Origin: Methanomassiliicoccales archaeon
GTDB taxonomy: Archaea > Thermoplasmatota > Thermoplasmata > Methanomassiliicoccales > UBA472
Assembly (NCBI GenBank): GCA_028682895.1
Contig: JAJRAK010000001.1
Span: forward strand, 1 to 64,000
Length of the DNA stretch: 64,000 nucleotides
Direction of reading: 5' to 3'
Shown in pieces: positions 1 to 64,000 of this stretch. The stretch's first letter is position 1; every line of letters begins with the position of its first letter. A program made the translations under genes and the position numbers. The notes below the pieces were generated by a model. The model made no database searches. It was not told where the DNA came from and saw only the letters and a program-made list of their open reading frames with translations.

Positions 1-547
1 CCAGGGCGCGCCCCTCGATATCGGGGTGCTTGATATACTCATAGACGACCTTGCGCGCGCCATAGTCCTCATAATCGGACTCTACGATGTGCCCGACCTC
101 CTCCAAGAGCGATTCCTTGTCAGCGATCAGCTGCGCCCTGCGCTCCTTGATCACGTCCAGCTCCTCATCGATGGCGTGCAGCTCCCCTCTTAGGTCTAGC
201 AGCATACGTCCGCTCTTGGCCTCCGACCGTTCCGCGTCCGGTCCCTCCATATGATGTGTAGCTATCTCGGTGTTGAACAGTCCCGGTCCGATGTCCACCA
301 CCATGGTGAACCCGGTCGTAGGGAAGTAGCGCCGACGGGACGGACCGCCTTGGTCGCTCTCCTCGGAGAACGACCTTATCAGGTCCATGTCCTCCATCAT
401 CCTGAGGTGCTTCATTATTCCCTGTTGGCTCAAACCGAGCTCCCTCGACAGCTGCAAGGGGTAATGAGGTTCGCGCACCAGCGCTTCCAGTATCCTGCGC
501 CTGGTAGGGTTCTCGATGACAGACAGCATCATGTTCAGTTCGTCCAT
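1..547 (-). CDS. ArsR/MarR-type winged-helix regulator (3' end outside window)
   Basis: The reading frame is open from an ATG at 547 to the window edge (about 182 codons, no stop), so the C-terminus is missing. The N-terminus starts MDELNMMLSVIENPTRRRIL and continues into an ArsR-like winged helix with a recognition-helix segment LSQQGIMKHLRMME. It is followed by a basic wing (SRRRYFPT) and a helical, probably coiled-coil tail (about residues 105-150). Such proteins bind DNA as dimers and often repress their own promoter. A perfect palindrome lies 20 bp upstream and is a good candidate operator. It is transcribed divergently from endA. The ligand is unknown. Confidence in the family is good, in the exact subfamily low. 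Confidence 0.8.
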   Translation of the reverse strand, partial: MDELNMMLSVIENPTRRRILEALVREPHYPLQLSRELGLSQQGIMKHLRMMEDMDLIRSFSEESDQGGPSRRRYFPTTGFTMVVDIGPGLFNTEIATHHMEGPDAERSEAKSGRMLLDLRGELHAIDEELDVIKERRAQLIADKESLLEEVGHIVESDYEDYGARKVVYEYIKHPDIEGRAL

Positions 548-566
548 GGTCCACCAACTATGCAAC

Positions 567-582
567 TAGATGTTTACATCTA
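567..582. promoter_or_regulatory. Palindromic operator TAGATGT-TT-ACATCTA
   Basis: Perfect 7+2+7 inverted repeat placed between the divergent ArsR-type gene (start 547) and endA (start 659). It lies directly in the regulator's promoter, which suggests autoregulation by the dimeric winged-helix protein. The function is inferred from position and symmetry only. Confidence 0.6.
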
Positions 583-600
583 TCAATTGTGAACGGTCCG

Positions 601-610
601 TATATATAAT
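601..610 (+). promoter_or_regulatory. TATA box for endA
   Basis: TATATATAAT lies about 54 bp before the endA ATG, so transcription would begin near 632 and leave a short leader. The same AT-rich tract is upstream of the divergent regulator. Confidence 0.5.
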
Positions 611-658
611 TGAGCATGGGGCGGGGAATCTTTAATTAAGGAACATCGTTCAAGTGGC

Positions 659-1702
659 ATGGCAGGCGAGCTGGTGGGCGAGACGGTGGTCGTCTCCGAC
701 ATGGCCGAGGGCAGCCAGGTGTACAACAAGGGATACTATGGCTACCCCCGTCCCGGGGGCGGTCTGGAACTCGACCTGATCGAAGCGCTATACCTGCTGG
801 AATGCGAAAAGCTCAAGGTCTTCTCGGACGGAGAGGAATTGGACCATTCCTCCCTCTATCGCCGGACCGCCCGCTCCGTGGAGGAGCTGCAATCCCGCTA
901 CGTCGTGTACCGGGACCTGAGGCAGAGGGGCTTCATCGTAAAGCTCGACCAGGGCGATTTCAACTTCCGCGTCTATCCCCGCGGTTCAAACCCGCACAAC
1001 TCCCAGGCGAAGAACTGGGTCCTTGCCATCTCAGAACGGAACATATTCAACATCGCGGCCCTTCTCGTAAAGAGCGAGATGTCGCAAAGGACGCGCAAGG
1101 AGCTATTACTGGGCGTCGTGGACGAGGAGGGCGACATCACCTATTACACCGTTGAGGGCGCGGACCCCCACGGGATGACGGAATGGGCCCAGGTCAAGGC
1201 CGAGGGTGCGTTCCTCGATGATGTGGTCATCGTCCTTGGCGACGAGGCCGATGTCATCTACAGTAACGGTTACTTCGGAAAGAAGATCGGCCCGCTGTTA
1301 CAGCTGTCGCTCCTGGAAGCGGCCTTCCTGATGGAGAAGGGAGGGCTGGAGGTGCGCTCCATACGATCCGGGCAGAAGATGGGCCCTAAAGGGTTCATCA
1401 GTGGCGCCAAGCGCTCCCAGCCGGACTTCTCGCTGCGCATGAAGGCCTACGAGGACCTGCGCTCCCGGGGAATGGTGGTCAAGACCGGCTTCAAGTATGG
1501 CACGCACTTCCGCGTCTACGAGGGGAACCCGGCCACGCACCACTCCCGATACCTTGTGCATGTGGTGCCGGATGATTATTCGACCGTCTGGGCGGAGATA
1601 TCCCGCGCCGTCAGGCTGGCGCATGGAGTGAAGAAGGAGATACTGTTCGCCAGTTCCGGCGAGCAGCTGAACTATGTCAAACTCACGAGGGTCAGACCTT
1701 AG
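659..1702 (+). CDS. endA: tRNA-splicing endonuclease EndA (two-repeat type)
   Basis: This enzyme cuts bulge-helix-bulge introns out of precursor tRNA and rRNA. At 347 residues it has the tandem-repeat architecture seen in Archaeoglobus and Thermoplasma. The first N-domain/C-domain unit (about 1-175) is degenerate; the second (about 190-347) starts YSNGYFGKK and keeps the catalytic triad as Tyr287 (FRVY), His295 (HHSRYLV) and Lys325 (HGVKKE). The active enzyme would be a homodimer. The stop codon overlaps the convergent zinc-ribbon gene by 4 nt. The window also holds a likely substrate: the doubly interrupted tRNA-Lys at 45000-45132, both of whose introns have strict 3-4-3 BHB geometry. Confidence 0.92.
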   Translation: MAGELVGETVVVSDMAEGSQVYNKGYYGYPRPGGGLELDLIEALYLLECEKLKVFSDGEELDHSSLYRRTARSVEELQSRYVVYRDLRQRGFIVKLDQGDFNFRVYPRGSNPHNSQAKNWVLAISERNIFNIAALLVKSEMSQRTRKELLLGVVDEEGDITYYTVEGADPHGMTEWAQVKAEGAFLDDVVIVLGDEADVIYSNGYFGKKIGPLLQLSLLEAAFLMEKGGLEVRSIRSGQKMGPKGFISGAKRSQPDFSLRMKAYEDLRSRGMVVKTGFKYGTHFRVYEGNPATHHSRYLVHVVPDDYSTVWAEISRAVRLAHGVKKEILFASSGEQLNYVKLTRVRP

Positions 1703-2628
1703 GCCGTGGCCTTCCGCAGGTCTGCAATGACCTTATTGGCCCCGGCCACGTCCTGAGGGTCTATCCTTAACGCATCGGCCAACAGCCGGTCCGCCTCGTT
1801 AAGGTTGCCCTTGTTCGCCATGACCACGGCCATCTTGACCATGAAGTTGGTCCGCTTGCGGTCATACTTGGTGTAGTTGATGGCGGTCCTGAAAGCCTCG
1901 ACCGCCTCATCCAGATGGCCGATCTTCAACAGTCCGTCCCCCAGACGCGCGTAGCGGGCGGAACGTGTCTCTGGCTCTGCCTCGAGCTCGGCCGTCTTGC
2001 GCAGGGTGTTCACCATGATCAGCAGGGAGGCCGGGGTCTCGATCACAGCACCACACTTGCTGCAGGCTGTCTCGTTCTCGTTGATATTGGTGTTGCACTT
2101 GGCACAGAACCTCGGAAGGCTGGTGCCGCATTCCGGGCAGAGGGTCCATTCGGACTCGACCATGGCCGTGCACTTGGGGCACTTCGAGGCGGTCTTGATG
2201 GACACTCGGGCGAAACGGCGCATGGCCGCCTCGGCCTCCGCCGCCGTTGGCATGAAGGACGGTTTGTAGACGTATACCAAGAGGAGCGCCAACCCTTCCA
2301 GGCCGGCGGCCACCAGGTTCAATATGAAGACGATGTCCTTGGTCAGCGCGACCGCGACGAGCTGAAGGACCAGCGATATGACGAGCGCTTTCATGATGCC
2401 GGGCCATTCTCCTACCTGCGTACCAAGGATGGCGCGGGAGGTCGACATCAGCCAGAAGCTCACGACCACGAACAATAACATGAGCACCACGCCGGCGATC
2501 GATCCGACGGACTCGTAAGCAAATATCGCTAAGGCCGGGGATATTATCAGCATTATGCCAGCGAATATCACGCCCAGCGCAGGTATCAACAGGACCGGCT
2601 TCTTCATCTTGATCTTCAAAGGACGCAC
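1699..2628 (-). CDS. Membrane protein with double zinc ribbon and TPR tail
   Basis: This 309-residue protein of unknown function starts with GTG at 2628; an in-frame ATG at 2607 is an equally good start. About residues 8-125 form four hydrophobic segments. Residues about 150-195 hold two zinc ribbons (CPKC/CPEC and CAKC/CSKC). The C-terminal 100 residues are helical and TPR-like (LGDGLLKIGHLDEAVEAFRTAI). The architecture suggests a membrane-anchored scaffold with cytoplasmic zinc and TPR protein-binding modules. It converges on endA with a 4-nt overlap. No substrate can be inferred. Confidence 0.75.
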   Translation of the reverse strand: MRPLKIKMKKPVLLIPALGVIFAGIMLIISPALAIFAYESVGSIAGVVLMLLFVVVSFWLMSTSRAILGTQVGEWPGIMKALVISLVLQLVAVALTKDIVFILNLVAAGLEGLALLLVYVYKPSFMPTAAEAEAAMRRFARVSIKTASKCPKCTAMVESEWTLCPECGTSLPRFCAKCNTNINENETACSKCGAVIETPASLLIMVNTLRKTAELEAEPETRSARYARLGDGLLKIGHLDEAVEAFRTAINYTKYDRKRTNFMVKMAVVMANKGNLNEADRLLADALRIDPQDVAGANKVIADLRKATA

Positions 2629-2686
2629 GTCTCCAATGGCCCGAACGCCACCTATTAAAAGGTTAGAAGGTTAAGAGGTTTGCGGG

Positions 2687-3643
2687 TCAGAGCTGTATCT
2701 CGATGCCCAACTTGTCCGTGAGCTCCTTGTAGCGGTTCCTGATCGTGACCTCTGTCACTCCAGCTATGTCCGCTACCTCCCTCTGGGTGCGCCTCTCGTT
2801 GCAGAGTATGCTGGCAATGTAGATCGCCGCTGCAGCGACACCCGTCGGTCCGCGCCCGGAGGTAAGCTCCTTCTTGTTAGCGTCCTTCAGGATGTCCGCG
2901 GCCTTGGCCTGCACCTCTCCGCTCAGCTTGAGCTCGGAGCAGAACCTCTGCACGTAGTCCTGGGGCTTGGTGGGCATCAATTTCAGGGACAGTTCCCTGG
3001 TCATGAAACGGTAGGTACGCCCGATCTCCTTGCGCCCGACACGGCTGGAGCTCGCCACTTCGTCCAACGTGCGGGGCACGTTGCACTGGCGGCAGGCGGC
3101 GTATAGCGAAGCGGCCACGACGCCTTCAATGCTCCTTCCGCGTATCAGGTTCTTGTTGACCGCCTTGCGGTAGACCATGGCCGCAGTCTCACGAACGTTG
3201 CGCGGCAATCCCATGGACGAGGCCATGCGGTCCAGCTCGCTCAGGGCGAAGGCCAGGTTGCGCTCTGTGGCGTTAGACACACGGATGCGCCGCTGCCACT
3301 TCCTCAAACGATACAGTTGGGCGCGGTTCCTGGTGGGGATGCTCTTGCCGTAAGAGTCCTTGTTCTTCCAGGAGATCTCGGTAGAAAGTCCCTTGTCATG
3401 GATGGTGTAGGTCATCGGAGCGCCGGTCCTGGCCCTCTTCTCTCCCTGCTCCACATCGAAGGCCCTCCATTCAGGGCCTAGGTCTATGAACTGGTCGTCG
3501 ATCACCAATCCGCATTCTTCGCAGATAAGCTCTCCCCGCTCATAGTCCCTGACCAGATGCCCGCTGTTGCATTCCGGGCACCGGGTTATCTCCTCTGCCC
3601 CTTCCTTTTTGTTTGGTGCTACTACCATGGTCATCGACCCCAT
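2687..3643 (-). CDS. tfb: Transcription initiation factor TFB
   Basis: The archaeal TFIIB homologue bridges TBP-DNA and RNA polymerase. The N-terminal zinc ribbon has CPEC and CEEC; a B-finger/linker region (PEWRAFD) follows, then two cyclin-like repeats (about residues 110-205 and 210-318), ending in a helix-turn-helix ([14 protein letters not shown]) that reads the BRE. I chose the ATG at 3643 because AGGTG lies 8 nt upstream; the frame is open to 3703, and ATGs at 3634 and 3628 are also possible. The gene lies directly behind gar1, a common archaeal pairing, and overlaps it by about 100 nt out of frame, which is unusually long. Confidence 0.93.
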
Positions 3644-3863
3644 CGATATACACCTGCTTTCCCGCGAGGGATAGCAGGCTGGTGTCCCCGGTCGGTTCGA
3701 CATTGACGTATGGCGAGTCCACGGGCCCGTAGATCCTCACGACGCGCCCGATGTACTTCTTCCGATTGTCCCATACTTCATCGCGTATCTTGGGGGTGAA
3801 GGTGGCGCGGACAACTAGTTTCCCGTCCACGGTAATTTCCCGCACGTTCCCAAGTAATTGCAT
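3540..3863 (-). CDS. gar1: Gar1-like H/ACA RNP protein
   Basis: Gar1 joins Cbf5, Nop10 and L7Ae in H/ACA ribonucleoproteins that pseudouridylate RNA. The core beta-barrel occupies about residues 1-75 ([10 protein letters not shown]..., [18 protein letters not shown]...). The frame then runs another ~30 residues with a short GRGRG stretch, and this tail is encoded inside the 5' end of tfb. Typical archaeal Gar1 stops soon after the barrel, so the tail may be a real RG-like extension or the result of a lost stop. The promoter is AT-rich, with TTTATAG near 3920. Confidence 0.85.
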
Positions 3864-4081
3864 GGCCCACCATTATCACTGTTAATCGACCGATGTTGAA
3901 GTAGAGAATTATAAATCAGCTATAAAAGCATTATGCAAAGGTTTAATTATTAGACTACCGAAGGATTATAACCCTGCCGAAAAAGCCATTTCTGAAAATA
4001 TTTAACCCTATCATACGGCGATTCCCGAAGGGGAAGTATCGCAAGCGCACAGTTTATGACCGAGCAAGCCTTCCACTCGGT

Positions 4082-4828
4082 GTGCAAATTTCTCAGGACC
4101 ATCCCAGGTACCGCTCGCTCATCATACGTGAACGGATGGCGGCCATGATGACCGAGGGAATAGTCTCCGTGACAGGGCTGATCGCCCACGGTCGGGGCGA
4201 GGCTTACGATTACCTGCTGGGCGAGAGGACCGTCCCCGAGGCCGAGGCGGCAGAGGCTGCCGCTGCGGCCATGCTGGTGCTCGCAAAAAGGCCGATGATA
4301 ACGATCAACGGCAACGCCGCCGCCCTGGCGGCCAAGGAGCTGGGCGAGCTCTCTTGCGCCTCCGGTGCACCGATGGAGGTAAATCTCTTCCATCGCAGCG
4401 ACGAGCGCATGGCCAAGGTAATATCCTTCGTTGAGGGGGAGACAGGGGAGAAGGTGCTGGGCCGAGACCAGGGCGGCATATTGCCTGGAATAGCATCGGA
4501 CCGCTCGCGCTGCACCAAGGAGGGGCTGATGGCCGCCGATGTGGTGCTGATACCGCTCGAGGACGGGGACCGGGCCGAGGCCATGGTGAAGCTCGGGAAA
4601 AAGATAATATCCATCGACCTGAACCCGCTCTCCCGTACCAACCAGGAGGCCACGGTCTCAGTGGTGGACGAGGTGACCAGGGCGGTGCCGAACATCACCT
4701 TATGGGTGAAAAAGCTGAAGGGCGACCCCGACCAGGCCCGCAGCGTACTTGCGAACTATCAGAACAAGAAGAACCTGGCATCGGTGATGGACCGCATATG
4801 CCATGAGTTGAAGGAAGGTCACGTTTGA
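4082..4828 (+). CDS. 4-phosphopantoate--beta-alanine ligase (archaeal PPS)
   Basis: This archaeal phosphopantothenate synthetase (COG1701 family) condenses 4-phosphopantoate with beta-alanine using ATP, on the archaeal route to coenzyme A. The family signature is clear: HPRYRSLIIRERM near the start, GLIAHGRGEAYDYLLGERT, then a VLAKRPMITINGN strand-loop. At 248 residues it is normal in length. It is the first gene of an operon with ahcY (13-nt gap) and a PfkB kinase. Its partner pantoate kinase is not in the window. Confidence 0.88.
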   Translation: MQISQDHPRYRSLIIRERMAAMMTEGIVSVTGLIAHGRGEAYDYLLGERTVPEAEAAEAAAAAMLVLAKRPMITINGNAAALAAKELGELSCASGAPMEVNLFHRSDERMAKVISFVEGETGEKVLGRDQGGILPGIASDRSRCTKEGLMAADVVLIPLEDGDRAEAMVKLGKKIISIDLNPLSRTNQEATVSVVDEVTRAVPNITLWVKKLKGDPDQARSVLANYQNKKNLASVMDRICHELKEGHV

Positions 4829-4841
4829 GGAGAATGTCATC

Positions 4842-6083
4842 ATGGACCAAGAACTGTTATTGAAAGGATCCCGCCGTCTGGAATGGGCCGAGGCCCATAT
4901 GTCAGTGCTCAGGGAGATCGGAAAAAAGCTGAACGAGACCGGGACGCTGAAAGGCGTGAAGGTAGGAATGGCGTTGCACGTGGAGGCCAAGACCGGCATG
5001 CTGGCAGTAACGCTTGCACAGGCGGGGGCCAAGGTGCGACTGGCATCATGCAACCCGCTGTCCACCGATGATTCTGTGGCATTGGCGCTCAAGCACGAAA
5101 GGGGAGTGGAGGTCTACGCCCGCAAGGGCGAGAGCCATGACGAGTACTATGAGAACCTGAACGCCGTCCTGGACATGCGCCCTGAGTTCGTCATCGATGA
5201 CGGTGCCGACCTTATCACAATGCTGCACACGGTGCGCCGGGAGCAACTGTCCGAGGTAAAGGGAGGGAACGAGGAGACGACCACCGGGGTCATACGGCTG
5301 AAGGCAATGGCCGCTGACGGAAAGCTGAACTTTCCGGTGATGGCGGTGAACGACGCCCGCATGAAATACCTTTTCGACAACCGGTACGGCACGGGGCAGA
5401 GCACCTTCGACGGCTTCCTCAACGCCACCAACCTATTGGTCGCAGGCAAGGAGCTGGTCGTGGCCGGCTACGGATGGTGCGGACGCGGTGTGGCCATGAG
5501 GGCCAAGGGACTGGGCGCCATCGTGACGATCACCGAAGTGGACGCGGTGCGGGCGATAGAGGCAAGGCTGGACGGCTTCAACGTGATGACGATGGCCCAG
5601 GCGGCCCCCCGGGCGGATATAATAATCACTGCAACTGGATGCAAGGACATCGTGCGCGCTGAGCATCTGTCCATGGTGAAGGACGGATGCGTCATGGGCA
5701 ACTCCGGGCACTTTGACAATGAGATATCGAAGAAGGCGCTGGAGAGCATGGCCTCCCCGCCGGTCCGCGTCCGGGAGCATGTCGAGCGCTACGACCTGAA
5801 GGACGGGCGCAAGGTCTATCTGATAGCTGAAGGGAGACTGATGAACCTGGCCGCCGGTCAGGGACATCCGGTGGAGATAATGGACATGAGCTTCTCCATC
5901 CAGGCGCTCGCCCTGGAGCATCTGGTCCGTAACTGCGCCACCATGAGGCCCGAGGTCTACCCGGTCCCGAGCGGGATGGACGAGCTGGTGGCGCGATTGA
6001 AGCTCAAGGCCATGGGGCTGAGCATCGATGAGCTCACCCCGGCGCAGAAGAAGTATCTGGAGGATTGGCAGGAGGGCACCTGA
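4842..6083 (+). CDS. ahcY: Adenosylhomocysteinase (S-adenosylhomocysteine hydrolase)
   Basis: It splits S-adenosylhomocysteine, the product of all SAM-dependent methylations, into homocysteine and adenosine; in some methanogens the related enzyme prefers S-inosylhomocysteine. The 413-residue sequence has the NAD-binding loop VAGYGWCGRG (about 206-215) and NSGHFDNEI. It keeps the archaeal/bacterial core length without the plant-type insertion. A GGAG site lies before the ATG. The following kinase starts inside its stop codon, so adenosine made here may be the substrate of that kinase. Confidence 0.93.
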   Translation: MDQELLLKGSRRLEWAEAHMSVLREIGKKLNETGTLKGVKVGMALHVEAKTGMLAVTLAQAGAKVRLASCNPLSTDDSVALALKHERGVEVYARKGESHDEYYENLNAVLDMRPEFVIDDGADLITMLHTVRREQLSEVKGGNEETTTGVIRLKAMAADGKLNFPVMAVNDARMKYLFDNRYGTGQSTFDGFLNATNLLVAGKELVVAGYGWCGRGVAMRAKGLGAIVTITEVDAVRAIEARLDGFNVMTMAQAAPRADIIITATGCKDIVRAEHLSMVKDGCVMGNSGHFDNEISKKALESMASPPVRVREHVERYDLKDGRKVYLIAEGRLMNLAAGQGHPVEIMDMSFSIQALALEHLVRNCATMRPEVYPVPSGMDELVARLKLKAMGLSIDELTPAQKKYLEDWQEGT

Positions 6084-7006
6084 TGAAGCCGTTCCTCTGC
6101 GTGTACGGCCATACAAACCTGGACCATCTCCTCATGTTGAAGGAGCTGCCGGAGAAGAACACCTCTGGCAATGTCATGAGCAAGAAGAGCTTCTTCGGCG
6201 GCACCGGTGCCAACGTCGCTACCATGGCGTCCGCGCTGGGTGTGCCTACTGCGCTGGTCTCATACGTGGGGAAGGACCTGCCGTCATCGTTCCGCGAACT
6301 GATGGAGTCCAAGGGCGTCATTCTCGACGAGCTCATCGCGGTGGAAGGACAGGAAACGCCCACGGTCTGGATAGCCACGGACGACGGGCAGGACCAGATA
6401 GCATACGTGTTCCAGGGGGCCATGGCCGGGATGCATTCCTATCCGCTGCAGGTAAAGGCGGCAAAGGAGGCGCTGGCAGTGCACTTGATGACCGGCTCGC
6501 CTGACTACTATCTCAAACTGATCTCGCAGCCTTACATGTTGCGCAAGCAAAAGTCGCTGGACCCGTCCCAGGAGATACATCACGTATGGGACGCGGAGCG
6601 CTTCGTGAAGGCATTGGGCATTTCGAGCACATTCTTCTGCAACCAGAGTGAGCTGTCGACCGCCCTCAGGTACACCGGGAAGAAGAGCCCGGAGGACCTC
6701 CTGGAACTGGTCCCGGTCATCGTGAGCACGTTGGGGGCGAAAGGGGCGCGCATCTACACCCGGAGCGAGATCGTGGACGTGCCGTCGGTGAAGGTGAAGG
6801 TGTTGGACCCGACAGGTGCGGGTGATGCTTTCAGAGCAGGCTTCTACGCAGGGCTGTACAGGGGGATGGGGTGGCTGGAGTGCGGTGCGCTAGGATGCTC
6901 GGCCGCCTCCTACGTGGTCGCTTCCGAAGGGTCTCTGACCAACATACCGGACTGGGACATGGTGCACGAGAGGGCGGAACGTCTACTGCAAAGCGGAAAA
7001 CCATGA
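6083..7006 (+). CDS. PfkB-family nucleoside/sugar kinase
   Basis: A ribokinase-fold kinase of 307 residues. The N-terminal GGTGANVA substrate motif and the C-terminal DPTGAGDAFRAGF catalytic/anion-hole motif (Asp as base) are intact. I chose the ATG at 6083, which overlaps the ahcY stop and has GGAGGG just upstream; the open frame starts slightly earlier. The substrate cannot be read from the sequence. Because it is translationally coupled to adenosylhomocysteinase, an adenosine or general nucleoside kinase is the most likely role. Confidence 0.82.
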   Translation: MKPFLCVYGHTNLDHLLMLKELPEKNTSGNVMSKKSFFGGTGANVATMASALGVPTALVSYVGKDLPSSFRELMESKGVILDELIAVEGQETPTVWIATDDGQDQIAYVFQGAMAGMHSYPLQVKAAKEALAVHLMTGSPDYYLKLISQPYMLRKQKSLDPSQEIHHVWDAERFVKALGISSTFFCNQSELSTALRYTGKKSPEDLLELVPVIVSTLGAKGARIYTRSEIVDVPSVKVKVLDPTGAGDAFRAGFYAGLYRGMGWLECGALGCSAASYVVASEGSLTNIPDWDMVHERAERLLQSGKP

Positions 7007-7088
7007 CTGGATATCATCAAGTTATGTATTGGGGATGGAGGAAAATTATAATAAGTGAAAAACCGTAGAGGGCGCCCAAGGTGAACGT

Positions 7089-7190
7089 ATGGCATGGGAA
7101 ATGTCCCTGTCCTCATCCGCCGTGCCAGTCACGGAGGCGAGGCCGGACAGCGTTCCTCGGTCAACGACACCGCGTCCTCATATAGAATAA
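7089..7190 (+). CDS. Candidate 33-residue leader ORF
   Basis: A short ORF (starts MAWEMSLSSS, ends PRPHIE) with AAGGTGA four nt before its ATG. A TATA-like AAATTATAATAA tract lies about 40 bp upstream (near 7040). It stops 16 nt before the start of the membrane protein at 7207. Either a translated leader or chance; there is no family evidence. Confidence 0.3.
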   Translation: MAWEMSLSSSAVPVTEARPDSVPRSTTPRPHIE

Positions 7191-7206
7191 CGAAAGGTGA
7201 TCAAGA

Positions 7207-7500
7207 ATGGAATTGATGGATTTCCTGTCGGTGCTCCTGCTGACCTTCAGCCTGTTCATGCTGTTGGCCGGTGTTTTCACTGCATACTTCGGAAGCGGCA
7301 AGAGCAGGATGATCGGTGTCGTCTTGTTGGTGGTTGGTCTGATCGTAGGGTTGGTCTGGGGCTACCTGGGCTACGTCGATGAGATGATAACGGTTGACCT
7401 GTCCGAGGTCATCTGGGCCGCCTTCGTGAACATACTGGCCGCATTGATCGGCGCCCTCATCGCGGTGGGCGTGTTCCTGCTGGCCATCATGAAGAGCTGA
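7207..7500 (+). CDS. Small three-helix membrane protein
   Basis: A 97-residue, very hydrophobic protein with three predicted membrane helices (about 5-30, 36-56 and 67-95) and no recognisable domain. AAGGTGA lies 7 nt before the ATG. The acidic loop DEMITVDLSE between helices 2 and 3 is the only polar stretch. It stands alone between the kinase operon and purE. No function can be assigned. Confidence 0.65.
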   Translation: MELMDFLSVLLLTFSLFMLLAGVFTAYFGSGKSRMIGVVLLVVGLIVGLVWGYLGYVDEMITVDLSEVIWAAFVNILAALIGALIAVGVFLLAIMKS

Positions 7501-7571
7501 AAACCCTTCCCTTCCCTTCCTTTGTCTCCTCCGGAGGCAAATCCTTTTTTATTTGAACTCTGTCAGTGGCC

Positions 7572-8042
7572 ATGATGCCCGAGGTTCTCATCATATTGGG
7601 GAGCAAGAGCGACGCGGAGATAGGCCAGAAAGCATTGGACCTTTTAAAGCGCTTCGGTATCGAGGCCAAGATGTTAGTTGCCTCCGCCCACCGCACGCCC
7701 GATCGGGTGAGGGAACTGGTATGTCAGAGCAAGGCGGAGGTGTTCATCGCCATCGCCGGTCTCTCGGCGGCGCTGCCCGGGGCGGTGGCATCGTTCACAT
7801 CCCGGCCGGTCATAGGCGTACCCGTATCCGGCAAGCTCGGGCTGGACGCGATATTATCGATAGTGCAGATGCCGCCGGGGATACCTGTGGCCTGCGTCGG
7901 TCTGGACCGCGGGGACAACGCCGCTCTCCTGGCCATATCCATCTTATCATTGAGCGACAAGCAGTTGGCGCAAAAGCTCGCCGCCTACCGCCAGGAGATG
8001 GCGGACAAGGTAGAGAACGATTCAAATGAGGTGCAGGCATGA
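7572..8042 (+). CDS. purE: PurE phosphoribosylaminoimidazole carboxylase/mutase
   Basis: It acts in de novo purine synthesis at the CAIR step. GSKSD and SAHRTPDR mark the nucleotide site, followed by AGLSAALPG and [10 protein letters not shown]. The AGLSAALPG loop has Ala where class I mutases usually have His, which leans towards a class II (direct CO2) carboxylase; no purK is in the window. An upstream GTG at 7566 is in frame. The T-rich TATA-like tract at 7543-7552 would give a leaderless mRNA starting at the ATG at 7572 or 7575. The stop overlaps the GMP synthase subunit start (ATGA). Confidence 0.9.
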
Positions 8043-8989
8043 TGTTCGACCCTAAAGCGTTCGTGGAAGAGAAGGTGGAGGAGCTTAGGAAGAAGATCAC
8101 CGGAAAGGCCATCATCGCCTGCTCCGGCGGTGTGGACAGCACCGTGGCCGCGGTCCTGGTGGACCGGGCCATTGGAGAAAGGCTGCTCACAGTGTACGTC
8201 GATACCGGTCTGATGCGCAAGGGCGAGACGGAGAGCGTCCGCGCCATGTTCATCCGGTTAGGCGTGCACTTCAATGTCGTCGATGCCTCTGACGAGTTCT
8301 TCGGCGCCCTCAAGGGAGTTACGGACCCAGAGGCGAAGAGGAAGATCATCGGTGAGAGGTTCATCCGCGTCTTCGAGCGCGAGGCCAAGACCTTCGGCGC
8401 CGATTCCCTGGTGCAGGGAACGATCGCTCCGGACTGGATAGAGAGCGGGGACGGAGTGCGGGACACCATAAAGAGCCATCACAACGTGGGCGGGCTGCCC
8501 AAGGACATGAAGTTGAAGCTGGTCGAACCGTTATGGGACCTGTACAAGGACGAGGTGCGCCTGGTGGCCCGCTACCTGGGCATCGAGGTGGCGGAGAGGC
8601 AGCCCTTCCCCGGTCCGGCGCTGGCGATACGAATCATCGGTGAGGTGACGCCGGAGGCGGCCAGCATCGTTCGTGACGCCTGCGTCATAGTCGAAGAGGA
8701 GCTAGAGGAAGCATCGTCTAAAGGGCTCATGGTGCGCCCGTGGCAGTACTTCGCCGTGCTGCTGCCGGTGCAATCCGTGGGCGTACAGGGCGACAGGCGT
8801 GCCTACGGCCGCACCATCGCCATACGCTCTGTGGACTCGACGGACGCCATGACCGCTTCGTTCTCCCGCATCCCGTACGATGTGCTGGAACGCATTTCGC
8901 TGCGCATATCCAACGAGATGAAGGCCAACGTGAACCGCGTGGTTTACGATGTCACGCACAAGCCGCCGGCGACCATCGAATGGGAGTAA
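8039..8989 (+). CDS. guaAB: GMP synthase ATP-pyrophosphatase subunit B
   Basis: It converts XMP to GMP with ATP, using ammonia delivered by the separate glutaminase subunit. Of 316 residues, the N-terminal domain holds the PP-loop SGGVDST (about 30-36) and the C-terminal domain (about 200-316) is the GMP synthase dimerisation domain, ending KPPATIEWE. Archaea split GMP synthase into two polypeptides; the glutaminase gene lies 0.8 kb downstream, separated by a HAD hydrolase on the opposite strand. Translationally coupled to purE. Confidence 0.94.
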
Positions 8990-8992
8990 GGA

Positions 8993-9706
8993 TCAAAGCA
9001 GAACGTCCAGGTCTTCCCAGCCGTCGACGACCGCATCGGGGACGATGGCATCGTCCGGCTGGAAGTAACCGCTTTTCTTCAGTACCGCTTTCAGCCCCAC
9101 GCCTTTCGCCCCTTTCACATCGGCCTGCAGGGAGTTGCCGATGTACATCGAGCCTTCCACCTCCGTTCCCAGATTGAACACCGCCATCTTGAACAGCCTC
9201 GGATGCGGTTTTCGGAGACCGACATCGCTGGAGAACAGCATATCGTCAAAGAAACGATCGATCTTGAAGTATCTCATATCCCTCAAGGGGTACTCGGACG
9301 GTAGCCCCCAGGCTACGTCGGAGATGAGACCGATGGCGTATCCATGGTCCTTTACTCGCTGTAGCATCTCCACCGTGCCAGGTATCAGGCTGCGGTCCTC
9401 CTTCAGCGCTCCATAGAAAAGTTCCAGGCCGTCCTGCACCAGCCCTTCGTTCACCCGGCACCCGGCCTTGCCCATTATATTTTCTAAGACCCTTTCCAGA
9501 GGAATCTCGAGCAACTCCCTGGTCTTGCGCTCCCGGTTGTCCTGCAGCACCTTCAGGACCAATGCCCTGAACACGTTCTCCGCCGACCGGCTGCCGCTGT
9601 CCTTCGCCAGTTCGTACAGGCGGTCCACTATCCGCTGCTCTGGACCGGACCAGTCATGGTAATAATCGATCAAGGTGTGCCCCAGGTCAAAGATCACGGC
9701 CTTCAT
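8993..9706 (-). CDS. HAD-superfamily hydrolase
   Basis: A 237-residue HAD-fold protein. The frame is open upstream, but the conserved start MKAVIFDLGHTLIDYY lies at 9706. Motif I is DLGHTL, with Gly replacing the usual second Asp (DxD), which is known in some HAD subgroups but weakens a simple phosphatase assignment. Later motifs are LRKPHPRLF (Lys) and IGNSLQADVKGA (Asp, motif IV). A helical cap lies at about 20-95. It sits between the two GMP synthase subunit genes. The substrate is unknown. A perfect palindrome covers its start region. Confidence 0.8.
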   Translation of the reverse strand: MKAVIFDLGHTLIDYYHDWSGPEQRIVDRLYELAKDSGSRSAENVFRALVLKVLQDNRERKTRELLEIPLERVLENIMGKAGCRVNEGLVQDGLELFYGALKEDRSLIPGTVEMLQRVKDHGYAIGLISDVAWGLPSEYPLRDMRYFKIDRFFDDMLFSSDVGLRKPHPRLFKMAVFNLGTEVEGSMYIGNSLQADVKGAKGVGLKAVLKKSGYFQPDDAIVPDAVVDGWEDLDVLL

Positions 9707-9722
9707 GCATGGATACCATGCA
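9706..9722. promoter_or_regulatory. Palindrome TGCATGG-ATA-CCATGCA
   Basis: Perfect 7+3+7 inverted repeat touching the HAD start codon and about 50 bp before the guaAA TATA box. It could be an operator for the divergent pair or a 5' mRNA hairpin. Only the symmetry is observed. Confidence 0.4.
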
Positions 9723-9775
9723 CGATCCCGAACATAATCATTTCCCGGAACTATCCTGCCAGTCCGACCAATCCC

Positions 9776-9781
9776 TTTATA
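9776..9781 (+). promoter_or_regulatory. TATA box for GMP synthase glutaminase subunit
   Basis: TTTATA is centred 27-28 bp before the ATG at 9806, which predicts transcription starting at the start codon (leaderless mRNA). This supports 9806 over the longer open frame. Confidence 0.6.
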
Positions 9782-9805
9782 CGGATTATCGAGCATTCAT
9801 GGGCG

Positions 9806-10381
9806 ATGCGGGTCTTCGTAGTGGACAACGGGGGGCAGTGGACACATCGCGAATGGCGCGTACTGAAGTACCTACAGGTGGAGACGAAGATCGTCCCCAA
9901 CACCACGCCCTTCGACCAGCTGGGCCAGGTGGATGCCTTGGTGCTCTCGGGAGGAGCGCCTGATGTGGCCTCGGAAGCGGGACGCATGGGCAACAACGGG
10001 GAATACATCGACAAGGCCGACTTCCCCATACTGGGCATATGCGCCGGGATGCACTTCATGGCCAATCACTTCGGTGGCAGCACCGGGCCGGCCATCAGGG
10101 CGGAGTTCAGCAAGACCAGGTTATATGTCGATGAGGCCGACGGGCTCTTCGCTGGGTTGCCCAAGGAGTTCGACGTTTGGGAGTCCCACAACGATGAGGT
10201 GAAGAACGTGCCCGAGAGGTTCGAGGTGCTGGCCCATTCGAACACCTGTAAAGTGGAGGCCATGCGGTCCATAAAAAGGCCGCTCTACGCTCTTCAGTTC
10301 CATCCCGAGGTTGAGAACACCGACTTCGGCATGGACATCTTCCGAAACTTCCTCAAGCAAGTAGAGGAATGGCAAAAATGA
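9806..10381 (+). CDS. guaAA: GMP synthase glutamine amidotransferase subunit A
   Basis: A class I glutaminase (191 residues) that supplies ammonia to the GMP synthase B subunit encoded at 8039. The nucleophile lies in GICAGMHF, a variant of the usual G-I-C-x-G-x-Q elbow with His in place of Gln. The partner residues are in ALQFHPEVENT (His, Glu). The start is set by homology (MRVFVVDNGGQW) and by the TATA spacing. The stop overlaps the next small ORF (ATGA). Confidence 0.93.
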   Translation: MRVFVVDNGGQWTHREWRVLKYLQVETKIVPNTTPFDQLGQVDALVLSGGAPDVASEAGRMGNNGEYIDKADFPILGICAGMHFMANHFGGSTGPAIRAEFSKTRLYVDEADGLFAGLPKEFDVWESHNDEVKNVPERFEVLAHSNTCKVEAMRSIKRPLYALQFHPEVENTDFGMDIFRNFLKQVEEWQK

Positions 10382-10590
10382 GGCCAGAATGTCGTCAAGC
10401 ATTATCCGCGGCAGTGCACAATCGCCGCCGGGACGACGACATGGAACAGGCGCTGGGCCGTGAGTTCAGGAAGGCCGGCCTGATCTACCATGACTATCTG
10501 GAGACCATGGACGAGGTGCGCACGCATATGCGGAAGAACAAGATGGACTGTTGGGACTCGGCCAAGGCCATCTTAAAGGAGAAGGAATAG
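10378..10590 (+). CDS. Small conserved-looking protein of unknown function
   Basis: A 70-residue ORF that starts in the ATGA overlap with the glutaminase subunit; GAGG lies about 11 nt upstream. Other in-frame ATGs are at 10369 and 10441, and the better-structured part begins at the latter. It is charged and helical (REFRKAGLIYHDYLETMDEVRTHM), with no membrane segment or metal motif. It overlaps the convergent DUF131 gene by 18 nt. I do not recognise the family. Confidence 0.5.
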   Translation: MRPECRQALSAAVHNRRRDDDMEQALGREFRKAGLIYHDYLETMDEVRTHMRKNKMDCWDSAKAILKEKE

Positions 10591-10935
10591 GACCAGCGAC
10601 GCTAGGACAACGACCGTTATCACCAGGGCGATGACGGTCATCCTGCGGTCGGTGCCGAAGACGATGGGGAACGGGCCTATCAGGAGCACCCCACCGGTCG
10701 AGGCCTTACCGTCCATCCCCTCGGAAGACACCTCGAAAAAGGTAAAGAAAAGCGCGATGAAGGCGCCGAGCGCGCACAGGACCGTTCCTACTCCCCACAG
10801 CCCTTCGGCCTGTAGGACCGGGAATATCCACACCAGATAGAAGCTGAGCTGTCCAGTGTCCGTTGCCACCGCTCCCAGGGCCACCGCGGCCACCGCCAAT
10901 GCCGCGAACGTGAACCAGCATATCCTCCGCCTCAT
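10573..10935 (-). CDS. DUF131/TIGR00304 membrane protein
   Basis: A small archaeal membrane protein (120 residues from the ATG at 10935). It has hydrophobic segments at about 5-25, 35-65 and 100-120, and the family signature TGGVLLIGPFPIVFGTD before the last helix. An in-frame GTG lies at 10956, but a TTAAAAAA element at about 10961-10970 points to leaderless initiation near 10935. The function of the family is unknown. Confidence 0.75.
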   Translation of the reverse strand: MRRRICWFTFAALAVAAVALGAVATDTGQLSFYLVWIFPVLQAEGLWGVGTVLCALGAFIALFFTFFEVSSEGMDGKASTGGVLLIGPFPIVFGTDRRMTVIALVITVVVLASLVLFLLL

Positions 10936-11157
10936 GCCAATGCAATGGTCCCGCACCTTTTTTTAATTGTCCGTTCGTAGGCATGATCATGGTCCCTGCG
11001 GTCTCGGGATGGATACCTCCAGGAAGAGGTGCTCTTCGAGCTTGTCCGTTGGAGATCATAGGCATGATGGACGGCGGCAAATGCACCGACCGTGACCTTT
11101 AGACAGGCACCTGATAACCTATTTATCACCAGGGGCATTTCCCTATCTCAGGCTATC

Positions 11158-12084
11158 ATGACCGACCTCGCTATCGTGCTCAAGGAGATCCTCGAATCGA
11201 GGAACTTTCTAGTGGACCAGAACGGTCCATTCCTCCGCGGGCGTCGCGATGATATCGAGCTGAACTTCTTCTCCTATCCCCGACACTCGCCGGCGGCCAT
11301 GGAGGAGTTCATGAGGATCGCCCCGAACTGCCACGGCAAGGTGGTCCTGGCGGCGTTGGTGCCTTTGGCCGAATCGATAAGCAATAGCATGCCGGGCGGC
11401 GTGGTCGTCTGGGACCGCGAGGCCATCGAACACGAGATCGGACGTACACGGATCGAGGCCCTGGTGGGGGAGGAGGACCACGGTCTCATCGACGACCTGT
11501 TCGCCGATGATTTTCCTATCATGACGCAGGGCGACATTCAGGAGCTGACCGAGGAAGAGCGGATAGCTCCATTGAGGATGTCCCTGAACGATGTGGTGGA
11601 ACTGTCAGCGAGGACCGTCGCCGGGTTCAGCCACCGCCTCGAGCTGGTACCTCATTTCCTGTTCAGTTACAATGCCCCCCTCTACGTGGGCGAAGGAAAG
11701 ATCGGTAATAAGGAAGGGATCATGGCGGTCAACGCCATGACCAAGGCCGCGGAGTTCTGGGACGAGGTGCCCGAGACCGTTCCAAGGTTTGAGCAGGAGC
11801 ACAAGCGTCTGGAGCCGACCCTAGAACAAGAGGAGGCCATCTCCCTGGTCAGGTCGGCAGTGGAGAAGGAGCATACCTACGACAGGGACACGGTGCGCGA
11901 GAGCGGCCAGGTGACCATGACGGAGAAGGTGCTCGTGCATCCCCGCCTGGACAATGACTCGGTGAGGTCCCTGGGCATATTCCACATCCCTATCTGGTGC
12001 ATCGAAGGCACCAAGGGCGTGATGGTCATCAATGCCAGCACCGGCAAGGTCCTCAGCGAGGACTATTTCCATGAGCTGTGCTGA
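11158..12084 (+). CDS. Uncharacterised archaeal protein, possible nuclease-like N-domain
   Basis: A 308-residue soluble protein. ATTTATC at about 11120 fits a near-leaderless start at the ATG at 11158, although the frame opens at 11092. The first ~110 residues (LKEILESRNFLV..., DIELNFFSYPR, HGKVVLAALVPLAE, GVVVWDREAIEHEIG) show a beta-strand/Asp/Glu pattern reminiscent of restriction-endonuclease-like folds. I cannot prove catalytic residues. The C-terminal half (about 150-308) is alpha/beta without known motifs. It overlaps the convergent Mut7-C gene by 32 nt. Confidence 0.6.
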   Translation: MTDLAIVLKEILESRNFLVDQNGPFLRGRRDDIELNFFSYPRHSPAAMEEFMRIAPNCHGKVVLAALVPLAESISNSMPGGVVVWDREAIEHEIGRTRIEALVGEEDHGLIDDLFADDFPIMTQGDIQELTEEERIAPLRMSLNDVVELSARTVAGFSHRLELVPHFLFSYNAPLYVGEGKIGNKEGIMAVNAMTKAAEFWDEVPETVPRFEQEHKRLEPTLEQEEAISLVRSAVEKEHTYDRDTVRESGQVTMTEKVLVHPRLDNDSVRSLGIFHIPIWCIEGTKGVMVINASTGKVLSEDYFHELC

Positions 12085-12526
12085 CCAGGTCCATCCTCTT
12101 CTTGATGCTGTCCCAGTGCGCCCCTTTCCAGTATAGCTTCTGACAGCGGGCGCACCTCCAGAACTCATCGTTCCATCTCCACGTGCACTCCTGCACCTCC
12201 CCCTTCACCGACCCCTTGTCCACCGGCGACAGCTCACCATTGCACTCGGTGCAGCGCCACGGGCCCAGGTATCGGAGGCCGAACTCGTTCGCGACGAGCG
12301 CAAGCTGTTCATCGAGGACGATCGAGGAAATGAAGAGGCCCCGTTCGCCGGCCCTTTCGGCCAGCTGCTTGTCCCGGGTCAATAGGAAGCGTTCATTGCC
12401 TTCGAGCGACCGGAGCATGTCCGCGTCCGGAAGGTCGCGCAGGTACAGCGCATCGTAGCCCATCATCCTGAGCCATCTCGTCAGGGAGCCGAGCATTCCG
12501 TCCAGTACGAACGAGGGCTCAGGCAT
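12053..12526 (-). CDS. Mut7-C RNase/zinc-ribbon protein
   Basis: A 157-residue protein of the Mut7-C family (COG1656), a PIN-like RNase fold with a C-terminal zinc ribbon. The N-terminus FVLDGMLGSLTRWLRMMGYDA is characteristic (Asp after FVL), followed by LLTRDKQLAERA. Cysteine pairs CTEC and CARC form the ribbon. It is probably a single-strand RNase, by homology only. It overlaps the upstream riboflavin gene by 8 nt, so they form an operon. Confidence 0.85.
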   Translation of the reverse strand: MPEPSFVLDGMLGSLTRWLRMMGYDALYLRDLPDADMLRSLEGNERFLLTRDKQLAERAGERGLFISSIVLDEQLALVANEFGLRYLGPWRCTECNGELSPVDKGSVKGEVQECTWRWNDEFWRCARCQKLYWKGAHWDSIKKRMDLVSTAHGNSPR

Positions 12527-13175
12527 CCCGCAGGACCTCGTACGTCAGGTGGACCCCTTCGCCAAGACGATCCACCGACGTCAGGCGCATGGGCACATGC
12601 TCCCCCGCCTTGAAGCCGTCCCCGTCCACTGGCGAGGGCGCCTCCCGGCCGCCGATGATATACTCGCCGATGTAAACGGAGAAGATGTCCACAAGCCCAG
12701 CTTGGAAAAATGAGAATATGGTCTCCCCTCCGCCCTCCACCAGCAAGGTCGAGACTCCCCTTCCTCCTAGGACATGCAGCAGGGCGTTCAGGTCTATCGT
12801 TCCCTTTCCCAGCCTGACCACCTCCGTCCCGGCGTACTGCCTGGTGCAGTCCTCGTTCGTCACCATCAGTGTGCTCGCCCGCTCGTCCAGCACCATCGAG
12901 GTCTCCGGCACCTTGCCCCTAGGGTCCAGGACGACACGCAACGCCTGTCTTTCCTTTGGCAGGCCCTTGACGGTAAGGTGCGGGTCATCGGCCAGGATGG
13001 TCCCGGCACCTACCAGTATCGCCTGGCATTCGGAGCGAAGGCGTCTCACCCGGTCCATGTCCTCCGAGGAGGATATACGGAGCTGCCTTCGTTCCGTCCC
13101 AGCGATCTTCCCGTCCGGGGACATGGCGCAATTGACGATCACCCTGGGCCTCATGGGTGACATATCAGCGGTCAT
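12519..13175 (-). CDS. arfC: Diaminohydroxyphosphoribosylaminopyrimidine reductase (archaeal RibD C-domain type)
   Basis: It reduces the ribosylaminopyrimidine intermediate to the ribityl form in archaeal riboflavin/F420 precursor synthesis. The dihydrofolate-reductase-like fold shows VIVNCAMSPDGKIAG, then AILVGAGTILADDPHLTVK, and LLVEGGGETIFSFFQAGLVD near the C-terminus. Start candidates are 13181, 13175, 13163 and 13154; homology begins just after 13154, while the shared TATA element predicts transcription from about 13176. The stand-alone reductase without a deaminase domain is the archaeal arrangement. Confidence 0.87.
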   Translation of the reverse strand: MTADMSPMRPRVIVNCAMSPDGKIAGTERRQLRISSSEDMDRVRRLRSECQAILVGAGTILADDPHLTVKGLPKERQALRVVLDPRGKVPETSMVLDERASTLMVTNEDCTRQYAGTEVVRLGKGTIDLNALLHVLGGRGVSTLLVEGGGETIFSFFQAGLVDIFSVYIGEYIIGGREAPSPVDGDGFKAGEHVPMRLTSVDRLGEGVHLTYEVLRDA

Positions 13176-13198
13176 CAACATAAGGGTGACGGGAACGT

Positions 13199-13207
13199 CA
13201 TTAATAG
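13199..13207. promoter_or_regulatory. Shared divergent TATA element (CATTAATAG)
   Basis: The palindromic core ATTAAT (13200-13205) is centred 27-28 bp before the ATG of the PAC2 gene (13230). On the other strand it is about 27 bp before the in-frame ATG at 13175. One symmetric TATA could therefore serve both leaderless transcripts. Confidence 0.5.
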
Positions 13208-13229
13208 GTCCAATCTAATATCGAGGACG

Positions 13230-14027
13230 ATGAACGATTTCGATATAATCGAACTGAAGAGGTCCAATCTGAAAGGGGCGACCGTCATCGAAGGCTTCTC
13301 CAGCATTGGCCTGGTCGGTTCCATCACCGCCAACTACCTCGTCAACCTGCTGGACCTTGACCTGATAGCCGTGGTCGATTCACCCTATCTGCCATCGGTC
13401 TCCATCGTGCGGGACGGGGTTCCCTATTCTCCGGTGCGCGTCTACTCGGGCATGATCGGCGAGAAGAGCACCGATAAGATAGTCGTCATCGTCTCGGAGT
13501 TCGAGCCACCGCAGGAGATACTCAAGCCGCTGGCCTGGGCCATCATGGACTGGGTGGAGGACAAGGGCTGCCGCATGGTCATCTCCCCCGAGGGACTGGC
13601 GAACAAGTCCGGCGAAGAGTCCAACGATGAGCCTGAGGAAGTGACCGAGGTGGAGAAGAAGGACGAGGAGCTGAAGGTCTTCGCCGTGGCGTCCACCCCA
13701 CGGGCCAGAGCGATGCTGATCAAGAACGACATCCCCATATTCGAAAACGGAGTGGTCGTCGGCCTGGCAGGGGTGCTCCTTAACGAAGGAGTCAACCGCA
13801 ATTTCGACGTCGTGTCCATACTCTCCGAGGCGCACTCCGATTATCCGGATGCCAGGGCGGCCGCTGCGGCCACCGAGGCCATCGATAAGTTGCTGCTGCA
13901 CACGCAGCTTGACACGAAGCCTCTCCTGGAGGAGGCCGCTCTTATCGAGGAGGCGCTGAAGGAGATCAAGAAGAAGACCGGTGAGAGCGAGGATATCGCA
14001 AAGAAGCGCTCCATCATGTACGGCTGA
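13230..14027 (+). CDS. PAC2-family proteasome assembly chaperone homologue
   Basis: A 265-residue member of the archaeal PAC2/DUF75 family (COG2047-like), related to eukaryotic proteasome assembly chaperones. Typical features are GATVIEGFSSIGLVGSITANYL at the start (Gly-rich loop) and VIVSEFEPP. After an acidic linker (about 130-145), IPIFENGVVVGLAGVLLNEG follows. The C-terminus is a charged helix. It overlaps the convergent rtcA by 14 nt. A role in protein quality control is inferred from family only. Confidence 0.85.
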   Translation: MNDFDIIELKRSNLKGATVIEGFSSIGLVGSITANYLVNLLDLDLIAVVDSPYLPSVSIVRDGVPYSPVRVYSGMIGEKSTDKIVVIVSEFEPPQEILKPLAWAIMDWVEDKGCRMVISPEGLANKSGEESNDEPEEVTEVEKKDEELKVFAVASTPRARAMLIKNDIPIFENGVVVGLAGVLLNEGVNRNFDVVSILSEAHSDYPDARAAAAATEAIDKLLLHTQLDTKPLLEEAALIEEALKEIKKKTGESEDIAKKRSIMYG

Positions 14028-15018
14028 TCGAGATCGAGACCGGTGCCCCTTCGTCCACCGTGAAGCGGACCGGAAGGAAACGAGGGACGATGGCCATCTG
14101 GGTGGCCAGATGCCCGCTGACCTCACGGACGGAGAACGAACCGCCACCGGCCAGGGCCATATAGGGCAATATCTGGTCCGCGGTATGGACGTCCAAGGTG
14201 CCGCCCGCGGCGATCTCTCGGAGAAGGCCCGCGGCCGCTTCATGGCCGACGTCCTCCGCGGGCATGCCACGCTCTCCCAAACAGCTCCATCCCAACAAGG
14301 AATTGGCATATTCAGCGTACAGTGAGATACCAGCACCGATCGACCGGCCGTTCGTAACTTCCTTCCTCACTTCAGCGTCAGGGAGGTCCTTGCGCGCGGA
14401 AGCCGCCATTCTCTCCGCCACCTTTTCAGACAGCCCCTGCACGTATGCCGTTCCGGACAATCGTAGAAGCTCACCTCTGTCGGTCAGGTGCAATGGCCGT
14501 AAAGGGCCCCCCTGAACCGTCAGGCGCATATGACCATCCCCCTTGGGATAGAACCCCCTACGCTCCACGGTCATGTCCAACTTAGCCCCCATTCGCCGAA
14601 GCAATGGGAACAGCACGTTGCCATGATGGTCCACCGGCGGCGACCAGCGAACGTCAGTGCCTCCTGTTAAAACCAGTTCGGTATGAACGGGGGAGAGCAC
14701 CAAGGCAGGCAGGACGGATTGCATGAGCAGTGTAAGGCTTCCAGCGGTACCTACGTCGAGGACGTAAGAACCGCCGAGAACGATGCCCGGATGAAACTCG
14801 AGACAGGTAGATCCGACCTCCGCTCCCTGGACATCGGCAGAGCAGATGCTCTGCATCAGCTTCACTCCGGCCAGATGTTGCGGGCGAAGACCGGGCTCAG
14901 GCCGTCCGGCGCGTATGGACGATATACGGAACGGTTCCCCGGTGATGGCGGAAAGGGAAAGTGCCGTGCGGACGATCTGTCCACCACCCTCCCCTTGAGA
15001 ACCGTCCAATTCTATCAT
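14014..15018 (-). CDS. rtcA: RNA 3'-terminal phosphate cyclase
   Basis: RtcA converts RNA 3'-phosphates to 2',3'-cyclic phosphates through an adenylylated His. The start IELDGSQGEGGGQIVRTALSLS and GRPEPGLRPQHL are diagnostic. The likely nucleophile His lies in the C-terminal DVHTADQILPYMALAGGGSF segment. I use the ATG at 15018 with GAAGGATG upstream; an in-frame GTG exists at 15045. A TATA box (TTATAAATA, about 15083-15092) gives a ~40-nt leader. Length (334) is normal. Confidence 0.93.
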   Translation of the reverse strand: MIELDGSQGEGGGQIVRTALSLSAITGEPFRISSIRAGRPEPGLRPQHLAGVKLMQSICSADVQGAEVGSTCLEFHPGIVLGGSYVLDVGTAGSLTLLMQSVLPALVLSPVHTELVLTGGTDVRWSPPVDHHGNVLFPLLRRMGAKLDMTVERRGFYPKGDGHMRLTVQGGPLRPLHLTDRGELLRLSGTAYVQGLSEKVAERMAASARKDLPDAEVRKEVTNGRSIGAGISLYAEYANSLLGWSCLGERGMPAEDVGHEAAAGLLREIAAGGTLDVHTADQILPYMALAGGGSFSVREVSGHLATQMAIVPRFLPVRFTVDEGAPVSISISRT

Positions 15019-15161
15019 TTGATGTACATCCTTCCCAGACCACACTAGGTTGGTGATCGGAACGAATTGCCAGATTTGGACAATTATTTATAACATATGA
15101 ATACTATCCCATCAACGGGATGCACTTGGGCCTATACTATACTGGATAGGTCTTCGAACGC

Positions 15162-15171
15162 TGAGCGCTCA
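15162..15171. promoter_or_regulatory. Short palindrome TGAGCGCTCA in antiporter promoter
   Basis: A 10-bp perfect palindrome with a second GAGCGCT at about 15192, upstream of the TTTAAATT element (about 15202-15209) that serves the antiporter. Possible operator; weak evidence. Confidence 0.25.
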
Positions 15172-15233
15172 ATATCCAATGAACGGATGATGGAGCGCTG
15201 GCTTTAAATTGGGAACCCTCCAAAGGAATCGCG

Positions 15234-17225
15234 ATGATAGCAACCGATGAACTGATGTTCCAGGCCGGCATCATAATGCTGGTCGCCTTCATAGGGGCAG
15301 CTATAGCTTCGAAGGCAAAACAGAGCGTCATCCTCGGTTACATATTGGCCGGCATATTGATCGGCCCTTACATCTACTTCGAGATCGCTGGCTTTACCTA
15401 CGATGGGTTGATCAAGGACACAGAGTTCGTGGGGCTGCTCTCTAATTTTGGGCTTATCCTCCTGATGTTCTTCGTGGGGCTGGAGTTCTCCATCAGCAAG
15501 TTGAAGAGGACCAAGGCTCCGGCCATCATACTGGCCTTGATGGACGTGGGCATAGGCATGTTCGTGGGGATACTCATCGGGTTCTCCTTGGGCTGGCCCA
15601 TCGTGGACACGATCTTCCTGGCCGCAATAATATCCATGAGCTCGGTGGCCATCACTGGAAAGGCCCTCCAGGAGATGAAGAGCATCTCTGGGAAGGAGTC
15701 AGAGTACATACTGGGCATGGTCATCGTCGAGAGCTTCATCTCGATGGTGCTACTGACCATCGCCGGTGGGCTGATGTTCGAGTCCGATACCGAGGGAACG
15801 AACCTCCCAAGTCTCATCATCGGTATACTGGCGTTCTACTCGTTCTTCATCTTCCTGGCCATTGTCGTCATCCCCCGCGTGGTGAAGTACTTCGAGGGGA
15901 TCAAGAGCAACGAGCTGTTCGTGCTCTTCGCCCTAGGGTTGGTGTTCCTTTCTGCGGCCTTGGCCGAAGTGGCCGGCATTTCCTCAATAATCGGCGCTTT
16001 CTTCATAGGCATGGTCTTCGCCGAGACGAAACTGGCGGACCGCATCGCCGATCGCATAACCCCGTTCAGGGACGCCCTGGTGGCCGTCTTCTTCATCTCC
16101 TTCGGCATGATGATCGACCTTAACATGCTGGGGGACATCATACCCATATTGATCGTCGCCGTTCCCGCCACGCTCTTCTACGAGATCATAATGATAGCGC
16201 TGATCTCATACATGCTCGGCTTCACCGCCAAAGCATCGGTGTTCATGGGCACGTCCAACACCGGTCGCTCGTCCGAGGCCGTCATGTATGCGAGCGTCGC
16301 CAGCAGCTCTCCGGCCGTAGTGAAGGGCGCAGAGATCAATCCCTTCACTGGTGTGTTCTGCTTCATCATGAGCTCCTTCGCTCCAGTTCTGATGAAGCAC
16401 AGCGACAGCGTGACCAAGTTCCTCACAAAGATCACGCCCCGTTTCATGAGGTATGGTGGCTCGCTCATCAACCGTACCATGAACAAGATCATTTTCCCGA
16501 CCTCCTTGAAGCTGTTCGAAAGGACCAGGCGCCTGGAGGCACTGCTCATCCTTTACCTTGCCACATTGGTCGCGCTCATGGTGATGCCCTTCCCCTACAG
16601 CTTGGCCGTCTTCATCATCGGAAGTGCGATAGTCGTGGTCACATACCTCACGCTGGAAGCGGACCTTTTCAACGTCGTGCGCACCACCAACTTCGAGAAC
16701 CTGGGCGTGGTCACGACCGACCCCGGCCATATAAGCAGGTTCATCTCCGGGTTCGTATGCCTCAGCTTGGTCACGATACAGTCCATCGCGTTACTGTTCA
16801 GCATATGGTGGATGTCATCGCTCATCATTTTGGTATCTTATTTCGTCATCATCATGTGGATGACCCGCAGCGTCTATCGCCTGACGAGGACACCTCACTT
16901 CAATATCACTGCCAAGCCTGTCAAGCGCCGCCAGCCAAAAAAGAAGCAGAAACCGTTCCAACCAAATTTCCAAGCACCTACGCCCAGGCCCGATCCCGGT
17001 TGGGACCTTGAGCCTCCTGTGCCCGAGCCCGCGTCCGAGCCATTAGCCACATCGGAGCCCGGCTGGGACCTTGCCCCGCCCGAGCCCAAGATAGGCGCGG
17101 GGCAGGACGACGAACAGTTCACGCCCGAGACACCGACCAAGGCCCGAAAGCCCAAGACAAAGGAAAAGGTACAGGGAACAGTGGCCGAGACCGAGGTCGA
17201 CGATTCCAAGTGGAACAGATTATAG
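15234..17225 (+). CDS. CPA2-family cation/proton antiporter (KefB-like)
   Basis: A 663-residue transporter. About residues 5-390 form the 12-13-helix antiporter core (SVILGYILAGILIGP; helix with LAEVAGISSIIGAFFIGMVFA; NTGRSSEAVMYASV). Unlike typical Kef proteins there is no TrkA-N/RCK domain. Instead four further helices (about 440-560) are followed by a long, disordered, Pro/Glu/Lys-rich tail (about 570-663) in which PGWDLEPP and PGWDLAPP are repeated. The ion is probably Na+ or K+ against H+, by family only. A TTTAAATT box ~28 bp before the ATG indicates a leaderless mRNA. Confidence 0.87.
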   Translation: MIATDELMFQAGIIMLVAFIGAAIASKAKQSVILGYILAGILIGPYIYFEIAGFTYDGLIKDTEFVGLLSNFGLILLMFFVGLEFSISKLKRTKAPAIILALMDVGIGMFVGILIGFSLGWPIVDTIFLAAIISMSSVAITGKALQEMKSISGKESEYILGMVIVESFISMVLLTIAGGLMFESDTEGTNLPSLIIGILAFYSFFIFLAIVVIPRVVKYFEGIKSNELFVLFALGLVFLSAALAEVAGISSIIGAFFIGMVFAETKLADRIADRITPFRDALVAVFFISFGMMIDLNMLGDIIPILIVAVPATLFYEIIMIALISYMLGFTAKASVFMGTSNTGRSSEAVMYASVASSSPAVVKGAEINPFTGVFCFIMSSFAPVLMKHSDSVTKFLTKITPRFMRYGGSLINRTMNKIIFPTSLKLFERTRRLEALLILYLATLVALMVMPFPYSLAVFIIGSAIVVVTYLTLEADLFNVVRTTNFENLGVVTTDPGHISRFISGFVCLSLVTIQSIALLFSIWWMSSLIILVSYFVIIMWMTRSVYRLTRTPHFNITAKPVKRRQPKKKQKPFQPNFQAPTPRPDPGWDLEPPVPEPASEPLATSEPGWDLAPPEPKIGAGQDDEQFTPETPTKARKPKTKEKVQGTVAETEVDDSKWNRL

Positions 17226-17325
17226 GCAAACGGCCATTGTGAGCGGGCAGCGGTGATAAGGAACGGGGCATCTGTCTGATACCTGCGCCACCCATTGAAA
17301 ATCATGGCAAGGAATTTACGATAAT

Positions 17326-17351
17326 CGCCTACGGCGAAATTGCCGTAGGCG
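17326..17351 (-). terminator. Strong 10-bp hairpin after terC
   Basis: CGCCTACGGC-GAAATT-GCCGTAGGCG, a perfect 10-bp stem with a 6-nt loop, 30 bp beyond the terC stop in the gap between convergent genes. There is no long T-run, so it may be an mRNA 3'-end stabiliser or processing signal rather than a terminator proper. Confidence 0.5.
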
Positions 17352-17381
17352 GGCGGCCACTCTTCGCCTCAGATATCGCTC

Positions 17382-18401
17382 CTATTTCTCCTCACGAAGG
17401 TCCTTCAAGGCTGGACAGCTCTCTGCCTCGATCTCCTGAACGACGGGGCAGGTGCCGGTACGGCGGTTCTTGATCAGCGAGGCGATTATTGCTACGCCCA
17501 ATATGAGGATGATGACCATCAGAGATGTGAGGACCGAGACATGCACGTCCGCGATGCCAGCCAGCATCTTGACCCCCACAAAGGTGAGTATGCCCGCCAG
17601 CCCGTACTTCAGGTAGCAGAACAACTTCATTATGTGCGACAGGGAGAAATACATCGACCTCAGGCCCAGGATGGCGAAGGCGTTCGAGCTGAAGACGATG
17701 AACGTGGACGTGGTAATTCCCAAGATGGCCGGGATGGAATCGACGGCGAACATTATGTCGGTCGTCTCGATGACTATCAGGGCGATGAACATGGGAGTGG
17801 CCCAAAGGACCGTCTTGCCCGCCCCGCTGGGCATATGCACGAAGAACTTGTCCTTATGGTATTCCTTGGTGACCTTCAGGAACCTGCGGAAGAAGCGGAC
17901 CATCATGTTGTGCTCCGGTTCCACCTTCTCCTTCTCCTTCCCCACTGCCATCTTGATGCCGGTGAAGACCAGGAAGGCACCGAAGATGTAGAGGACCCAT
18001 TCGAAGGATTCCACAAGTGTCACGCCGACCAATATGAACGCTAACCTGAACACCAATGCGCCGATGATCCCGTAGAACAGCACCTTGTGCTGATACTTGT
18101 CAGGGATGCAGAACGAACTGAATATCAGTATGATGACGAACAGGTTGTCGACGCTCAGCATGAGCTCCATCAAGTAGCCAGTGGTGAACTCGAGACCGGC
18201 ATCGGAGCCCATATAAAAATAGATGCCAGCGTTGAAGGCGATGGCGGCAGCGATGAAGAAGGACATCTGAAGCAGAGCCTCCTTCGGTTTGATGACATGG
18301 GACTTGCGGTTGAGCACGCCGAGGTCCAGTGCTAGAAGGGTGACAATACTGATAATGAATATGATCCAAGCGACAGTTGTGACTTCGGTCAATGGTACCA
18401 T
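17382..18401 (-). CDS. TerC/Alx-family membrane protein
   Basis: A 339-residue polytopic protein of the TerC/Alx family, members of which export Mn2+ or protect against metal or tellurite stress. The metal-binding signatures are the acidic helices LMELMLSVDNLFVIILIF (about 78-95) and VIETTDIMFAVDSIPAILG (about 215-233). About nine membrane helices; the C-terminus ends in a Cys-containing tail. A TATA-like AAATATAATT near 18450 gives a leader of ~25 nt. I see no recognisable yybP-ykoY riboswitch upstream. Confidence 0.88.
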   Translation of the reverse strand: MVPLTEVTTVAWIIFIISIVTLLALDLGVLNRKSHVIKPKEALLQMSFFIAAAIAFNAGIYFYMGSDAGLEFTTGYLMELMLSVDNLFVIILIFSSFCIPDKYQHKVLFYGIIGALVFRLAFILVGVTLVESFEWVLYIFGAFLVFTGIKMAVGKEKEKVEPEHNMMVRFFRRFLKVTKEYHKDKFFVHMPSGAGKTVLWATPMFIALIVIETTDIMFAVDSIPAILGITTSTFIVFSSNAFAILGLRSMYFSLSHIMKLFCYLKYGLAGILTFVGVKMLAGIADVHVSVLTSLMVIILILGVAIIASLIKNRRTGTCPVVQEIEAESCPALKDLREEK

Positions 18402-18646
18402 CTATCCCAGGCGATCTGGACCATCGCGTCCATGTCCACCTGCTGAATTATATTTCGAGGTACTAACAAATCTCATTATTTAGGGTTATTCGTTCTTATA
18501 AGTAATCGGGTTGAGGAATTCACGATCCGTCTGATACTAACATCCCGACCAGCGTCTGGATCCTCAGGTCCTGGGATCGGAGTACGGTCCGACGTCCCTA
18601 TCAATAATTTAGTATTGGGGTCTCGGCATACTGAATCCGTCATCTC

Positions 18647-19450
18647 ATGTCCTTGGAATATGTGCACGGTTACTCTGAGCGGGAATCGGAGAGGCTCTAT
18701 GATCAAGCGGGCGCCCTGGTCGAGCTTCTGCACAACGATACCAGGTATCCATCTGGAAGTAAGGTCCTGGAAGCTGGATGTGGGGTCGGGGCTCAGACGA
18801 GCATTTTAACCAGGAACAGCCCGAACGCCAAGATAACGTCCATCGATATCTCTCCCGAGTCGATCTCCAAAGCGAAAGCATTGGTAGAAGGCGAGGGAAG
18901 AAGGAACGTCGTCTTTCAGGTCGCTGACATCTTTCACCTGCCCTTCGAGGACGCATCCTTCGATCACATCTTCGTCTGTTTCGTACTGGAGCACCTAAAG
19001 GACCCCGAGGGTGCCCTGAACAGTCTACGGAGGGTCCTGAGGAAGGATGGGACGATAACGGTGATCGAGGGCGATCACGGCTCGGCCTATTTCCATCCGG
19101 ACAGCGAGGATGCACACCAGGCCATCGGATGCCTGGTGAAGCTCCAGGCCGAGGCGGGCGGTGATTCGAAGATAGGGCGTCGGCTGTATCCGTTGCTGGT
19201 CGGTGCCGGCTACCAAGATGTGCAGGTCGCACCGCGCGTCGTTTACGTCGACTCCAGCAGACCGCATCTGGTAGAAGAATTCACCAAGAACACCTTCACT
19301 GCGATGGTGGAGGAAGTGGGGGAGCAGGTGCTGTCGCAAGGTATGATGGATGAGAAAGCTTGGAAGAAAGGGATCGCCGACCTTTACAGGACGGCGGAGC
19401 TGGATGGCACCTTTTCGTACACCTTCTTTAAAGGTATCGGAAAAAACTAA
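18647..19450 (+). CDS. Class I SAM-dependent methyltransferase
   Basis: A 267-residue Rossmann-fold methyltransferase. Motif I is VLEAGCGVGAQTS, with SIDISPESI for ribose binding (Asp), then ADIFHLPFEDASFDHI and LRKDGTITVIEGDHG. The ~100-residue C-terminal part (from about 165) should define the substrate, which I cannot identify. A TATA-like AATAATTTAG lies about 40 bp upstream. It is the last GC-typical gene before the AT-rich island. Confidence 0.85.
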   Translation: MSLEYVHGYSERESERLYDQAGALVELLHNDTRYPSGSKVLEAGCGVGAQTSILTRNSPNAKITSIDISPESISKAKALVEGEGRRNVVFQVADIFHLPFEDASFDHIFVCFVLEHLKDPEGALNSLRRVLRKDGTITVIEGDHGSAYFHPDSEDAHQAIGCLVKLQAEAGGDSKIGRRLYPLLVGAGYQDVQVAPRVVYVDSSRPHLVEEFTKNTFTAMVEEVGEQVLSQGMMDEKAWKKGIADLYRTAELDGTFSYTFFKGIGKN

Positions 19451-19773
19451 CTCTGCATCAGCAGTCAAGAGAACCGATGACGAAGCATCCTCTTCAATAT
19501 CTGGTCATACTCTGAACTTGACACACGATCGAGTTGAATCAAGGGATGGTTCATTGATCCATTAATTCTGGGCACGGTAGCATCAAGCTAAAACAGAACG
19601 TTCAATTCCTCAAAAATGTCTTAGTATACTGTCGAGGTCACCGTATGTCCATTTTAAAAAGTACATTGTTCTCCCATATTGGGCGTTTAGCCAGTACACA
19701 AATGGACGGGGAACCTCTTTTAATAGGCCATCAGGAAAAAAGCATTTATTCTGTTCATTTATTAATTATAGAT
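19451..19773. other. AT-rich gene-free spacer at island edge
   Basis: There is no credible ORF. The right half is much richer in A+T than the genome average. An 8-bp inverted pair GTCCATTT (19647-19654) and AAATGGAC (19700-19707) and a small CCCA-TAT-TGGG hairpin lie inside. These could mark the 3' boundary of an acquired segment, but chance is possible. Confidence 0.3.
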
Positions 19774-20352
19774 TCATAAAAATTTTACTAGTTGGTAATA
19801 TCCATGATCATCTTTTTCTGGTAAAAGTGAAAAATCATTCACCTTATAAAAATTCAACAATCCATTTACGTCCTTACAATCAACACTAACAAATCTTCCT
19901 CCGACCATTTCGTGGGCGTCCATAATAACATTTAGTGCAAATTCAATGATTTCTTTCCCATTAATATCATCTTCATAAACATCGTTCTTACCCACCTGAC
20001 CAAGGGGATAGCAGGGAACCTCATCATTTTGGAATATGCCATTTAACTTTCTCTTCATGGAAGATCTTACATTGTCGCGTATATGAAAACATTTTAACGC
20101 AAGTGAAAAATAAGCAAGTATCTCGATTTTCGATTTTTCAATCGAATCTGGATTGATAATAAGATACGTTCTGGCCTTATGCGCTTTTTCGTATGGTATA
20201 GCCGTTTTTACTAAGAATCCCTCAATGTCAGACTCTCTTGAACATTTAAAGGTGGATAGATCAGATAAAATATCGGGTTCATTCCCGCTAGCTAAAAAAT
20301 CCCTTAACGGGTATACCTTTTTTTCAGGGATGCCAGGCCACTCTCCCGATCC
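19774..20352 (-). CDS. GNAT-family toxin-like acetyltransferase (start not canonical)
   Basis: The frame is open for 193 codons, but the only ATG (20058) would give just the last 94 residues. Translating further upstream gives a full GNAT-type domain: PLRDFLASGNEPDILSDLSTF, then FLVKTAIPYEKAHKARTYL, ILAYFSLALK, VPCYPLGQVGKND and VGGRFVSVDCKDV...LLNFYKVNDF. This order matches GNAT proteins paired with small antitoxins in bacteria. No ATG, GTG or TTG occurs in frame near the expected start (about 20320-20328). A run of seven A (20318-20324) lies where it overlaps the antitoxin ORF in the -1 frame. Options: noncanonical start, -1 frameshift, or recent mutation. AT-rich, so probably acquired. Confidence 0.65.
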   Translation of the reverse strand, partial: GSGEWPGIPEKKVYPLRDFLASGNEPDILSDLSTFKCSRESDIEGFLVKTAIPYEKAHKARTYLIINPDSIEKSKIEILAYFSLALKCFHIRDNVRSSMKRKLNGIFQNDEVPCYPLGQVGKNDVYEDDINGKEIIEFALNVIMDAHEMVGGRFVSVDCKDVNGLLNFYKVNDFSLLPEKDDHGYYQLVKFL

Positions 20353-20474
20353 CTAAATACATCCATCCTTTTAATAGGCTTATGGCTGGATACTCTATCC
20401 GATGCAGCTATTAGAGCCGAAGCTGATTCGTCGCTTCTTATCTCCAATGGCTTATTGAATGAGATTGTAGCCAT
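20304..20474 (-). CDS. Small antitoxin-like protein preceding GNAT gene
   Basis: A 56-residue ORF starting MATISFNKPLEIRSDESASA and ending LASLKKRYTR. AAGG lies about 10 nt before the ATG. It has the features of the small basic/acidic proteins found just upstream of GNAT toxins in bacteria: an SFNKP motif at the start and a Lys-rich C-terminus. Its last ~50 nt overlap the acetyltransferase frame. It has its own TATA box. Identification as antitoxin is by position and short-motif resemblance. Confidence 0.6.
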   Translation of the reverse strand: MATISFNKPLEIRSDESASALIAASDRVSSHKPIKRMDVFRDRESGLASLKKRYTR

Positions 20475-20519
20475 ATTCAAACCTTCTTTACCCTTATTAC
20501 CCTAATTTCCCTTGCGTCC

Positions 20520-20527
20520 TATAAATA
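20520..20527 (-). promoter_or_regulatory. TATA box of the antitoxin/GNAT pair
   Basis: TATTTATA on the minus strand is centred about 50 bp before the antitoxin ATG, which predicts transcription from about 20497 and a ~22-nt leader containing the AAGG site. Confidence 0.5.
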
Positions 20528-20568
20528 CGTATGTGCAAATTATCACGATAATCTGGTCATCAACACCG

Positions 20569-21177
20569 TCATTCGGGCCCACTTTCATCCACCTTGACCA
20601 AACGATGGACGACGACCGTTCCGATCAATAATGCAGGTACCAACAGCATCAAAGGAACGATGCGGTTCTGAACTTCATAGTATCCAAAGACCGGTGGGGT
20701 ATCATAACCGCCCAAGAAATAGGAGCTCCCATCTTCGAAATAGATCTCCATCCCCAGCGAGACCATGATGCGCGCATCGTCCATGACGTCCAAGGGAGCC
20801 AGGTCCAATTTGGCCTCGAACTGGTCTCCGTATGCATCGACGACCTCCCAATCGGTGGCAGCGACGTCGAAGCGGCCATCTTCCAGACGGCCTAAATAAC
20901 ATGTGATGTCCTGCATTCGGAAGCTCGAAATGTTGCCGTAGTTCACCAGTTCGACGCTCACATAGACGCTATCGAAACCTTCCATGGCATGCATGGTCTT
21001 CTGGGTGGTCACCGTGACCAATGCATCGGCAGGAAAATATCGAGAGCCATCTGAAGATACTAATTGAAAGGTCTCGGTCTGCGTGACATCTTCATTGGAA
21101 AAGAACACGCTGAACGATGCGACCAGAGCGACCGACGCGATCAATATCGCCACCATCCCCACTGCCCTTCTCCGCAT
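20569..21177 (-). CDS. Exported protein anchored at both ends
   Basis: A 202-residue protein of unknown function. From the ATG at 21177 it begins MRRRAVGMVAILIASVALVA, a signal-anchor helix. It has a ~150-residue extracytoplasmic beta-rich domain with NISS as a possible glycosylation site, and a second helix VPLMLLVPALLIGTVVV near the end. The open frame upstream runs into tRNA-Gly, so the longer start is not credible. Confidence 0.65.
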   Translation of the reverse strand: MRRRAVGMVAILIASVALVASFSVFFSNEDVTQTETFQLVSSDGSRYFPADALVTVTTQKTMHAMEGFDSVYVSVELVNYGNISSFRMQDITCYLGRLEDGRFDVAATDWEVVDAYGDQFEAKLDLAPLDVMDDARIMVSLGMEIYFEDGSSYFLGGYDTPPVFGYYEVQNRIVPLMLLVPALLIGTVVVHRLVKVDESGPE

Positions 21178-21282
21178 GATGGACAATCTAGACCTTCCCG
21201 GGCCATTATTCCGCAAGGGGGATATCCATATTTTGGTGAGATTCCAAGAACGGGTCGTATCGGGCGCATTATAATTCAAATG

Positions 21283-21357
21283 TGGTGCGGGCACCGGGAT
21301 TCGAACCCGAGTTCGAAGCTTGGGAAGCTTCAGTCCTAACCACTAGACTATGCCCGC
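21283..21357 (-). tRNA. tRNA-Gly(CCC)
   Basis: The acceptor stem GCGGGCA/TGCCCGC, D-arm, anticodon arm GAAGC-TTCCCAA-GCTTC and T-arm with TTCGAAT fold normally. Anticodon CCC, discriminator A, and CCA encoded (21283-21285). No intron. The minus-strand TTTAAAAATT at 21381-21390 is a well-placed TATA box (about -29). Confidence 0.95.
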
Positions 21358-21380
21358 TTGAGGCTACTACATTACCCCAG

Positions 21381-21390
21381 AATTTTTAAA
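21381..21390 (-). promoter_or_regulatory. TATA box for tRNA-Gly
   Basis: TTTAAAAATT on the minus strand, about 28 bp from the 5' end of the tRNA. Confidence 0.6.
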
Positions 21391-21418
21391 GGTTTGCCGG
21401 TGCTGGGCACCGACGGTC

Positions 21419-21694
21419 TTACTTAGAAACGGTCTTCAACAGGTTCTCCAGCTCAGAGATGATACGGTATATGACGGTACGTCCGTGCATCGGTATGTTC
21501 GGGTCGTTCGCCAGGTCATCTAATTTTCCTATTGCGCCTGCCACGCGCACGTCCAGAGCCTCGCGGTCCTGGTTCAGTTTCGCCTTTGCCTCGGTCGCTC
21601 CGCGGCGGATGTTGCGGGGCACGGAGGTATCCTCCGCCAACTGGTCCAAGACATCGACGATCTGATTAAGTTTCGTTTTGGCATCGTATTCCAT
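21419..21694 (-). CDS. UPF0147 family protein
   Basis: A 91-residue helical archaeal protein. The signature elements are LAEDTSVPRNIRRGATEAKAKL and DPNIPMHGRTVIYRIISELE. AAGGATGTG precedes the ATG. The function of the family is unknown; it is widespread in archaea. It follows the Lrp-type effector-domain gene closely (38-nt gap) and may be cotranscribed. Confidence 0.88.
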   Translation of the reverse strand: MEYDAKTKLNQIVDVLDQLAEDTSVPRNIRRGATEAKAKLNQDREALDVRVAGAIGKLDDLANDPNIPMHGRTVIYRIISELENLLKTVSK

Positions 21695-21732
21695 GCGATC
21701 ACATCCTTTGGTTGAGACGCGCTATTGCCGCC

Positions 21733-22050
21733 CTAGCTGGCGGACACGAGCTCCCCCCTCTCCTTGAAGGTGGCCACAACCATGAGGGTCTTGGTGTCCT
21801 TGACCCCCTTGATGGAGGACAGGTCCTCCACCAGGAACTTTTTGAGCTGGGTATAGTTCCTGAACTTGGCCTTTACCACTATGTCGGTGTCCCCCGTCAC
21901 AAGGAACACGTCCATGGCCGGATTGAGCAAGGACACGCCTTCGCATACTTGATCGGCGTCCTTGGTATCGGCCCTTATGGTGATAATGACTATGACATCC
22001 TCATCACCATGATTTGAGGGCGATATCGAGTCGTTCTCGCTCTGTTGCAT
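21733..22050 (-). CDS. Stand-alone Lrp/AsnC effector-binding (RAM) domain protein
   Basis: About 105 residues from the ATG at 22050 (the frame is open to 22092). After a short polar N-terminus the sequence is a single alpha-beta RAM domain: VIVIITIRADTKDADQVCEGV, VFLVTGDTDIVVKAKF, VKDTKTLMVVATFKE. There is no helix-turn-helix, so it probably senses an amino acid or acts as a partner of full-length Lrp regulators. The ligand-binding GDTD loop is intact. Confidence 0.85.
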   Translation of the reverse strand: MQQSENDSISPSNHGDEDVIVIITIRADTKDADQVCEGVSLLNPAMDVFLVTGDTDIVVKAKFRNYTQLKKFLVEDLSSIKGVKDTKTLMVVATFKERGELVSAS

Positions 22051-22128
22051 CGCAACCTTCCTCGGACGCTCACGATTGACCGTTAACGGCAATGCTGGTT
22101 CATGGTGCAGTGAAAAAATCGGAAGGAA

Positions 22129-22296
22129 TCACATCGCGTTCTCGAATTCCTCTTGCAGGTCGATGATGACCTGTTCTAAGACCTCTTCCAGGCTACTGCT
22201 CTGGTATTCCCGGAGGCCCCCGAGTTCGCTTTGCACTCGTGCGACGAAGTTGTTATTATCTTTAAGGAACTCAACATTGCAAAGAGACTCTTCCAT
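22129..22296 (-). CDS. Small acidic protein of unknown function (55 residues)
   Basis: ORF from the ATG at 22296 (a second ATG at 22302), preceded by GGGGTGA with good spacing for 22296 and a minus-strand TATA-like ATTATATAG near 22360. It starts MEESLCNVEFLKDNNNFVAR and continues VQSELGGLREYQSSSLEEVLEQ, ending in an acidic helix. The short strand-strand-helix pattern faintly recalls small HicB-like proteins, but no assignment is justified. Confidence 0.55.
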   Translation of the reverse strand: MEESLCNVEFLKDNNNFVARVQSELGGLREYQSSSLEEVLEQVIIDLQEEFENAM

Positions 22297-22449
22297 AGTC
22301 ATTCACCCCAGTCCAACATCTCATGAGCGTTGGTCTGTTTTGGCGAATGCATGGTTCCCTATATAATAGTTATCTTGATGTCGTCCAAGGTTCTGGCCAG
22401 CGATCTGGATAGGTGATTGATTTCATAAATAATTATATAATTAATTAAA

Positions 22450-22848
22450 TCATAATAGTCTTTCCAAATAAACGGCCGGCCGGTCCTTACCAAAATAGTT
22501 CGCTACCGTGCCCTTCTCCGAATAGCCAACGGACCGCAGGTTCGGAATGGCAGTGCTCTCCGGGCTCGCTTCCAAGGTGATCTTCACCGTTCCCGAGCGA
22601 CGCGCCGCCTCCTCCATCGCCTGCAGTAGCTCCAAGGGCGCCGTGCCCGTCAAAAGGAGCACCCGGCTCTTACCCCCCCTTCCCTCATGGTACAGGACCG
22701 CGGCCGACTCGCCGGCGATCTGCACGGTGAAGTCCGGGGCCATCATGAACATCTCCAGCGCGGAGAGGGAGAAGCTAGGTCCTCCTAACAGGTTCTCCTT
22801 TCCTTCCACCGACCTGAGGTCGTTCAGCTTCGCCTCCTTAATTTTCAT
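22450..22848 (-). CDS. Divergent GNAT-like protein
   Basis: A 132-residue protein overlapping the stop of the RimI-like gene by 11 nt. The C-terminal part (about residues 75-132) follows the GNAT pattern: helix LLQAMEEAARRSGTVKITLEAS, PESTAIPNLRSVGYSEKG, then YFGKDRPAVYLERLL. The acetyl-CoA loop normally found before it is replaced by GRGGKSRVLLL. It is possibly a regulatory or degenerate acetyltransferase working with its operon partner. Confidence 0.6.
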   Translation of the reverse strand: MKIKEAKLNDLRSVEGKENLLGGPSFSLSALEMFMMAPDFTVQIAGESAAVLYHEGRGGKSRVLLLTGTAPLELLQAMEEAARRSGTVKITLEASPESTAIPNLRSVGYSEKGTVANYFGKDRPAVYLERLL

Positions 22849-23296
22849 GATCTCTATCCTCCAGGTGCTTGACCATCATGTCCGCGTCCGAACCGTCAGG
22901 GTAATAACCGCGGCAGCGGGCTAGTACCTTATACCCCAGGGAGATGTAAAGGCTGACGGCAGAGACATTGTCCGGGCGTACGTAGAGCATCATCGTAATT
23001 ACGCCTTCGTCCGATGACAGCCTCTCCACCTCCTCCATCACCTTCCGCCCCAGCCCCTGACGGCGTCTGGCCTTGGAGACCGCCAGGGATAGCACGTCCC
23101 CCGTCTCATAGGAACGTATGATGTGGACCATGACGTACGCCTCGACCTTCCCGTCCTCGGCCACCAGCGTTGTGATGTCCGGGGCGGTGATGAGCCGTTC
23201 CGCAAGCTCGTCAGAGAACCGCTCGGGGCCGAACGCATCCTTTTCCAGTCTCAAGATCGCCGGAAGGTCATCAACGTTCGCTAGCCTGATGCGCAC
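22838..23296 (-). CDS. rimI: RimI-like GNAT N-acetyltransferase
   Basis: A 152-residue protein N-terminal or lysine acetyltransferase. The acetyl-CoA loop is RRRQGLGRKVMEEV (R/QxxGxG/A), preceded by GDVLSLAVS and followed by LYVRPDNVSAVSLYISLGY. Homology begins at the GTG at 23296 (MRIRLANVDDL); the longer frame to 23377 would cross the asnS promoter. The archaeal RimI/Ard1 type acetylates Ser/Ala/Met N-termini and Alba-like proteins, so that is the likely role. Confidence 0.85.
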   Translation of the reverse strand: MRIRLANVDDLPAILRLEKDAFGPERFSDELAERLITAPDITTLVAEDGKVEAYVMVHIIRSYETGDVLSLAVSKARRRQGLGRKVMEEVERLSSDEGVITMMLYVRPDNVSAVSLYISLGYKVLARCRGYYPDGSDADMMVKHLEDRDHEN

Positions 23297-23353
23297 GACC
23301 CGGAATTCGTCCGCCTGGTTAAATCCATTTGCAGTAAATTGACCGAAATAATG

Positions 23354-23372
23354 GAATACGTAAAACGTATTC
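23354..23372. promoter_or_regulatory. Perfect inverted repeat GAATACGT-AAA-ACGTATTC
   Basis: An 8+3+8 perfect palindrome 20 bp before the asnS ATG and about 60 bp before the divergent rimI. With a TTAAAT element at about 23318 it would lie at the very 5' end of asnS mRNA, as an operator or a leader hairpin. Confidence 0.55.
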
Positions 23373-23392
23373 TTCAATGGCCAGGTGTCATC

Positions 23393-24691
23393 ATGACGTC
23401 CTTCTTGAGCATATGCTCACTGCTATCGTCCCCGCGACTGGAAGAAACGGTCGCCATCAGGGGCTGGATCTACCGCACCAGAAGCAGCGGTAAGATCGTT
23501 TTCGCTACCGTTCGTGACTCATCCGGTATCATACAGGTCACGATCAAGAAGGGGAACTTGCCCAATGTCCAGTTCGAAGCGGCCGTCTCCGCGTCCATAG
23601 AATCGTCCGTGGAGGTCACCGGTACTATGCACAAGGACGAACGAGCCCCAGGCGGGTACGAGATAAGGGCATTGTCCTTCACCGTCGTCGGTCCAGCCGC
23701 CCCGTACCCCATCACCGAATATCAGAGCGAAGAGCTCTTGCTGGACAACCGCCACCTTTGGATTCGGTCCAGGGAGCAGACGGCGGTGATGAAGGTCAAG
23801 GCCACGCTCCTAGCAGGTGCCCGCGAATGGCTGGGAGAGAACGACTTCACCGAGGTCACACCGCCAATATTCACCCAGAACGCCTGTGAGGGCGGCGTCA
23901 CGCTGTTCAAGCTGAAGTATTTCGACCGCGACGCCTTCCTGAGCCAAAGCGCCCAGATGTATCTAGAATCGCTGATATTCGCTCTGGAGAGGGTCTACTC
24001 CATCACCCCATCCTTCAGGGCGGAAAAGTCCCGTACACCGCGGCACCTGACCGAATACTGGCACCTGGAGCTGGAGGAGGCCTGGGTAGACAACGAGGGG
24101 AACATGAGGATACAGGAGGAGATGGTCTCGGCCATGGTGGCCAAGGTCCTCAAGGAGCGCAAGGAGGAGATGGAGATCCTTAAGCGTGACATCGAGCCGC
24201 TGAAGGCGGTGCAGGCTCCATTTAAGAGAGTGCGCTATGAGAAGATGATCGATCTCCTGCACTCAAAAGGTTTCGACATCCCGTTCGGCGCCGACCTGGG
24301 CGCCGTAGAGGAACGGGCGATCACCGAGGAGGAGGTCGCCCCGGTCTTCGTCACCAACTTCCCTAAGGAATGCAAGGCGTTCTACATGAAGGAGGACCCG
24401 GACGACCCGCGCACCTACAAGTGCGCTGATCTACTGGCCCCCCTCGGGTTCGGGGAGATCATCGGCGGAAGCGAGAGGGAGACGGACCTCAATAAGATCA
24501 TCCAGAGATTGGAGGAGCAGAACATACCCCAGGACCCGTATCGCTGGTACCTTGACCTGAGGCGCTACGGCTCCGTACCGCACTCCGGCTTCGGGCTGGG
24601 GACGGAGCGCATCGTGAAATGGGTGTGCAACCTGGACCACATAAGGGACGCCATACCATACCCCAGAACGGTGGCGCGCGTCTATCCGTGA
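23393..24691 (+). CDS. asnS: Asparaginyl-tRNA synthetase
   Basis: A class IIb synthetase of 432 residues. The N-terminal OB-fold (about 15-110, VAIRGWIYRTRSSGKIVFATVRD) binds the anticodon. Motif 2 is FRAEKSRTPRHLTEYWHLELEEAW, and motif 3 is GFGLGTERIVKWVCNLDHIRDAIPYPRT. The PYPRT ending and the ELEEAW segment favour AsnRS over AspRS. The start at 23393 has AGGTG at -8; the frame is open from 23339. It overlaps the convergent M20 gene by 10 nt. Confidence 0.87.
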   Translation: MTSFLSICSLLSSPRLEETVAIRGWIYRTRSSGKIVFATVRDSSGIIQVTIKKGNLPNVQFEAAVSASIESSVEVTGTMHKDERAPGGYEIRALSFTVVGPAAPYPITEYQSEELLLDNRHLWIRSREQTAVMKVKATLLAGAREWLGENDFTEVTPPIFTQNACEGGVTLFKLKYFDRDAFLSQSAQMYLESLIFALERVYSITPSFRAEKSRTPRHLTEYWHLELEEAWVDNEGNMRIQEEMVSAMVAKVLKERKEEMEILKRDIEPLKAVQAPFKRVRYEKMIDLLHSKGFDIPFGADLGAVEERAITEEEVAPVFVTNFPKECKAFYMKEDPDDPRTYKCADLLAPLGFGEIIGGSERETDLNKIIQRLEEQNIPQDPYRWYLDLRRYGSVPHSGFGLGTERIVKWVCNLDHIRDAIPYPRTVARVYP

Positions 24692-25737
24692 AGACGCCGG
24701 CCCAGCTCGCAGTACAACCGATAGGCGCTCTCCAGCTGGAACCTTTCAACGTACTCGTCCTTGCTATGGGCCATGTTCGGGCTTCCTGGACCGCAGACGG
24801 TCACCAGCGGGTTGACCGCCGAGTATATGGCCGCCTCGGTGGCGTAAGGTACGGAGATAAGCTCTCCAGACCCCGCGTCCAATAACTCCCTTATCAGCTT
24901 CGTGTCCGGCGAGGTCTCGAAAGCTGGCAGCTCGTACTGCATGACGATGTCGTACTCCGCATCGCCCAGCGTGTGCATTATCTGCTCGCGCACCTCCCTG
25001 GCGGTGAGCGGGTAAGGGAAGCGGGCGTTCAGCTGCGCATCGCACCTTTCCGGCACGATGTTGTTGCGCGTCCCGCCCTTGATGGTCGAGACCACGAGCG
25101 TGAGGTCGTCCGTCGGACCGGAAGGCACCGTGAGCATAGGGCTCAGACGGTCCAGCAGGCGGGCCATGCGGATGATGGCGTTATCGCCGTTCCATGGCAT
25201 GCTGGCATGCGCGGCCGTCCCGTGGGCCGTGAGCGTAAGCCTGGAAATCCCCTTCTCCTTCCAGGCCACCTTCAGGTCGGTCGGCTCCCCTACCAGGACC
25301 GCGCTTGCATGCTGGACCTCCGGGCGCTTGACCAGAAAGTCGGCCCCGGTCATGAGCTCCTCCTCGTCAGTGGTGATCAGGATGCAGAACGGCACGTCCT
25401 CCTCCAACAGCGTGCGGGCGGCGGAGAGCATGGCAGCGGCCCCGCCCTTCATGTCCGCCGCTCCCAGGCCGTAGATGCGGCCCGCCTCCACCTCACCGTC
25501 CTCCCTGGTCCAGTCCTCTCCGACCGGCACGGTGTCGATGTGTGCCGAGAAAGCTATCCCGCCCTCTCCATGGGACGCCACCAGGGCCGGGCTCTCGCGC
25601 ACTCCGCCGACGCTGATGTCCAGCCCCATCTCCTGCAACTTGCCCAGCACCAGTTCGAAGAGCTCGTGCTTACCTTCGTTGGTATCGCTGCGGACGCGCA
25701 GCATCTCGATGAGGTTACGGACGAGCTCCTTTGCCAT
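24682..25737 (-). CDS. M20-family metallopeptidase/deacylase (ArgE/DapE type)
   Basis: A 351-residue zinc enzyme. Metal ligands are visible in AFSAHIDTVPVG (His, Asp), GLGAADMKGG (Asp), TTDEEELMTG (catalytic Glu-Glu), VGEPTD (Asp/Glu) and PNMAHSKDEYV (last His). A dimerisation domain (about 165-270) includes the H-G-T-A-A-H-A-S substrate motif. It could be a succinyl-diaminopimelate or acetylornithine-type deacylase or a general aminoacylase. It lies 3 nt downstream of gcvT and probably in the same operon. Confidence 0.85.
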   Translation of the reverse strand: MAKELVRNLIEMLRVRSDTNEGKHELFELVLGKLQEMGLDISVGGVRESPALVASHGEGGIAFSAHIDTVPVGEDWTREDGEVEAGRIYGLGAADMKGGAAAMLSAARTLLEEDVPFCILITTDEEELMTGADFLVKRPEVQHASAVLVGEPTDLKVAWKEKGISRLTLTAHGTAAHASMPWNGDNAIIRMARLLDRLSPMLTVPSGPTDDLTLVVSTIKGGTRNNIVPERCDAQLNARFPYPLTAREVREQIMHTLGDAEYDIVMQYELPAFETSPDTKLIRELLDAGSGELISVPYATEAAIYSAVNPLVTVCGPGSPNMAHSKDEYVERFQLESAYRLYCELGRRLHG

Positions 25738-25740
25738 GGT

Positions 25741-26850
25741 TCACTTCCTGTAGAAGGGGATATCCACTACCTTGGCCGGCACCGGCTCTCCCCTTATTGA
25801 AATAGCTAGCTCCGTCCCGGGGGAAGCGAGCCTCTGCGGCACGTATCCCAGGGCCACGCCTATGCGCAGGCAGGGCGACATGTTGCCGCTGGTGACCTTG
25901 CCCACGACCTTTCCCTTGTGCACGATGTCGTACCCATGGCGGGGAACGCCCTTCTCCAACAGCTCCATCCCCACCAGCACGTCGTAGGGCCGCTCGCGCT
26001 GCAATACTAGTATGTCCCTGCCGATGAAGGGATGGTCCATCTTGACCACCCACGGAGGCCCGGTCTGCAATGAGGTCTGGCGTCCGTCGAAGTCCGTTCC
26101 CGACAGAAGATAGCCCATCTCCAGGCGCAAGGTGTCCCGGGCACCGAGGCCGATCGGTCTCGTGCGCTTGTCCTGCAACAGCCTCTTCCACAGCCAAGGC
26201 GCGTCCTTGTCCTCCACGAGCACCTCGAAGCCGTCCTCGCCGGTGTAGCCCGTCCTCGCTATGTAGCAACCCACTCCTTGGCCCGACCGGGGCAGGATGT
26301 CCTGCATGAAGTGAGAATCATTACCGGACAGGAAGGCGAACGCTCCCTGGAACCTTTTCAACGCCGATAGGTCGATGGAGCAGACGCTCTGTAATATCTC
26401 CTGAGCCAGCGGTCCCTGCACCGCGATGCAGGCCAGCCTGGTGGACAGGTCGACTACGTCCAATCCATTCGTCCGCTCCTTCACCCACTCCCGGACGCGG
26501 TCCACGTTGGAGGCGTTCGGGACCATGAGGTACTGCCCCTGTGCGATATGGTAGGTGATGATGTCATCAATGATCTGCCCGTCGGTGCTCAACAGATGAC
26601 CGTAAACGCCCTTGCCGACCGGGGCCTTGCTGATAGGGTTGGTGATGATGTTGTCCAGCTGCTTCGCGGCATCCGGGCCGCGGATCAGCAGGTCGCCCAT
26701 ATGCGAGACGTCGAAAAGCCCGCACTGTCCGCGCACATGGAGATGCTCCTCTATGATGCCGGAATATTGGATGGGCATCTCCCATCCGGCGAACTCGACC
26801 ATCCGGGCCCCCAAGGCCAGGTGCTCGCTGTACAACGGTGTCCTCTTCAT
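25741..26850 (-). CDS. gcvT: Aminomethyltransferase (glycine cleavage T protein)
   Basis: A 369-residue folate-binding T protein that moves the methylene group from the lipoyl H protein to tetrahydrofolate or tetrahydromethanopterin. It begins TPLYSEHLALGARMVEFAGWEMP; YTGEDGFEV and GLGARDTLRLEMGY are the folate-binding and active-site segments. No H, P or L protein gene is adjacent; instead it lies between cdc6 and the M20 peptidase, so the rest of the complex must be elsewhere or absent. Confidence 0.92.
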   Translation of the reverse strand: MKRTPLYSEHLALGARMVEFAGWEMPIQYSGIIEEHLHVRGQCGLFDVSHMGDLLIRGPDAAKQLDNIITNPISKAPVGKGVYGHLLSTDGQIIDDIITYHIAQGQYLMVPNASNVDRVREWVKERTNGLDVVDLSTRLACIAVQGPLAQEILQSVCSIDLSALKRFQGAFAFLSGNDSHFMQDILPRSGQGVGCYIARTGYTGEDGFEVLVEDKDAPWLWKRLLQDKRTRPIGLGARDTLRLEMGYLLSGTDFDGRQTSLQTGPPWVVKMDHPFIGRDILVLQRERPYDVLVGMELLEKGVPRHGYDIVHKGKVVGKVTSGNMSPCLRIGVALGYVPQRLASPGTELAISIRGEPVPAKVVDIPFYRK

Positions 26851-26894
26851 AGGTTCACCTCACAGATGGTGGGCAAATTATCAAAACCTTTCCG

Positions 26895-28043
26895 TCAGCC
26901 GCCCAGGCTCTCCTCGAGCCTGGCACGTACCACCTTGGCCGGGACGTCTGGCAGTGATATGAACGTTGTGCGTCCGCCGGTCTCCTCGTTGGCGACGCGT
27001 GTTCCTACCAGCCCCTGATTGGTGAGGTCCTGCAGGTAGGACCAGAACATGGTGTGCCCCCTTGCCTTCTCTCCATACTCCTCGGTCACCAGCTTGTAGG
27101 CCGACTCCGCCTCTGGGGTGCGCACGTACGCCTGGTCCTTGATGCTGCGGGCCACGGCCAGGAGCACCATCTTATGCTGCTTGTCCAGGTCCTCTATCTT
27201 GCTCTCCGTCACCACCGAGTACGTAAGGGCCTTGGCCCCCCGCACGTTCTCCGGGGTGAGATGCTCGGAACCCTCTTCCTCTGCCAGCATGCCCGCCTTG
27301 TCCAGCAGTTCGATGGCGAATCGGGCGTCGCCGAACTCTGAAGCGATGTCGGCCATCAGGTCCAGCGAGTCCTGTCTCACAACACCGGGATGATAGGCAA
27401 GGTCGGCGCGCACCTTCAGTATGTCGACCAGGTCCCGCACGTCGTACTTGTCAAAGCGGATGGCGTTAGCTCTCCGGAACGTAGACGACGAAGCGGCATC
27501 CAGCATGTCCAGGACGTTCTTCTGCGATATCATGATCACGGACATGGAAGGGCGGCCGCCGATGACCTCCTCGTCAAAACGGGTCAGTTGATAGATAAGA
27601 TCGGCCGCGCCCTTGGATAGCAACACGTCCGCCTCGTCCAGTACGACGACGAGATGCATCTTCCTCTTCTCTATGTGCTTGCGTATGGACCGGAGCATCT
27701 CCTCCGTGGAGAACCCCCGGTCAGGGAAGTTCTCGTCGAAGTGCATGACGATGCGGCGCAGTACCGCCACCTCGGTGGAGCGTTGGCGGCAGTTCACGAT
27801 GATATAGTCCATGGTCCGCCCCTTCTCCTGAGCGGCCTTCATCAGGTCCAGGCAGAAACGTTTGGACGTTGCGGTCTTGCCGGTCCCCACGCTGCCGATC
27901 ATGAACGCCGTCTGGGCCATCGTCCCGTCCAGGACCGGGCGGAAGATCATCCCCAAACGTTCCAGCTGCGCCTCGCGGTGGCACAGTTTGTCAGGCACGT
28001 AATCGAACGAGAGCTTTGATTGGTCCTTGAACAGGTGGGGCAT
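26895..28043 (-). CDS. cdc6: Cdc6/Orc1 origin-recognition protein
   Basis: A 382-residue AAA+ initiator. Walker A is GSVGTGKTATSK (about 47-58), Walker B VVVLDEADVL (about 130-140), sensor 1 VIMISQKN; a C-terminal winged helix (about 300-382) contacts origin DNA. The N-terminal KLSFDYVPDKLCHREAQLERL is typical. Archaeal cdc6 genes often lie beside an origin, but here the gene is the second of an operon (9 nt after the Nif3-like gene) and I found no convincing ORB repeats nearby. Confidence 0.93.
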   Translation of the reverse strand: MPHLFKDQSKLSFDYVPDKLCHREAQLERLGMIFRPVLDGTMAQTAFMIGSVGTGKTATSKRFCLDLMKAAQEKGRTMDYIIVNCRQRSTEVAVLRRIVMHFDENFPDRGFSTEEMLRSIRKHIEKRKMHLVVVLDEADVLLSKGAADLIYQLTRFDEEVIGGRPSMSVIMISQKNVLDMLDAASSSTFRRANAIRFDKYDVRDLVDILKVRADLAYHPGVVRQDSLDLMADIASEFGDARFAIELLDKAGMLAEEEGSEHLTPENVRGAKALTYSVVTESKIEDLDKQHKMVLLAVARSIKDQAYVRTPEAESAYKLVTEEYGEKARGHTMFWSYLQDLTNQGLVGTRVANEETGGRTTFISLPDVPAKVVRARLEESLGG

Positions 28044-28052
28044 GTGAATCTA

Positions 28053-28502
28053 CTACATCCTTTTGGCTCGTATCAGTCCGGAGCAGGGGGTGATCCGCAG
28101 GCCCTTCTCTTCCGATCTATCGGCCAGCAGGTTGATGCCCAGGGAGTCAGTTGCCATATGGCCGGCGATGACCACGTTGAGGTGTTGATCCCTCGCCACT
28201 TCGAGATGTCCCTCGGGTATGTGCATGAACACCACGGTCCCCACTCCAGCGTCGGCGAACTTCTCGTACATCTTCTTGGGCCCGGCCGTCCCGCCGGTCA
28301 TCTCGAGCACGATCTCGCCCGCCCGACGCTTCCTATCCCCCACATATACGTCAGGGGGGTTATTATTGCTGGCGGCATGCCGGTACTCGGGGAGCACCAT
28401 GAGCATCCGGACGACATCCTCCACCCGCTTCGGCCGGACCTCATCGACCAGGTCGTTCAGGAAACGGTCTGCCAGATCATCCGTCACGGGATGAAGGTTC
28501 AT
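28053..28502 (-). CDS. Nif3-like protein of unknown function
   Basis: A 149-residue soluble protein. GAGEIVLEMTGGTAGPKKMYEKF-like spacing and GTVVFMHIPEGHLEVARDQ, then NVVIAGHMATDSLGIN, resemble the Nif3/DUF34 fold, whose members bind divalent metals through scattered His/Asp/Glu residues. It is shorter than full Nif3. It starts the operon with cdc6, gcvT and the peptidase; AATTTATGA at about 28524-28532 fits a nearly leaderless promoter. Confidence 0.65.
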   Translation of the reverse strand: MNLHPVTDDLADRFLNDLVDEVRPKRVEDVVRMLMVLPEYRHAASNNNPPDVYVGDRKRRAGEIVLEMTGGTAGPKKMYEKFADAGVGTVVFMHIPEGHLEVARDQHLNVVIAGHMATDSLGINLLADRSEEKGLRITPCSGLIRAKRM

Positions 28503-28565
28503 CGGTACGACAAAAGGGACGCATCATAAATTGATTTCTCCGTTAAAAAGATGGCTTCACCCCGG

Positions 28566-28575
28566 AAAAATAAAA
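28566..28575 (-). terminator. T-rich terminator of the L1-L10-L12 operon
   Basis: On the minus strand TTTTATTTTT follows the L12 stop by about 65 nt, within the 139-nt gap to the Nif3-like gene. This is the oligo-T type archaeal termination signal. Confidence 0.5.
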
Positions 28576-28641
28576 TGATGAAATTTTAAGGGGTTTGAAA
28601 GACCTGGGAAGGCTCGGTGGAACCGGCCCTTTCTGGCCTTT

Positions 28642-28950
28642 TTAGCCGAACAGAGCGGAGAGACCGGCGGCGGCCTCTTCCTCGGTTACAGCCTCTTCCT
28701 TAGGCTCTTCCTTGGCCGGAGCAGCGGCAGCACCGGCGGAAACCGGGGCGGCAGCAGCGGCAGGGGCGGCAGCAACCATCGCGGAGGCGATAGCCTCATC
28801 GATGTTGACACCCTCCAGGGAAGCGGTCAAGGCCTTTATCCTAGCTGCATCCGGCTCAACACCGGCGCTCTTCAGGATTGTGGCTACCGCGTCCTCGGAC
28901 ACCTGCTTTCCAGCGGCGTGAAGGACCAAAGCGCTGTATATGTATTCCAT
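28642..28950 (-). CDS. rpl12: Ribosomal protein P1/L12e (stalk)
   Basis: A 102-residue archaeal stalk protein. The N-terminal helical dimer domain ([20 protein letters not shown]) is followed by an Ala/Pro/Glu-rich hinge and the acidic tail ending [10 protein letters not shown] that recruits translation GTPases. It is the third gene of the L1-L10-L12 operon, 12 nt after L10. Confidence 0.96.
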
Positions 28951-28962
28951 TTCCTTACCTCC

Positions 28963-29958
28963 TCAATCAAATAGGGAGCTTAGGCCAGCAGCGGCGTCTT
29001 CCTCGCTGACCTTCTCCTCTTCTACTTCTTTCTTCTTAGCCTCGACGGCCTTGGGCTCGTTCACTGGGGCCACGTGTACCGCGGCCTTCTTGCTCTTTAT
29101 TTTATCGTCTTCAAGACCAGTGATCGAAGCCAAAGTCATCATCTGCGCGTCCGCCTTGGCCAGGATAGCTCCGATGCTGTCCTTGGTGGGGAACACGCTA
29201 GCCACGCTCAAAGCCATCGCTTCGCGATAGGCCTTTGATAGCAAGGGCGTGACAGTCTGAGGCGTAACATAAGCTATAGACAAGCTCAAGCCTAGGGCAT
29301 TCCTGGCGGCCAGACCAATCATGTTGGTGTAGTGGTCCGCAGGTACGTTCAGGACATCCTTCCCGTATATCACACCGTCCTCGAAGACGGCGCGAAGGTC
29401 CATACCCACGATCATGGGCAGGATCTCCAGCTTGGCAAGGACCTTAGCGACCTCATCAGGGACTGGCTCGCCCTTGGGGACGAGGACCTTGTCCTTCTTG
29501 ATGATGATCTTCCCCGCCTCTATTGCTGCGGGGATCCCTGCCTTCTGCAGCTCTCCGATGATGGGGCCGGGCTTGAAGGGGGTATCCCCTGCCTTCACCA
29601 TGATGTCCTCCGGCGCTATGTCTCCGGTCTTTGCCGGTGCCGGGGTCTTAGTGCCCTCCATCTGGCGGAATAGCTTGAACGGGTTGATGTTCGACGTAAC
29701 GATCGCGCACTGTCCGTCTATGATCGGCCTCAGCTGTTCCAGGCCCGGTTTCTGTTTGGCGGCCTCGGTGATCGCCAGGTCCATCAAGGTGTTCCTGGTC
29801 ATGTTCACGTGGGCCTTGCCGCGCAGTCCGGCGCGCATGGAGATCATCTGAGCAGCGGGTATGCCGTGCAGATCGACTATGCCGACAACATGGCTGTGGA
29901 CCATATTGTCCACGAGCTCCTGGACCATGTCCTTTTTCCATTTCGCTACATGTGCCAT
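28963..29958 (-). CDS. rpl10: Ribosomal protein uL10 (P0)
   Basis: The stalk base protein of 331 residues. The rRNA-binding domain (about 1-105, KKDMVQELVDNMVHSHVVGIVDLHGIPAAQM) and the archaeal insertion (about 110-180) are followed by helices that bind L12 dimers, and a terminal AAAGLSSLFD matching the L12 tail. Length is as expected for euryarchaea. Confidence 0.95.
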   Translation of the reverse strand: MAHVAKWKKDMVQELVDNMVHSHVVGIVDLHGIPAAQMISMRAGLRGKAHVNMTRNTLMDLAITEAAKQKPGLEQLRPIIDGQCAIVTSNINPFKLFRQMEGTKTPAPAKTGDIAPEDIMVKAGDTPFKPGPIIGELQKAGIPAAIEAGKIIIKKDKVLVPKGEPVPDEVAKVLAKLEILPMIVGMDLRAVFEDGVIYGKDVLNVPADHYTNMIGLAARNALGLSLSIAYVTPQTVTPLLSKAYREAMALSVASVFPTKDSIGAILAKADAQMMTLASITGLEDDKIKSKKAAVHVAPVNEPKAVEAKKKEVEEEKVSEEDAAAGLSSLFD

Positions 29959-29971
29959 GCTTGGAACCTCC

Positions 29972-30610
29972 TCAAATCACCTTTTCGGAGGGTCCCATGG
30001 TGGTCTTCACGTATGCGGACCGGATGTTCATGGTGCCCTTTTCGAGCTTCAACCCCAATCTCTTGAAGATCAGCTCGATGTTGTCAGCTATGTCCTCTGG
30101 CGTCATGTCCGATGTCCCGACGGCGGTGTGGAACGTCAATCTGTCCCTGCTCCTGACCGGAACCGACTTGCGCAGGTTATCGATCATGGGCTTGGGGTCC
30201 GCTCCCGGGGGGATGGGCTTGGGCATCTTACCGCGGGGACCTAGTACGATACCCAGTCTCTTACCGATAGTGGGCATCAACGGGGCTTCCGCGATGAAAT
30301 ACTCAAACTCGTTCGCCATCTTCTTGGCCAGTTTCTTGTCATCGGCTATGGTGCCGAGCTCATCCACGGACACGACCCTGTCGGCCACGTCCTTGGCTTT
30401 GAGCAACATTTCACCACTGCATATGACACAGACCTTGATCGGCTTTCCCCGACCGTGCGGCAGAATGATGTCCTCCTGTATCCTGTTCTTAGGTATGGAC
30501 ATATCCACATCCTTCAGGTTGATGGACAGGTCGACCGTTTGCATAAAATTGCGCTTTGGAGAGTGCTCCAAGGCTTTCTTAACGGCCGTAACGGTTGCTT
30601 TTTCTGCCAA
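29972..30610 (-). CDS. rpl1: Ribosomal protein uL1
   Basis: 212 residues, with RNFMQTVDLSINLKDVDMSIPKNR near the start and LGPRGKMPKP in the second domain. The start is TTG (30610) with a strong GGAGGGA 5 nt upstream. L1 often represses its own operon in archaea; a stable hairpin lies immediately before the ribosome binding site and is a candidate control element. Confidence 0.94.
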   Translation of the reverse strand: MAEKATVTAVKKALEHSPKRNFMQTVDLSINLKDVDMSIPKNRIQEDIILPHGRGKPIKVCVICSGEMLLKAKDVADRVVSVDELGTIADDKKLAKKMANEFEYFIAEAPLMPTIGKRLGIVLGPRGKMPKPIPPGADPKPMIDNLRKSVPVRSRDRLTFHTAVGTSDMTPEDIADNIELIFKRLGLKLEKGTMNIRSAYVKTTMGPSEKVI

Positions 30611-30621
30611 TTTTATCCCTC

Positions 30622-30658
30622 CTGTAGTTCTAACGAACCCTTGCGGGATCTCCTACAG
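30622..30658 (-). promoter_or_regulatory. Leader hairpin before L1-L10-L12 operon
   Basis: In the RNA, CTGTAG (30653-30658) pairs with CTACAG (30622-30627) around a CCC-GCAA-GGG inner helix. The 3' arm abuts the GGAGGGA ribosome binding site of rpl1, and transcription should begin about 10-20 nt upstream from a CTTTATAAA box (about 30690-30698). Position suggests L1 autoregulation; the L1 binding consensus cannot be confirmed by eye. Confidence 0.5.
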
Positions 30659-30706
30659 TTTGGTAGGCCCCCTAATCACCCTACTGTTTATAAAGATATC
30701 GTGTAG

Positions 30707-30719
30707 AAAAGAAAAAAAA
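30707..30719 (-). terminator. Oligo-T terminator after rpl11
   Basis: TTTTTTTTCTTTT on the minus strand, 20 nt after the L11 stop and just before the TATA box of the L1 operon. Confidence 0.6.
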
Positions 30720-30738
30720 TGTTGGACTGGAAGGGGTT

Positions 30739-31218
30739 TCACTCTTTCAGCTTGGCGTCCCAGTTGCCGGTCTTGAGCTCCTTCTGGGCGTCCTTGGCGT
30801 CCATGCCTTCCACGGTTATGCCGCAGGAGACGCAGGTGCCTAGAACTTCCAATACCCGGGCCTTCACGTCCCCGCCGGTTAAGGAGTCCTGCTTCATGTG
30901 GGCGATCTTGACCGCCTGCTGTATGGTGATGTTGCCGACCTTGCCCGCCTTAGGCGCGCCCGCGCCCTTCTCGATCCCTAGCTCTTTGAAGAGCAGGGCG
31001 GAGGTGGGAGGGGTACCGACCTTGATCTCGAAGGTCTTGGTCTTCTGGTCTATGATGACCTTGACCGGGACCTTCATGCCGACGAATCCCCTGGTCTTCT
31101 CGTTGATCGCGCCTACGACTTGGACAACGTTGATGCCCGTCGGGCCCAATGCGGGTCCTAGCGGCGGGCCTGGGGTGGCCTTGCCGCCATCCACTAACAC
31201 TTCGATAGTCTCTACCAT
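30739..31218 (-). CDS. rpl11: Ribosomal protein uL11
   Basis: 159 residues with GGKATPGPPLGPALGPTGINV near the start (L11 loop binding the GTPase centre rRNA) and a C-terminal rRNA-binding domain. Follows spt5 by 4 nt; the conserved archaeal order secE-spt5-rpl11 is kept. Confidence 0.96.
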   Translation of the reverse strand: MVETIEVLVDGGKATPGPPLGPALGPTGINVVQVVGAINEKTRGFVGMKVPVKVIIDQKTKTFEIKVGTPPTSALLFKELGIEKGAGAPKAGKVGNITIQQAVKIAHMKQDSLTGGDVKARVLEVLGTCVSCGITVEGMDAKDAQKELKTGNWDAKLKE

Positions 31219-31222
31219 TTTA

Positions 31223-32092
31223 TCATCTCTCCTTCTCGAGGACCCTCACGCTGTCCCCGCGGACGGTGACAGGGATGGGCACGGTGGCCTCGAAAAGCTC
31301 GACCGTGATCTCTTCCTTGCTCTCGTCGATCTTCTGGACCCTGGCCTTCTCGCCCTTGAAGGGGCCTGCGACCAGTTCTACCACGTCGCCTTCCGATATT
31401 CCAGATACCAGGGGCTTAGGGGTCAGGAAATGCTCTATCTCCGTCAGCTTGGTCTCCCCCTCGACCAAACCCTTGGCCTTGCGGACGCCCCGGCAGGTCT
31501 CCCTGACCAGGTCAGTGTTCATCGCTTCCATGAACACATAGCCCTCTAGCTTTCCTGGGGCGAGCATGGCGAATATGCCCTTGTCGCCCCCGGTCTTCAC
31601 CTTTCCGGCCACGCCGTCCACTACGGCCCGCTCATGCCCTATGGAGGTCTTGAGTATCAGGATGGACTGCATGGTGTTGGCGAAGAACTCCAGGTTGCCG
31701 CACTCCATTCCCTCGGCGAAGACCTGCATCTTGATACGTACTTCATCGTCAAGGCGCGCCCCACGAGGGGACTCCGCTTCCAACGTGATCTCCTTGCCAC
31801 CCGTGCCTTCCATGTTGAACTCGATGTCGGGCTTGGTGAGCTTGGCGCTCTCCCACAGCTTACCAGCGGTATCGGATATGCTCACGTCCCATTCCGGGGA
31901 GTCCTCCGTACCGAGGGTTATGGTAAGCACTATGCGCACCTTGACCTTGTTCGCCTGGCGGGGCTTTAGGACGAGCTTCCAGACGGCGCGACTGCCGGCG
32001 GTGACTCTCTGGGCCTTGTTCTCACCCGTCAGGGTGATCGGACCGTTGCCGCTCGGAGTGAATAGAGCTGTTTCTTGATCGTTCATGTGCAA
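31223..32092 (-). CDS. spt5: Transcription elongation factor Spt5 with extra N-terminal domain
   Basis: The archaeal NusG/Spt5 processivity factor. Here it is 289 residues, about twice the usual ~150. The normal NGN domain starts at about residue 140 (MQSILILKTSIGHERAVVD) and the KOW domain lies at about 230-289 (EGDVVELVAGPFKGEKARVQKI). Residues about 1-135 form an additional beta-rich domain (VWKLVLKPRQANKVKVRIVLTI, WDVSISD, VRIKMQVFAEGMECGNLEFF) resembling an immunoglobulin-like/CARDB fold. It is in frame with no sign of a separate start, so it is a true fusion. Confidence 0.9.
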   Translation of the reverse strand: MHMNDQETALFTPSGNGPITLTGENKAQRVTAGSRAVWKLVLKPRQANKVKVRIVLTITLGTEDSPEWDVSISDTAGKLWESAKLTKPDIEFNMEGTGGKEITLEAESPRGARLDDEVRIKMQVFAEGMECGNLEFFANTMQSILILKTSIGHERAVVDGVAGKVKTGGDKGIFAMLAPGKLEGYVFMEAMNTDLVRETCRGVRKAKGLVEGETKLTEIEHFLTPKPLVSGISEGDVVELVAGPFKGEKARVQKIDESKEEITVELFEATVPIPVTVRGDSVRVLEKER

Positions 32093-32109
32093 CCCTCTGG
32101 ATATGAATA

Positions 32110-32337
32110 TTAAAGGCCGATGGCTCCCGGGACGTATTTTATTATCAGGTAGATGGCGAAACCGAGCCCGCCAATCAGCGTCAGGCCTAGACCTGCCAGC
32201 ATCAGCGTCTTGAGGTATTCATCATGCGTAGGCTTCCTGGCCATCTTGACGACACGGCCATACTTGCCTTTGCCGACCCTCTTGACCCGTTCCTCGATCC
32301 CCTTTTGGATCTCCCAGGATTTATCGACAATGTCCAT
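32110..32337 (-). CDS. secE: Protein translocase subunit SecE
   Basis: 75 residues; an amphipathic N-terminal helix (QKGIEERVKRVGKGKYGRVVKMARKP) and one membrane helix near the C-terminus, as in archaeal SecE/Sec61-gamma. It has its own TATA box (32371-32380) downstream of ftsZ and lies 17 nt before spt5. Confidence 0.92.
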   Translation of the reverse strand: MDIVDKSWEIQKGIEERVKRVGKGKYGRVVKMARKPTHDEYLKTLMLAGLGLTLIGGLGFAIYLIIKYVPGAIGL

Positions 32338-32370
32338 TTACATGCACTCTTGGATGTTGCCCTAATCCTT

Positions 32371-32380
32371 CCTTATAAAT
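32371..32380 (-). promoter_or_regulatory. TATA box for secE-spt5-rpl11
   Basis: ATTTATAAGG on the minus strand, centred about 38 bp before the secE ATG; a leader of about 12 nt is predicted. Confidence 0.55.
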
Positions 32381-32390
32381 AATCCTTTCT

Positions 32391-33494
32391 TTACTTGATG
32401 AAGTCGACCGACATGCCCCGGGGCACTGCGGACTCCTTCGGACCAAGTATGTACTTGGACTTGACTCCAGTGACGACAACCATCACCCTCATCTTGTTCT
32501 CCAGCGTGGGATCGACGGAAGCACCCCAGATGATCCTTGCGTTCGGATTCACCTTGGCCTGGATCATCTCGGCCACCTTCTCCGCCTCGCTGACGGTCAT
32601 GTCCTCGCCGCCGACGACGTTGATCAGGACGCCGTTGGCGCCGCTGATGTCCACATCGATGAGCGGTGAGTTTATCGCTTCGTTGATGGCCTGATCGACC
32701 TTATCATCATCGGCGCCCTCGCCCATGCCGATCATGGCCACCCCGCCGCCCTTCATGATGGTCTTAAGGTCATTGAAGTCCAGGTTGACCAGCCCGGGAC
32801 GGGTGATGAGCTCGGTGATGCCTTTGATGGCGCGCATCAGTACCTCGTCCGCCACCTTGAAGGCGGCGTTGATGGAGTAGCGCGGCACGAGCTCCAGCAG
32901 CTTGTCGTTAGGTATGACTATGACGGTATCGGCAACGGACCTGAGCCGTTCCATGCCCCACTCGGCGTTCTCGGCGCGAATGGAACCCTCGGCCTTGAAC
33001 GGGGAGGTGACGATGGCGATGGTGAGCGCCCCCATCTCCTTGGCCATCTGTGCGATGTACGGCGCGGAACCGGTACCGGTACCTCCACCGAGACCGGCGG
33101 TGACGAAGACGATATCAGCGCCCATCAGCAGCTTGCGAAGGTCCTCCTCGGCCTCCCTGGCGGCTTCTTCTCCGACCTGCGGGAGCGCTCCTGCACCCAG
33201 TCCCTTCGTGCTCCGGCGGCCCAGCAGGATCTTCTTATGGGCCCTGGTGATCAGAAGGTGCTGCGCGTCGGTGTTGACCGCGTACAGCTCGGCGTCCTTT
33301 ATGTCGGTCGCGTACAGCCTGTCCACGGTGTTGGACCCTCCGCCGCCGCATCCGATGATCTTGATGTTGGTCTTAAGGCCCATCAAGATCTTTTCCAGTT
33401 CCTCGTCCTCGGCGGAGACCGCCCTGAACGCAGGCACACTGGTTTCGTTCGCCGGACCGGCACGGGACATGGCGTCGCTGATGAATGATTTCAT
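32391..33494 (-). CDS. ftsZ1: Cell division protein FtsZ, FtsZ1 type (copy A)
   Basis: A tubulin-like GTPase of 367 residues. The GTP-binding loops are [20 protein letters not shown] and the tubulin signature [12 protein letters not shown]; catalytic T7 loop is [11 protein letters not shown]. Residues such as [20 protein letters not shown]-type and [16 protein letters not shown] match the haloarchaeal FtsZ1 group. The C-terminus ends SVDFIK, a short tail possibly binding SepF. It is followed by secE-spt5-rpl11, a conserved archaeal order. Promoter TGTTTTAACC at 33571-33580. Confidence 0.93.
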
Positions 33495-33570
33495 GAAAGG
33501 GCCTCTACGAGGGCCGAAGACCTTTGAGGCCCACGGCTACCGCTCGCTAAGGACGATGACGCGATGTAAC

Positions 33571-33580
33571 GGTTAAAACA
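33571..33580 (-). promoter_or_regulatory. TATA box for ftsZ1 copy A
   Basis: TGTTTTAACC on the minus strand, about 80 bp before the ATG at 33494, leaving a leader of about 55 nt. The rest of the 300-nt gap up to the XRE gene is very AT-rich. Confidence 0.35.
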
Positions 33581-33672
33581 TTTCGGTGCCAACAGCTCAT
33601 TAGAATATTTACTATTGAATATATGTAACAAGTAATAATTTTTACTGGCATTCAATTTTAATTTAGTAAACG

Positions 33673-33686
33673 ATTCCAATTGGAAT
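33673..33686. promoter_or_regulatory. Palindrome ATTCCAATTGGAAT
   Basis: A perfect 14-bp palindrome in the AT-rich gap between ftsZ1 copy A and the XRE gene, 30 bp before the first 21-bp repeat. Likely a protein-binding site; no known consensus is recognised. Confidence 0.45.
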
Positions 33687-33716
33687 ATTTTATTTGATTG
33701 ATGTAAATATAAAATG

Positions 33717-33789
33717 ACAAAATGTATTGTTTATTTTACAAAAAGTATAGTTATATATACAAAATGTAATCATTCATTTACAAAAAGAG
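33717..33789 (+). repeat. Four 21-bp-spaced operator-like direct repeats
   Basis: ACAAAATGTA (33717), ACAAAAAGTA (33738), ACAAAATGTA (33759) and ACAAAAAGAG (33780) start at exact 21-bp intervals, all on one face of the helix. Copy 3, with the base before it, is a perfect TACA-AAA-TGTA inverted repeat; the others match it in part. The array ends 6 bp before the XRE start codon and includes AT-rich TATA-like stretches, so bound protein would block the core promoter. Confidence 0.75.
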
Positions 33790-33795
33790 GGTATG

Positions 33796-33990
33796 ATGCG
33801 CAATCGGCTCCGAGTATACCGCTCAATGACGAACATGACGCAGAGCGAGCTCGCCGAGAAGCTAGGCATCACTCGGCAGACCGTGCTCGCCATCGAGAAG
33901 GAGCGGTTCGACCCGTCCTTGGAGCTCTCATTTAAAATGGCTCGTTTCTTTAAGGTGTCCATCGAGGACATGTTCCAGTATGAAGAATAA
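33796..33990 (+). CDS. Small XRE-family helix-turn-helix regulator
   Basis: 64 residues (an ATG at 33793 is also in frame), nearly all one HTH_3 domain: NRLRVYRSMTNMTQSELAEKLGI, recognition helix TRQTVLAIEKERFDPSLEL, then FFKVSIEDMFQYEE. This is the minimal YozG/HipB-like form that dimerises on short palindromes. GAGGG lies 4 nt before the ATG. It stands alone between two ftsZ1 genes, with a four-site operator array directly upstream, so it probably regulates itself and possibly the neighbours. Confidence 0.88.
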   Translation: MRNRLRVYRSMTNMTQSELAEKLGITRQTVLAIEKERFDPSLELSFKMARFFKVSIEDMFQYEE

Positions 33991-34020
33991 GGATATCGGG
34001 GGGTAGGCCCCCGGAAAAGA

Positions 34021-35145
34021 TTACTTTATGAAGTCCAGATCGGCCTTCCTCATCTTGTCGGTGTCGTTAGGCGAGCCGAGTATCTGCTTGGACTTTACGC
34101 CGGCCACCACGACCATAACGCGGATGACCTTCTCCAGGGTGGGGTCCACGGCCGCCCCCCAGATGATCCTGGCGCTAGGGCTGACCTTCCGCTGCACCTC
34201 TTCGGCGATGAACTCCGCGTCGGATATGGTCATGTCCGGGCCGCCGATGACGTTGACCAGGACGCCGTTCGCCTCGCTTATGTCCACTTCCAGCAGGGGG
34301 GAGCTCAGCGCGCGGTCGATTGCCTCCTTTGCGCGGTCCTCTGCATGCCCATCGCTCTCGCCCAACCCTATCATGGCCACGCCGGCGCCCTTCATGATCG
34401 TGCGCACGTCGTTGAAGTCCAGGTTGACCAGTCCAGGCTTGGTTATGAGCTCTGAGATGCCCTTTATGGCCTTGGTCAGGATCTCGTCGGCCATCTTGAA
34501 GGCCTGGTTCAGGCCCAGTCGCGGATAGATCTCCAGCAACTTGTCGTTCGGTATGACGATGACGGTGTCCGCCGACTGTCTGAGGCGCTGCAGCCCCCAC
34601 TCGGCGTTCTCCATGCGCATCCTGCCCTCGCCCTTGAAGGGCGTGGTAGCGACGGCGATGGTCAACGCTCCCATCTCCTTGGCTATTCCAGCGACCACGC
34701 TGGCGGAACCGGTACCGGTCCCGCCGCCCATACCTGCGGTGACGAACACCAGGTGAGCGTCGACGGCGGCCTTGCGGATCTCCTCCTCGGCCTCCCTAGC
34801 TGCCTGCTCGCCTACCTGGGGCAGAGCGCCTGCGCCCAATCCCCTGGTGCTCCTGCGGCCCAGCAAGATCTTGTGCTGAGCACGGGTGGCCAGCAGATGC
34901 TGCGCGTCGGTGTTGCATGCATAGGTCTCCACACCAGAGATGTTCTCGTCGGCGATACGGTTGATGGTGTTGGAACCACCGCCCCCGCATCCGAAAATCT
35001 TGATGTTGGTCTTCAGTTTCTGTAAAAGCTCGATCAGCTCTGCATCTGTGGAATCCATCTGCTGGTATCCATAGTTGGGTGCGATCTCCATCTTAGCTGG
35101 AGCCACATCCTTCGCTAGAGCTTCCTCAACAAGTGATCTCATCAT
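34021..35145 (-). CDS. ftsZ1: Cell division protein FtsZ, FtsZ1 type (copy B)
   Basis: 374 residues from the ATG at 35145 (a second ATG at 35142; the frame opens at 35187). GTP-binding motifs [20 protein letters not shown] and [12 protein letters not shown] are intact, as are T7 loop [11 protein letters not shown] and [14 protein letters not shown]. The sequence is close to copy A, including [20 protein letters not shown]-like ATTTAATATAAA (about 35193-35207) drives it. The C-terminus ends ADLDFIK, the same type of tail as copy A. A tandem paralogue with an independent promoter. Confidence 0.92.
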
Positions 35146-35266
35146 CCATCCCTTCCATCGGCAACGGCCATAACTTGAGTTCTGCACCCTTATGACGTTT
35201 ATATTAAATATTCTTGCGCCCCAGTCTTACCAAAGGATAATAGGTGCCCGGCCTAATGATACAAGC

Positions 35267-35539
35267 ATGGTCTACCGCATCTCGGTCGTGTTCAAGGGCA
35301 AGGTCCAAGGTGTCCGCTTCCGGGAATACGCTCGCAGATGGGCCGAGATGCTGTCGCTCAACGGATATGTCCAGAACATGAGCGACGGTTCGGTGCATGC
35401 TGTGTTCGAGGGGCAGCACCAGGCGGTGCAGGAGATCATTCGGAAGTTAAAGAACGAGCATCCCAACGCCGAAGTGGCCCATATCGACATCCAAGTGGAA
35501 GAACCAGAGGGACTGGAAGGGTTCAAGATAATTCACTAG
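35267..35539 (+). CDS. acyP: Acylphosphatase
   Basis: 90 residues. The catalytic loop is GKVQGVRFREYAR (Arg) followed by LNGYVQNMSDGSVHAVFEG (Asn), the standard small alpha/beta acylphosphatase. I use the ATG at 35267 rather than the longer open frame. It overlaps the convergent TatD gene by 4 nt. Confidence 0.92.
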   Translation: MVYRISVVFKGKVQGVRFREYARRWAEMLSLNGYVQNMSDGSVHAVFEGQHQAVQEIIRKLKNEHPNAEVAHIDIQVEEPEGLEGFKIIH

Positions 35540-36372
35540 ATCTCGATGCCGTAGACCTTTTCCGGATTTTCCTTGTTGATCTTCCAGAGCACGGATTCGT
35601 TAACCCCTTTCTCCAGCAATTGTCGCATGCGCTTCGGTACCGTGGTTATGGCCAGCACAGCTCCGGGGCGCTCCAGGTCGTCCATGAAGTCCGTCTCCAG
35701 GAAGAAGCGGTCCCCTTTGCTGAACGCCTCTTGGACGAGCGTCCTGGATGCCAGGACCGATGGGAACAGTCCGCGGTTCTCTTCCGGGGCGATCAGAGCG
35801 CCGCAATAATGCTTGACGACCTTGCCACGTGGGAGTCCGACGCTGTCAGCCAGGCGGCCGAGGTCCTCCATGCTCTCCGGGGTCGCCGTTTCCGCATGGA
35901 TCACGACGGGACAGGAGCATTCCTTGGCCAATGACATACCGTATGCCAGTATCTCGTTGGACGCAGACAGGACCTCATCGGGCACGAGAAAGTGCGGCCG
36001 GCCTATCTCCCCCAGACCGATGGCCGATCCTTCGCGGACCAGCTTCGCTGCCCGGTCCATACCTCCCTTCATGATCTCGACCGCCCTGTCCAATGGCATG
36101 TGTTCGATCAGCTCCAACAGCTGTACAGGGTACGGTCCGACAACGGCGTATGTTCTTGCCCCAGCCTCTCTGGCCTTCTCGGCCATTCGTAATGTGATAT
36201 CGAACGCCTTGGAAAAATCATCAGCGGTGCGAACGGGAACCTCTGAATAAGGCATATGGCTGAGCACGAGGTGCGTGCCGCCGGCCTTCACGAACTCCTT
36301 GACGGCCTCGACGTTTCGGCCCGAAGGCTGAAGGTGAACATGATGATCGAGGACCGGGAATGTAAAGCTCAC
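35536..36372 (-). CDS. TatD-related metal-dependent hydrolase
   Basis: A 278-residue TIM-barrel hydrolase. LDHHVHLQPSGRN near the start supplies metal His residues, with GEIGRPHF (Glu), VIHAETATPE (His) and ETDFMDD (Asp) later in the barrel. Family members are DNases or amidohydrolases; the substrate is not evident. Overlaps the tbp stop by 4 nt, so they are cotranscribed. Confidence 0.85.
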   Translation of the reverse strand: MSFTFPVLDHHVHLQPSGRNVEAVKEFVKAGGTHLVLSHMPYSEVPVRTADDFSKAFDITLRMAEKAREAGARTYAVVGPYPVQLLELIEHMPLDRAVEIMKGGMDRAAKLVREGSAIGLGEIGRPHFLVPDEVLSASNEILAYGMSLAKECSCPVVIHAETATPESMEDLGRLADSVGLPRGKVVKHYCGALIAPEENRGLFPSVLASRTLVQEAFSKGDRFFLETDFMDDLERPGAVLAITTVPKRMRQLLEKGVNESVLWKINKENPEKVYGIEI

Positions 36373-36917
36373 CTTAACAATCCCGCGGCCTTCAGTTCCT
36401 CAGTGATCTTGTCGACCGCTGCACCGACATCCTCAACATGCTTGGCCCCGGTGCATACCAGCTTTCCAGAACCGAACAGCAGGACGACGACCTTGGGCAC
36501 ATCGATGCGGTAAACGAGACCGGGGAACTGCTCAGGTTCGTACTCCACCCTCTCCAGGCCCAAGGATATGGCGATGGCGTTAAGGTTGATCTCCTGGCCT
36601 AGATCAGAGGAGGCGACTATGTTCTGCACATCCACCTTCGGTTTCGTCTTGATCTTGATGCCTGCCTTCTCGAGCTGCTTGGCGACCTTGTTTATGGCGA
36701 TCTCAACATGAGGCAGTGACTTGGCACCAGTGCACACTACCTTGCCACTGCGAAATAGTAATGTCGCTGTCTTAGGGTCCTTTAGCCGGTAGATGAGTCC
36801 CGGGAACTGCTCAGGTTCGTATTCCGCGCCGTCTAATGAAAGTGCGATCGACTGCAGGTCAAGCTCTACTCCAAGGGTGGTAGAAGCTACTACATTCTCG
36901 ATCTGTATCTTGGCCAA
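36369..36917 (-). CDS. tbp: TATA-binding protein TBP
   Basis: 182 residues in two direct repeats (about 1-90 and 91-180). Each has an EPEQFPGLIYRL-like stirrup and a LFRSGKVVCTGAKS / LFGSGKLVCTGAKH strand. A strong GGGGAGGGG lies before the ATG. Two TATA-like boxes (36938-36946, 36951-36960) precede it, the second fitting the leader with the ribosome site. Confidence 0.97.
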   Translation of the reverse strand: MAKIQIENVVASTTLGVELDLQSIALSLDGAEYEPEQFPGLIYRLKDPKTATLLFRSGKVVCTGAKSLPHVEIAINKVAKQLEKAGIKIKTKPKVDVQNIVASSDLGQEINLNAIAISLGLERVEYEPEQFPGLVYRIDVPKVVVLLFGSGKLVCTGAKHVEDVGAAVDKITEELKAAGLLR

Positions 36918-36937
36918 ATGGTTCCCCTCCCCGTCGT

Positions 36938-36960
36938 TATTTATATGTCCATTTATAAAG
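36938..36960 (-). promoter_or_regulatory. Tandem TATA boxes at tbp promoter
   Basis: Two TATA elements on the minus strand: ATATAAATA at 36938-36946 and CTTTATAAAT at 36951-36960. The distal box allows a 12-nt leader with the ribosome site; the proximal one would start at the ATG. Possible autoregulation of TBP by choice of box. Confidence 0.4.
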
Positions 36961-37117
36961 GTTTTCGATAATGACTTATACCAGATAATTCAAACGTAAA
37001 AAAAGGAACTCCTTTTCCTTCGATCCTTTCATTTTTATTATTTGAAAAGTTGAACGGTCCGACAAGATACTGGCTCTGGTGATGTGCGAACGAATACGAC
37101 GCAGGCCAGTCGCCACA

Positions 37118-37127
37118 TTTATATATC
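37118..37127 (+). promoter_or_regulatory. TATA box for the ribbon-helix-helix/ftsZ2 operon
   Basis: TTTATATATC predicts transcription from about 37149, exactly inside the first operator palindrome. Confidence 0.55.
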
Positions 37128-37143
37128 TTTAAGATTATCATCT

Positions 37144-37177
37144 ATTTGTCAGACAAATACATAATTTTTGTCGGACA
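37144..37177. promoter_or_regulatory. Double palindrome TTTGTC-N-GACAAA at RHH/ftsZ2 promoter
   Basis: Site 1 is the perfect ATTTGTC-A-GACAAAT (37144-37158). Site 2 is TTTTGTC-G-GACA (from about 37167 to 37177). The centres are 22 bp apart (two helical turns), the spacing favoured by cooperatively binding RHH proteins. Site 1 covers the predicted transcription start. Confidence 0.7.
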
Positions 37178-37198
37178 TGATATGGTCAGGGCATGGTC

Positions 37199-37510
37199 AT
37201 GAGCGACAGCGAGAGGATAACCGTTAGGATCCAAGCGGACAAGCTGGGGGCACTTCAAGCCCTCGTAGATGGCGGTAAGTACCCGACCATATCCGATGCC
37301 ATCCGGGCGGCCATCGACTCCTTCATCGAGACCAATTTCACACCGGACCATATCCAGAGGGTGACGGTAGAGCTACCGAAGGCGAACGTCGGTGAGCTGG
37401 AGTCCCTTATCAAGGATGGCGATTCCGTTTCCATTGATGACGCCATCCGCAACGCGGTCCGTGAGTACGTCCGTATGCGATTGGACCGAGAGATAGGTGA
37501 GATGCGGTAA
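37199..37510 (+). CDS. Tandem ribbon-helix-helix protein (CdrS-like) upstream of ftsZ2
   Basis: About 103 residues from the ATG at 37199 (AGGG at -8; a longer start exists at 37193). It contains two ribbon-helix-helix units: SERITVRIQADKLGALQALV...ISDAIRAAIDSFIE (about 4-45) and QRVTVELPKANVGELESLI...IDDAIRNAVREYVR (about 55-97). Both resemble haloarchaeal CdrS, the RHH regulator cotranscribed with FtsZ2, so this looks like a fused dimer of CdrS. It ends 27 nt before ftsZ2. It probably binds the palindromes in its own promoter. Confidence 0.8.
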   Translation: MSDSERITVRIQADKLGALQALVDGGKYPTISDAIRAAIDSFIETNFTPDHIQRVTVELPKANVGELESLIKDGDSVSIDDAIRNAVREYVRMRLDREIGEMR

Positions 37511-37537
37511 CCTCCCGTCGTCGCAGGAGCAAATGGG

Positions 37538-38569
37538 ATGGGGTCGCGCTTCGAAGGACTGGATGAGCCAGACATAGAGCTGCACGAGCTCAAGATAGTG
37601 GTTGTCGGATGCGGAGGTGGTGGATGTAACAGCATACATCGTCTCAATAGCATCGGCCTAGATGCAGCCATGACCCTGGCCATCAACACCGACCAAAGAT
37701 CGTTGAAGGCCACCGATTGCCCGAACCGTCTGCTTTTAGGCCCTGAGTTCACGAAAGGGCTCGGTACCGGAGGCCGTCCCGACATAGGACAGGAATGCGC
37801 CCTGAACGCCGCCCCCATGCTCTCCAAGGTCTTCAAGGATGCTGACCTTACATTTATCATAACAGGGCTCGGAGGAGGTACTGGAACAGGGGCTTCCCCG
37901 GTAGTCGCCGACATAGCCCGCCGAAGCGGTTCGATGGTCATCTCCGTCGCCACCACACCTTTCAGCTTCGAGGGGAGCACCAGGCGGAACATTGCGATAA
38001 AGGGGCTGAAGAGATTGCGGGAGGCTTCGAACAGCTTGCTGGTCATCGACAACGACCACATGCTGCACATGGTGGAGAACCTCCCCGTGGACCAAGGTCT
38101 GGCAGTGATCGATCAGTTGATATCCGAGCTGATAAAGGGGGTGGTGGACATACTTACGGCACCATCGCTCATCAATCTGGACTTCGCCGACCTGAGGACC
38201 GTTATGGAAGAGGGTGGCGTTTCCACGATACTCTATGGCGAGAACGCCGACCCGGACGCGGTGGTGCGCGACGCGCTCAACAACCCGCTCCTCGATGTTG
38301 ACATCCGGGGAGGAACAGGGGCGCTGGTCCACATTACCGGCGGTTCGAACCTCACCCTGAAGCGGGCCAATCGCATCATCGCCAGCATCACCAAGATTTT
38401 GGACGAGGGCGCGAACGTCAAGTTCGGCGTGCGGGTGGACGAGGAGATGCAGGACACAATCAGGATGATAGCGATAGTGACCGGCATATCGGAGCTGCAC
38501 GGCGATCTCGCTCCCCCGATATCATCCGGGGACGACCTGGGGAAGGTTCTGGGCAAGTTCGGTCCTTGA
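37538..38569 (+). CDS. ftsZ2: Cell division protein FtsZ, FtsZ2 type
   Basis: A 343-residue FtsZ with AGGAG 8 nt before its ATG. GTP loops GCGGGGCNSIHRL and [13 protein letters not shown]7 loop NLDFADLRTVM. Features such as LLVIDNDHMLHMVENLPV, PSLINLDFADL and NPLLDVDIRGGTGALVHITGG match haloarchaeal FtsZ2, not the two FtsZ1 copies. It lacks a long acidic C-terminal tail. Operon with the CdrS-like gene; it converges on trmJ with a 1-nt gap. Confidence 0.93.
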   Translation: MGSRFEGLDEPDIELHELKIVVVGCGGGGCNSIHRLNSIGLDAAMTLAINTDQRSLKATDCPNRLLLGPEFTKGLGTGGRPDIGQECALNAAPMLSKVFKDADLTFIITGLGGGTGTGASPVVADIARRSGSMVISVATTPFSFEGSTRRNIAIKGLKRLREASNSLLVIDNDHMLHMVENLPVDQGLAVIDQLISELIKGVVDILTAPSLINLDFADLRTVMEEGGVSTILYGENADPDAVVRDALNNPLLDVDIRGGTGALVHITGGSNLTLKRANRIIASITKILDEGANVKFGVRVDEEMQDTIRMIAIVTGISELHGDLAPPISSGDDLGKVLGKFGP

Positions 38570-38570
38570 G

Positions 38571-39272
38571 CTACTTCCTCTTTATGATCTTGGCCGCGTC
38601 GCCGAAGACGCCCATGATGGTATGGAACTCCCACCGGCTCGGCATGGCGCGCCCCATCATCCTGCGGAACATGATGGATGTTCGTTCCCGGCGGAACTCT
38701 GGATAGTTAATAGCATCCAGCAGATCGTCGAAGAACTCGTAGAGCTTGTCCTTCTCATGTTCGCTCGCCTTTTTAGGGGAACCGACATGGATCTGCTTCT
38801 GGTACAGTTCGTACAGCACGATCGTCACCGCATGGGACAGGTTCAGCACCGGATAGCCTTCATGCGAAGGTATGTTGACCAGCATGTCGCACTTGGCCAG
38901 ATCGTCCTGCCTCAATCCCGTGTCCTCCGGCCCGAAGACCACGGCCACCTTCTCCTCTACGTCCTCGGCGCGTTCGGCGAACTCCCTCGGCGTGAGCGGG
39001 ATCCGGATGTAATGCTTCTCCCCGGCGGTGACGATGCCGCTGGTGCCGACGATATGGAAGCAGTCGGCCACCGCCTCATCGAACGAACTGACGACCTGTG
39101 CGTCCTTCAAAATGTAGTTGGCATGCTTGGCCCGCTTGAACGCCTCGTCGGTGAGCTCGCAAGGGTTCACCATGCATAGTTCGGTGAACCCGAAGTTGGC
39201 CATGGACCTGGCCACCGCTCCAACGTTACCGTCGACGCGCGGTTCCACCAGGACGACCTTGATCTGCGGCAT
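38571..39272 (-). CDS. trmJ: TrmJ-like tRNA 2'-O-methyltransferase (SPOUT)
   Basis: A 233-residue SPOUT methyltransferase. N-terminal VVLVEPRVDGNVGAVARSMANFGF, then VVFGPEDTGL and a trefoil-knot segment IPSHEGYPVLNLSHAVTIVLYEL define the family that modifies tRNA position 32. A helical C-terminal extension (about 165-233) is typical for TrmJ. TTTATAA about 26 bp upstream of the ATG at 39272 predicts a leaderless mRNA. Confidence 0.88.
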   Translation of the reverse strand: MPQIKVVLVEPRVDGNVGAVARSMANFGFTELCMVNPCELTDEAFKRAKHANYILKDAQVVSSFDEAVADCFHIVGTSGIVTAGEKHYIRIPLTPREFAERAEDVEEKVAVVFGPEDTGLRQDDLAKCDMLVNIPSHEGYPVLNLSHAVTIVLYELYQKQIHVGSPKKASEHEKDKLYEFFDDLLDAINYPEFRRERTSIMFRRMMGRAMPSRWEFHTIMGVFGDAAKIIKRK

Positions 39273-39355
39273 CGTCCCTGGGACAGCCGGCGCGGTTATA
39301 AAGATTTTCAGCTCACCCGGCAAAGAATAAAGCCCACTCCTTCGATACACTGGTC

Positions 39356-40168
39356 ATGTCCGGCAGGGTGGCAGTGAAGTTCGCCTACGAGGGCGCCGAG
39401 TTCATGGGGTCACAGCGCCAGCCCCGGGTACGCACTGCAGAGAGCGAGCTACTGTCCGCCCTAGCGAAGATAGGGGCCATACATTCCGCTGGAGAGAACC
39501 GTTTCCGCGTGGCCAGCCGCACGGACCGCGGCGTCAGCGCTCTGGGCAACGTGTTCGCCGTGGACACCGATTTCCGCCGTCAGGAGCTGCTCTCGGCACT
39601 GAACGCCATATGTCAGGACGTGTACTGCTACGCCTACGCTGAGGTCCCCGATTCATTCTCCCCCCGACGGGCCAAGGGGCGCTGGTACCAATATCATTTA
39701 TCATACCGCGGTCAGGATGTCGAGCTCATGCGGAGGTGCGCCGCGGAGTTCCAGGGCGAGCACGAGTTCCGATTGTTCTGCAAGCCGGACGGCAAGGTGA
39801 CCAAACGCTCGCTGGACAGCGTCGAGGTGAGGATGGAGGGAGGCATGATCGTGATCGACCTGAAGGCAAGGGAGTTCTTGCGCAACATGGTACGCAGGAT
39901 CGTCTCCGCCTTGGACCAGGTAGGGCGCGGCCGCGTCTCACTGGACGAGGTCCGGTCAGCGTTGCAAGGGGAAGGCAGGTCCATGGGGTTGGCCGAGCCC
40001 GAGGGGCTGTTCCTCATGGACGTGGACCACGGGCTGGACCTTGTATATGGTCCGTTGGGGCAGATGCCTGAGAAGGTGGAACAGGCGAGGGACGGTGCGC
40101 TGGTGAGGTTGCACTACCTGGAACTATTACAGGAAAAAACACATCTGGCTGCGAGTTCCCTGAAATAA
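39356..40168 (+). CDS. truA: tRNA pseudouridine synthase TruA
   Basis: 270 residues. The catalytic Asp lies in RTDRGVSALG; FSPRRAKGRWYQYHL, RSLDSVEV and FLRNMVRRIVSALDQVGRGR are conserved. It makes pseudouridine at positions 38-40 of tRNAs. Divergent from trmJ (83 bp apart). Confidence 0.92.
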   Translation: MSGRVAVKFAYEGAEFMGSQRQPRVRTAESELLSALAKIGAIHSAGENRFRVASRTDRGVSALGNVFAVDTDFRRQELLSALNAICQDVYCYAYAEVPDSFSPRRAKGRWYQYHLSYRGQDVELMRRCAAEFQGEHEFRLFCKPDGKVTKRSLDSVEVRMEGGMIVIDLKAREFLRNMVRRIVSALDQVGRGRVSLDEVRSALQGEGRSMGLAEPEGLFLMDVDHGLDLVYGPLGQMPEKVEQARDGALVRLHYLELLQEKTHLAASSLK

Positions 40169-40273
40169 TGATATTTAACATTCACGGTAGCATGCTCAAA
40201 ACCCTTTGAAATACCCCGGCATCGTTCCTCAATTCGTCCTACGTCGATTGTGAGAAGGTCCGCGGGGAACCGA

Positions 40274-40294
40274 AGGGGGCCGCCAAGGCCCCCT
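40274..40294 (+). ncRNA. Hairpin of possible small RNA or terminator before adk
   Basis: AGGGGGCC-GCCAA-GGCCCCCT is a perfect 8-bp GC-rich hairpin 105 nt after truA, followed within 15 nt by TCTTTTC. ATATTTAAC just after truA (about 40170-40178) could be a TATA box for an RNA of about 100 nt ending here; alternatively it ends the truA transcript. Confidence 0.4.
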
Positions 40295-40333
40295 CGCCAT
40301 CATCTTTTCGTATATGGAGCATATTGTCCTGGG

Positions 40334-40858
40334 ATGTTAGTCGCTTTGACCGGCACGCCCGGAACGGGCAAGAGCACGGTGGCAACGATGCTCGCCTCCA
40401 AAGGATGGAACGTATTGGAGGTCAATGAACTGGCTAGAAGGCACGATCTTCTCAAGGCGAAGGACACCGTCCGAGACAGCTTCGAGCTGGACCCGGACGA
40501 TCTGCAGGAGGCGCTGGACCAGGAAGGTTTCGACGACGGGGTCCTGGTCGGTCATCTGGCGCACCTTCTGGACGTGGACATGATAATCGTCCTGCGCTGC
40601 CACCCGGACATGCTGGCGAAAAGGCTAGCTCAGCGCGGTTGGCCGGGTCCCAAGGTCAGGGAGAACGCATTGGCCGAGGCGCTGGATGTCATTTTGTCCG
40701 AGTCCGTGGACTGTGATGTTCCGGTGTACGAGATCAACACCAGCGAGATGACGCTGGATGAGACGGCCGCGGCCGCGCTCAGCATACTGGCCGGGGAAAA
40801 GGAAAAGTACGCAGTTGGAAATATCGACTGGAGCGAGGAGGCATTGAGATGGTCCTAG
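40334..40858 (+). CDS. Adenylate kinase-like NTPase (Fap7/AK6 family)
   Basis: 174 residues. P-loop ALTGTPGTGKSTVATMLASKG, NELARRHDLL, and LRCHPDMLAKRLAQRGW mark the AK6/Fap7 type, which works in ribosome maturation as well as AMP phosphorylation. The homology starts at the ATG at 40334; GTATATGG at about 40308 predicts leaderless initiation. It overlaps the next gene by 10 nt. Confidence 0.85.
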   Translation: MLVALTGTPGTGKSTVATMLASKGWNVLEVNELARRHDLLKAKDTVRDSFELDPDDLQEALDQEGFDDGVLVGHLAHLLDVDMIIVLRCHPDMLAKRLAQRGWPGPKVRENALAEALDVILSESVDCDVPVYEINTSEMTLDETAAAALSILAGEKEKYAVGNIDWSEEALRWS

Positions 40859-41487
40859 ATTCAAAGCGCGACAAGGTCAATTTCATAATGGACCCGGCGG
40901 CCAACGCCCTGAGGAACGTCGATCCGGATATCATCTCCTTCACGGCCCTGATACTGGCCGCGGTGGCCGGGGTCATGCTCTATTTCTCCTATGACCATTG
41001 GGAACTGCTCCTTCCTCTCTCTGCCATCATCGTGCTGGTGAGCGGCTTCTTCGATGGATTGGACGGCAAGGTCGCCCGTCTTGCCGGAAAGGCCGGCAAA
41101 CGTGGGGACTTCCTGGACCACGTGTTGGACCGGTACGCCGATATCTTCATGATAGGTGGAGTGGCCGTCAGCGCCTGGTGCGATCCGTACCTGGGCATGA
41201 TGGCCATCATCGGTGTGCTGCTCACCAGTTATATGGGCACGCAGGCGCAGGCAGTGGGCGCCAAGCGCATGTACGCCGGGTTCTTGGGGAGGGCGGACCG
41301 CATCGTGCTCTCGTTCGCCATCCCGCTGGTGCAACTCATCATGATGTCATTGGGATATCGTGAGCTCGACCTCTTCGGCTTCGAGATCAATGCCTTCGAG
41401 ATCATGATGCTGTGGTTCGCGGTGGTCGGGAACCTTACCGCCATACAAAGGGCCGCCATCACTTGGAAGGGGCTGAAGGCGGCTTAG
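40849..41487 (+). CDS. CDP-alcohol phosphatidyltransferase (archaetidylinositol phosphate synthase type)
   Basis: A 212-residue membrane enzyme. The signature D-G-x2-A-R-x8-G-x3-D-x3-D is complete (DGKVARLAGKAGKRGDFLDHVLD). About six membrane helices. It attaches inositol phosphate or a related alcohol to CDP-archaeol in membrane lipid synthesis; the exact alcohol is uncertain. Translationally coupled to the adenylate kinase. Confidence 0.87.
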   Translation: MVLDSKRDKVNFIMDPAANALRNVDPDIISFTALILAAVAGVMLYFSYDHWELLLPLSAIIVLVSGFFDGLDGKVARLAGKAGKRGDFLDHVLDRYADIFMIGGVAVSAWCDPYLGMMAIIGVLLTSYMGTQAQAVGAKRMYAGFLGRADRIVLSFAIPLVQLIMMSLGYRELDLFGFEINAFEIMMLWFAVVGNLTAIQRAAITWKGLKAA

Positions 41488-42517
41488 TCTCCTTCTTCTC
41501 CCTGCCCTTGTCGTAGGTCTTTATGCGATAGTACGTCAGGGGATGGGAGACCCGGCGGTTGTTGCACAGCTCGTCCGGCTCGAAGCAGATCCCGTTGGTG
41601 CGCATGGTGGCGCATTCCGGCGGCGTGTACTTTTTTCCGTATCCGTCCCCGGTGATGTGCCGGACCTGGTAGGCCGTCTTGGACTGGTCGAAGTCAGGGG
41701 AGCTGCAGAAGAGCTTGATTATATCGTCCACGGGCATGCCGATGAAGCTGAGGAAGCTGGCCAAGGCGAAGCGCCCAGCATGGGGCATGTTCTGCCCGGC
41801 CTGGGCCATGGCCACCATCTTCTTCATGCACGGGGGGAACTTCAATATGCTCACCTCGCCGAAGCCATCGTCCCGATACTTCTCCTTGTATTCCGCCAAG
41901 GCGGCGGCGATCTCCTCCAGGTCCTTCTCCACCGCCGTCAGAAGCTCATCGTTCACCGGGATCGGCAGCTCGTCCTCGATCCTGTCGTCCAACGCCTGCT
42001 CGAGCACGCGGACGAACTTGGGCTTCTCCAATTGCACGTACCCGTCCCGCAGGTCCTGGTTCACCAGCTTCCATTCAGGGCCTCTGAGCCCGGACGTATA
42101 GTTCAGGAAATCGGCGAAGTGCATGCGCAACATATCGTCCACATGCACTGCCTCCACTTCCAGCTCCAGGGCCAGCGCCACAACGGTCGTCATCTCCTCC
42201 CTGCGCAGCCTTTCGTTGAACGCCTTGGCCTCGGCCAGAGCGTAACGGCGTACCAGGACGTCGTCGCCGATGCACGACACTAGTATGCGGGCGTAAGGGT
42301 AGCTCATTATCTCCTGCACCGCCTCGTCCTCGGAGGTGACCGGGGCGTTCGGCACGGTCAGGTCCCGTATCGCCTCCATCACCCTGGCCTTGCCCCTTCG
42401 GCGGGCCTCGGCCATCATGCTGCCCTTTAAAAGGTCGTCCAACCCCAGCTGGCGCTCCTTGACGAACTGCGACGATTCCTTGAGAAAAGGATAGAGGGCT
42501 AGCGTCCTGAATTCCAT
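41459..42517 (-). CDS. priL: DNA primase large subunit
   Basis: 352 residues from the ATG at 42517 (a second ATG 9 nt upstream). The C-terminal domain carries the four Cys of the 4Fe-4S cluster: FPPCMKKM, LFCSSPDF, ECATM and GICFEPDELC (three of them near the C-terminus). It partners with the catalytic PriS, not in this window. It overlaps the convergent lipid gene by 29 nt. Confidence 0.93.
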   Translation of the reverse strand: MEFRTLALYPFLKESSQFVKERQLGLDDLLKGSMMAEARRRGKARVMEAIRDLTVPNAPVTSEDEAVQEIMSYPYARILVSCIGDDVLVRRYALAEAKAFNERLRREEMTTVVALALELEVEAVHVDDMLRMHFADFLNYTSGLRGPEWKLVNQDLRDGYVQLEKPKFVRVLEQALDDRIEDELPIPVNDELLTAVEKDLEEIAAALAEYKEKYRDDGFGEVSILKFPPCMKKMVAMAQAGQNMPHAGRFALASFLSFIGMPVDDIIKLFCSSPDFDQSKTAYQVRHITGDGYGKKYTPPECATMRTNGICFEPDELCNNRRVSHPLTYYRIKTYDKGREKKETKPPSAPSK

Positions 42518-42559
42518 GGCCTGCACCTGATTCGTTTTGCCCGTATTTAGGATGAGGTC

Positions 42560-44167
42560 TCAATCGAACGTGATGAACGACAGCAGGCCATCGGCGACGG
42601 CCGGATCGTCCAGCGCCTTGCGCAGCTCCGCCTCGCCCTTGATAGGCCTGGCCATGAACAATCGGGTGGCACGTTTCCGTCCCAGTCCCGGAAGCGTCTC
42701 CAATGCCGTGATATGGCAGGTGTTCACGTTCAACGGATGCACCACGCCGCTGATGCTGCGGAAACCATGACCGACCACGGCCACGTTAACGAACCGGTCA
42801 AGGTCCACCGGGTGGTCGATACCGACGAGCAGCGGATACGTCCCGATCTGCCTTCCGAAGGTCACCTTCCCCTCTCTCATCTCGGTATAGACGTTCCTGA
42901 GCACGGTGCCCACCGGGACCAAACGTTCCAGCAATGGCCGGTCGATGTCGTTCCTCACCTTCTCCTTGAACTTCAGGAACACGGAATGGGAGACGGTCTG
43001 AGGGAACTCCCTTCGCACCGGGATGACCTGGCGGATGTTGATGCGGCGAAGCATCAGTCCCTCGTCGACGATGCCCTGAAGGAAGCGCAGGTTGATGTCC
43101 AGCGTCTCCTTCCTTTCTCCCTCCAATCCCACCAGCACGTTGATGCCCGGCAGGAGCAGCGGAAGCCCATTGATCCCCCTCTCCCCACCGATGCGGTTGA
43201 TGGCCCGAACGGACCAGAGGACCTCCTCCGGCGTGGCGTTGAGGTTGTTCGCCCTCACGACGTCCGGATCGGCGGTCTCCATTCCCAATGCCAGGACATT
43301 ACCGGGTGTACAATGCTTGGCCAGCGACCTCAATATCAGCTCCGACTCCTGCGGATGCCTAGCGATGACCGCAGGGTTGGCGTTGTCCACGTGCAGCACA
43401 TCCGGTCCGAGGGATGAGACACCGGAAAGCAGCTCCTCCAATGCTGCCGGGTTCGGCCTAGGGCAATCGGTGCCGTCCAGCTCTGCCTTGTAGGAGATGA
43501 TGCAGGTCTGCGCCCCCAGGCGGAAGTTGACCACGCCCCGTTCCTTGAGCGCCCTCGCTTCGGCCACTATGTCCTTCGGCTCCCGGCACACCGGACGGCC
43601 TTTCAAAGGTTCAACGCAGAAGGAGCATCCGCCGTTCACGTAGCGGATGCATCCCCGATACGTCTCCAGCTCGGCTATTAGCGGCTGCGGATGGTCCGGA
43701 TGGGACAGGACGCAGTCCGCGCCCTTCATCATCCATCGTTCCCATTCGTCCAGGCCTCGCCATCTCTCATTGGCCTTCCCCGTTTCGAGCAGGTCGAACA
43801 CTGCGGAGGCCGCATCCATGTAGTGGGCGTGATGGAATCTCCCCTTGAGCTCCTGGTCCAGGGCGGCGGGGCCTCCCAACACGGTCTCCCCACGGAACCC
43901 TTCTAGCAACTGGAGCAGCTCCCGGCGGGACGCGGGCATCCCTCTGAGATACCTCCCCGGGACGGACATGCCGGAGAGGACGACCATGACATCGGCCTTC
44001 GGCAACGGACGTCCAGCACGCCAATGGTCTATCGTGATATAGAACGGGTCGCCCTCGGCGTCGCGCACGGCGCCGTAGACCGCCCTTGGTAATGGATGGA
44101 TGTAAGGCCGGACACCTAAGGACCCGGGCTCATCGATGTAGCCGTCGACGATCAGGACATCGGACAT
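42560..44167 (-). CDS. Radical SAM protein with helix-hairpin-helix tail (COG1031-like)
   Basis: 535 residues. An N-terminal B12-binding-like segment (SDVLIVDGYIDEPGSLGVRPY) is followed by the radical SAM centre YRGCIRYVNGGCSFCVEP (Cys-x7-Cys-x2-Cys, a known variant for this family). The C-terminal domain (about 480-535) has LPGLGRKRATRLF, a helix-hairpin-helix DNA/RNA-binding motif. An archaea-specific family of unknown substrate; a role in nucleic acid modification is inferred from the tail. Confidence 0.82.
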   Translation of the reverse strand: MSDVLIVDGYIDEPGSLGVRPYIHPLPRAVYGAVRDAEGDPFYITIDHWRAGRPLPKADVMVVLSGMSVPGRYLRGMPASRRELLQLLEGFRGETVLGGPAALDQELKGRFHHAHYMDAASAVFDLLETGKANERWRGLDEWERWMMKGADCVLSHPDHPQPLIAELETYRGCIRYVNGGCSFCVEPLKGRPVCREPKDIVAEARALKERGVVNFRLGAQTCIISYKAELDGTDCPRPNPAALEELLSGVSSLGPDVLHVDNANPAVIARHPQESELILRSLAKHCTPGNVLALGMETADPDVVRANNLNATPEEVLWSVRAINRIGGERGINGLPLLLPGINVLVGLEGERKETLDINLRFLQGIVDEGLMLRRINIRQVIPVRREFPQTVSHSVFLKFKEKVRNDIDRPLLERLVPVGTVLRNVYTEMREGKVTFGRQIGTYPLLVGIDHPVDLDRFVNVAVVGHGFRSISGVVHPLNVNTCHITALETLPGLGRKRATRLFMARPIKGEAELRKALDDPAVADGLLSFITFD

Positions 44168-44222
44168 GCTCTCACCGTCCAGTAAAAAGAAGGGAAAAGG
44201 CCGTTAAGGCCCTGAAGTGATT

Positions 44223-44489
44223 TTACAGCAATGAGACATCTTCGGTCTCAACGTTCGTTATGCCTGGGATGGCCCTCAGGGATTCCTCGAGCTTGTCGAC
44301 CAGGCCCGGGGCGTCTTCCATAACGAAGGCCGCATCCAACTTCTTCAGTCCGAAGGCCATCGGGACGATGTCCGCCCTGGCGATCCTGACGTTAGTTGGT
44401 ATAAGGGTCGGCAGTTTCGCCACCAAGGACTCGAAGTCGAACTCAGTGTCCTCTGGCATTATAGAATAGACGGCAGCAACGGTCCCCAT
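44223..44489 (-). CDS. ef1B: Translation elongation factor aEF1B (EF-1 beta)
   Basis: 88 residues; the guanine-nucleotide exchange factor for aEF1A. The start VAAVYSIMPEDTEFDFESLVAKL, and VPMAFGLKKLDAAFVMED are family hallmarks. AAGGTGG lies before the ATG. Operon with a zinc-ribbon gene 11 nt upstream. Confidence 0.94.
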   Translation of the reverse strand: MGTVAAVYSIMPEDTEFDFESLVAKLPTLIPTNVRIARADIVPMAFGLKKLDAAFVMEDAPGLVDKLEESLRAIPGITNVETEDVSLL

Positions 44490-44499
44490 TCAAACCACC

Positions 44500-44667
44500 T
44501 TAAGGACCGACGAAGCCGCACTTCTTGCATTCGTACTTGACGCTCTGATCGCGGCATTGGGCGCAGCGGCCTATCTCTTCATTACCACAGACAGGGCACT
44601 TGAAGAAAGTGATACCGTTGCCAACCAGCCTGATCCCGCATGAGTTGCAAACTTTTTCATTCGCCAT
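44500..44667 (-). CDS. Small zinc-ribbon protein
   Basis: 55 residues with four CxxC pairs: CNSC, CPVC, CAQC, CKKC, so two zinc sites in almost the whole protein (MANEKVCNSCGIRL... ends CGFVGP). This family regularly precedes the aEF1B gene in euryarchaea. A minus-strand TATA box (44697-44708) lies ~35 bp upstream. Function unknown; nucleic acid or protein binding likely. Confidence 0.9.
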   Translation of the reverse strand: MANEKVCNSCGIRLVGNGITFFKCPVCGNEEIGRCAQCRDQSVKYECKKCGFVGP

Positions 44668-44696
44668 AGGTCATCGCTTTGTGCGAGATTATAGTC

Positions 44697-44708
44697 CTTA
44701 TATAAAAA
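44697..44708 (-). promoter_or_regulatory. TATA box for zinc-ribbon/aEF1B operon
   Basis: TTTTTATATAAG on the minus strand, centred about 36 bp before the zinc-ribbon start codon. Confidence 0.6.
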
Positions 44709-44873
44709 CGTGATTGGTGGGGCCGGTTCCCTCGCGCGCGCATCTGGGTGGGTATTGGCGTATATTCATAATATAAAGGGAAGGGGGAGATCGGTCATTA
44801 TTTTTAAACACCGTCTATAATAATAACTTTCACGCAAGTTCAAATAGCTTACTCGCAATATGGCCCGACAATC

Positions 44874-44938
44874 GGAACCATCCGGCAGGTTTCCTGTAGA
44901 AAGGCGTGTCTACAGGTGCTTGGTTCCAGGGTGGATGG
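44874..44938 (+). ncRNA. Structured non-coding element upstream of tRNA-Lys
   Basis: Nested helices: outer GGAACCA (44874-44880) with TGGTTCC (44921-44927), and inner CCTGTAGA (44893-44900) with TCTACAGG (44909-44916). A competing pairing, CCATCC (44878-44883) with GGATGG (44933-44938), cannot coexist with the outer helix. A TATA-like TCTATAATAATAA (about 44815-44827) would start an RNA near 44850. There is no ORF. It is not a C/D or typical H/ACA guide. Confidence 0.5.
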
Positions 44939-44999
44939 GAAATGTTAAATATGACAAGGATTTACTCTCCCGTTCACACGCCGGCACTTACTTACCAAT

Positions 45000-45132
45000 G
45001 GGCCCGTAGCTCAGCTAGGTTGGACCTTCGGCGACGTAGGTCCCTAGAGAGAGCATCTGGCTTTTAACCAGGTGGTCCGGGGTTCGAAAGGTACGCGGTA
45101 ATTCCGTGTATGCGGAAATCCCCGCGGGCCCG
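45000..45132 (+). tRNA. tRNA-Lys(UUU) with two introns
   Basis: Exons 45000-45020, 45050-45088 and 45119-45132 make a normal 74-nt tRNA: acceptor GGGCCCG/CGGGCCC, D-arm GCTC-AGCTAGGTA-GAGC, anticodon loop CTTTTAA (UUU), T-loop TTCGAAT. Intron 1 (45021-45049, 29 nt) is in the D-loop; intron 2 (45089-45118, 30 nt) is in the T-loop. Each forms a bulge-helix-bulge: CTAG/CTAG between bulges GTT and AGA, and TTCG/CGGA between AAA and AAT. CCA is not encoded. The anticodon loop is uninterrupted. Confidence 0.92.
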
Positions 45133-45190
45133 CTCGGGTAGGTGAAAAAAATATGCAGAATGAAGTATCTAAACCCAATTCCCGATGCAT

Positions 45191-45199
45191 TTTTATAAG
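45191..45199 (+). promoter_or_regulatory. TATA box for RNA polymerase operon
   Basis: TTTTATAAG, about 60 bp before the rpoH start; transcription is predicted near 45221. Confidence 0.5.
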
Positions 45200-45253
45200 A
45201 ATGACACTTAGTGGAGGAATGCCCCGGTTTCTGCATGGTATGAGGTGATTCAG

Positions 45254-45520
45254 TTGGAGGAGTCCGTACCATTTAACGTATTGAGCCATAAGATGGTGCC
45301 TGTTCACGAACTCTTGAGCGATGAGGAGACGGATAAGGTCTTGAAGAAATTGAAGATCACCCGTGACCAACTCCCCAAGATCAAGGAGAACGACGCAGCT
45401 ATCAAGATGCTCGAAAAGGCCATGAACCAAGCAATACCTGAGAAGAGCGTAATCAGGATAATAAGGGACAGCGAGACCTCCGAGGAAGCGGTCGTCTATC
45501 GTCTGGTCATAAGAGGGTGA
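45254..45520 (+). CDS. rpoH: RNA polymerase subunit H
   Basis: 88 residues. An RPB5-C-like domain with [19 protein letters not shown] near the start, then KIKENDAAI and a short beta-strand end [13 protein letters not shown] at 45254 is the best start because GAGGTGA lies 5 nt upstream; a GTG at 45245 is inside that site. First gene of the RNAP operon; it overlaps rpoB by 4 nt. Confidence 0.92.
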
Positions 45521-48500
45521 ACTTATTGAGGGATCTCGTCGAACTTTATTTTAAAGAGAGCAGCATCGTCAACCATCACATAGCCAGCTTCAACGACTTT
45601 CTGGCCTCTCAGGGAAATCCCAACAGCCGCATGCAGAAGATCGTGGACAATGTCCGCGTCTCGGCCGAGGACCCTGAGCGGGGAATGATCACGCTCGATC
45701 AGGACAAGACCAACGGGCGCGTCATCCAGATCCGTGTCGGCCGCCGCCGGGAGGAGAAGACCGGTCAGGTAGACCCGCACATGAAGCCGACCATACACGT
45801 CATGGAGCCGATGGTCAGGGAGGCCAACGGGTACGTGCACAACGTCACGCCCATGGAGGCCCGCCTCAGGAACCTGAACTACCTGGCGCCGATACACTTG
45901 GATTTCACGATCATCGAGGACGGCATCGAGAAGGAGCCGGAGACTGTGCACATCGGGGACCTGCCCATAATGGTCAAGTCGAACATGTGCAACATTTACA
46001 AGGAGAACCTGGAGAAGGATTACGAGCTCACGGACGAGCAGTACAACTCCGAGCTCATGAAGAGGAGCGAGGACCCCATGGACGCCGGTGGTTACTTCAT
46101 CATCGGCGGCACTGAGCGCGTCCTCATCACCCTCGAGGACCTTGCGCCCAACCGCGTCATGGTCGAGCTGAGCGAGCGCTACGGCACCGCCATGGAAGTC
46201 GCGAAGGTGTTCTCGCAGAAGGAAGGCCACCGTGCGTTGACACTGGTCGAGAAGAAGCGCGACGGCATGCTGATGGTCACCGTCCCAGCGGCATCTGGAC
46301 AGATACCGCTCGTGGCGCTGATGAAGTCCCTGGGCATGGAGAACGACCAGGAGATCTACGAGGCCATAGTCTCCGCGCCAGAGATGGCCAACATCGTTTA
46401 CGCTAACTTGGAGGAGATACAGGACCCCAAGATCTATGGGCCTACTGGCATCTTCACTACCGATCACGCCTTGACATATCTGGAGAAGAAGTTCGCCACC
46501 GGTCAGGCCAAGGAGTACAGGGTCAAGAAGGTCGAGTCTATCATCGACCGTTCGCTGTTGCCCCACCTGGGTGACGTCAAGGAGGACCGCCTGAAGAAGG
46601 CAATCTTCCTAGGGAGGATCGCAAGGTCCGTCCTCGAGCTTTCCCTGGGAAAGCGCAAAGAGGACGACAAGGACCACTACGCCAACAAGCGTCTGAAGCT
46701 GTCCGGCGATCTGATGGAGGACCTGTTCCGCGTCGCCTTCACCAACCTGATGAAGGACCTGAAGTACCAGTTGGAAAGGTCCTACGCCAGGAAGAAGGAT
46801 TTGCGCATCGGGAGCGCCATCCGTCCGGACCTGATGACCCACCGCCTCTTGCATGCTTTGGCCACAGGCAACTGGGTCGGAGGAAGGGCCGGTGTGAGCC
46901 AGCTCTTGGACCGTACCTCCAACATGAGCACCATATCCCATTTGAGAAGGGTAACCTCCTCACTTACCCGCAGCCAGCCTCACTTCGAGGCTCGTGATCT
47001 GCACCCTACCCAATGGGGCAGGCTTTGCCCGAACGAAACCCCCGAAGGTCAGAACTGCGGTCTGGTGAAGAACGCAGCCCTCATCATCAATGTCTCCGAG
47101 GGATTCCGCGAGGAGGACGTGACGTTCCTCTTGAAGGACCTGGGCATACACGAGGTGCGCGGCCAGCAGATGTCCGGCACCCGTATCTACGTGAACGGGG
47201 ACCTGAAGGGAGTGCACGACAACCACGTGTTCCTGGTCAGCGAGATGAGGAACCGCCGCCGCTCTGGACTTCTTTCGGATGAGATCAACATCCGCTACGA
47301 TGAGGAGATGGACGAGGTCATCATCAACTGCGACGAGGGCCGCCTGAGGCGCGCTCTGCTCGTGGTGAAGGACGGGCACCTGGTCATCACCCGTAAGCAC
47401 TTGGAGGACATACGCGCCGGCAAGATGCGCTGGTCGGACCTGGTCCGCGAAGGTGTGCTGGAATGGATCGACGCCGAGGAAGAGGAGGACGCCTTCATTG
47501 CCGTCGAACCGTTCGAGATACCTGCCAAGTGCAGTCAGTGCGAGAAGGACATATCGCCGTTGGACATGGACTGGATGAACCCCGGCACCACCGACAAGCG
47601 CGCCGAGCTGAAGTGCAAGCACTGCGGCGGTACCGTTTATGCCGATTACCTGTTCGACAAGGCACAGACCCACATGGAAGTGGACCCGATGGTCATCCTA
47701 GGTGTCTGCGCCGGAATGGTGCCATATCCGGAGCACAACTCGTCCCCGCGTGTGACGATGGGAGCCGGTATGGCCAAACAGTCCTTGGGATTAGCGTCCA
47801 GCAACTACCGCAAGAGGCCTGACACCCGCGGGCACATACTGCACTATCCGCAGAAGCCCATGGTCCAGACCAAGTTCATGGACTTCGTCGCCTTCAACCA
47901 GCGCCCGGCCGGGCAGAACTTCGTTGTTGCCGTCCTTTCATATCACGGCTACAACATGGAAGATGCGCTCATCATGAACCAGAGCAGCGTGCAGCGCGGT
48001 CTTGGCCGCTCGACGTTCATGAGGACCTACCGCACTGAGGAGAGGCGCTACCCAGGCGGACAGGAGGACCACTTCGAGATACCGTCCCCCGATGTTCGGG
48101 GGGCAAGGACGGACCTCGCCTACGCCAACCTGTCCGAGGACGGGCTGATCTCGCCCGAGACACCGGTCTCCGGCGGTGACGTCCTTGTCGGTAAGACATC
48201 TCCGCCGCGTTTCGTGGAGGAGGAGGACGCCAACTTCCTGACGGTGCAGAAGCGCCGTGAGACGTCCATCACCTGCAGGTCCGGGGAAACTGGTTGGGTC
48301 GACAGCGTCATGCTGACCGAGTCCGAGAACGGTTCCCGCCTGGTGAAGGTCAAGGTCAGGGACGAGAGGATACCGGAGCTGGGGGACAAGTTCGCCTCCA
48401 GGCACGGACAGAAGGGCGTCATCGGACTGCTGGTGCAGTCCTCGGACATGCCGTTCACCGCCGATGGTATCATCCCGGACCTGGTCATCAACCCCCACGC

Positions 48501-49118
48501 CATACCTTCCCGTATGACCGTGGCCCATATCCTGGAGATGATCGGGGGCAAGGTCGGCGCCCTGCAGGGACGCCACGTTGATGGTACTGCCTTCAGCGGC
48601 GAGCGCGAGGACGCCTTGCGCCAATCCCTCGTTGAGGCAGGCTTCCAGAGGTCCGGCCGCGAGGTAATGTACGACGGGCTCACCGGCCGCATGATCGGGG
48701 CCGAGGTGTTCATCGGCGTCATCTACTACCAGAAACTGCACCACATGGTGTCCGGCAAGATGCACGTAAGGTCCAGAGGACCGGTGCAGATCCTTACCAG
48801 GCAGCCAACCGAGGGCCGGTCCAGACAGGGCGGTCTGAGGTTCGGTGAGATGGAGAGGGATTGTTTGATCGGTCACGGCGCCGCGATGGTCATCAAGGAC
48901 CGTCTGCTGGACGAGTCCGATGGAACGTACCAGTGGGTATGCGGCAATCCCAACTGCGGGCACATCGCCATACTGGACAAGAGAGGGGCGTTGCACTGCC
49001 CCGTTTGCGGTAATAACACCAACGTGCACATGATCCAGACGTCCTATGCATTCAAACTGCTGTTGGACGAGCTGCTCTCGCTTGGTGTCGCCATGCGCTT
49101 ACAATTGGAGGATTTGAG

Positions 49119-49122
<4 letters not shown>
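45517..49122 (+). CDS. rpoB: RNA polymerase subunit B (unsplit), with extra zinc ribbon
   Basis: 1201 residues from a GTG overlapping the rpoH stop. It is a single polypeptide, unlike many methanogens that split B. Conserved landmarks include [54 protein letters not shown] and the C-terminal zinc ribbon CGNPNCGH...CPVCGN. An extra ribbon with Cys672, Cys675 (CSQC), Cys700 and Cys703 (CKHC) is inserted just before [16 protein letters not shown]; this is unusual. Confidence 0.95.
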
Positions 49123-53706
<4,584 letters not shown>

Positions 53707-53708
53707 AC

Positions 53709-54137
53709 ATGACCACGGAGATCACTTTCACTGAGGAGACCCTGCGCTACATCAGCCTTTTCGAGAAGGTAACGAAAGCGAGGGTGCGCGACTGCATGGA
53801 GACAGAGGAGAAGCTCGTTTACGTCGTCGACCCGGGCCAGGCCAACCGCGCGGTGGGCAAGGGCGGGGAGAACGTCATAAAGCTGAAGAACACCACCGGC
53901 AAGAACATCCAGGTCGTGGAGTTCTCTGACGATGCCGAGACGTTCATAAAGAACGTTTTCTACAACTACGGGCCGGAGAAGGTGGAGATCGAGACCCGCG
54001 GCAACATCGTGCATGCCACGGTGACCGTCGATCCAGCGGTCAAGGGGCGCGCCATAGGCAAGAACGGCAAGAACCTCAAGATCGCCAGGGACCTGGTCAA
54101 CCGCCATCACAACGTGCAGAGCATATCTGTGGCGTGA
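53709..54137 (+). CDS. nusA: NusA-like KH-domain protein
   Basis: 142 residues from the ATG at 53709, two nt after rpl30e. Two KH domains: VVDPGQANRAVGKGGENVIKL (about 40-65) and GRAIGKNGKNLKIARDL (about 118-135). This is the archaeal short NusA. The operon stops here instead of continuing to rps12-rps7-EF2. Confidence 0.93.
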   Translation: MTTEITFTEETLRYISLFEKVTKARVRDCMETEEKLVYVVDPGQANRAVGKGGENVIKLKNTTGKNIQVVEFSDDAETFIKNVFYNYGPEKVEIETRGNIVHATVTVDPAVKGRAIGKNGKNLKIARDLVNRHHNVQSISVA

Positions 54138-55199
54138 TCAGTTCAAAGGCTCCCGCTCTACCTCAAGGCGGTCCGCGGTGGGGTACTCCTCCACCAGGAA
54201 GCACCTGAACGGCAGGGAGGGGGCCAGGTCCTCCAACACCCAGGAGGCCACCTCCAATCTTTTCCTTTTCTCATCGTAATGCATCATCTCAGCGGGCACG
54301 CCATGCTCTTTTTCAAGCAGGAGCATGGCCTTCTTCCCTCCCTCGTCCACTATGCCCAGCAGTATCATTCCCTCGGAGGTCACCAGGTCCATCGGCCTTG
54401 CCACATGCTTGGCACGACGCTTCAGTCTTTCCCGCAACTGCACGTCGTCCTTGAAGCTGGAAGAGCAGAAATGCAATGGCACTTCGCTCCCGGCGCTCTC
54501 GATCACGCTCAGTGCGGTCTGTTCGCTGCCCTTCATGGCGCTCGAGACGTCGGAACGAGCGGTGAACCCCCTCCGCATGAGCGCATCGCAGTTCGTCTCG
54601 GACACCTCCAGCTCGTTAAGGTTGACGAACGCCAATCCGTTGGCGGCAGCATACTGGCATAGTGCTATGAGCCCCTGCTCCTCCCCCGGGACCGCTGGCA
54701 CCTCGAACCCCACGGTCATGTCGAGACCGGCCACCGCCTCGGCGATGTGCAACGGCCCCAGGTCCTTCCACGTCTCCACCGGTGGGTGTATCCTCAGCTC
54801 GTCCAGTCCGGCCTTTTCCAGAGCAAGATAGCGTTCCCGGTCGATGGTGGCGGTATAAAGATGGATATGGTGCGCAGGCCCGAAGTGCTTCTTCAGCAAA
54901 GAGATGTAGCCGATTGTCCTGTCCATGACCATCAGCGGGTCCCCGCCGGTGATGCCAGTGCCCTTGGCCCCGATGGCCTCCGCCTCCTTGATGATGTCCG
55001 CGTCGCTCTCGACCAGCAGCTCGTTGGCATAGATGACGTCCTTGCCCTTCTTCGCTTCCGAGAGGGGGCAATAATAACAGGACATGCCGCACCTTCCAGT
55101 GACCAGCAGAACCATCTTCGCCCCTTTCCGGCACAGGCGGCAGCCGCGGGACAGGCGCTTGGTATAGCAGGACGACGATTCCATTGGCACTAGGCGCAT
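54138..55199 (-). CDS. Radical SAM protein (COG2108-like)
   Basis: 353 residues. An N-terminal Cys-rich region (CYTKRLSRGCRLCRKG) precedes the radical SAM motif GRCGMSCYYCPLS (Cys-x3-Cys-x2-Cys), then GTGITGGDPLM (SAM-binding GG-like). The C-terminal 110 residues (from about 245) are unique to the family. Related to pyruvate-formate-lyase activating enzymes by name only; the substrate is unknown. Convergent with nusA without a gap. Confidence 0.83.
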   Translation of the reverse strand: MRLVPMESSSCYTKRLSRGCRLCRKGAKMVLLVTGRCGMSCYYCPLSEAKKGKDVIYANELLVESDADIIKEAEAIGAKGTGITGGDPLMVMDRTIGYISLLKKHFGPAHHIHLYTATIDRERYLALEKAGLDELRIHPPVETWKDLGPLHIAEAVAGLDMTVGFEVPAVPGEEQGLIALCQYAAANGLAFVNLNELEVSETNCDALMRRGFTARSDVSSAMKGSEQTALSVIESAGSEVPLHFCSSSFKDDVQLRERLKRRAKHVARPMDLVTSEGMILLGIVDEGGKKAMLLLEKEHGVPAEMMHYDEKRKRLEVASWVLEDLAPSLPFRCFLVEEYPTADRLEVEREPLN

Positions 55200-55282
55200 G
55201 CAACCCCTACCTGCACCGACGGACTTAACGCTTATCTATGGCAAATCCTAAATCGGGATTGAACGATGGTGGGGTCGGGAAC

Positions 55283-55933
55283 ATGAGAAAGGACAGCAGG
55301 ATCATTCTGGCGCTGGACGAGGTGCGCGAAGAAAGGGCGATATGGGTGGCAGAGCAGGTGGCCGATCTGGTGGACGCCATCAAGATCAACTGGCCACTGG
55401 TACTTTCCACATCTCCGGAGATGATCACCCGGCTGTCCAAGCTCGCGCCGGTCATATGCGATTTTAAGGTGGCCGACATACCGAACACGGCCTCGCTCAT
55501 AGTTGCCCAGGCAGTGAAGAGGGGCGCTGAGGGTGTCATAGTGCACGGCTTCACCGGCAGCGATTCCGTCAAGGCGGCGGTGGAGGCCGCTGAAGGCCGG
55601 CAGATATTCGTGGTCACGGAGATGAGCCATCCAGGCGGCGCGGAGCACACCGCCCAGGCGGCGGAGTCGATAGCTAGGATGGCGGTCGATTGCGGTGCCT
55701 CGGGAATAATCGCCCCGGCCACCCGTCCGGAGAGGGTGGCGAAGATGCGCAGCATCATCGGCGATCTTCTCATACTGTCCCCTGGTGTTGGGGCCCAGGG
55801 CGGTAGCGCATCCGCTGCCTTGAGCAAGGGTGCGGACTATGTCATCGTGGGACGAAGCATCTATGGTGCCGAGGGCCCGAGGGAGGCCGCCTCCCGGCTT
55901 GTGGAGGAGGCCAAAGGTGTCACACCGCGTTAA
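55283..55933 (+). CDS. pyrF: Orotidine 5'-phosphate decarboxylase
   Basis: 216 residues from the ATG at 55283. The catalytic DFKVADIPNT (Asp-x-Lys-x2-Asp) is intact; LSPGVGAQGG and DYVIVGRSIYGA bind phosphate. It makes UMP. The frame is open from 55238, but the GGGGTCGGGAAC ribosome-site context and homology support 55283. Confidence 0.93.
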   Translation: MRKDSRIILALDEVREERAIWVAEQVADLVDAIKINWPLVLSTSPEMITRLSKLAPVICDFKVADIPNTASLIVAQAVKRGAEGVIVHGFTGSDSVKAAVEAAEGRQIFVVTEMSHPGGAEHTAQAAESIARMAVDCGASGIIAPATRPERVAKMRSIIGDLLILSPGVGAQGGSASAALSKGADYVIVGRSIYGAEGPREAASRLVEEAKGVTPR

Positions 55934-56001
55934 GGTAAAATATCGACCTCTGCGTTCAATGCCAGCTATATGATTTTTCTGGTGTGAGATGGACCAACGT
56001 A

Positions 56002-56007
56002 TTTATA
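56002..56007 (+). promoter_or_regulatory. TATA box for aglB
   Basis: TTTATA predicts a start near 56031, which rules out the in-frame TTG at 56024 and leaves a ~23-nt leader containing GGAG before the ATG at 56054. Confidence 0.6.
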
Positions 56008-56053
56008 CGGGGTCCGATATCAGTTGATAATCACCCCAGAGGAGATTCTACTG

Positions 56054-59000
56054 ATGGCAACGAAACAGGAGGGGTCCAGTCTCCCCACTGATAAGCAGCG
56101 CTCTCTCTCGTTGTCCAATTTCTCTCGGTCCCTAAAAGGTTCTTGGGTTGGCAGAAATTGGCAGACAGTGCTGATATTGGCGATGTTCGTGCTCCTGGCC
56201 CTATTTGTCAGGAGCTATTACGCATACTCCGTATCCGTTGATAACGATTACCTGCTGTCGGGAGGCTCCGACTCATACTACCATCTGAGGGTAATCAACT
56301 ACGTGGTTGATACTGGGGATCAACTGCTGTATGACAACATGCTGTATTATCCGACGGGCATGATGAACCCTCGACCTCCACTGTATGACTGGTCAGTGGC
56401 AGTCTCAGGTATGTTCGCTCAGTCGGTCACAGGATGTGACATCGACGATGCGATCGGCATGTCATTGGTGTTCTCCACCGCCATATGGGGAGCGTTAACT
56501 GTCATTCCGGTCTACCTCATCGGTAACGCCGCGTTCGGCAGGAAAGCAGGATTGCTGTCCGCCTTCCTGTTCGCCATCATGGCCGGGCACATCGAGCGCA
56601 GCGTACTGTCCAACGCAGACCATGACTCCATGGTGCTGTTCTTCGTCGTGTTCGTGTTCTACTTCCTGCTGCGTTCATTGCAGACCATCAACGGTACCAA
56701 TTGGGTCTCGAAGTGGAGGGACCGTAAAGACATATCATCCGGACTGAAAGGGTATCTGGGCACGAACCAGCTTTCGCTCGTATACGCTGCATTAGGCGGA
56801 TTGTGCATGGCGGCCGTTTCCATGATATGGACCGGTTATACATACCTCCTGATCATCATAGTCGTCTATCTGGGCGTGCAGCTGCTGGTGGACCGTTTCC
56901 GCAATGTCGACTCGATGGGTGTCACACTATCGGTCACTTTGCTTCTCGGCTTATCCTTCCTGCTCACGCTCCCAGTTTATCTGAACATGGAGATTTGGAC
57001 TACATGGTACGACGTGCCGCTCTACATCTTCCTGGTCGCTGCGATCATAGGCATCATGTTCACGGTCACCCGAAACTACCCGTGGACGCTGGTCCTGCCG
57101 GTGTTCGCCGTTATAGGCATAATTGCCGCTGTCGTTCTCTCGGTGGTCTATCCGACCCTATTAGAGGCAATCGCCAGCGGGCAGGGATACCTGGTCAAGA
57201 GCAAGATGTATTCCACTATCTCCGAGGCGCAGGCGCCGGAGTTCTCGACCTTGGCCATGTCATTCGGTATGGTCACGTTCTGGTTATCGCTCATCGGCGT
57301 AGGCTGGGCGGCGATCAAGATCCCGAAGAACCTCAGCCCCTACTTCATATTCGTAGTGGTCTGGTCCGCAGTGGCCATCTACATGGCATCTTCCGCGGCC
57401 AGGTTCCTGTTCAACGCCTCTCCCGCCTTCGCCATCACGGCAGGCTGGATACTGGCCTATGTCATCGACCGTCTAAACTTTAATGAGATGATCCAGAACC
57501 TGCGCGGTGACCACGGCGGCGTATGGAAGACCATACGTCACTCTGTGAAGCTGAAGCACGTGGTCGGCACGTTGTTCCTGGTGTTCATGGTGCTAACGCC
57601 GAACGTCTATTACGCTCTGGACGCGAGCATACCGTCGAACGTCAAGAACGAGTACGACCTGGAGATATACTCTGGCATGCCCGGCTTCCTTCAGGCGGCC
57701 GATTACGACACTGCTAATGGGAGCAGCTATTATCTAGGCGCTTTCAACTTCGGCGTGACCACGTCCGATGAGTATACGGCCGATGCATACGATTGGTTGT
57801 CCGAACAAGATGCGGACATCCTTGAAGAGACGGACCGCCCAGCATATCTGTCATGGTGGGACTACGGGTTCGAGGCCATCAACGAAGGCGGACACCCCGC
57901 TGTGGCCGATAACTTCCAGAACGGATACCAGTTCGTGGCCACATATCTCCTGACACAGACCGAGGAGGGTGCAGTGGCGTTGCTCATCACCCGATGCGCC
58001 GAGTCAGCCCTCACCGAGGACGGGACCACCCACACCCAGCTCGTGGCCGCTTTGGAATCGTATGGTGTGGATTCCGACAAACTGACCGACATCGTAGAGA
58101 ATCCCAGTGATTACATCGATGTCATCCTGTCCGATCCGGACACCTATGGTGAATACAGCGATGACCTTTCAAGGGCATGCGCCAAGTACATCGCGGCCAG
58201 GGAGTATCTCGAGGACACCTTGAGCATGGACCAGCTGACCGCCCTCTATAACGATGTGCGTGAGATAACCGGCTACGACATCGGTTACATATCGGTCGAC
58301 AGCCAGCTGTTCCCGTTCTCGGCTACGGACTCCAACATCTTCTATGCCGTCGCCAAGTTGGGCGACTACATCATGGACGACAACGGCATCCCGACCCAGT
58401 TCTACAACATCTTGGCCGTCGACTACTACGGCAACGAGATAGAGCTGGACGAGGTGACCTCGGACGACGTCATCGTGGATTACGCGATCTACTACACCGA
58501 GGCCTTCTACGACACCATGATCTACAAGTACCTCATGGGATACGGGCCGACCGATGTTGGTTACGATGATCTACAGAGCCTGCCCGGGATATCCGGCGAT
58601 CTGGAGGACTCATACTCCATGCAGTGCTGGAACATGACCAACTATCGCGTTGTGTACCGGACGGCCTATTACAACCCATACTCCAGCGATGACGTGGCCA
58701 ACCACACCGACGCATGGGTCGCAGTCTCCTACGAGGAAGCTGTATCGCTCTATAACAAGATCAGCGCCGGGACCATAACCGGCACCGTCGACCTTTCCTC
58801 GGCCAGCCTCGAGGCGGGCGTGGTCATAGTGCAATACTATGACGGCGCAATAGTGTCAGGTACGGCCACGGACGGGGACGGCAATCCCATAGCTGATGCC
58901 TGGGTGACCATATACGACGAGTACGGTATCCCGCATCAGGTCACACAGACCGATTCCGACGGCTATTATACGCTGCTGGCGCCTTTCGGCAACTGCACCG

Positions 59001-62000
59001 TGGTCTTCTCCTATGGAGACCTGGACTCTCTCACGCTGTCCGGTACGGAGCTCTACTCCGAGGTCATCTACGTGACATATGACCAGGCAATGCGCGAGGA
59101 GGTCGATTCAGACAAGGATGGTCAGCTGGACTATTACATCGACCTTGACGTCATCATCACCGTCGGCACCCTGGACGGGAACGTCTATATCGATATCGAC
59201 GGTGACGAGGCGTACACCTCGGACACCGATGAGGCGCTCGCAGGGGCGATCGTGACTTTCGAGAACGAGACGACCGGGTACAGCATCTCGACCGTCACCG
59301 ACTCCGATGGCTATTACGTGCTAGATGGCGTCAACCCCATGGGAGGCAACCTATCCGTGGAGTATGAAGGTCATTACTTCGGCAGCGAGGCAGCGACCTC
59401 CGAGCTGGATACCACCACGACCACCGACCTCATCTGTGAGCCGGCATCGGTCAGCGGGACAATAACCCTGGAGGACGGCACGGTCGCCGATGAGGTCACG
59501 ATATACCTGCTCGACCAGGCCAATAACGAGATATCGGAGACGACCACCGACACCTCTGGAGAGTACTCCTTCGAAGGTCTGCTCCCGGGAAATTACACCG
59601 TCCAGACGGACGATGGCACGGTATTTGTCGATTCCGTCGTGCAACTGGACGCGGGCGATGAGACCGACCTTGATCTGGTAATGTACGAGTCCATGCGCCT
59701 CTCTGGCACCGTGACCTACGACGGTGAGTACGTGGCGAACGCATTGATTGGCATAACCACTGATTATGGAACAACATGGGTCATGAGCGACTCCCGCGGA
59801 AGATACTCCGTGGTCGTTCCCCAAGGTGACATATCCTTCTACGCCACGGCCACCGTCGATGGCGTGGAGACAGTGTTCTTCACGGTGATATCGGCCACCG
59901 ACAGCAGGACATTGAACGTCCAGCTCAGTGATGGTGTGGTGCTGACCGGCACGGTGAAGTCCGGTACCAGCGTATCCAGCAACGCCACCGTATATATTCA
60001 GTCGCGCAACACCGACGCCATATACACTGCTGTTACAAATTCCACCGGGGTCTTCCGTGTGGTGCTGCCGGCCGACCTGTACTTCGTGTACATATACGAT
60101 GACACGCGCTCTTACTGGGGAGACGTATACTTCAGCGATTCGACGGCCATGACCTTCAATCTGGTCAGCTCATACACGGTCTACGGTTCCGCCTGGTATG
60201 ACGCTGATGGGGACGGGGCTACCGGCTCCGGGGAATATCTGAACGGTGTGCTGGTGACCATAAGTGACAACAGCGGCCGTTCGGTGACCATCAGCACCGA
60301 CTCCTCGGGTGACTACTCCTTCCTTCTGGTCTCAGGCAAGTCATATACCCTGACCGCGACCAAGGACGGATACGATACAATAACCAAGACATACTCATCG
60401 CTCGATACCAGTGTCAACACGGACCTGGAGATGATTGCTGAGGAGGTGACGGTCACCGGGACAACATCCAACGGGCTCTCGGGAATGACCGTAAGCTTCA
60501 CCGCTGTGGACGACACCGCCGCCATCACTAAGACGGTCGTCACCACCACCGGAGGCGCGTTCACCGTCAAGCTCTCACCGGGCGATTACACAGTGACCGT
60601 TGATCAGAACGTCACCACCGGGAGCGCCTTGGTGAAATACCAGACGCTGAGCGACATCGATCTGACCATCTCCGTTGGCGAGGAGGTCGACGAGATGAGC
60701 ATAGATGTGGTGGTGAGATATTTGGTCAGCGGAACGGTCAGCCCCGCCGGCACCATAACCATGGTGTTCGATGGGACCGATACGGAGACACTGACAGTAT
60801 CCAGCACCTATTCCGTGTATCTGCAGGAAGGGACATACTCCCTTTACGTCAAGGTAGTGACCGGTACCCTGCGCTATGCCGACCTGTCCCAGGTGGATGT
60901 GAGCGGAGCGATGTCACTTGACGTATCTGCGGCATCTGCAGTGCAGACCATAATCACCGCCGAGTTCCCTGACACAGTACTGGAGTCCGTGAACTTGTCC
61001 ATCGAGAGCGACGGTGCCTATTACAACGTCACCACCTCGTCCGCTGGACTGACATCGGTATATCTGCCTGCTGGAACGTACAATGCCTCGATAGTCCATT
61101 ATACAACAGCTACGATCGACACGTTGGAAAAGTACGTGGTATACACAGGCAACTACACCTTCACCGTGGCCTCCACCATCAAGAGCATCGTAATATCGCT
61201 CGATCGGGCACTGGACAACGCCACCGTGCAGGGTACGATATACAGTTCCGGCACGGCCACCCCGTCCACCCTGGTGTTCCAGGCGGTATCCGAGACGGCC
61301 ATCGACCTGACGGTCGATGTCTCCACCGGGATGTACTCTGTGGAACTGGCCCCGGGCAACTATACCGTCTACGCGCTTAGCTCGGACAAGACCAAGGTCT
61401 ACCTGGGTATATTGGTGATCGAGGACGCTGGGACGTACTATGACAACATAACCCTGGTCCAGGCGTACCGTCTGTCCGGTTCGACATACGCCGACGATGA
61501 AGGCGTCAGCGCCTCCATCTCTATCAGCGGGGACGATGTGGAATATTATAATATCACGAGCAGCGGCAGCGGAAAGTATAATGTTTACCTGCCCGCTGGA
61601 ACGTACACCTTGGCGGCCGAGGCCCAGCTGGTCGAGGCAAGTCTCAATACGACATATTCCGCTGAGGTCAGCGTCGAGGTCGAGGCGAGCACCAGCAAGG
61701 GAATATCTCTAGAGAAGGAGACCACGCTGGGGGTCGAGGTCGCATGGGACGACGGTCAGCAGACATGGCTTAGCGCGAACGAGACCGCTGTCTATACCAT
61801 CCGGATAACCAACCAGGGCAACGTGGAGGACACCTACACCATAACTGCCTCCGGCACTGACTGGACGGTCGAGCTTTCGGAGAGCGAGGTGACCATCGGC
61901 TACGGTAGTGAGTACACCAAGACCGTGACCGTCTACATCACTGCGAGCAGCTCAACGCTGGTGGACCACAGCACGGTAACAGTGACGGTCACATCCACCA

Positions 62001-62566
62001 CCGACACCACGATCACTGACTATGTCAACCTGGACGCTAACGTTACCGCGTCCTACTCTGTATCCATGACCTATTCCGATGGAGAGGACACCGACGGCAC
62101 CAGCTACGTTTACAACCTCGAGATCTCCAACGATGGTAATGCCGACGACACCTACACCGTGACCATCGGCAACCTGGAAGAGCTCGAGGCTCTGGGCTGG
62201 GAGGTCAAACTGGTCAATGATGATGGGGACCTGGTGGACAGCCTGAGCATCGATGTTGAGGCGGCCGATTCCGGTGAGTTCCAAATATCATTGGTATCTC
62301 TCAGGGACAACCCCGACACCACCATCAGCGTGCTGCTGGTGGCCGAGTCCGAAGGGGACGAGTACGTCGTTGCCACCATGGAGATGGAGCCTGAGTTCGC
62401 CGGCATAAGCGTGGACGACGGGCTGTCGATCACCGGCGATGATATAGCGAACAGCTCACCAGAGATCGATGATTATACCATCGTTCTGATGTGTGTGATG
62501 TTGACCTTCGTGGCCGTGCTTCTAGCCGTCACGATCAAGAAGGGGGTGTTCTCACGAAGAAAGTGA
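56054..62566 (+). CDS. aglB: Giant oligosaccharyltransferase AglB with beta-sandwich stalk
   Basis: The catalytic subunit of archaeal N-glycosylation, moving glycan from dolichol phosphate to Asn-x-Ser/Thr. From the ATG at 56054 (GGAG at -9) it is 2170 residues, more than double the usual size. The N-terminal ~530 residues are multi-span membrane, with catalytic Asp73 (SGGSDSYYHLR) and Asp189/Asp191 (ADHDS). WWDYG lies at 601-605. A family-typical beta domain begins near 930. From about 1038 to 1890 about ten 80-90-residue carboxypeptidase-regulatory/CNA-B-like units follow, then two NEW3-like domains (about 1890-2130) and a C-terminal membrane anchor (about 2143-2165, then KKGVFSRRK). Many sequons in the stalk. 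Confidence 0.93.
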   Translation: MATKQEGSSLPTDKQRSLSLSNFSRSLKGSWVGRNWQTVLILAMFVLLALFVRSYYAYSVSVDNDYLLSGGSDSYYHLRVINYVVDTGDQLLYDNMLYYPTGMMNPRPPLYDWSVAVSGMFAQSVTGCDIDDAIGMSLVFSTAIWGALTVIPVYLIGNAAFGRKAGLLSAFLFAIMAGHIERSVLSNADHDSMVLFFVVFVFYFLLRSLQTINGTNWVSKWRDRKDISSGLKGYLGTNQLSLVYAALGGLCMAAVSMIWTGYTYLLIIIVVYLGVQLLVDRFRNVDSMGVTLSVTLLLGLSFLLTLPVYLNMEIWTTWYDVPLYIFLVAAIIGIMFTVTRNYPWTLVLPVFAVIGIIAAVVLSVVYPTLLEAIASGQGYLVKSKMYSTISEAQAPEFSTLAMSFGMVTFWLSLIGVGWAAIKIPKNLSPYFIFVVVWSAVAIYMASSAARFLFNASPAFAITAGWILAYVIDRLNFNEMIQNLRGDHGGVWKTIRHSVKLKHVVGTLFLVFMVLTPNVYYALDASIPSNVKNEYDLEIYSGMPGFLQAADYDTANGSSYYLGAFNFGVTTSDEYTADAYDWLSEQDADILEETDRPAYLSWWDYGFEAINEGGHPAVADNFQNGYQFVATYLLTQTEEGAVALLITRCAESALTEDGTTHTQLVAALESYGVDSDKLTDIVENPSDYIDVILSDPDTYGEYSDDLSRACAKYIAAREYLEDTLSMDQLTALYNDVREITGYDIGYISVDSQLFPFSATDSNIFYAVAKLGDYIMDDNGIPTQFYNILAVDYYGNEIELDEVTSDDVIVDYAIYYTEAFYDTMIYKYLMGYGPTDVGYDDLQSLPGISGDLEDSYSMQCWNMTNYRVVYRTAYYNPYSSDDVANHTDAWVAVSYEEAVSLYNKISAGTITGTVDLSSASLEAGVVIVQYYDGAIVSGTATDGDGNPIADAWVTIYDEYGIPHQVTQTDSDGYYTLLAPFGNCTVVFSYGDLDSLTLSGTELYSEVIYVTYDQAMREEVDSDKDGQLDYYIDLDVIITVGTLDGNVYIDIDGDEAYTSDTDEALAGAIVTFENETTGYSISTVTDSDGYYVLDGVNPMGGNLSVEYEGHYFGSEAATSELDTTTTTDLICEPASVSGTITLEDGTVADEVTIYLLDQANNEISETTTDTSGEYSFEGLLPGNYTVQTDDGTVFVDSVVQLDAGDETDLDLVMYESMRLSGTVTYDGEYVANALIGITTDYGTTWVMSDSRGRYSVVVPQGDISFYATATVDGVETVFFTVISATDSRTLNVQLSDGVVLTGTVKSGTSVSSNATVYIQSRNTDAIYTAVTNSTGVFRVVLPADLYFVYIYDDTRSYWGDVYFSDSTAMTFNLVSSYTVYGSAWYDADGDGATGSGEYLNGVLVTISDNSGRSVTISTDSSGDYSFLLVSGKSYTLTATKDGYDTITKTYSSLDTSVNTDLEMIAEEVTVTGTTSNGLSGMTVSFTAVDDTAAITKTVVTTTGGAFTVKLSPGDYTVTVDQNVTTGSALVKYQTLSDIDLTISVGEEVDEMSIDVVVRYLVSGTVSPAGTITMVFDGTDTETLTVSSTYSVYLQEGTYSLYVKVVTGTLRYADLSQVDVSGAMSLDVSAASAVQTIITAEFPDTVLESVNLSIESDGAYYNVTTSSAGLTSVYLPAGTYNASIVHYTTATIDTLEKYVVYTGNYTFTVASTIKSIVISLDRALDNATVQGTIYSSGTATPSTLVFQAVSETAIDLTVDVSTGMYSVELAPGNYTVYALSSDKTKVYLGILVIEDAGTYYDNITLVQAYRLSGSTYADDEGVSASISISGDDVEYYNITSSGSGKYNVYLPAGTYTLAAEAQLVEASLNTTYSAEVSVEVEASTSKGISLEKETTLGVEVAWDDGQQTWLSANETAVYTIRITNQGNVEDTYTITASGTDWTVELSESEVTIGYGSEYTKTVTVYITASSSTLVDHSTVTVTVTSTTDTTITDYVNLDANVTASYSVSMTYSDGEDTDGTSYVYNLEISNDGNADDTYTVTIGNLEELEALGWEVKLVNDDGDLVDSLSIDVEAADSGEFQISLVSLRDNPDTTISVLLVAESEGDEYVVATMEMEPEFAGISVDDGLSITGDDIANSSPEIDDYTIVLMCVMLTFVAVLLAVTIKKGVFSRRK

Positions 62567-63333
62567 TAATACTGTTGCTGACGACATTCCTACTGCTCGG
62601 TGCCTTGCCACTGGTACAGGCCGATGACTACAATCCGCTGTACGCTAACCTTGATGGTGACATGCTGGTCTCCACCGAAGGGACTGTGATGTACACGCTA
62701 ACCATGGTCGGAGGGCCGGCCGAGGACAGCGATGGTAATTATACCTATGAGGCCGAACTAAGCGGTGATGACGTGTCCGACGCAGAAATAGACGATTCGA
62801 GCGGTGAATCGGCCGATTCAGGAATATTCACCTTCAACGTCACTGCGCCATCTGTGGCCCAGACCTTCTACATAGTTGTCAACTGCACCTCGTACAACGA
62901 TGATGTGACGCTCTACTCGAACATAACCTTCAAGGTGATTGCTGTGGAGCCAGTTGTGATAACTGCGACGATAACCAATAACGGTGAGGTCTCCGCGACC
63001 GGGATCCCTCTGGTCCTGCAGCTCTATGAGGACGATGAATGGGTCACTCTCTACAATACCACCATAGACCTCGATGCCGAAGGTTCGTATAACTTCTCGT
63101 ATAACTGGACCGTAGAAAACCTTGAATCCGGGGAGTACCGGTTCAGGTTGATACTCGACGAGAACAATACTGTGGTCACCTTCGAGGGCGGTGGAAGCGT
63201 CTACGAGAAGACCGTATACTACGACGTCTCGGGATATGATTGGATGAACACCTTGTTCTGGGTGCTGATCATTGCCTTGGCCATTGTGACGTTCTTCGTC
63301 TGGATACGCCCGGACAAGAAGAGGAAAAAGTAG
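62563..63333 (+). CDS. Secreted, membrane-anchored partner protein of AglB
   Basis: 256 residues from a GTG that overlaps the aglB stop (GTGA). A signal peptide (about 1-20, VIILLLTTFLLLGALPLVQA), a glycosylation-rich ectodomain (sequons NYT, NVT, NCT, NIT, NTT, NFS, NWT, NNT) with a CARDB-like strand pattern (VVITATITNNGEVSATGIPLVLQL), and a C-terminal membrane helix followed by KKRKK. The layout copies the C-terminal end of AglB. Function unknown; the tight overlap suggests joint synthesis. Confidence 0.75.
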   Translation: MIILLLTTFLLLGALPLVQADDYNPLYANLDGDMLVSTEGTVMYTLTMVGGPAEDSDGNYTYEAELSGDDVSDAEIDDSSGESADSGIFTFNVTAPSVAQTFYIVVNCTSYNDDVTLYSNITFKVIAVEPVVITATITNNGEVSATGIPLVLQLYEDDEWVTLYNTTIDLDAEGSYNFSYNWTVENLESGEYRFRLILDENNTVVTFEGGGSVYEKTVYYDVSGYDWMNTLFWVLIIALAIVTFFVWIRPDKKRKK

Positions 63334-63346
63334 TCAAAACCTTAAA

Positions 63347-63377
63347 GCGGCCCGATGGCCGCCATAAAAATATTTTT
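63347..63377 (+). terminator. Terminator hairpin after aglB operon
   Basis: GCGGCC-CGAT-GGCCGC hairpin (63347-63362) followed by an A/T tract with seven T (63371-63377), in the gap between convergent genes. Confidence 0.6.
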
Positions 63378-63995
63378 TTACAGTTTTTTCTCCAGCTCTG
63401 ACATGCGGGCGCTAAGCCTCTCTCCGGAGACGGCCACGGCCACGTCCCCCCTGGTCTTTTCCAGGACGGACCGGGCGATGTCCTGCTTCCTTCTGATGGA
63501 GATTATCGCATCAGGGTAGTCGAAGCGCATGATGACCAGGAACATCTCCTCCATCGTGTCCAGGTGCCGTTCCGCGGTAGCGGTGTCGCCCCGGCGCAAG
63601 GCCTCCAACGAGAACCGCCTGAGCTCACCGATGGTGTCGGCCATGCCCATGAGGTATGCTGTCCCCGGCATGCCCAGCTGGTCCGGCGTCGGCAGTTCAT
63701 GTCCTTTCACGATAGCGGTCAATATGGCCGCCTCGGCCACTTCCTGCAGGGCGTCCTGCACGATGCCCGAATGCCAGATGTCGACATGCTCCGAGAGCAC
63801 GCTCTTCAGCTTGTGGGACTCATCGATGGCCTCCATCAGCATCGCTTCGCCGTCCTGACCTTTATGCATGCCGTGGACCACGCTGCTGGACATGCGTATG
63901 AGCGCCCTGGAGGACTTGATGGCGATCTCGCGCACCTCGTCCTTCTCATCTAAGGAGCCCTGTATCCTCTGGGCGATAAGCTCCAGGTTGTGCAT
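63378..63995 (-). CDS. Translin-family protein
   Basis: 205 residues, all-helical: IAQRIQGSLDEKDEVREIAIKSSRALIRMSSSVVHG, then VQDALQEVAEAAILTAIV and GTAYLMGMADTIGELRRFSLEALRRGD. These are translin/TRAX hallmarks (single-strand RNA binding, RNase in the TRAX branch). The start lies 5 nt from the window edge, so its promoter cannot be seen. Confidence 0.85.
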   Translation of the reverse strand: MHNLELIAQRIQGSLDEKDEVREIAIKSSRALIRMSSSVVHGMHKGQDGEAMLMEAIDESHKLKSVLSEHVDIWHSGIVQDALQEVAEAAILTAIVKGHELPTPDQLGMPGTAYLMGMADTIGELRRFSLEALRRGDTATAERHLDTMEEMFLVIMRFDYPDAIISIRRKQDIARSVLEKTRGDVAVAVSGERLSARMSELEKKL

Positions 63996-64000
63996 ATCAG

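Follow-up and report, generated by a model that had tools for sequence, protein, structure and literature searches.

The 64,000-nt stretch of DNA analysed here (the window), from a Methanomassiliicoccales archaeon, most probably carries a tRNA-Lys(UUU) gene interrupted by two introns, one in the D loop and one in the T loop, which would be cut out by the endonuclease EndA and whose exons would be joined by RtcB. We give this reading, which includes the proposal that the introns are ancient and were lost in the Methanomethylophilaceae, a probability of about 90%. The intron positions, their homology and covariation, the finding of no other UUU gene and a single loop-less alpha'2 EndA are read from the sequences; from these we infer that splicing takes place, with EndA as its agent, and at which exact cut sites and in what order it would proceed. 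The introns themselves are of a known kind; new, as far as our literature search shows, are the lineage, the depth of their spread through a class and the unexpected enzyme.

Structure and locus of the interrupted gene

The precursor gene comprises 133 nt (45000..45132, + strand) and lies directly upstream of rpoH, encoding an Rpb5-like subunit of RNA polymerase (45245..45520, +), which was used as a synteny marker; the same gene order is kept in relatives. Exon 1 (tRNA positions 1-20; 45000..45020, +) is followed by a 29-nt intron in the D loop at position 20/21 (45021..45049, +). Exon 2 (positions 21-59; 45050..45088, +) contains the intact anticodon loop CTTTTAA, with the anticodon UUU at 45063-45065, and is separated from exon 3 (positions 60-73; 45119..45132, +) by a 30-nt intron in the T loop at position 59/60 (45089..45118, +). 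Removal of 45021-45049 and 45089-45118 leaves a standard tRNA of 74 nt, GGGCCCGTAGCTCAGCTAGGTAGAGCATCTGGCTTTTAACCAGGTGGTCCGGGGTTCGAATCCCCGCGGGCCCG, which reads as tRNA-Lys(ttt); the coordinates, the intron boundaries and the 74-nt product of the original prediction were thus exact. The source genome (1.66 Mb in 63 contigs, 91% complete) has its nearest named relatives among the Methanomassiliicoccales (rpoB 90-92% identical).

Intron states among relatives

We parsed 108 tRNA-Lys(UUU) genes from relatives, some of whose genomes are present in two collections; the distinct sequences among them amount to 32 mature tRNAs, 60 D introns and 52 T introns. Twenty genes, those of the Methanomethylophilaceae, had no intron, one had the D intron only, 51 had the D and T introns, five combined the D intron with one in the anticodon loop, and 31 carried all three. 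After intron removal 107 of the 108 genes were exactly 74 nt long and the remaining one 73 nt. Two introns outside the anticodon loop, as originally predicted, are real, since the same positions at the same locus are interrupted in dozens of relatives, and the intronless orthologues at this locus have empty sites exactly where the introns sit elsewhere. The exons are constant across the class and the introns diverge. Together, the shared positions and locus, the constant exons, the divergent but covarying introns and the empty sites of the intronless orthologues argue that this arrangement is not due to chance.

A search with the D-intron pattern found matches in 32 of 121 genomes of the class, belonging to 15 of 54 genera, once per genome; neither the reversed control nor the sampled members of the Methanomethylophilaceae-like family f2 gave a match. 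The feature is not peculiar to the source genome, being spread through the Methanomassiliicoccales and other Thermoplasmata, and it also occurs in a three-intron version.

Splice junctions and folding

The central helix of the D motif pairs the exon strand CTAG (45015..45018, +) with the intron sequence CTAG (45044-45047), and the bulges on the cut strand are GTT (45019-45021) and AGA (45048-45050). The T motif pairs the exon strand TTCG (45083..45086, +) with the intron sequence CGGA (45113-45116), with AAA (45087-45089) and AAT (45117-45119) as cut-strand bulges. Across the 32 distinct two-intron genes these motifs take the forms GCTC-AG-CTAG-[GTN]-hairpin-CTRG-[ARA]-GAGC and GGGG-TTCG-[AAN]-hairpin-(N)-CGRA-[ANT]-CCCC. 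Each junction had been described as a strict bulge-helix-bulge, which is wrong: of the two sites of each intron, one is clean and the other relaxed. In the D intron the 5' site is clean and the 3' site forms a 3x2 internal loop, with the exon bases A14 and G15 opposite; in the T intron the 3' site is clean and the 5' site usually has one opposing base (a 3x1 loop), which in the window is an unpaired G facing a G. A few relatives have a T intron nearer to the strict form. Both the helix and the cut-strand loops of 3 nt are present, short of the strict arrangement of a 4-bp helix between two 3-nt bulges, and the introns belong to the wider family of archaeal EndA/BHB tRNA introns, in the relaxed forms hBH and HBh'.

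In the proposed sequence of events, each intron of the precursor would fold into a hairpin beside the 4-bp exon-intron helix, homodimeric EndA would cut each 3-nt bulge after its second base, and RtcB would ligate the exons to give a normal 74-nt tRNA. The hairpin predicted for each intron folds well and its pairing is conserved by covariation: 89.8% of the cells were paired, and 88 double-sided changes were observed, where shuffles gave 31.6 and slid controls 12-26. Folding was 3.7 SD better than in shuffles for the unspliced transcript and 4.0 SD for the spliced one. The minimum-energy fold lacks the weak TTCG/CGGA helix and has the D helix shifted by one base, which counts against the model. 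The consensus of the T loop already contains the part of the T motif that lies in the exon, and this may explain the recurrence of position 59/60, which is also interrupted in tRNA-Arg(UCU).

The ends of the introns are also kept, all 88 D introns ending in CTRG plus 2 nt and 79 of the 82 T introns in CGRA plus 2 nt, the other three having been misread because the fetched stretch was too short. The persistence of these motifs speaks against a reading in which both insertions are retained and make the D and T loops of the mature tRNA larger; such loops would disturb the contact between the D loop and the T loop, and the orthologues lack exactly these segments, so that we regard retention as very improbable.

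Need for the gene and its detection

A tRNA search with Rfam and a home-made model of the 3' half, which gives an incomplete census, found no second tRNA-Lys(UUU) gene in the source genome or in the near-complete intron-bearing relatives searched. As the source genome is 91% complete, one of its gaps might still hold such a gene. An uninterrupted UUU gene elsewhere, combined with a lack of mature reads from this locus, had been named as a finding that would undo the original prediction; no such gene turned up in the source genome or in those of the relatives, where the only other lysine tRNA found was CUU, without introns. A tRNA with the anticodon CUU would not be expected to decode AAA, a codon that accounts for 56 of the 535 lysine codons in 19 genes of the window and is present in 18 of them.

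On the window, ARAGORN and Rfam reported a tRNA-Gly only, leaving the Lys gene unreported. When given spliced genes, ARAGORN called Lys(ttt) for all 108, including all 88 that bear introns; when given the unspliced genes, it did so for the 20 intronless ones only, plus the D-only gene if introns were allowed, and for none of the 87 multi-intron genes. tRNAscan-SE may detect some of these genes. In many published genomes, common finders (ARAGORN, Rfam tRNA) overlook an essential tRNA. That the gene escapes standard finders would also suit a pseudogene whose function is taken over by a UUU gene elsewhere; but the searches described above found no such gene, and across a class the exons have been kept and the introns have diverged, which makes a pseudogene extremely unlikely.

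EndA and RtcB

The EndA of the window (659..1702, +) combines two N and two C domains within a single chain, with the triad (Y287, H295, and K325 or K326) in the second repeat only. Both the domain order and the placement of the triad agree with the two-repeat (alpha'2) type assigned to it originally. It is encoded by a single gene, no second subunit was found in the genome, and, as no other EndA was found there either, the expectation that this one enzyme would have to cut both introns holds. One RtcB is present in the genome. We consider removal by other means than EndA, such as self-splicing, most improbable: a length of about 30 nt is well below that of group I or group II introns, the central-helix motif suits EndA, and both EndA and RtcB are present.

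The EndA of the window has no CSL/ASL insertion; at the corresponding site it has the loop GKKIG from residue 207, of the same length as in the narrow A. fulgidus enzyme, in place of the insert, with a Lys beside the active site, that goes with broad specificity in ARMAN (ASL, 11 residues) and crenarchaeal (CSL, 15-18 residues) enzymes. The same type of EndA, also without the loop, was found in relatives within the order and in eight intron-bearing genomes from other families. According to the published rule, relaxed motifs are poor substrates for alpha'2 enzymes (PMC6379350, PMC4033280). Reviews assign a narrow specificity to the alpha4 and alpha'2 types and restrict efficient removal of relaxed introns to those (alpha-beta)2 and epsilon2 enzymes that bear the loop (PMC6379350, PMC12397907). 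One group has reported that archaeal endonucleases also cut bulge-helix-loop motifs (PMC8707768), which would fit the half-relaxed sites found here. We lean slightly towards the view that the homodimeric EndA of the Thermoplasmata may have a broad specificity without a CSL-, ASL- or ESL-type loop and cut half-relaxed junctions in the D and T loops; the loop rule would then fail for much of a class whose tRNA-Lys(UUU) common searches overlook.

Alternatively, the introns could be real and the alpha'2 EndA could need help at the relaxed sites, be it through an accessory factor, an altered fold or guidance by the remaining tRNA. The missing CSL/ASL loop is in line with such help, as is the report that, in full-length pre-tRNA, the alpha'2 enzyme of A. 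fulgidus cuts at 37/38 where the site is a bulge-helix-loop (PMC6379350). However, introns in both loops disturb the elbow that could serve as a ruler, and the T introns of a few relatives, being nearer to the strict form, also tell against a helper, which we hold to be a possible but rather doubtful explanation.

Three candidate features were rejected. In an alignment with solved enzymes, the segment SGQKMGPKG in the second repeat, considered as a CSL-like specificity loop, proved to be shared by M. kandleri and A. pernix and to lie away from the position of the CSL; as a marker of intron-bearing lineages, the basic residues of the short loop were inconsistent across the EndA alignment; and a strict link of EndA to the absence of non-canonical introns does not stand, as in one genome with an intronless tRNA-Lys (G030) an intron interrupts the T loop of tRNA-Arg(UCU). 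Beside the catalytic lysine, the EndA of family f2, whose tRNA-Lys is intronless, reads RTVRLSGGVKK, as against RAVRLAHGVKK in other families.

Evolutionary history

On an unrooted rpoB tree one change each suffices for the distribution of the D intron and that of the anticodon intron, against three for that of the T intron. The genomes with an intronless gene form a single clade (100/100), nested among intron-bearing lineages; taken together, these results favour an old age of the D and T introns and their later loss. The direction of change is taken from the introns' being the more widely spread state. The D and T introns were probably present in the common ancestor of the Methanomassiliicoccales and neighbouring Thermoplasmata and lost in the Methanomethylophilaceae; for the anticodon intron, either gain or loss could account for the pattern.

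Comparison with known systems

The intron-containing tRNAs of euryarchaea have been described as having a single canonical intron (PMC4090602). The closest likeness is with the Thermoproteales, where up to three introns per tRNA, BHB-like junctions and introns at positions 20/21 and 59/60 are known (PMC4090602); a tRNA with three introns occurs in the Thermoproteales and, in the case of tRNA-Lys(UUU), in some Thermoplasmata. The Thermoproteales, however, have a heterotetrameric EndA with a Crenarchaea-specific loop, in contrast to the loop-less alpha'2 enzyme found here, and our case concerns a euryarchaeal class, with one tRNA locus conserved through much of it. Korarchaeum cryptofilum also has an alpha2-type EndA alongside non-canonical introns, being the only alpha2 archaeon reported to have them (PMC4033280), although its EndA reportedly possesses the specific loop, which the enzymes studied here lack. 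Methanothermobacter thermautotrophicus and Methanopyrus kandleri are euryarchaea with more than one intron per tRNA (PMC4033280), a likeness of intron number, and Methanopyrus differs in having an (alpha-beta)2 EndA (PMC6379350). The alpha'2 enzymes of A. fulgidus and Thermoplasma acidophilum have the same domain order and triad, and that of A. fulgidus the same short loop, and are described as narrow in specificity (PMC6379350). Our search of the open literature, to which most subscription papers do not belong, found no paper on tRNA introns in the Thermoplasmata. Orthologues with zero, one, two and three introns at one locus, together with one type of enzyme, offer a natural test of how far EndA architecture and intron diversity are linked, as is generally accepted.

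A report of 2014 on Methanomassiliicoccus luminyensis found no tRNA-Lys at all (PMC4153887). Introns in the UUU gene may explain this in part; the CUU gene, uninterrupted in relatives, needs another reason.

Other tRNA introns and further observations

Two strict D-loop introns were found in other tRNA genes (source genome, loci L015 and L030): that of tRNA-Thr(CGU) reads GCTC-AGTG-[GTA]-GCCCC..GGGGC-CACT-[AAA]-GAGC, and that of tRNA-Ala(CGC) reads GATC-AGCG-[GAT]-hairpin-CGCT-[AAA]-GATC. A T-loop intron at 59/60 is present in tRNA-Arg(UCU) at L217 (genome G015, together with an anticodon intron) and at L219 (G030, from a family with intronless tRNA-Lys). In tRNA-Leu(CAA) the D stem and the anticodon stem are separated, near 26/27, by an intron of about 23 nt, at L229 (contig C37 of the source genome) and L233 (genome G005). 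Loci L211, L218, L220 and L228 are probably tRNA-Trp genes, with a long intron that resembles a nested box C/D RNA.

Elsewhere in the window, a reading of motifs points to three FtsZ-like proteins within about 6 kb (32391-33494, 34021-35187 and 37538-38569), and 56024-62566 appears, by reading, to encode a 2180-aa oligosaccharyltransferase-like protein fused to many repeated extracellular domains.
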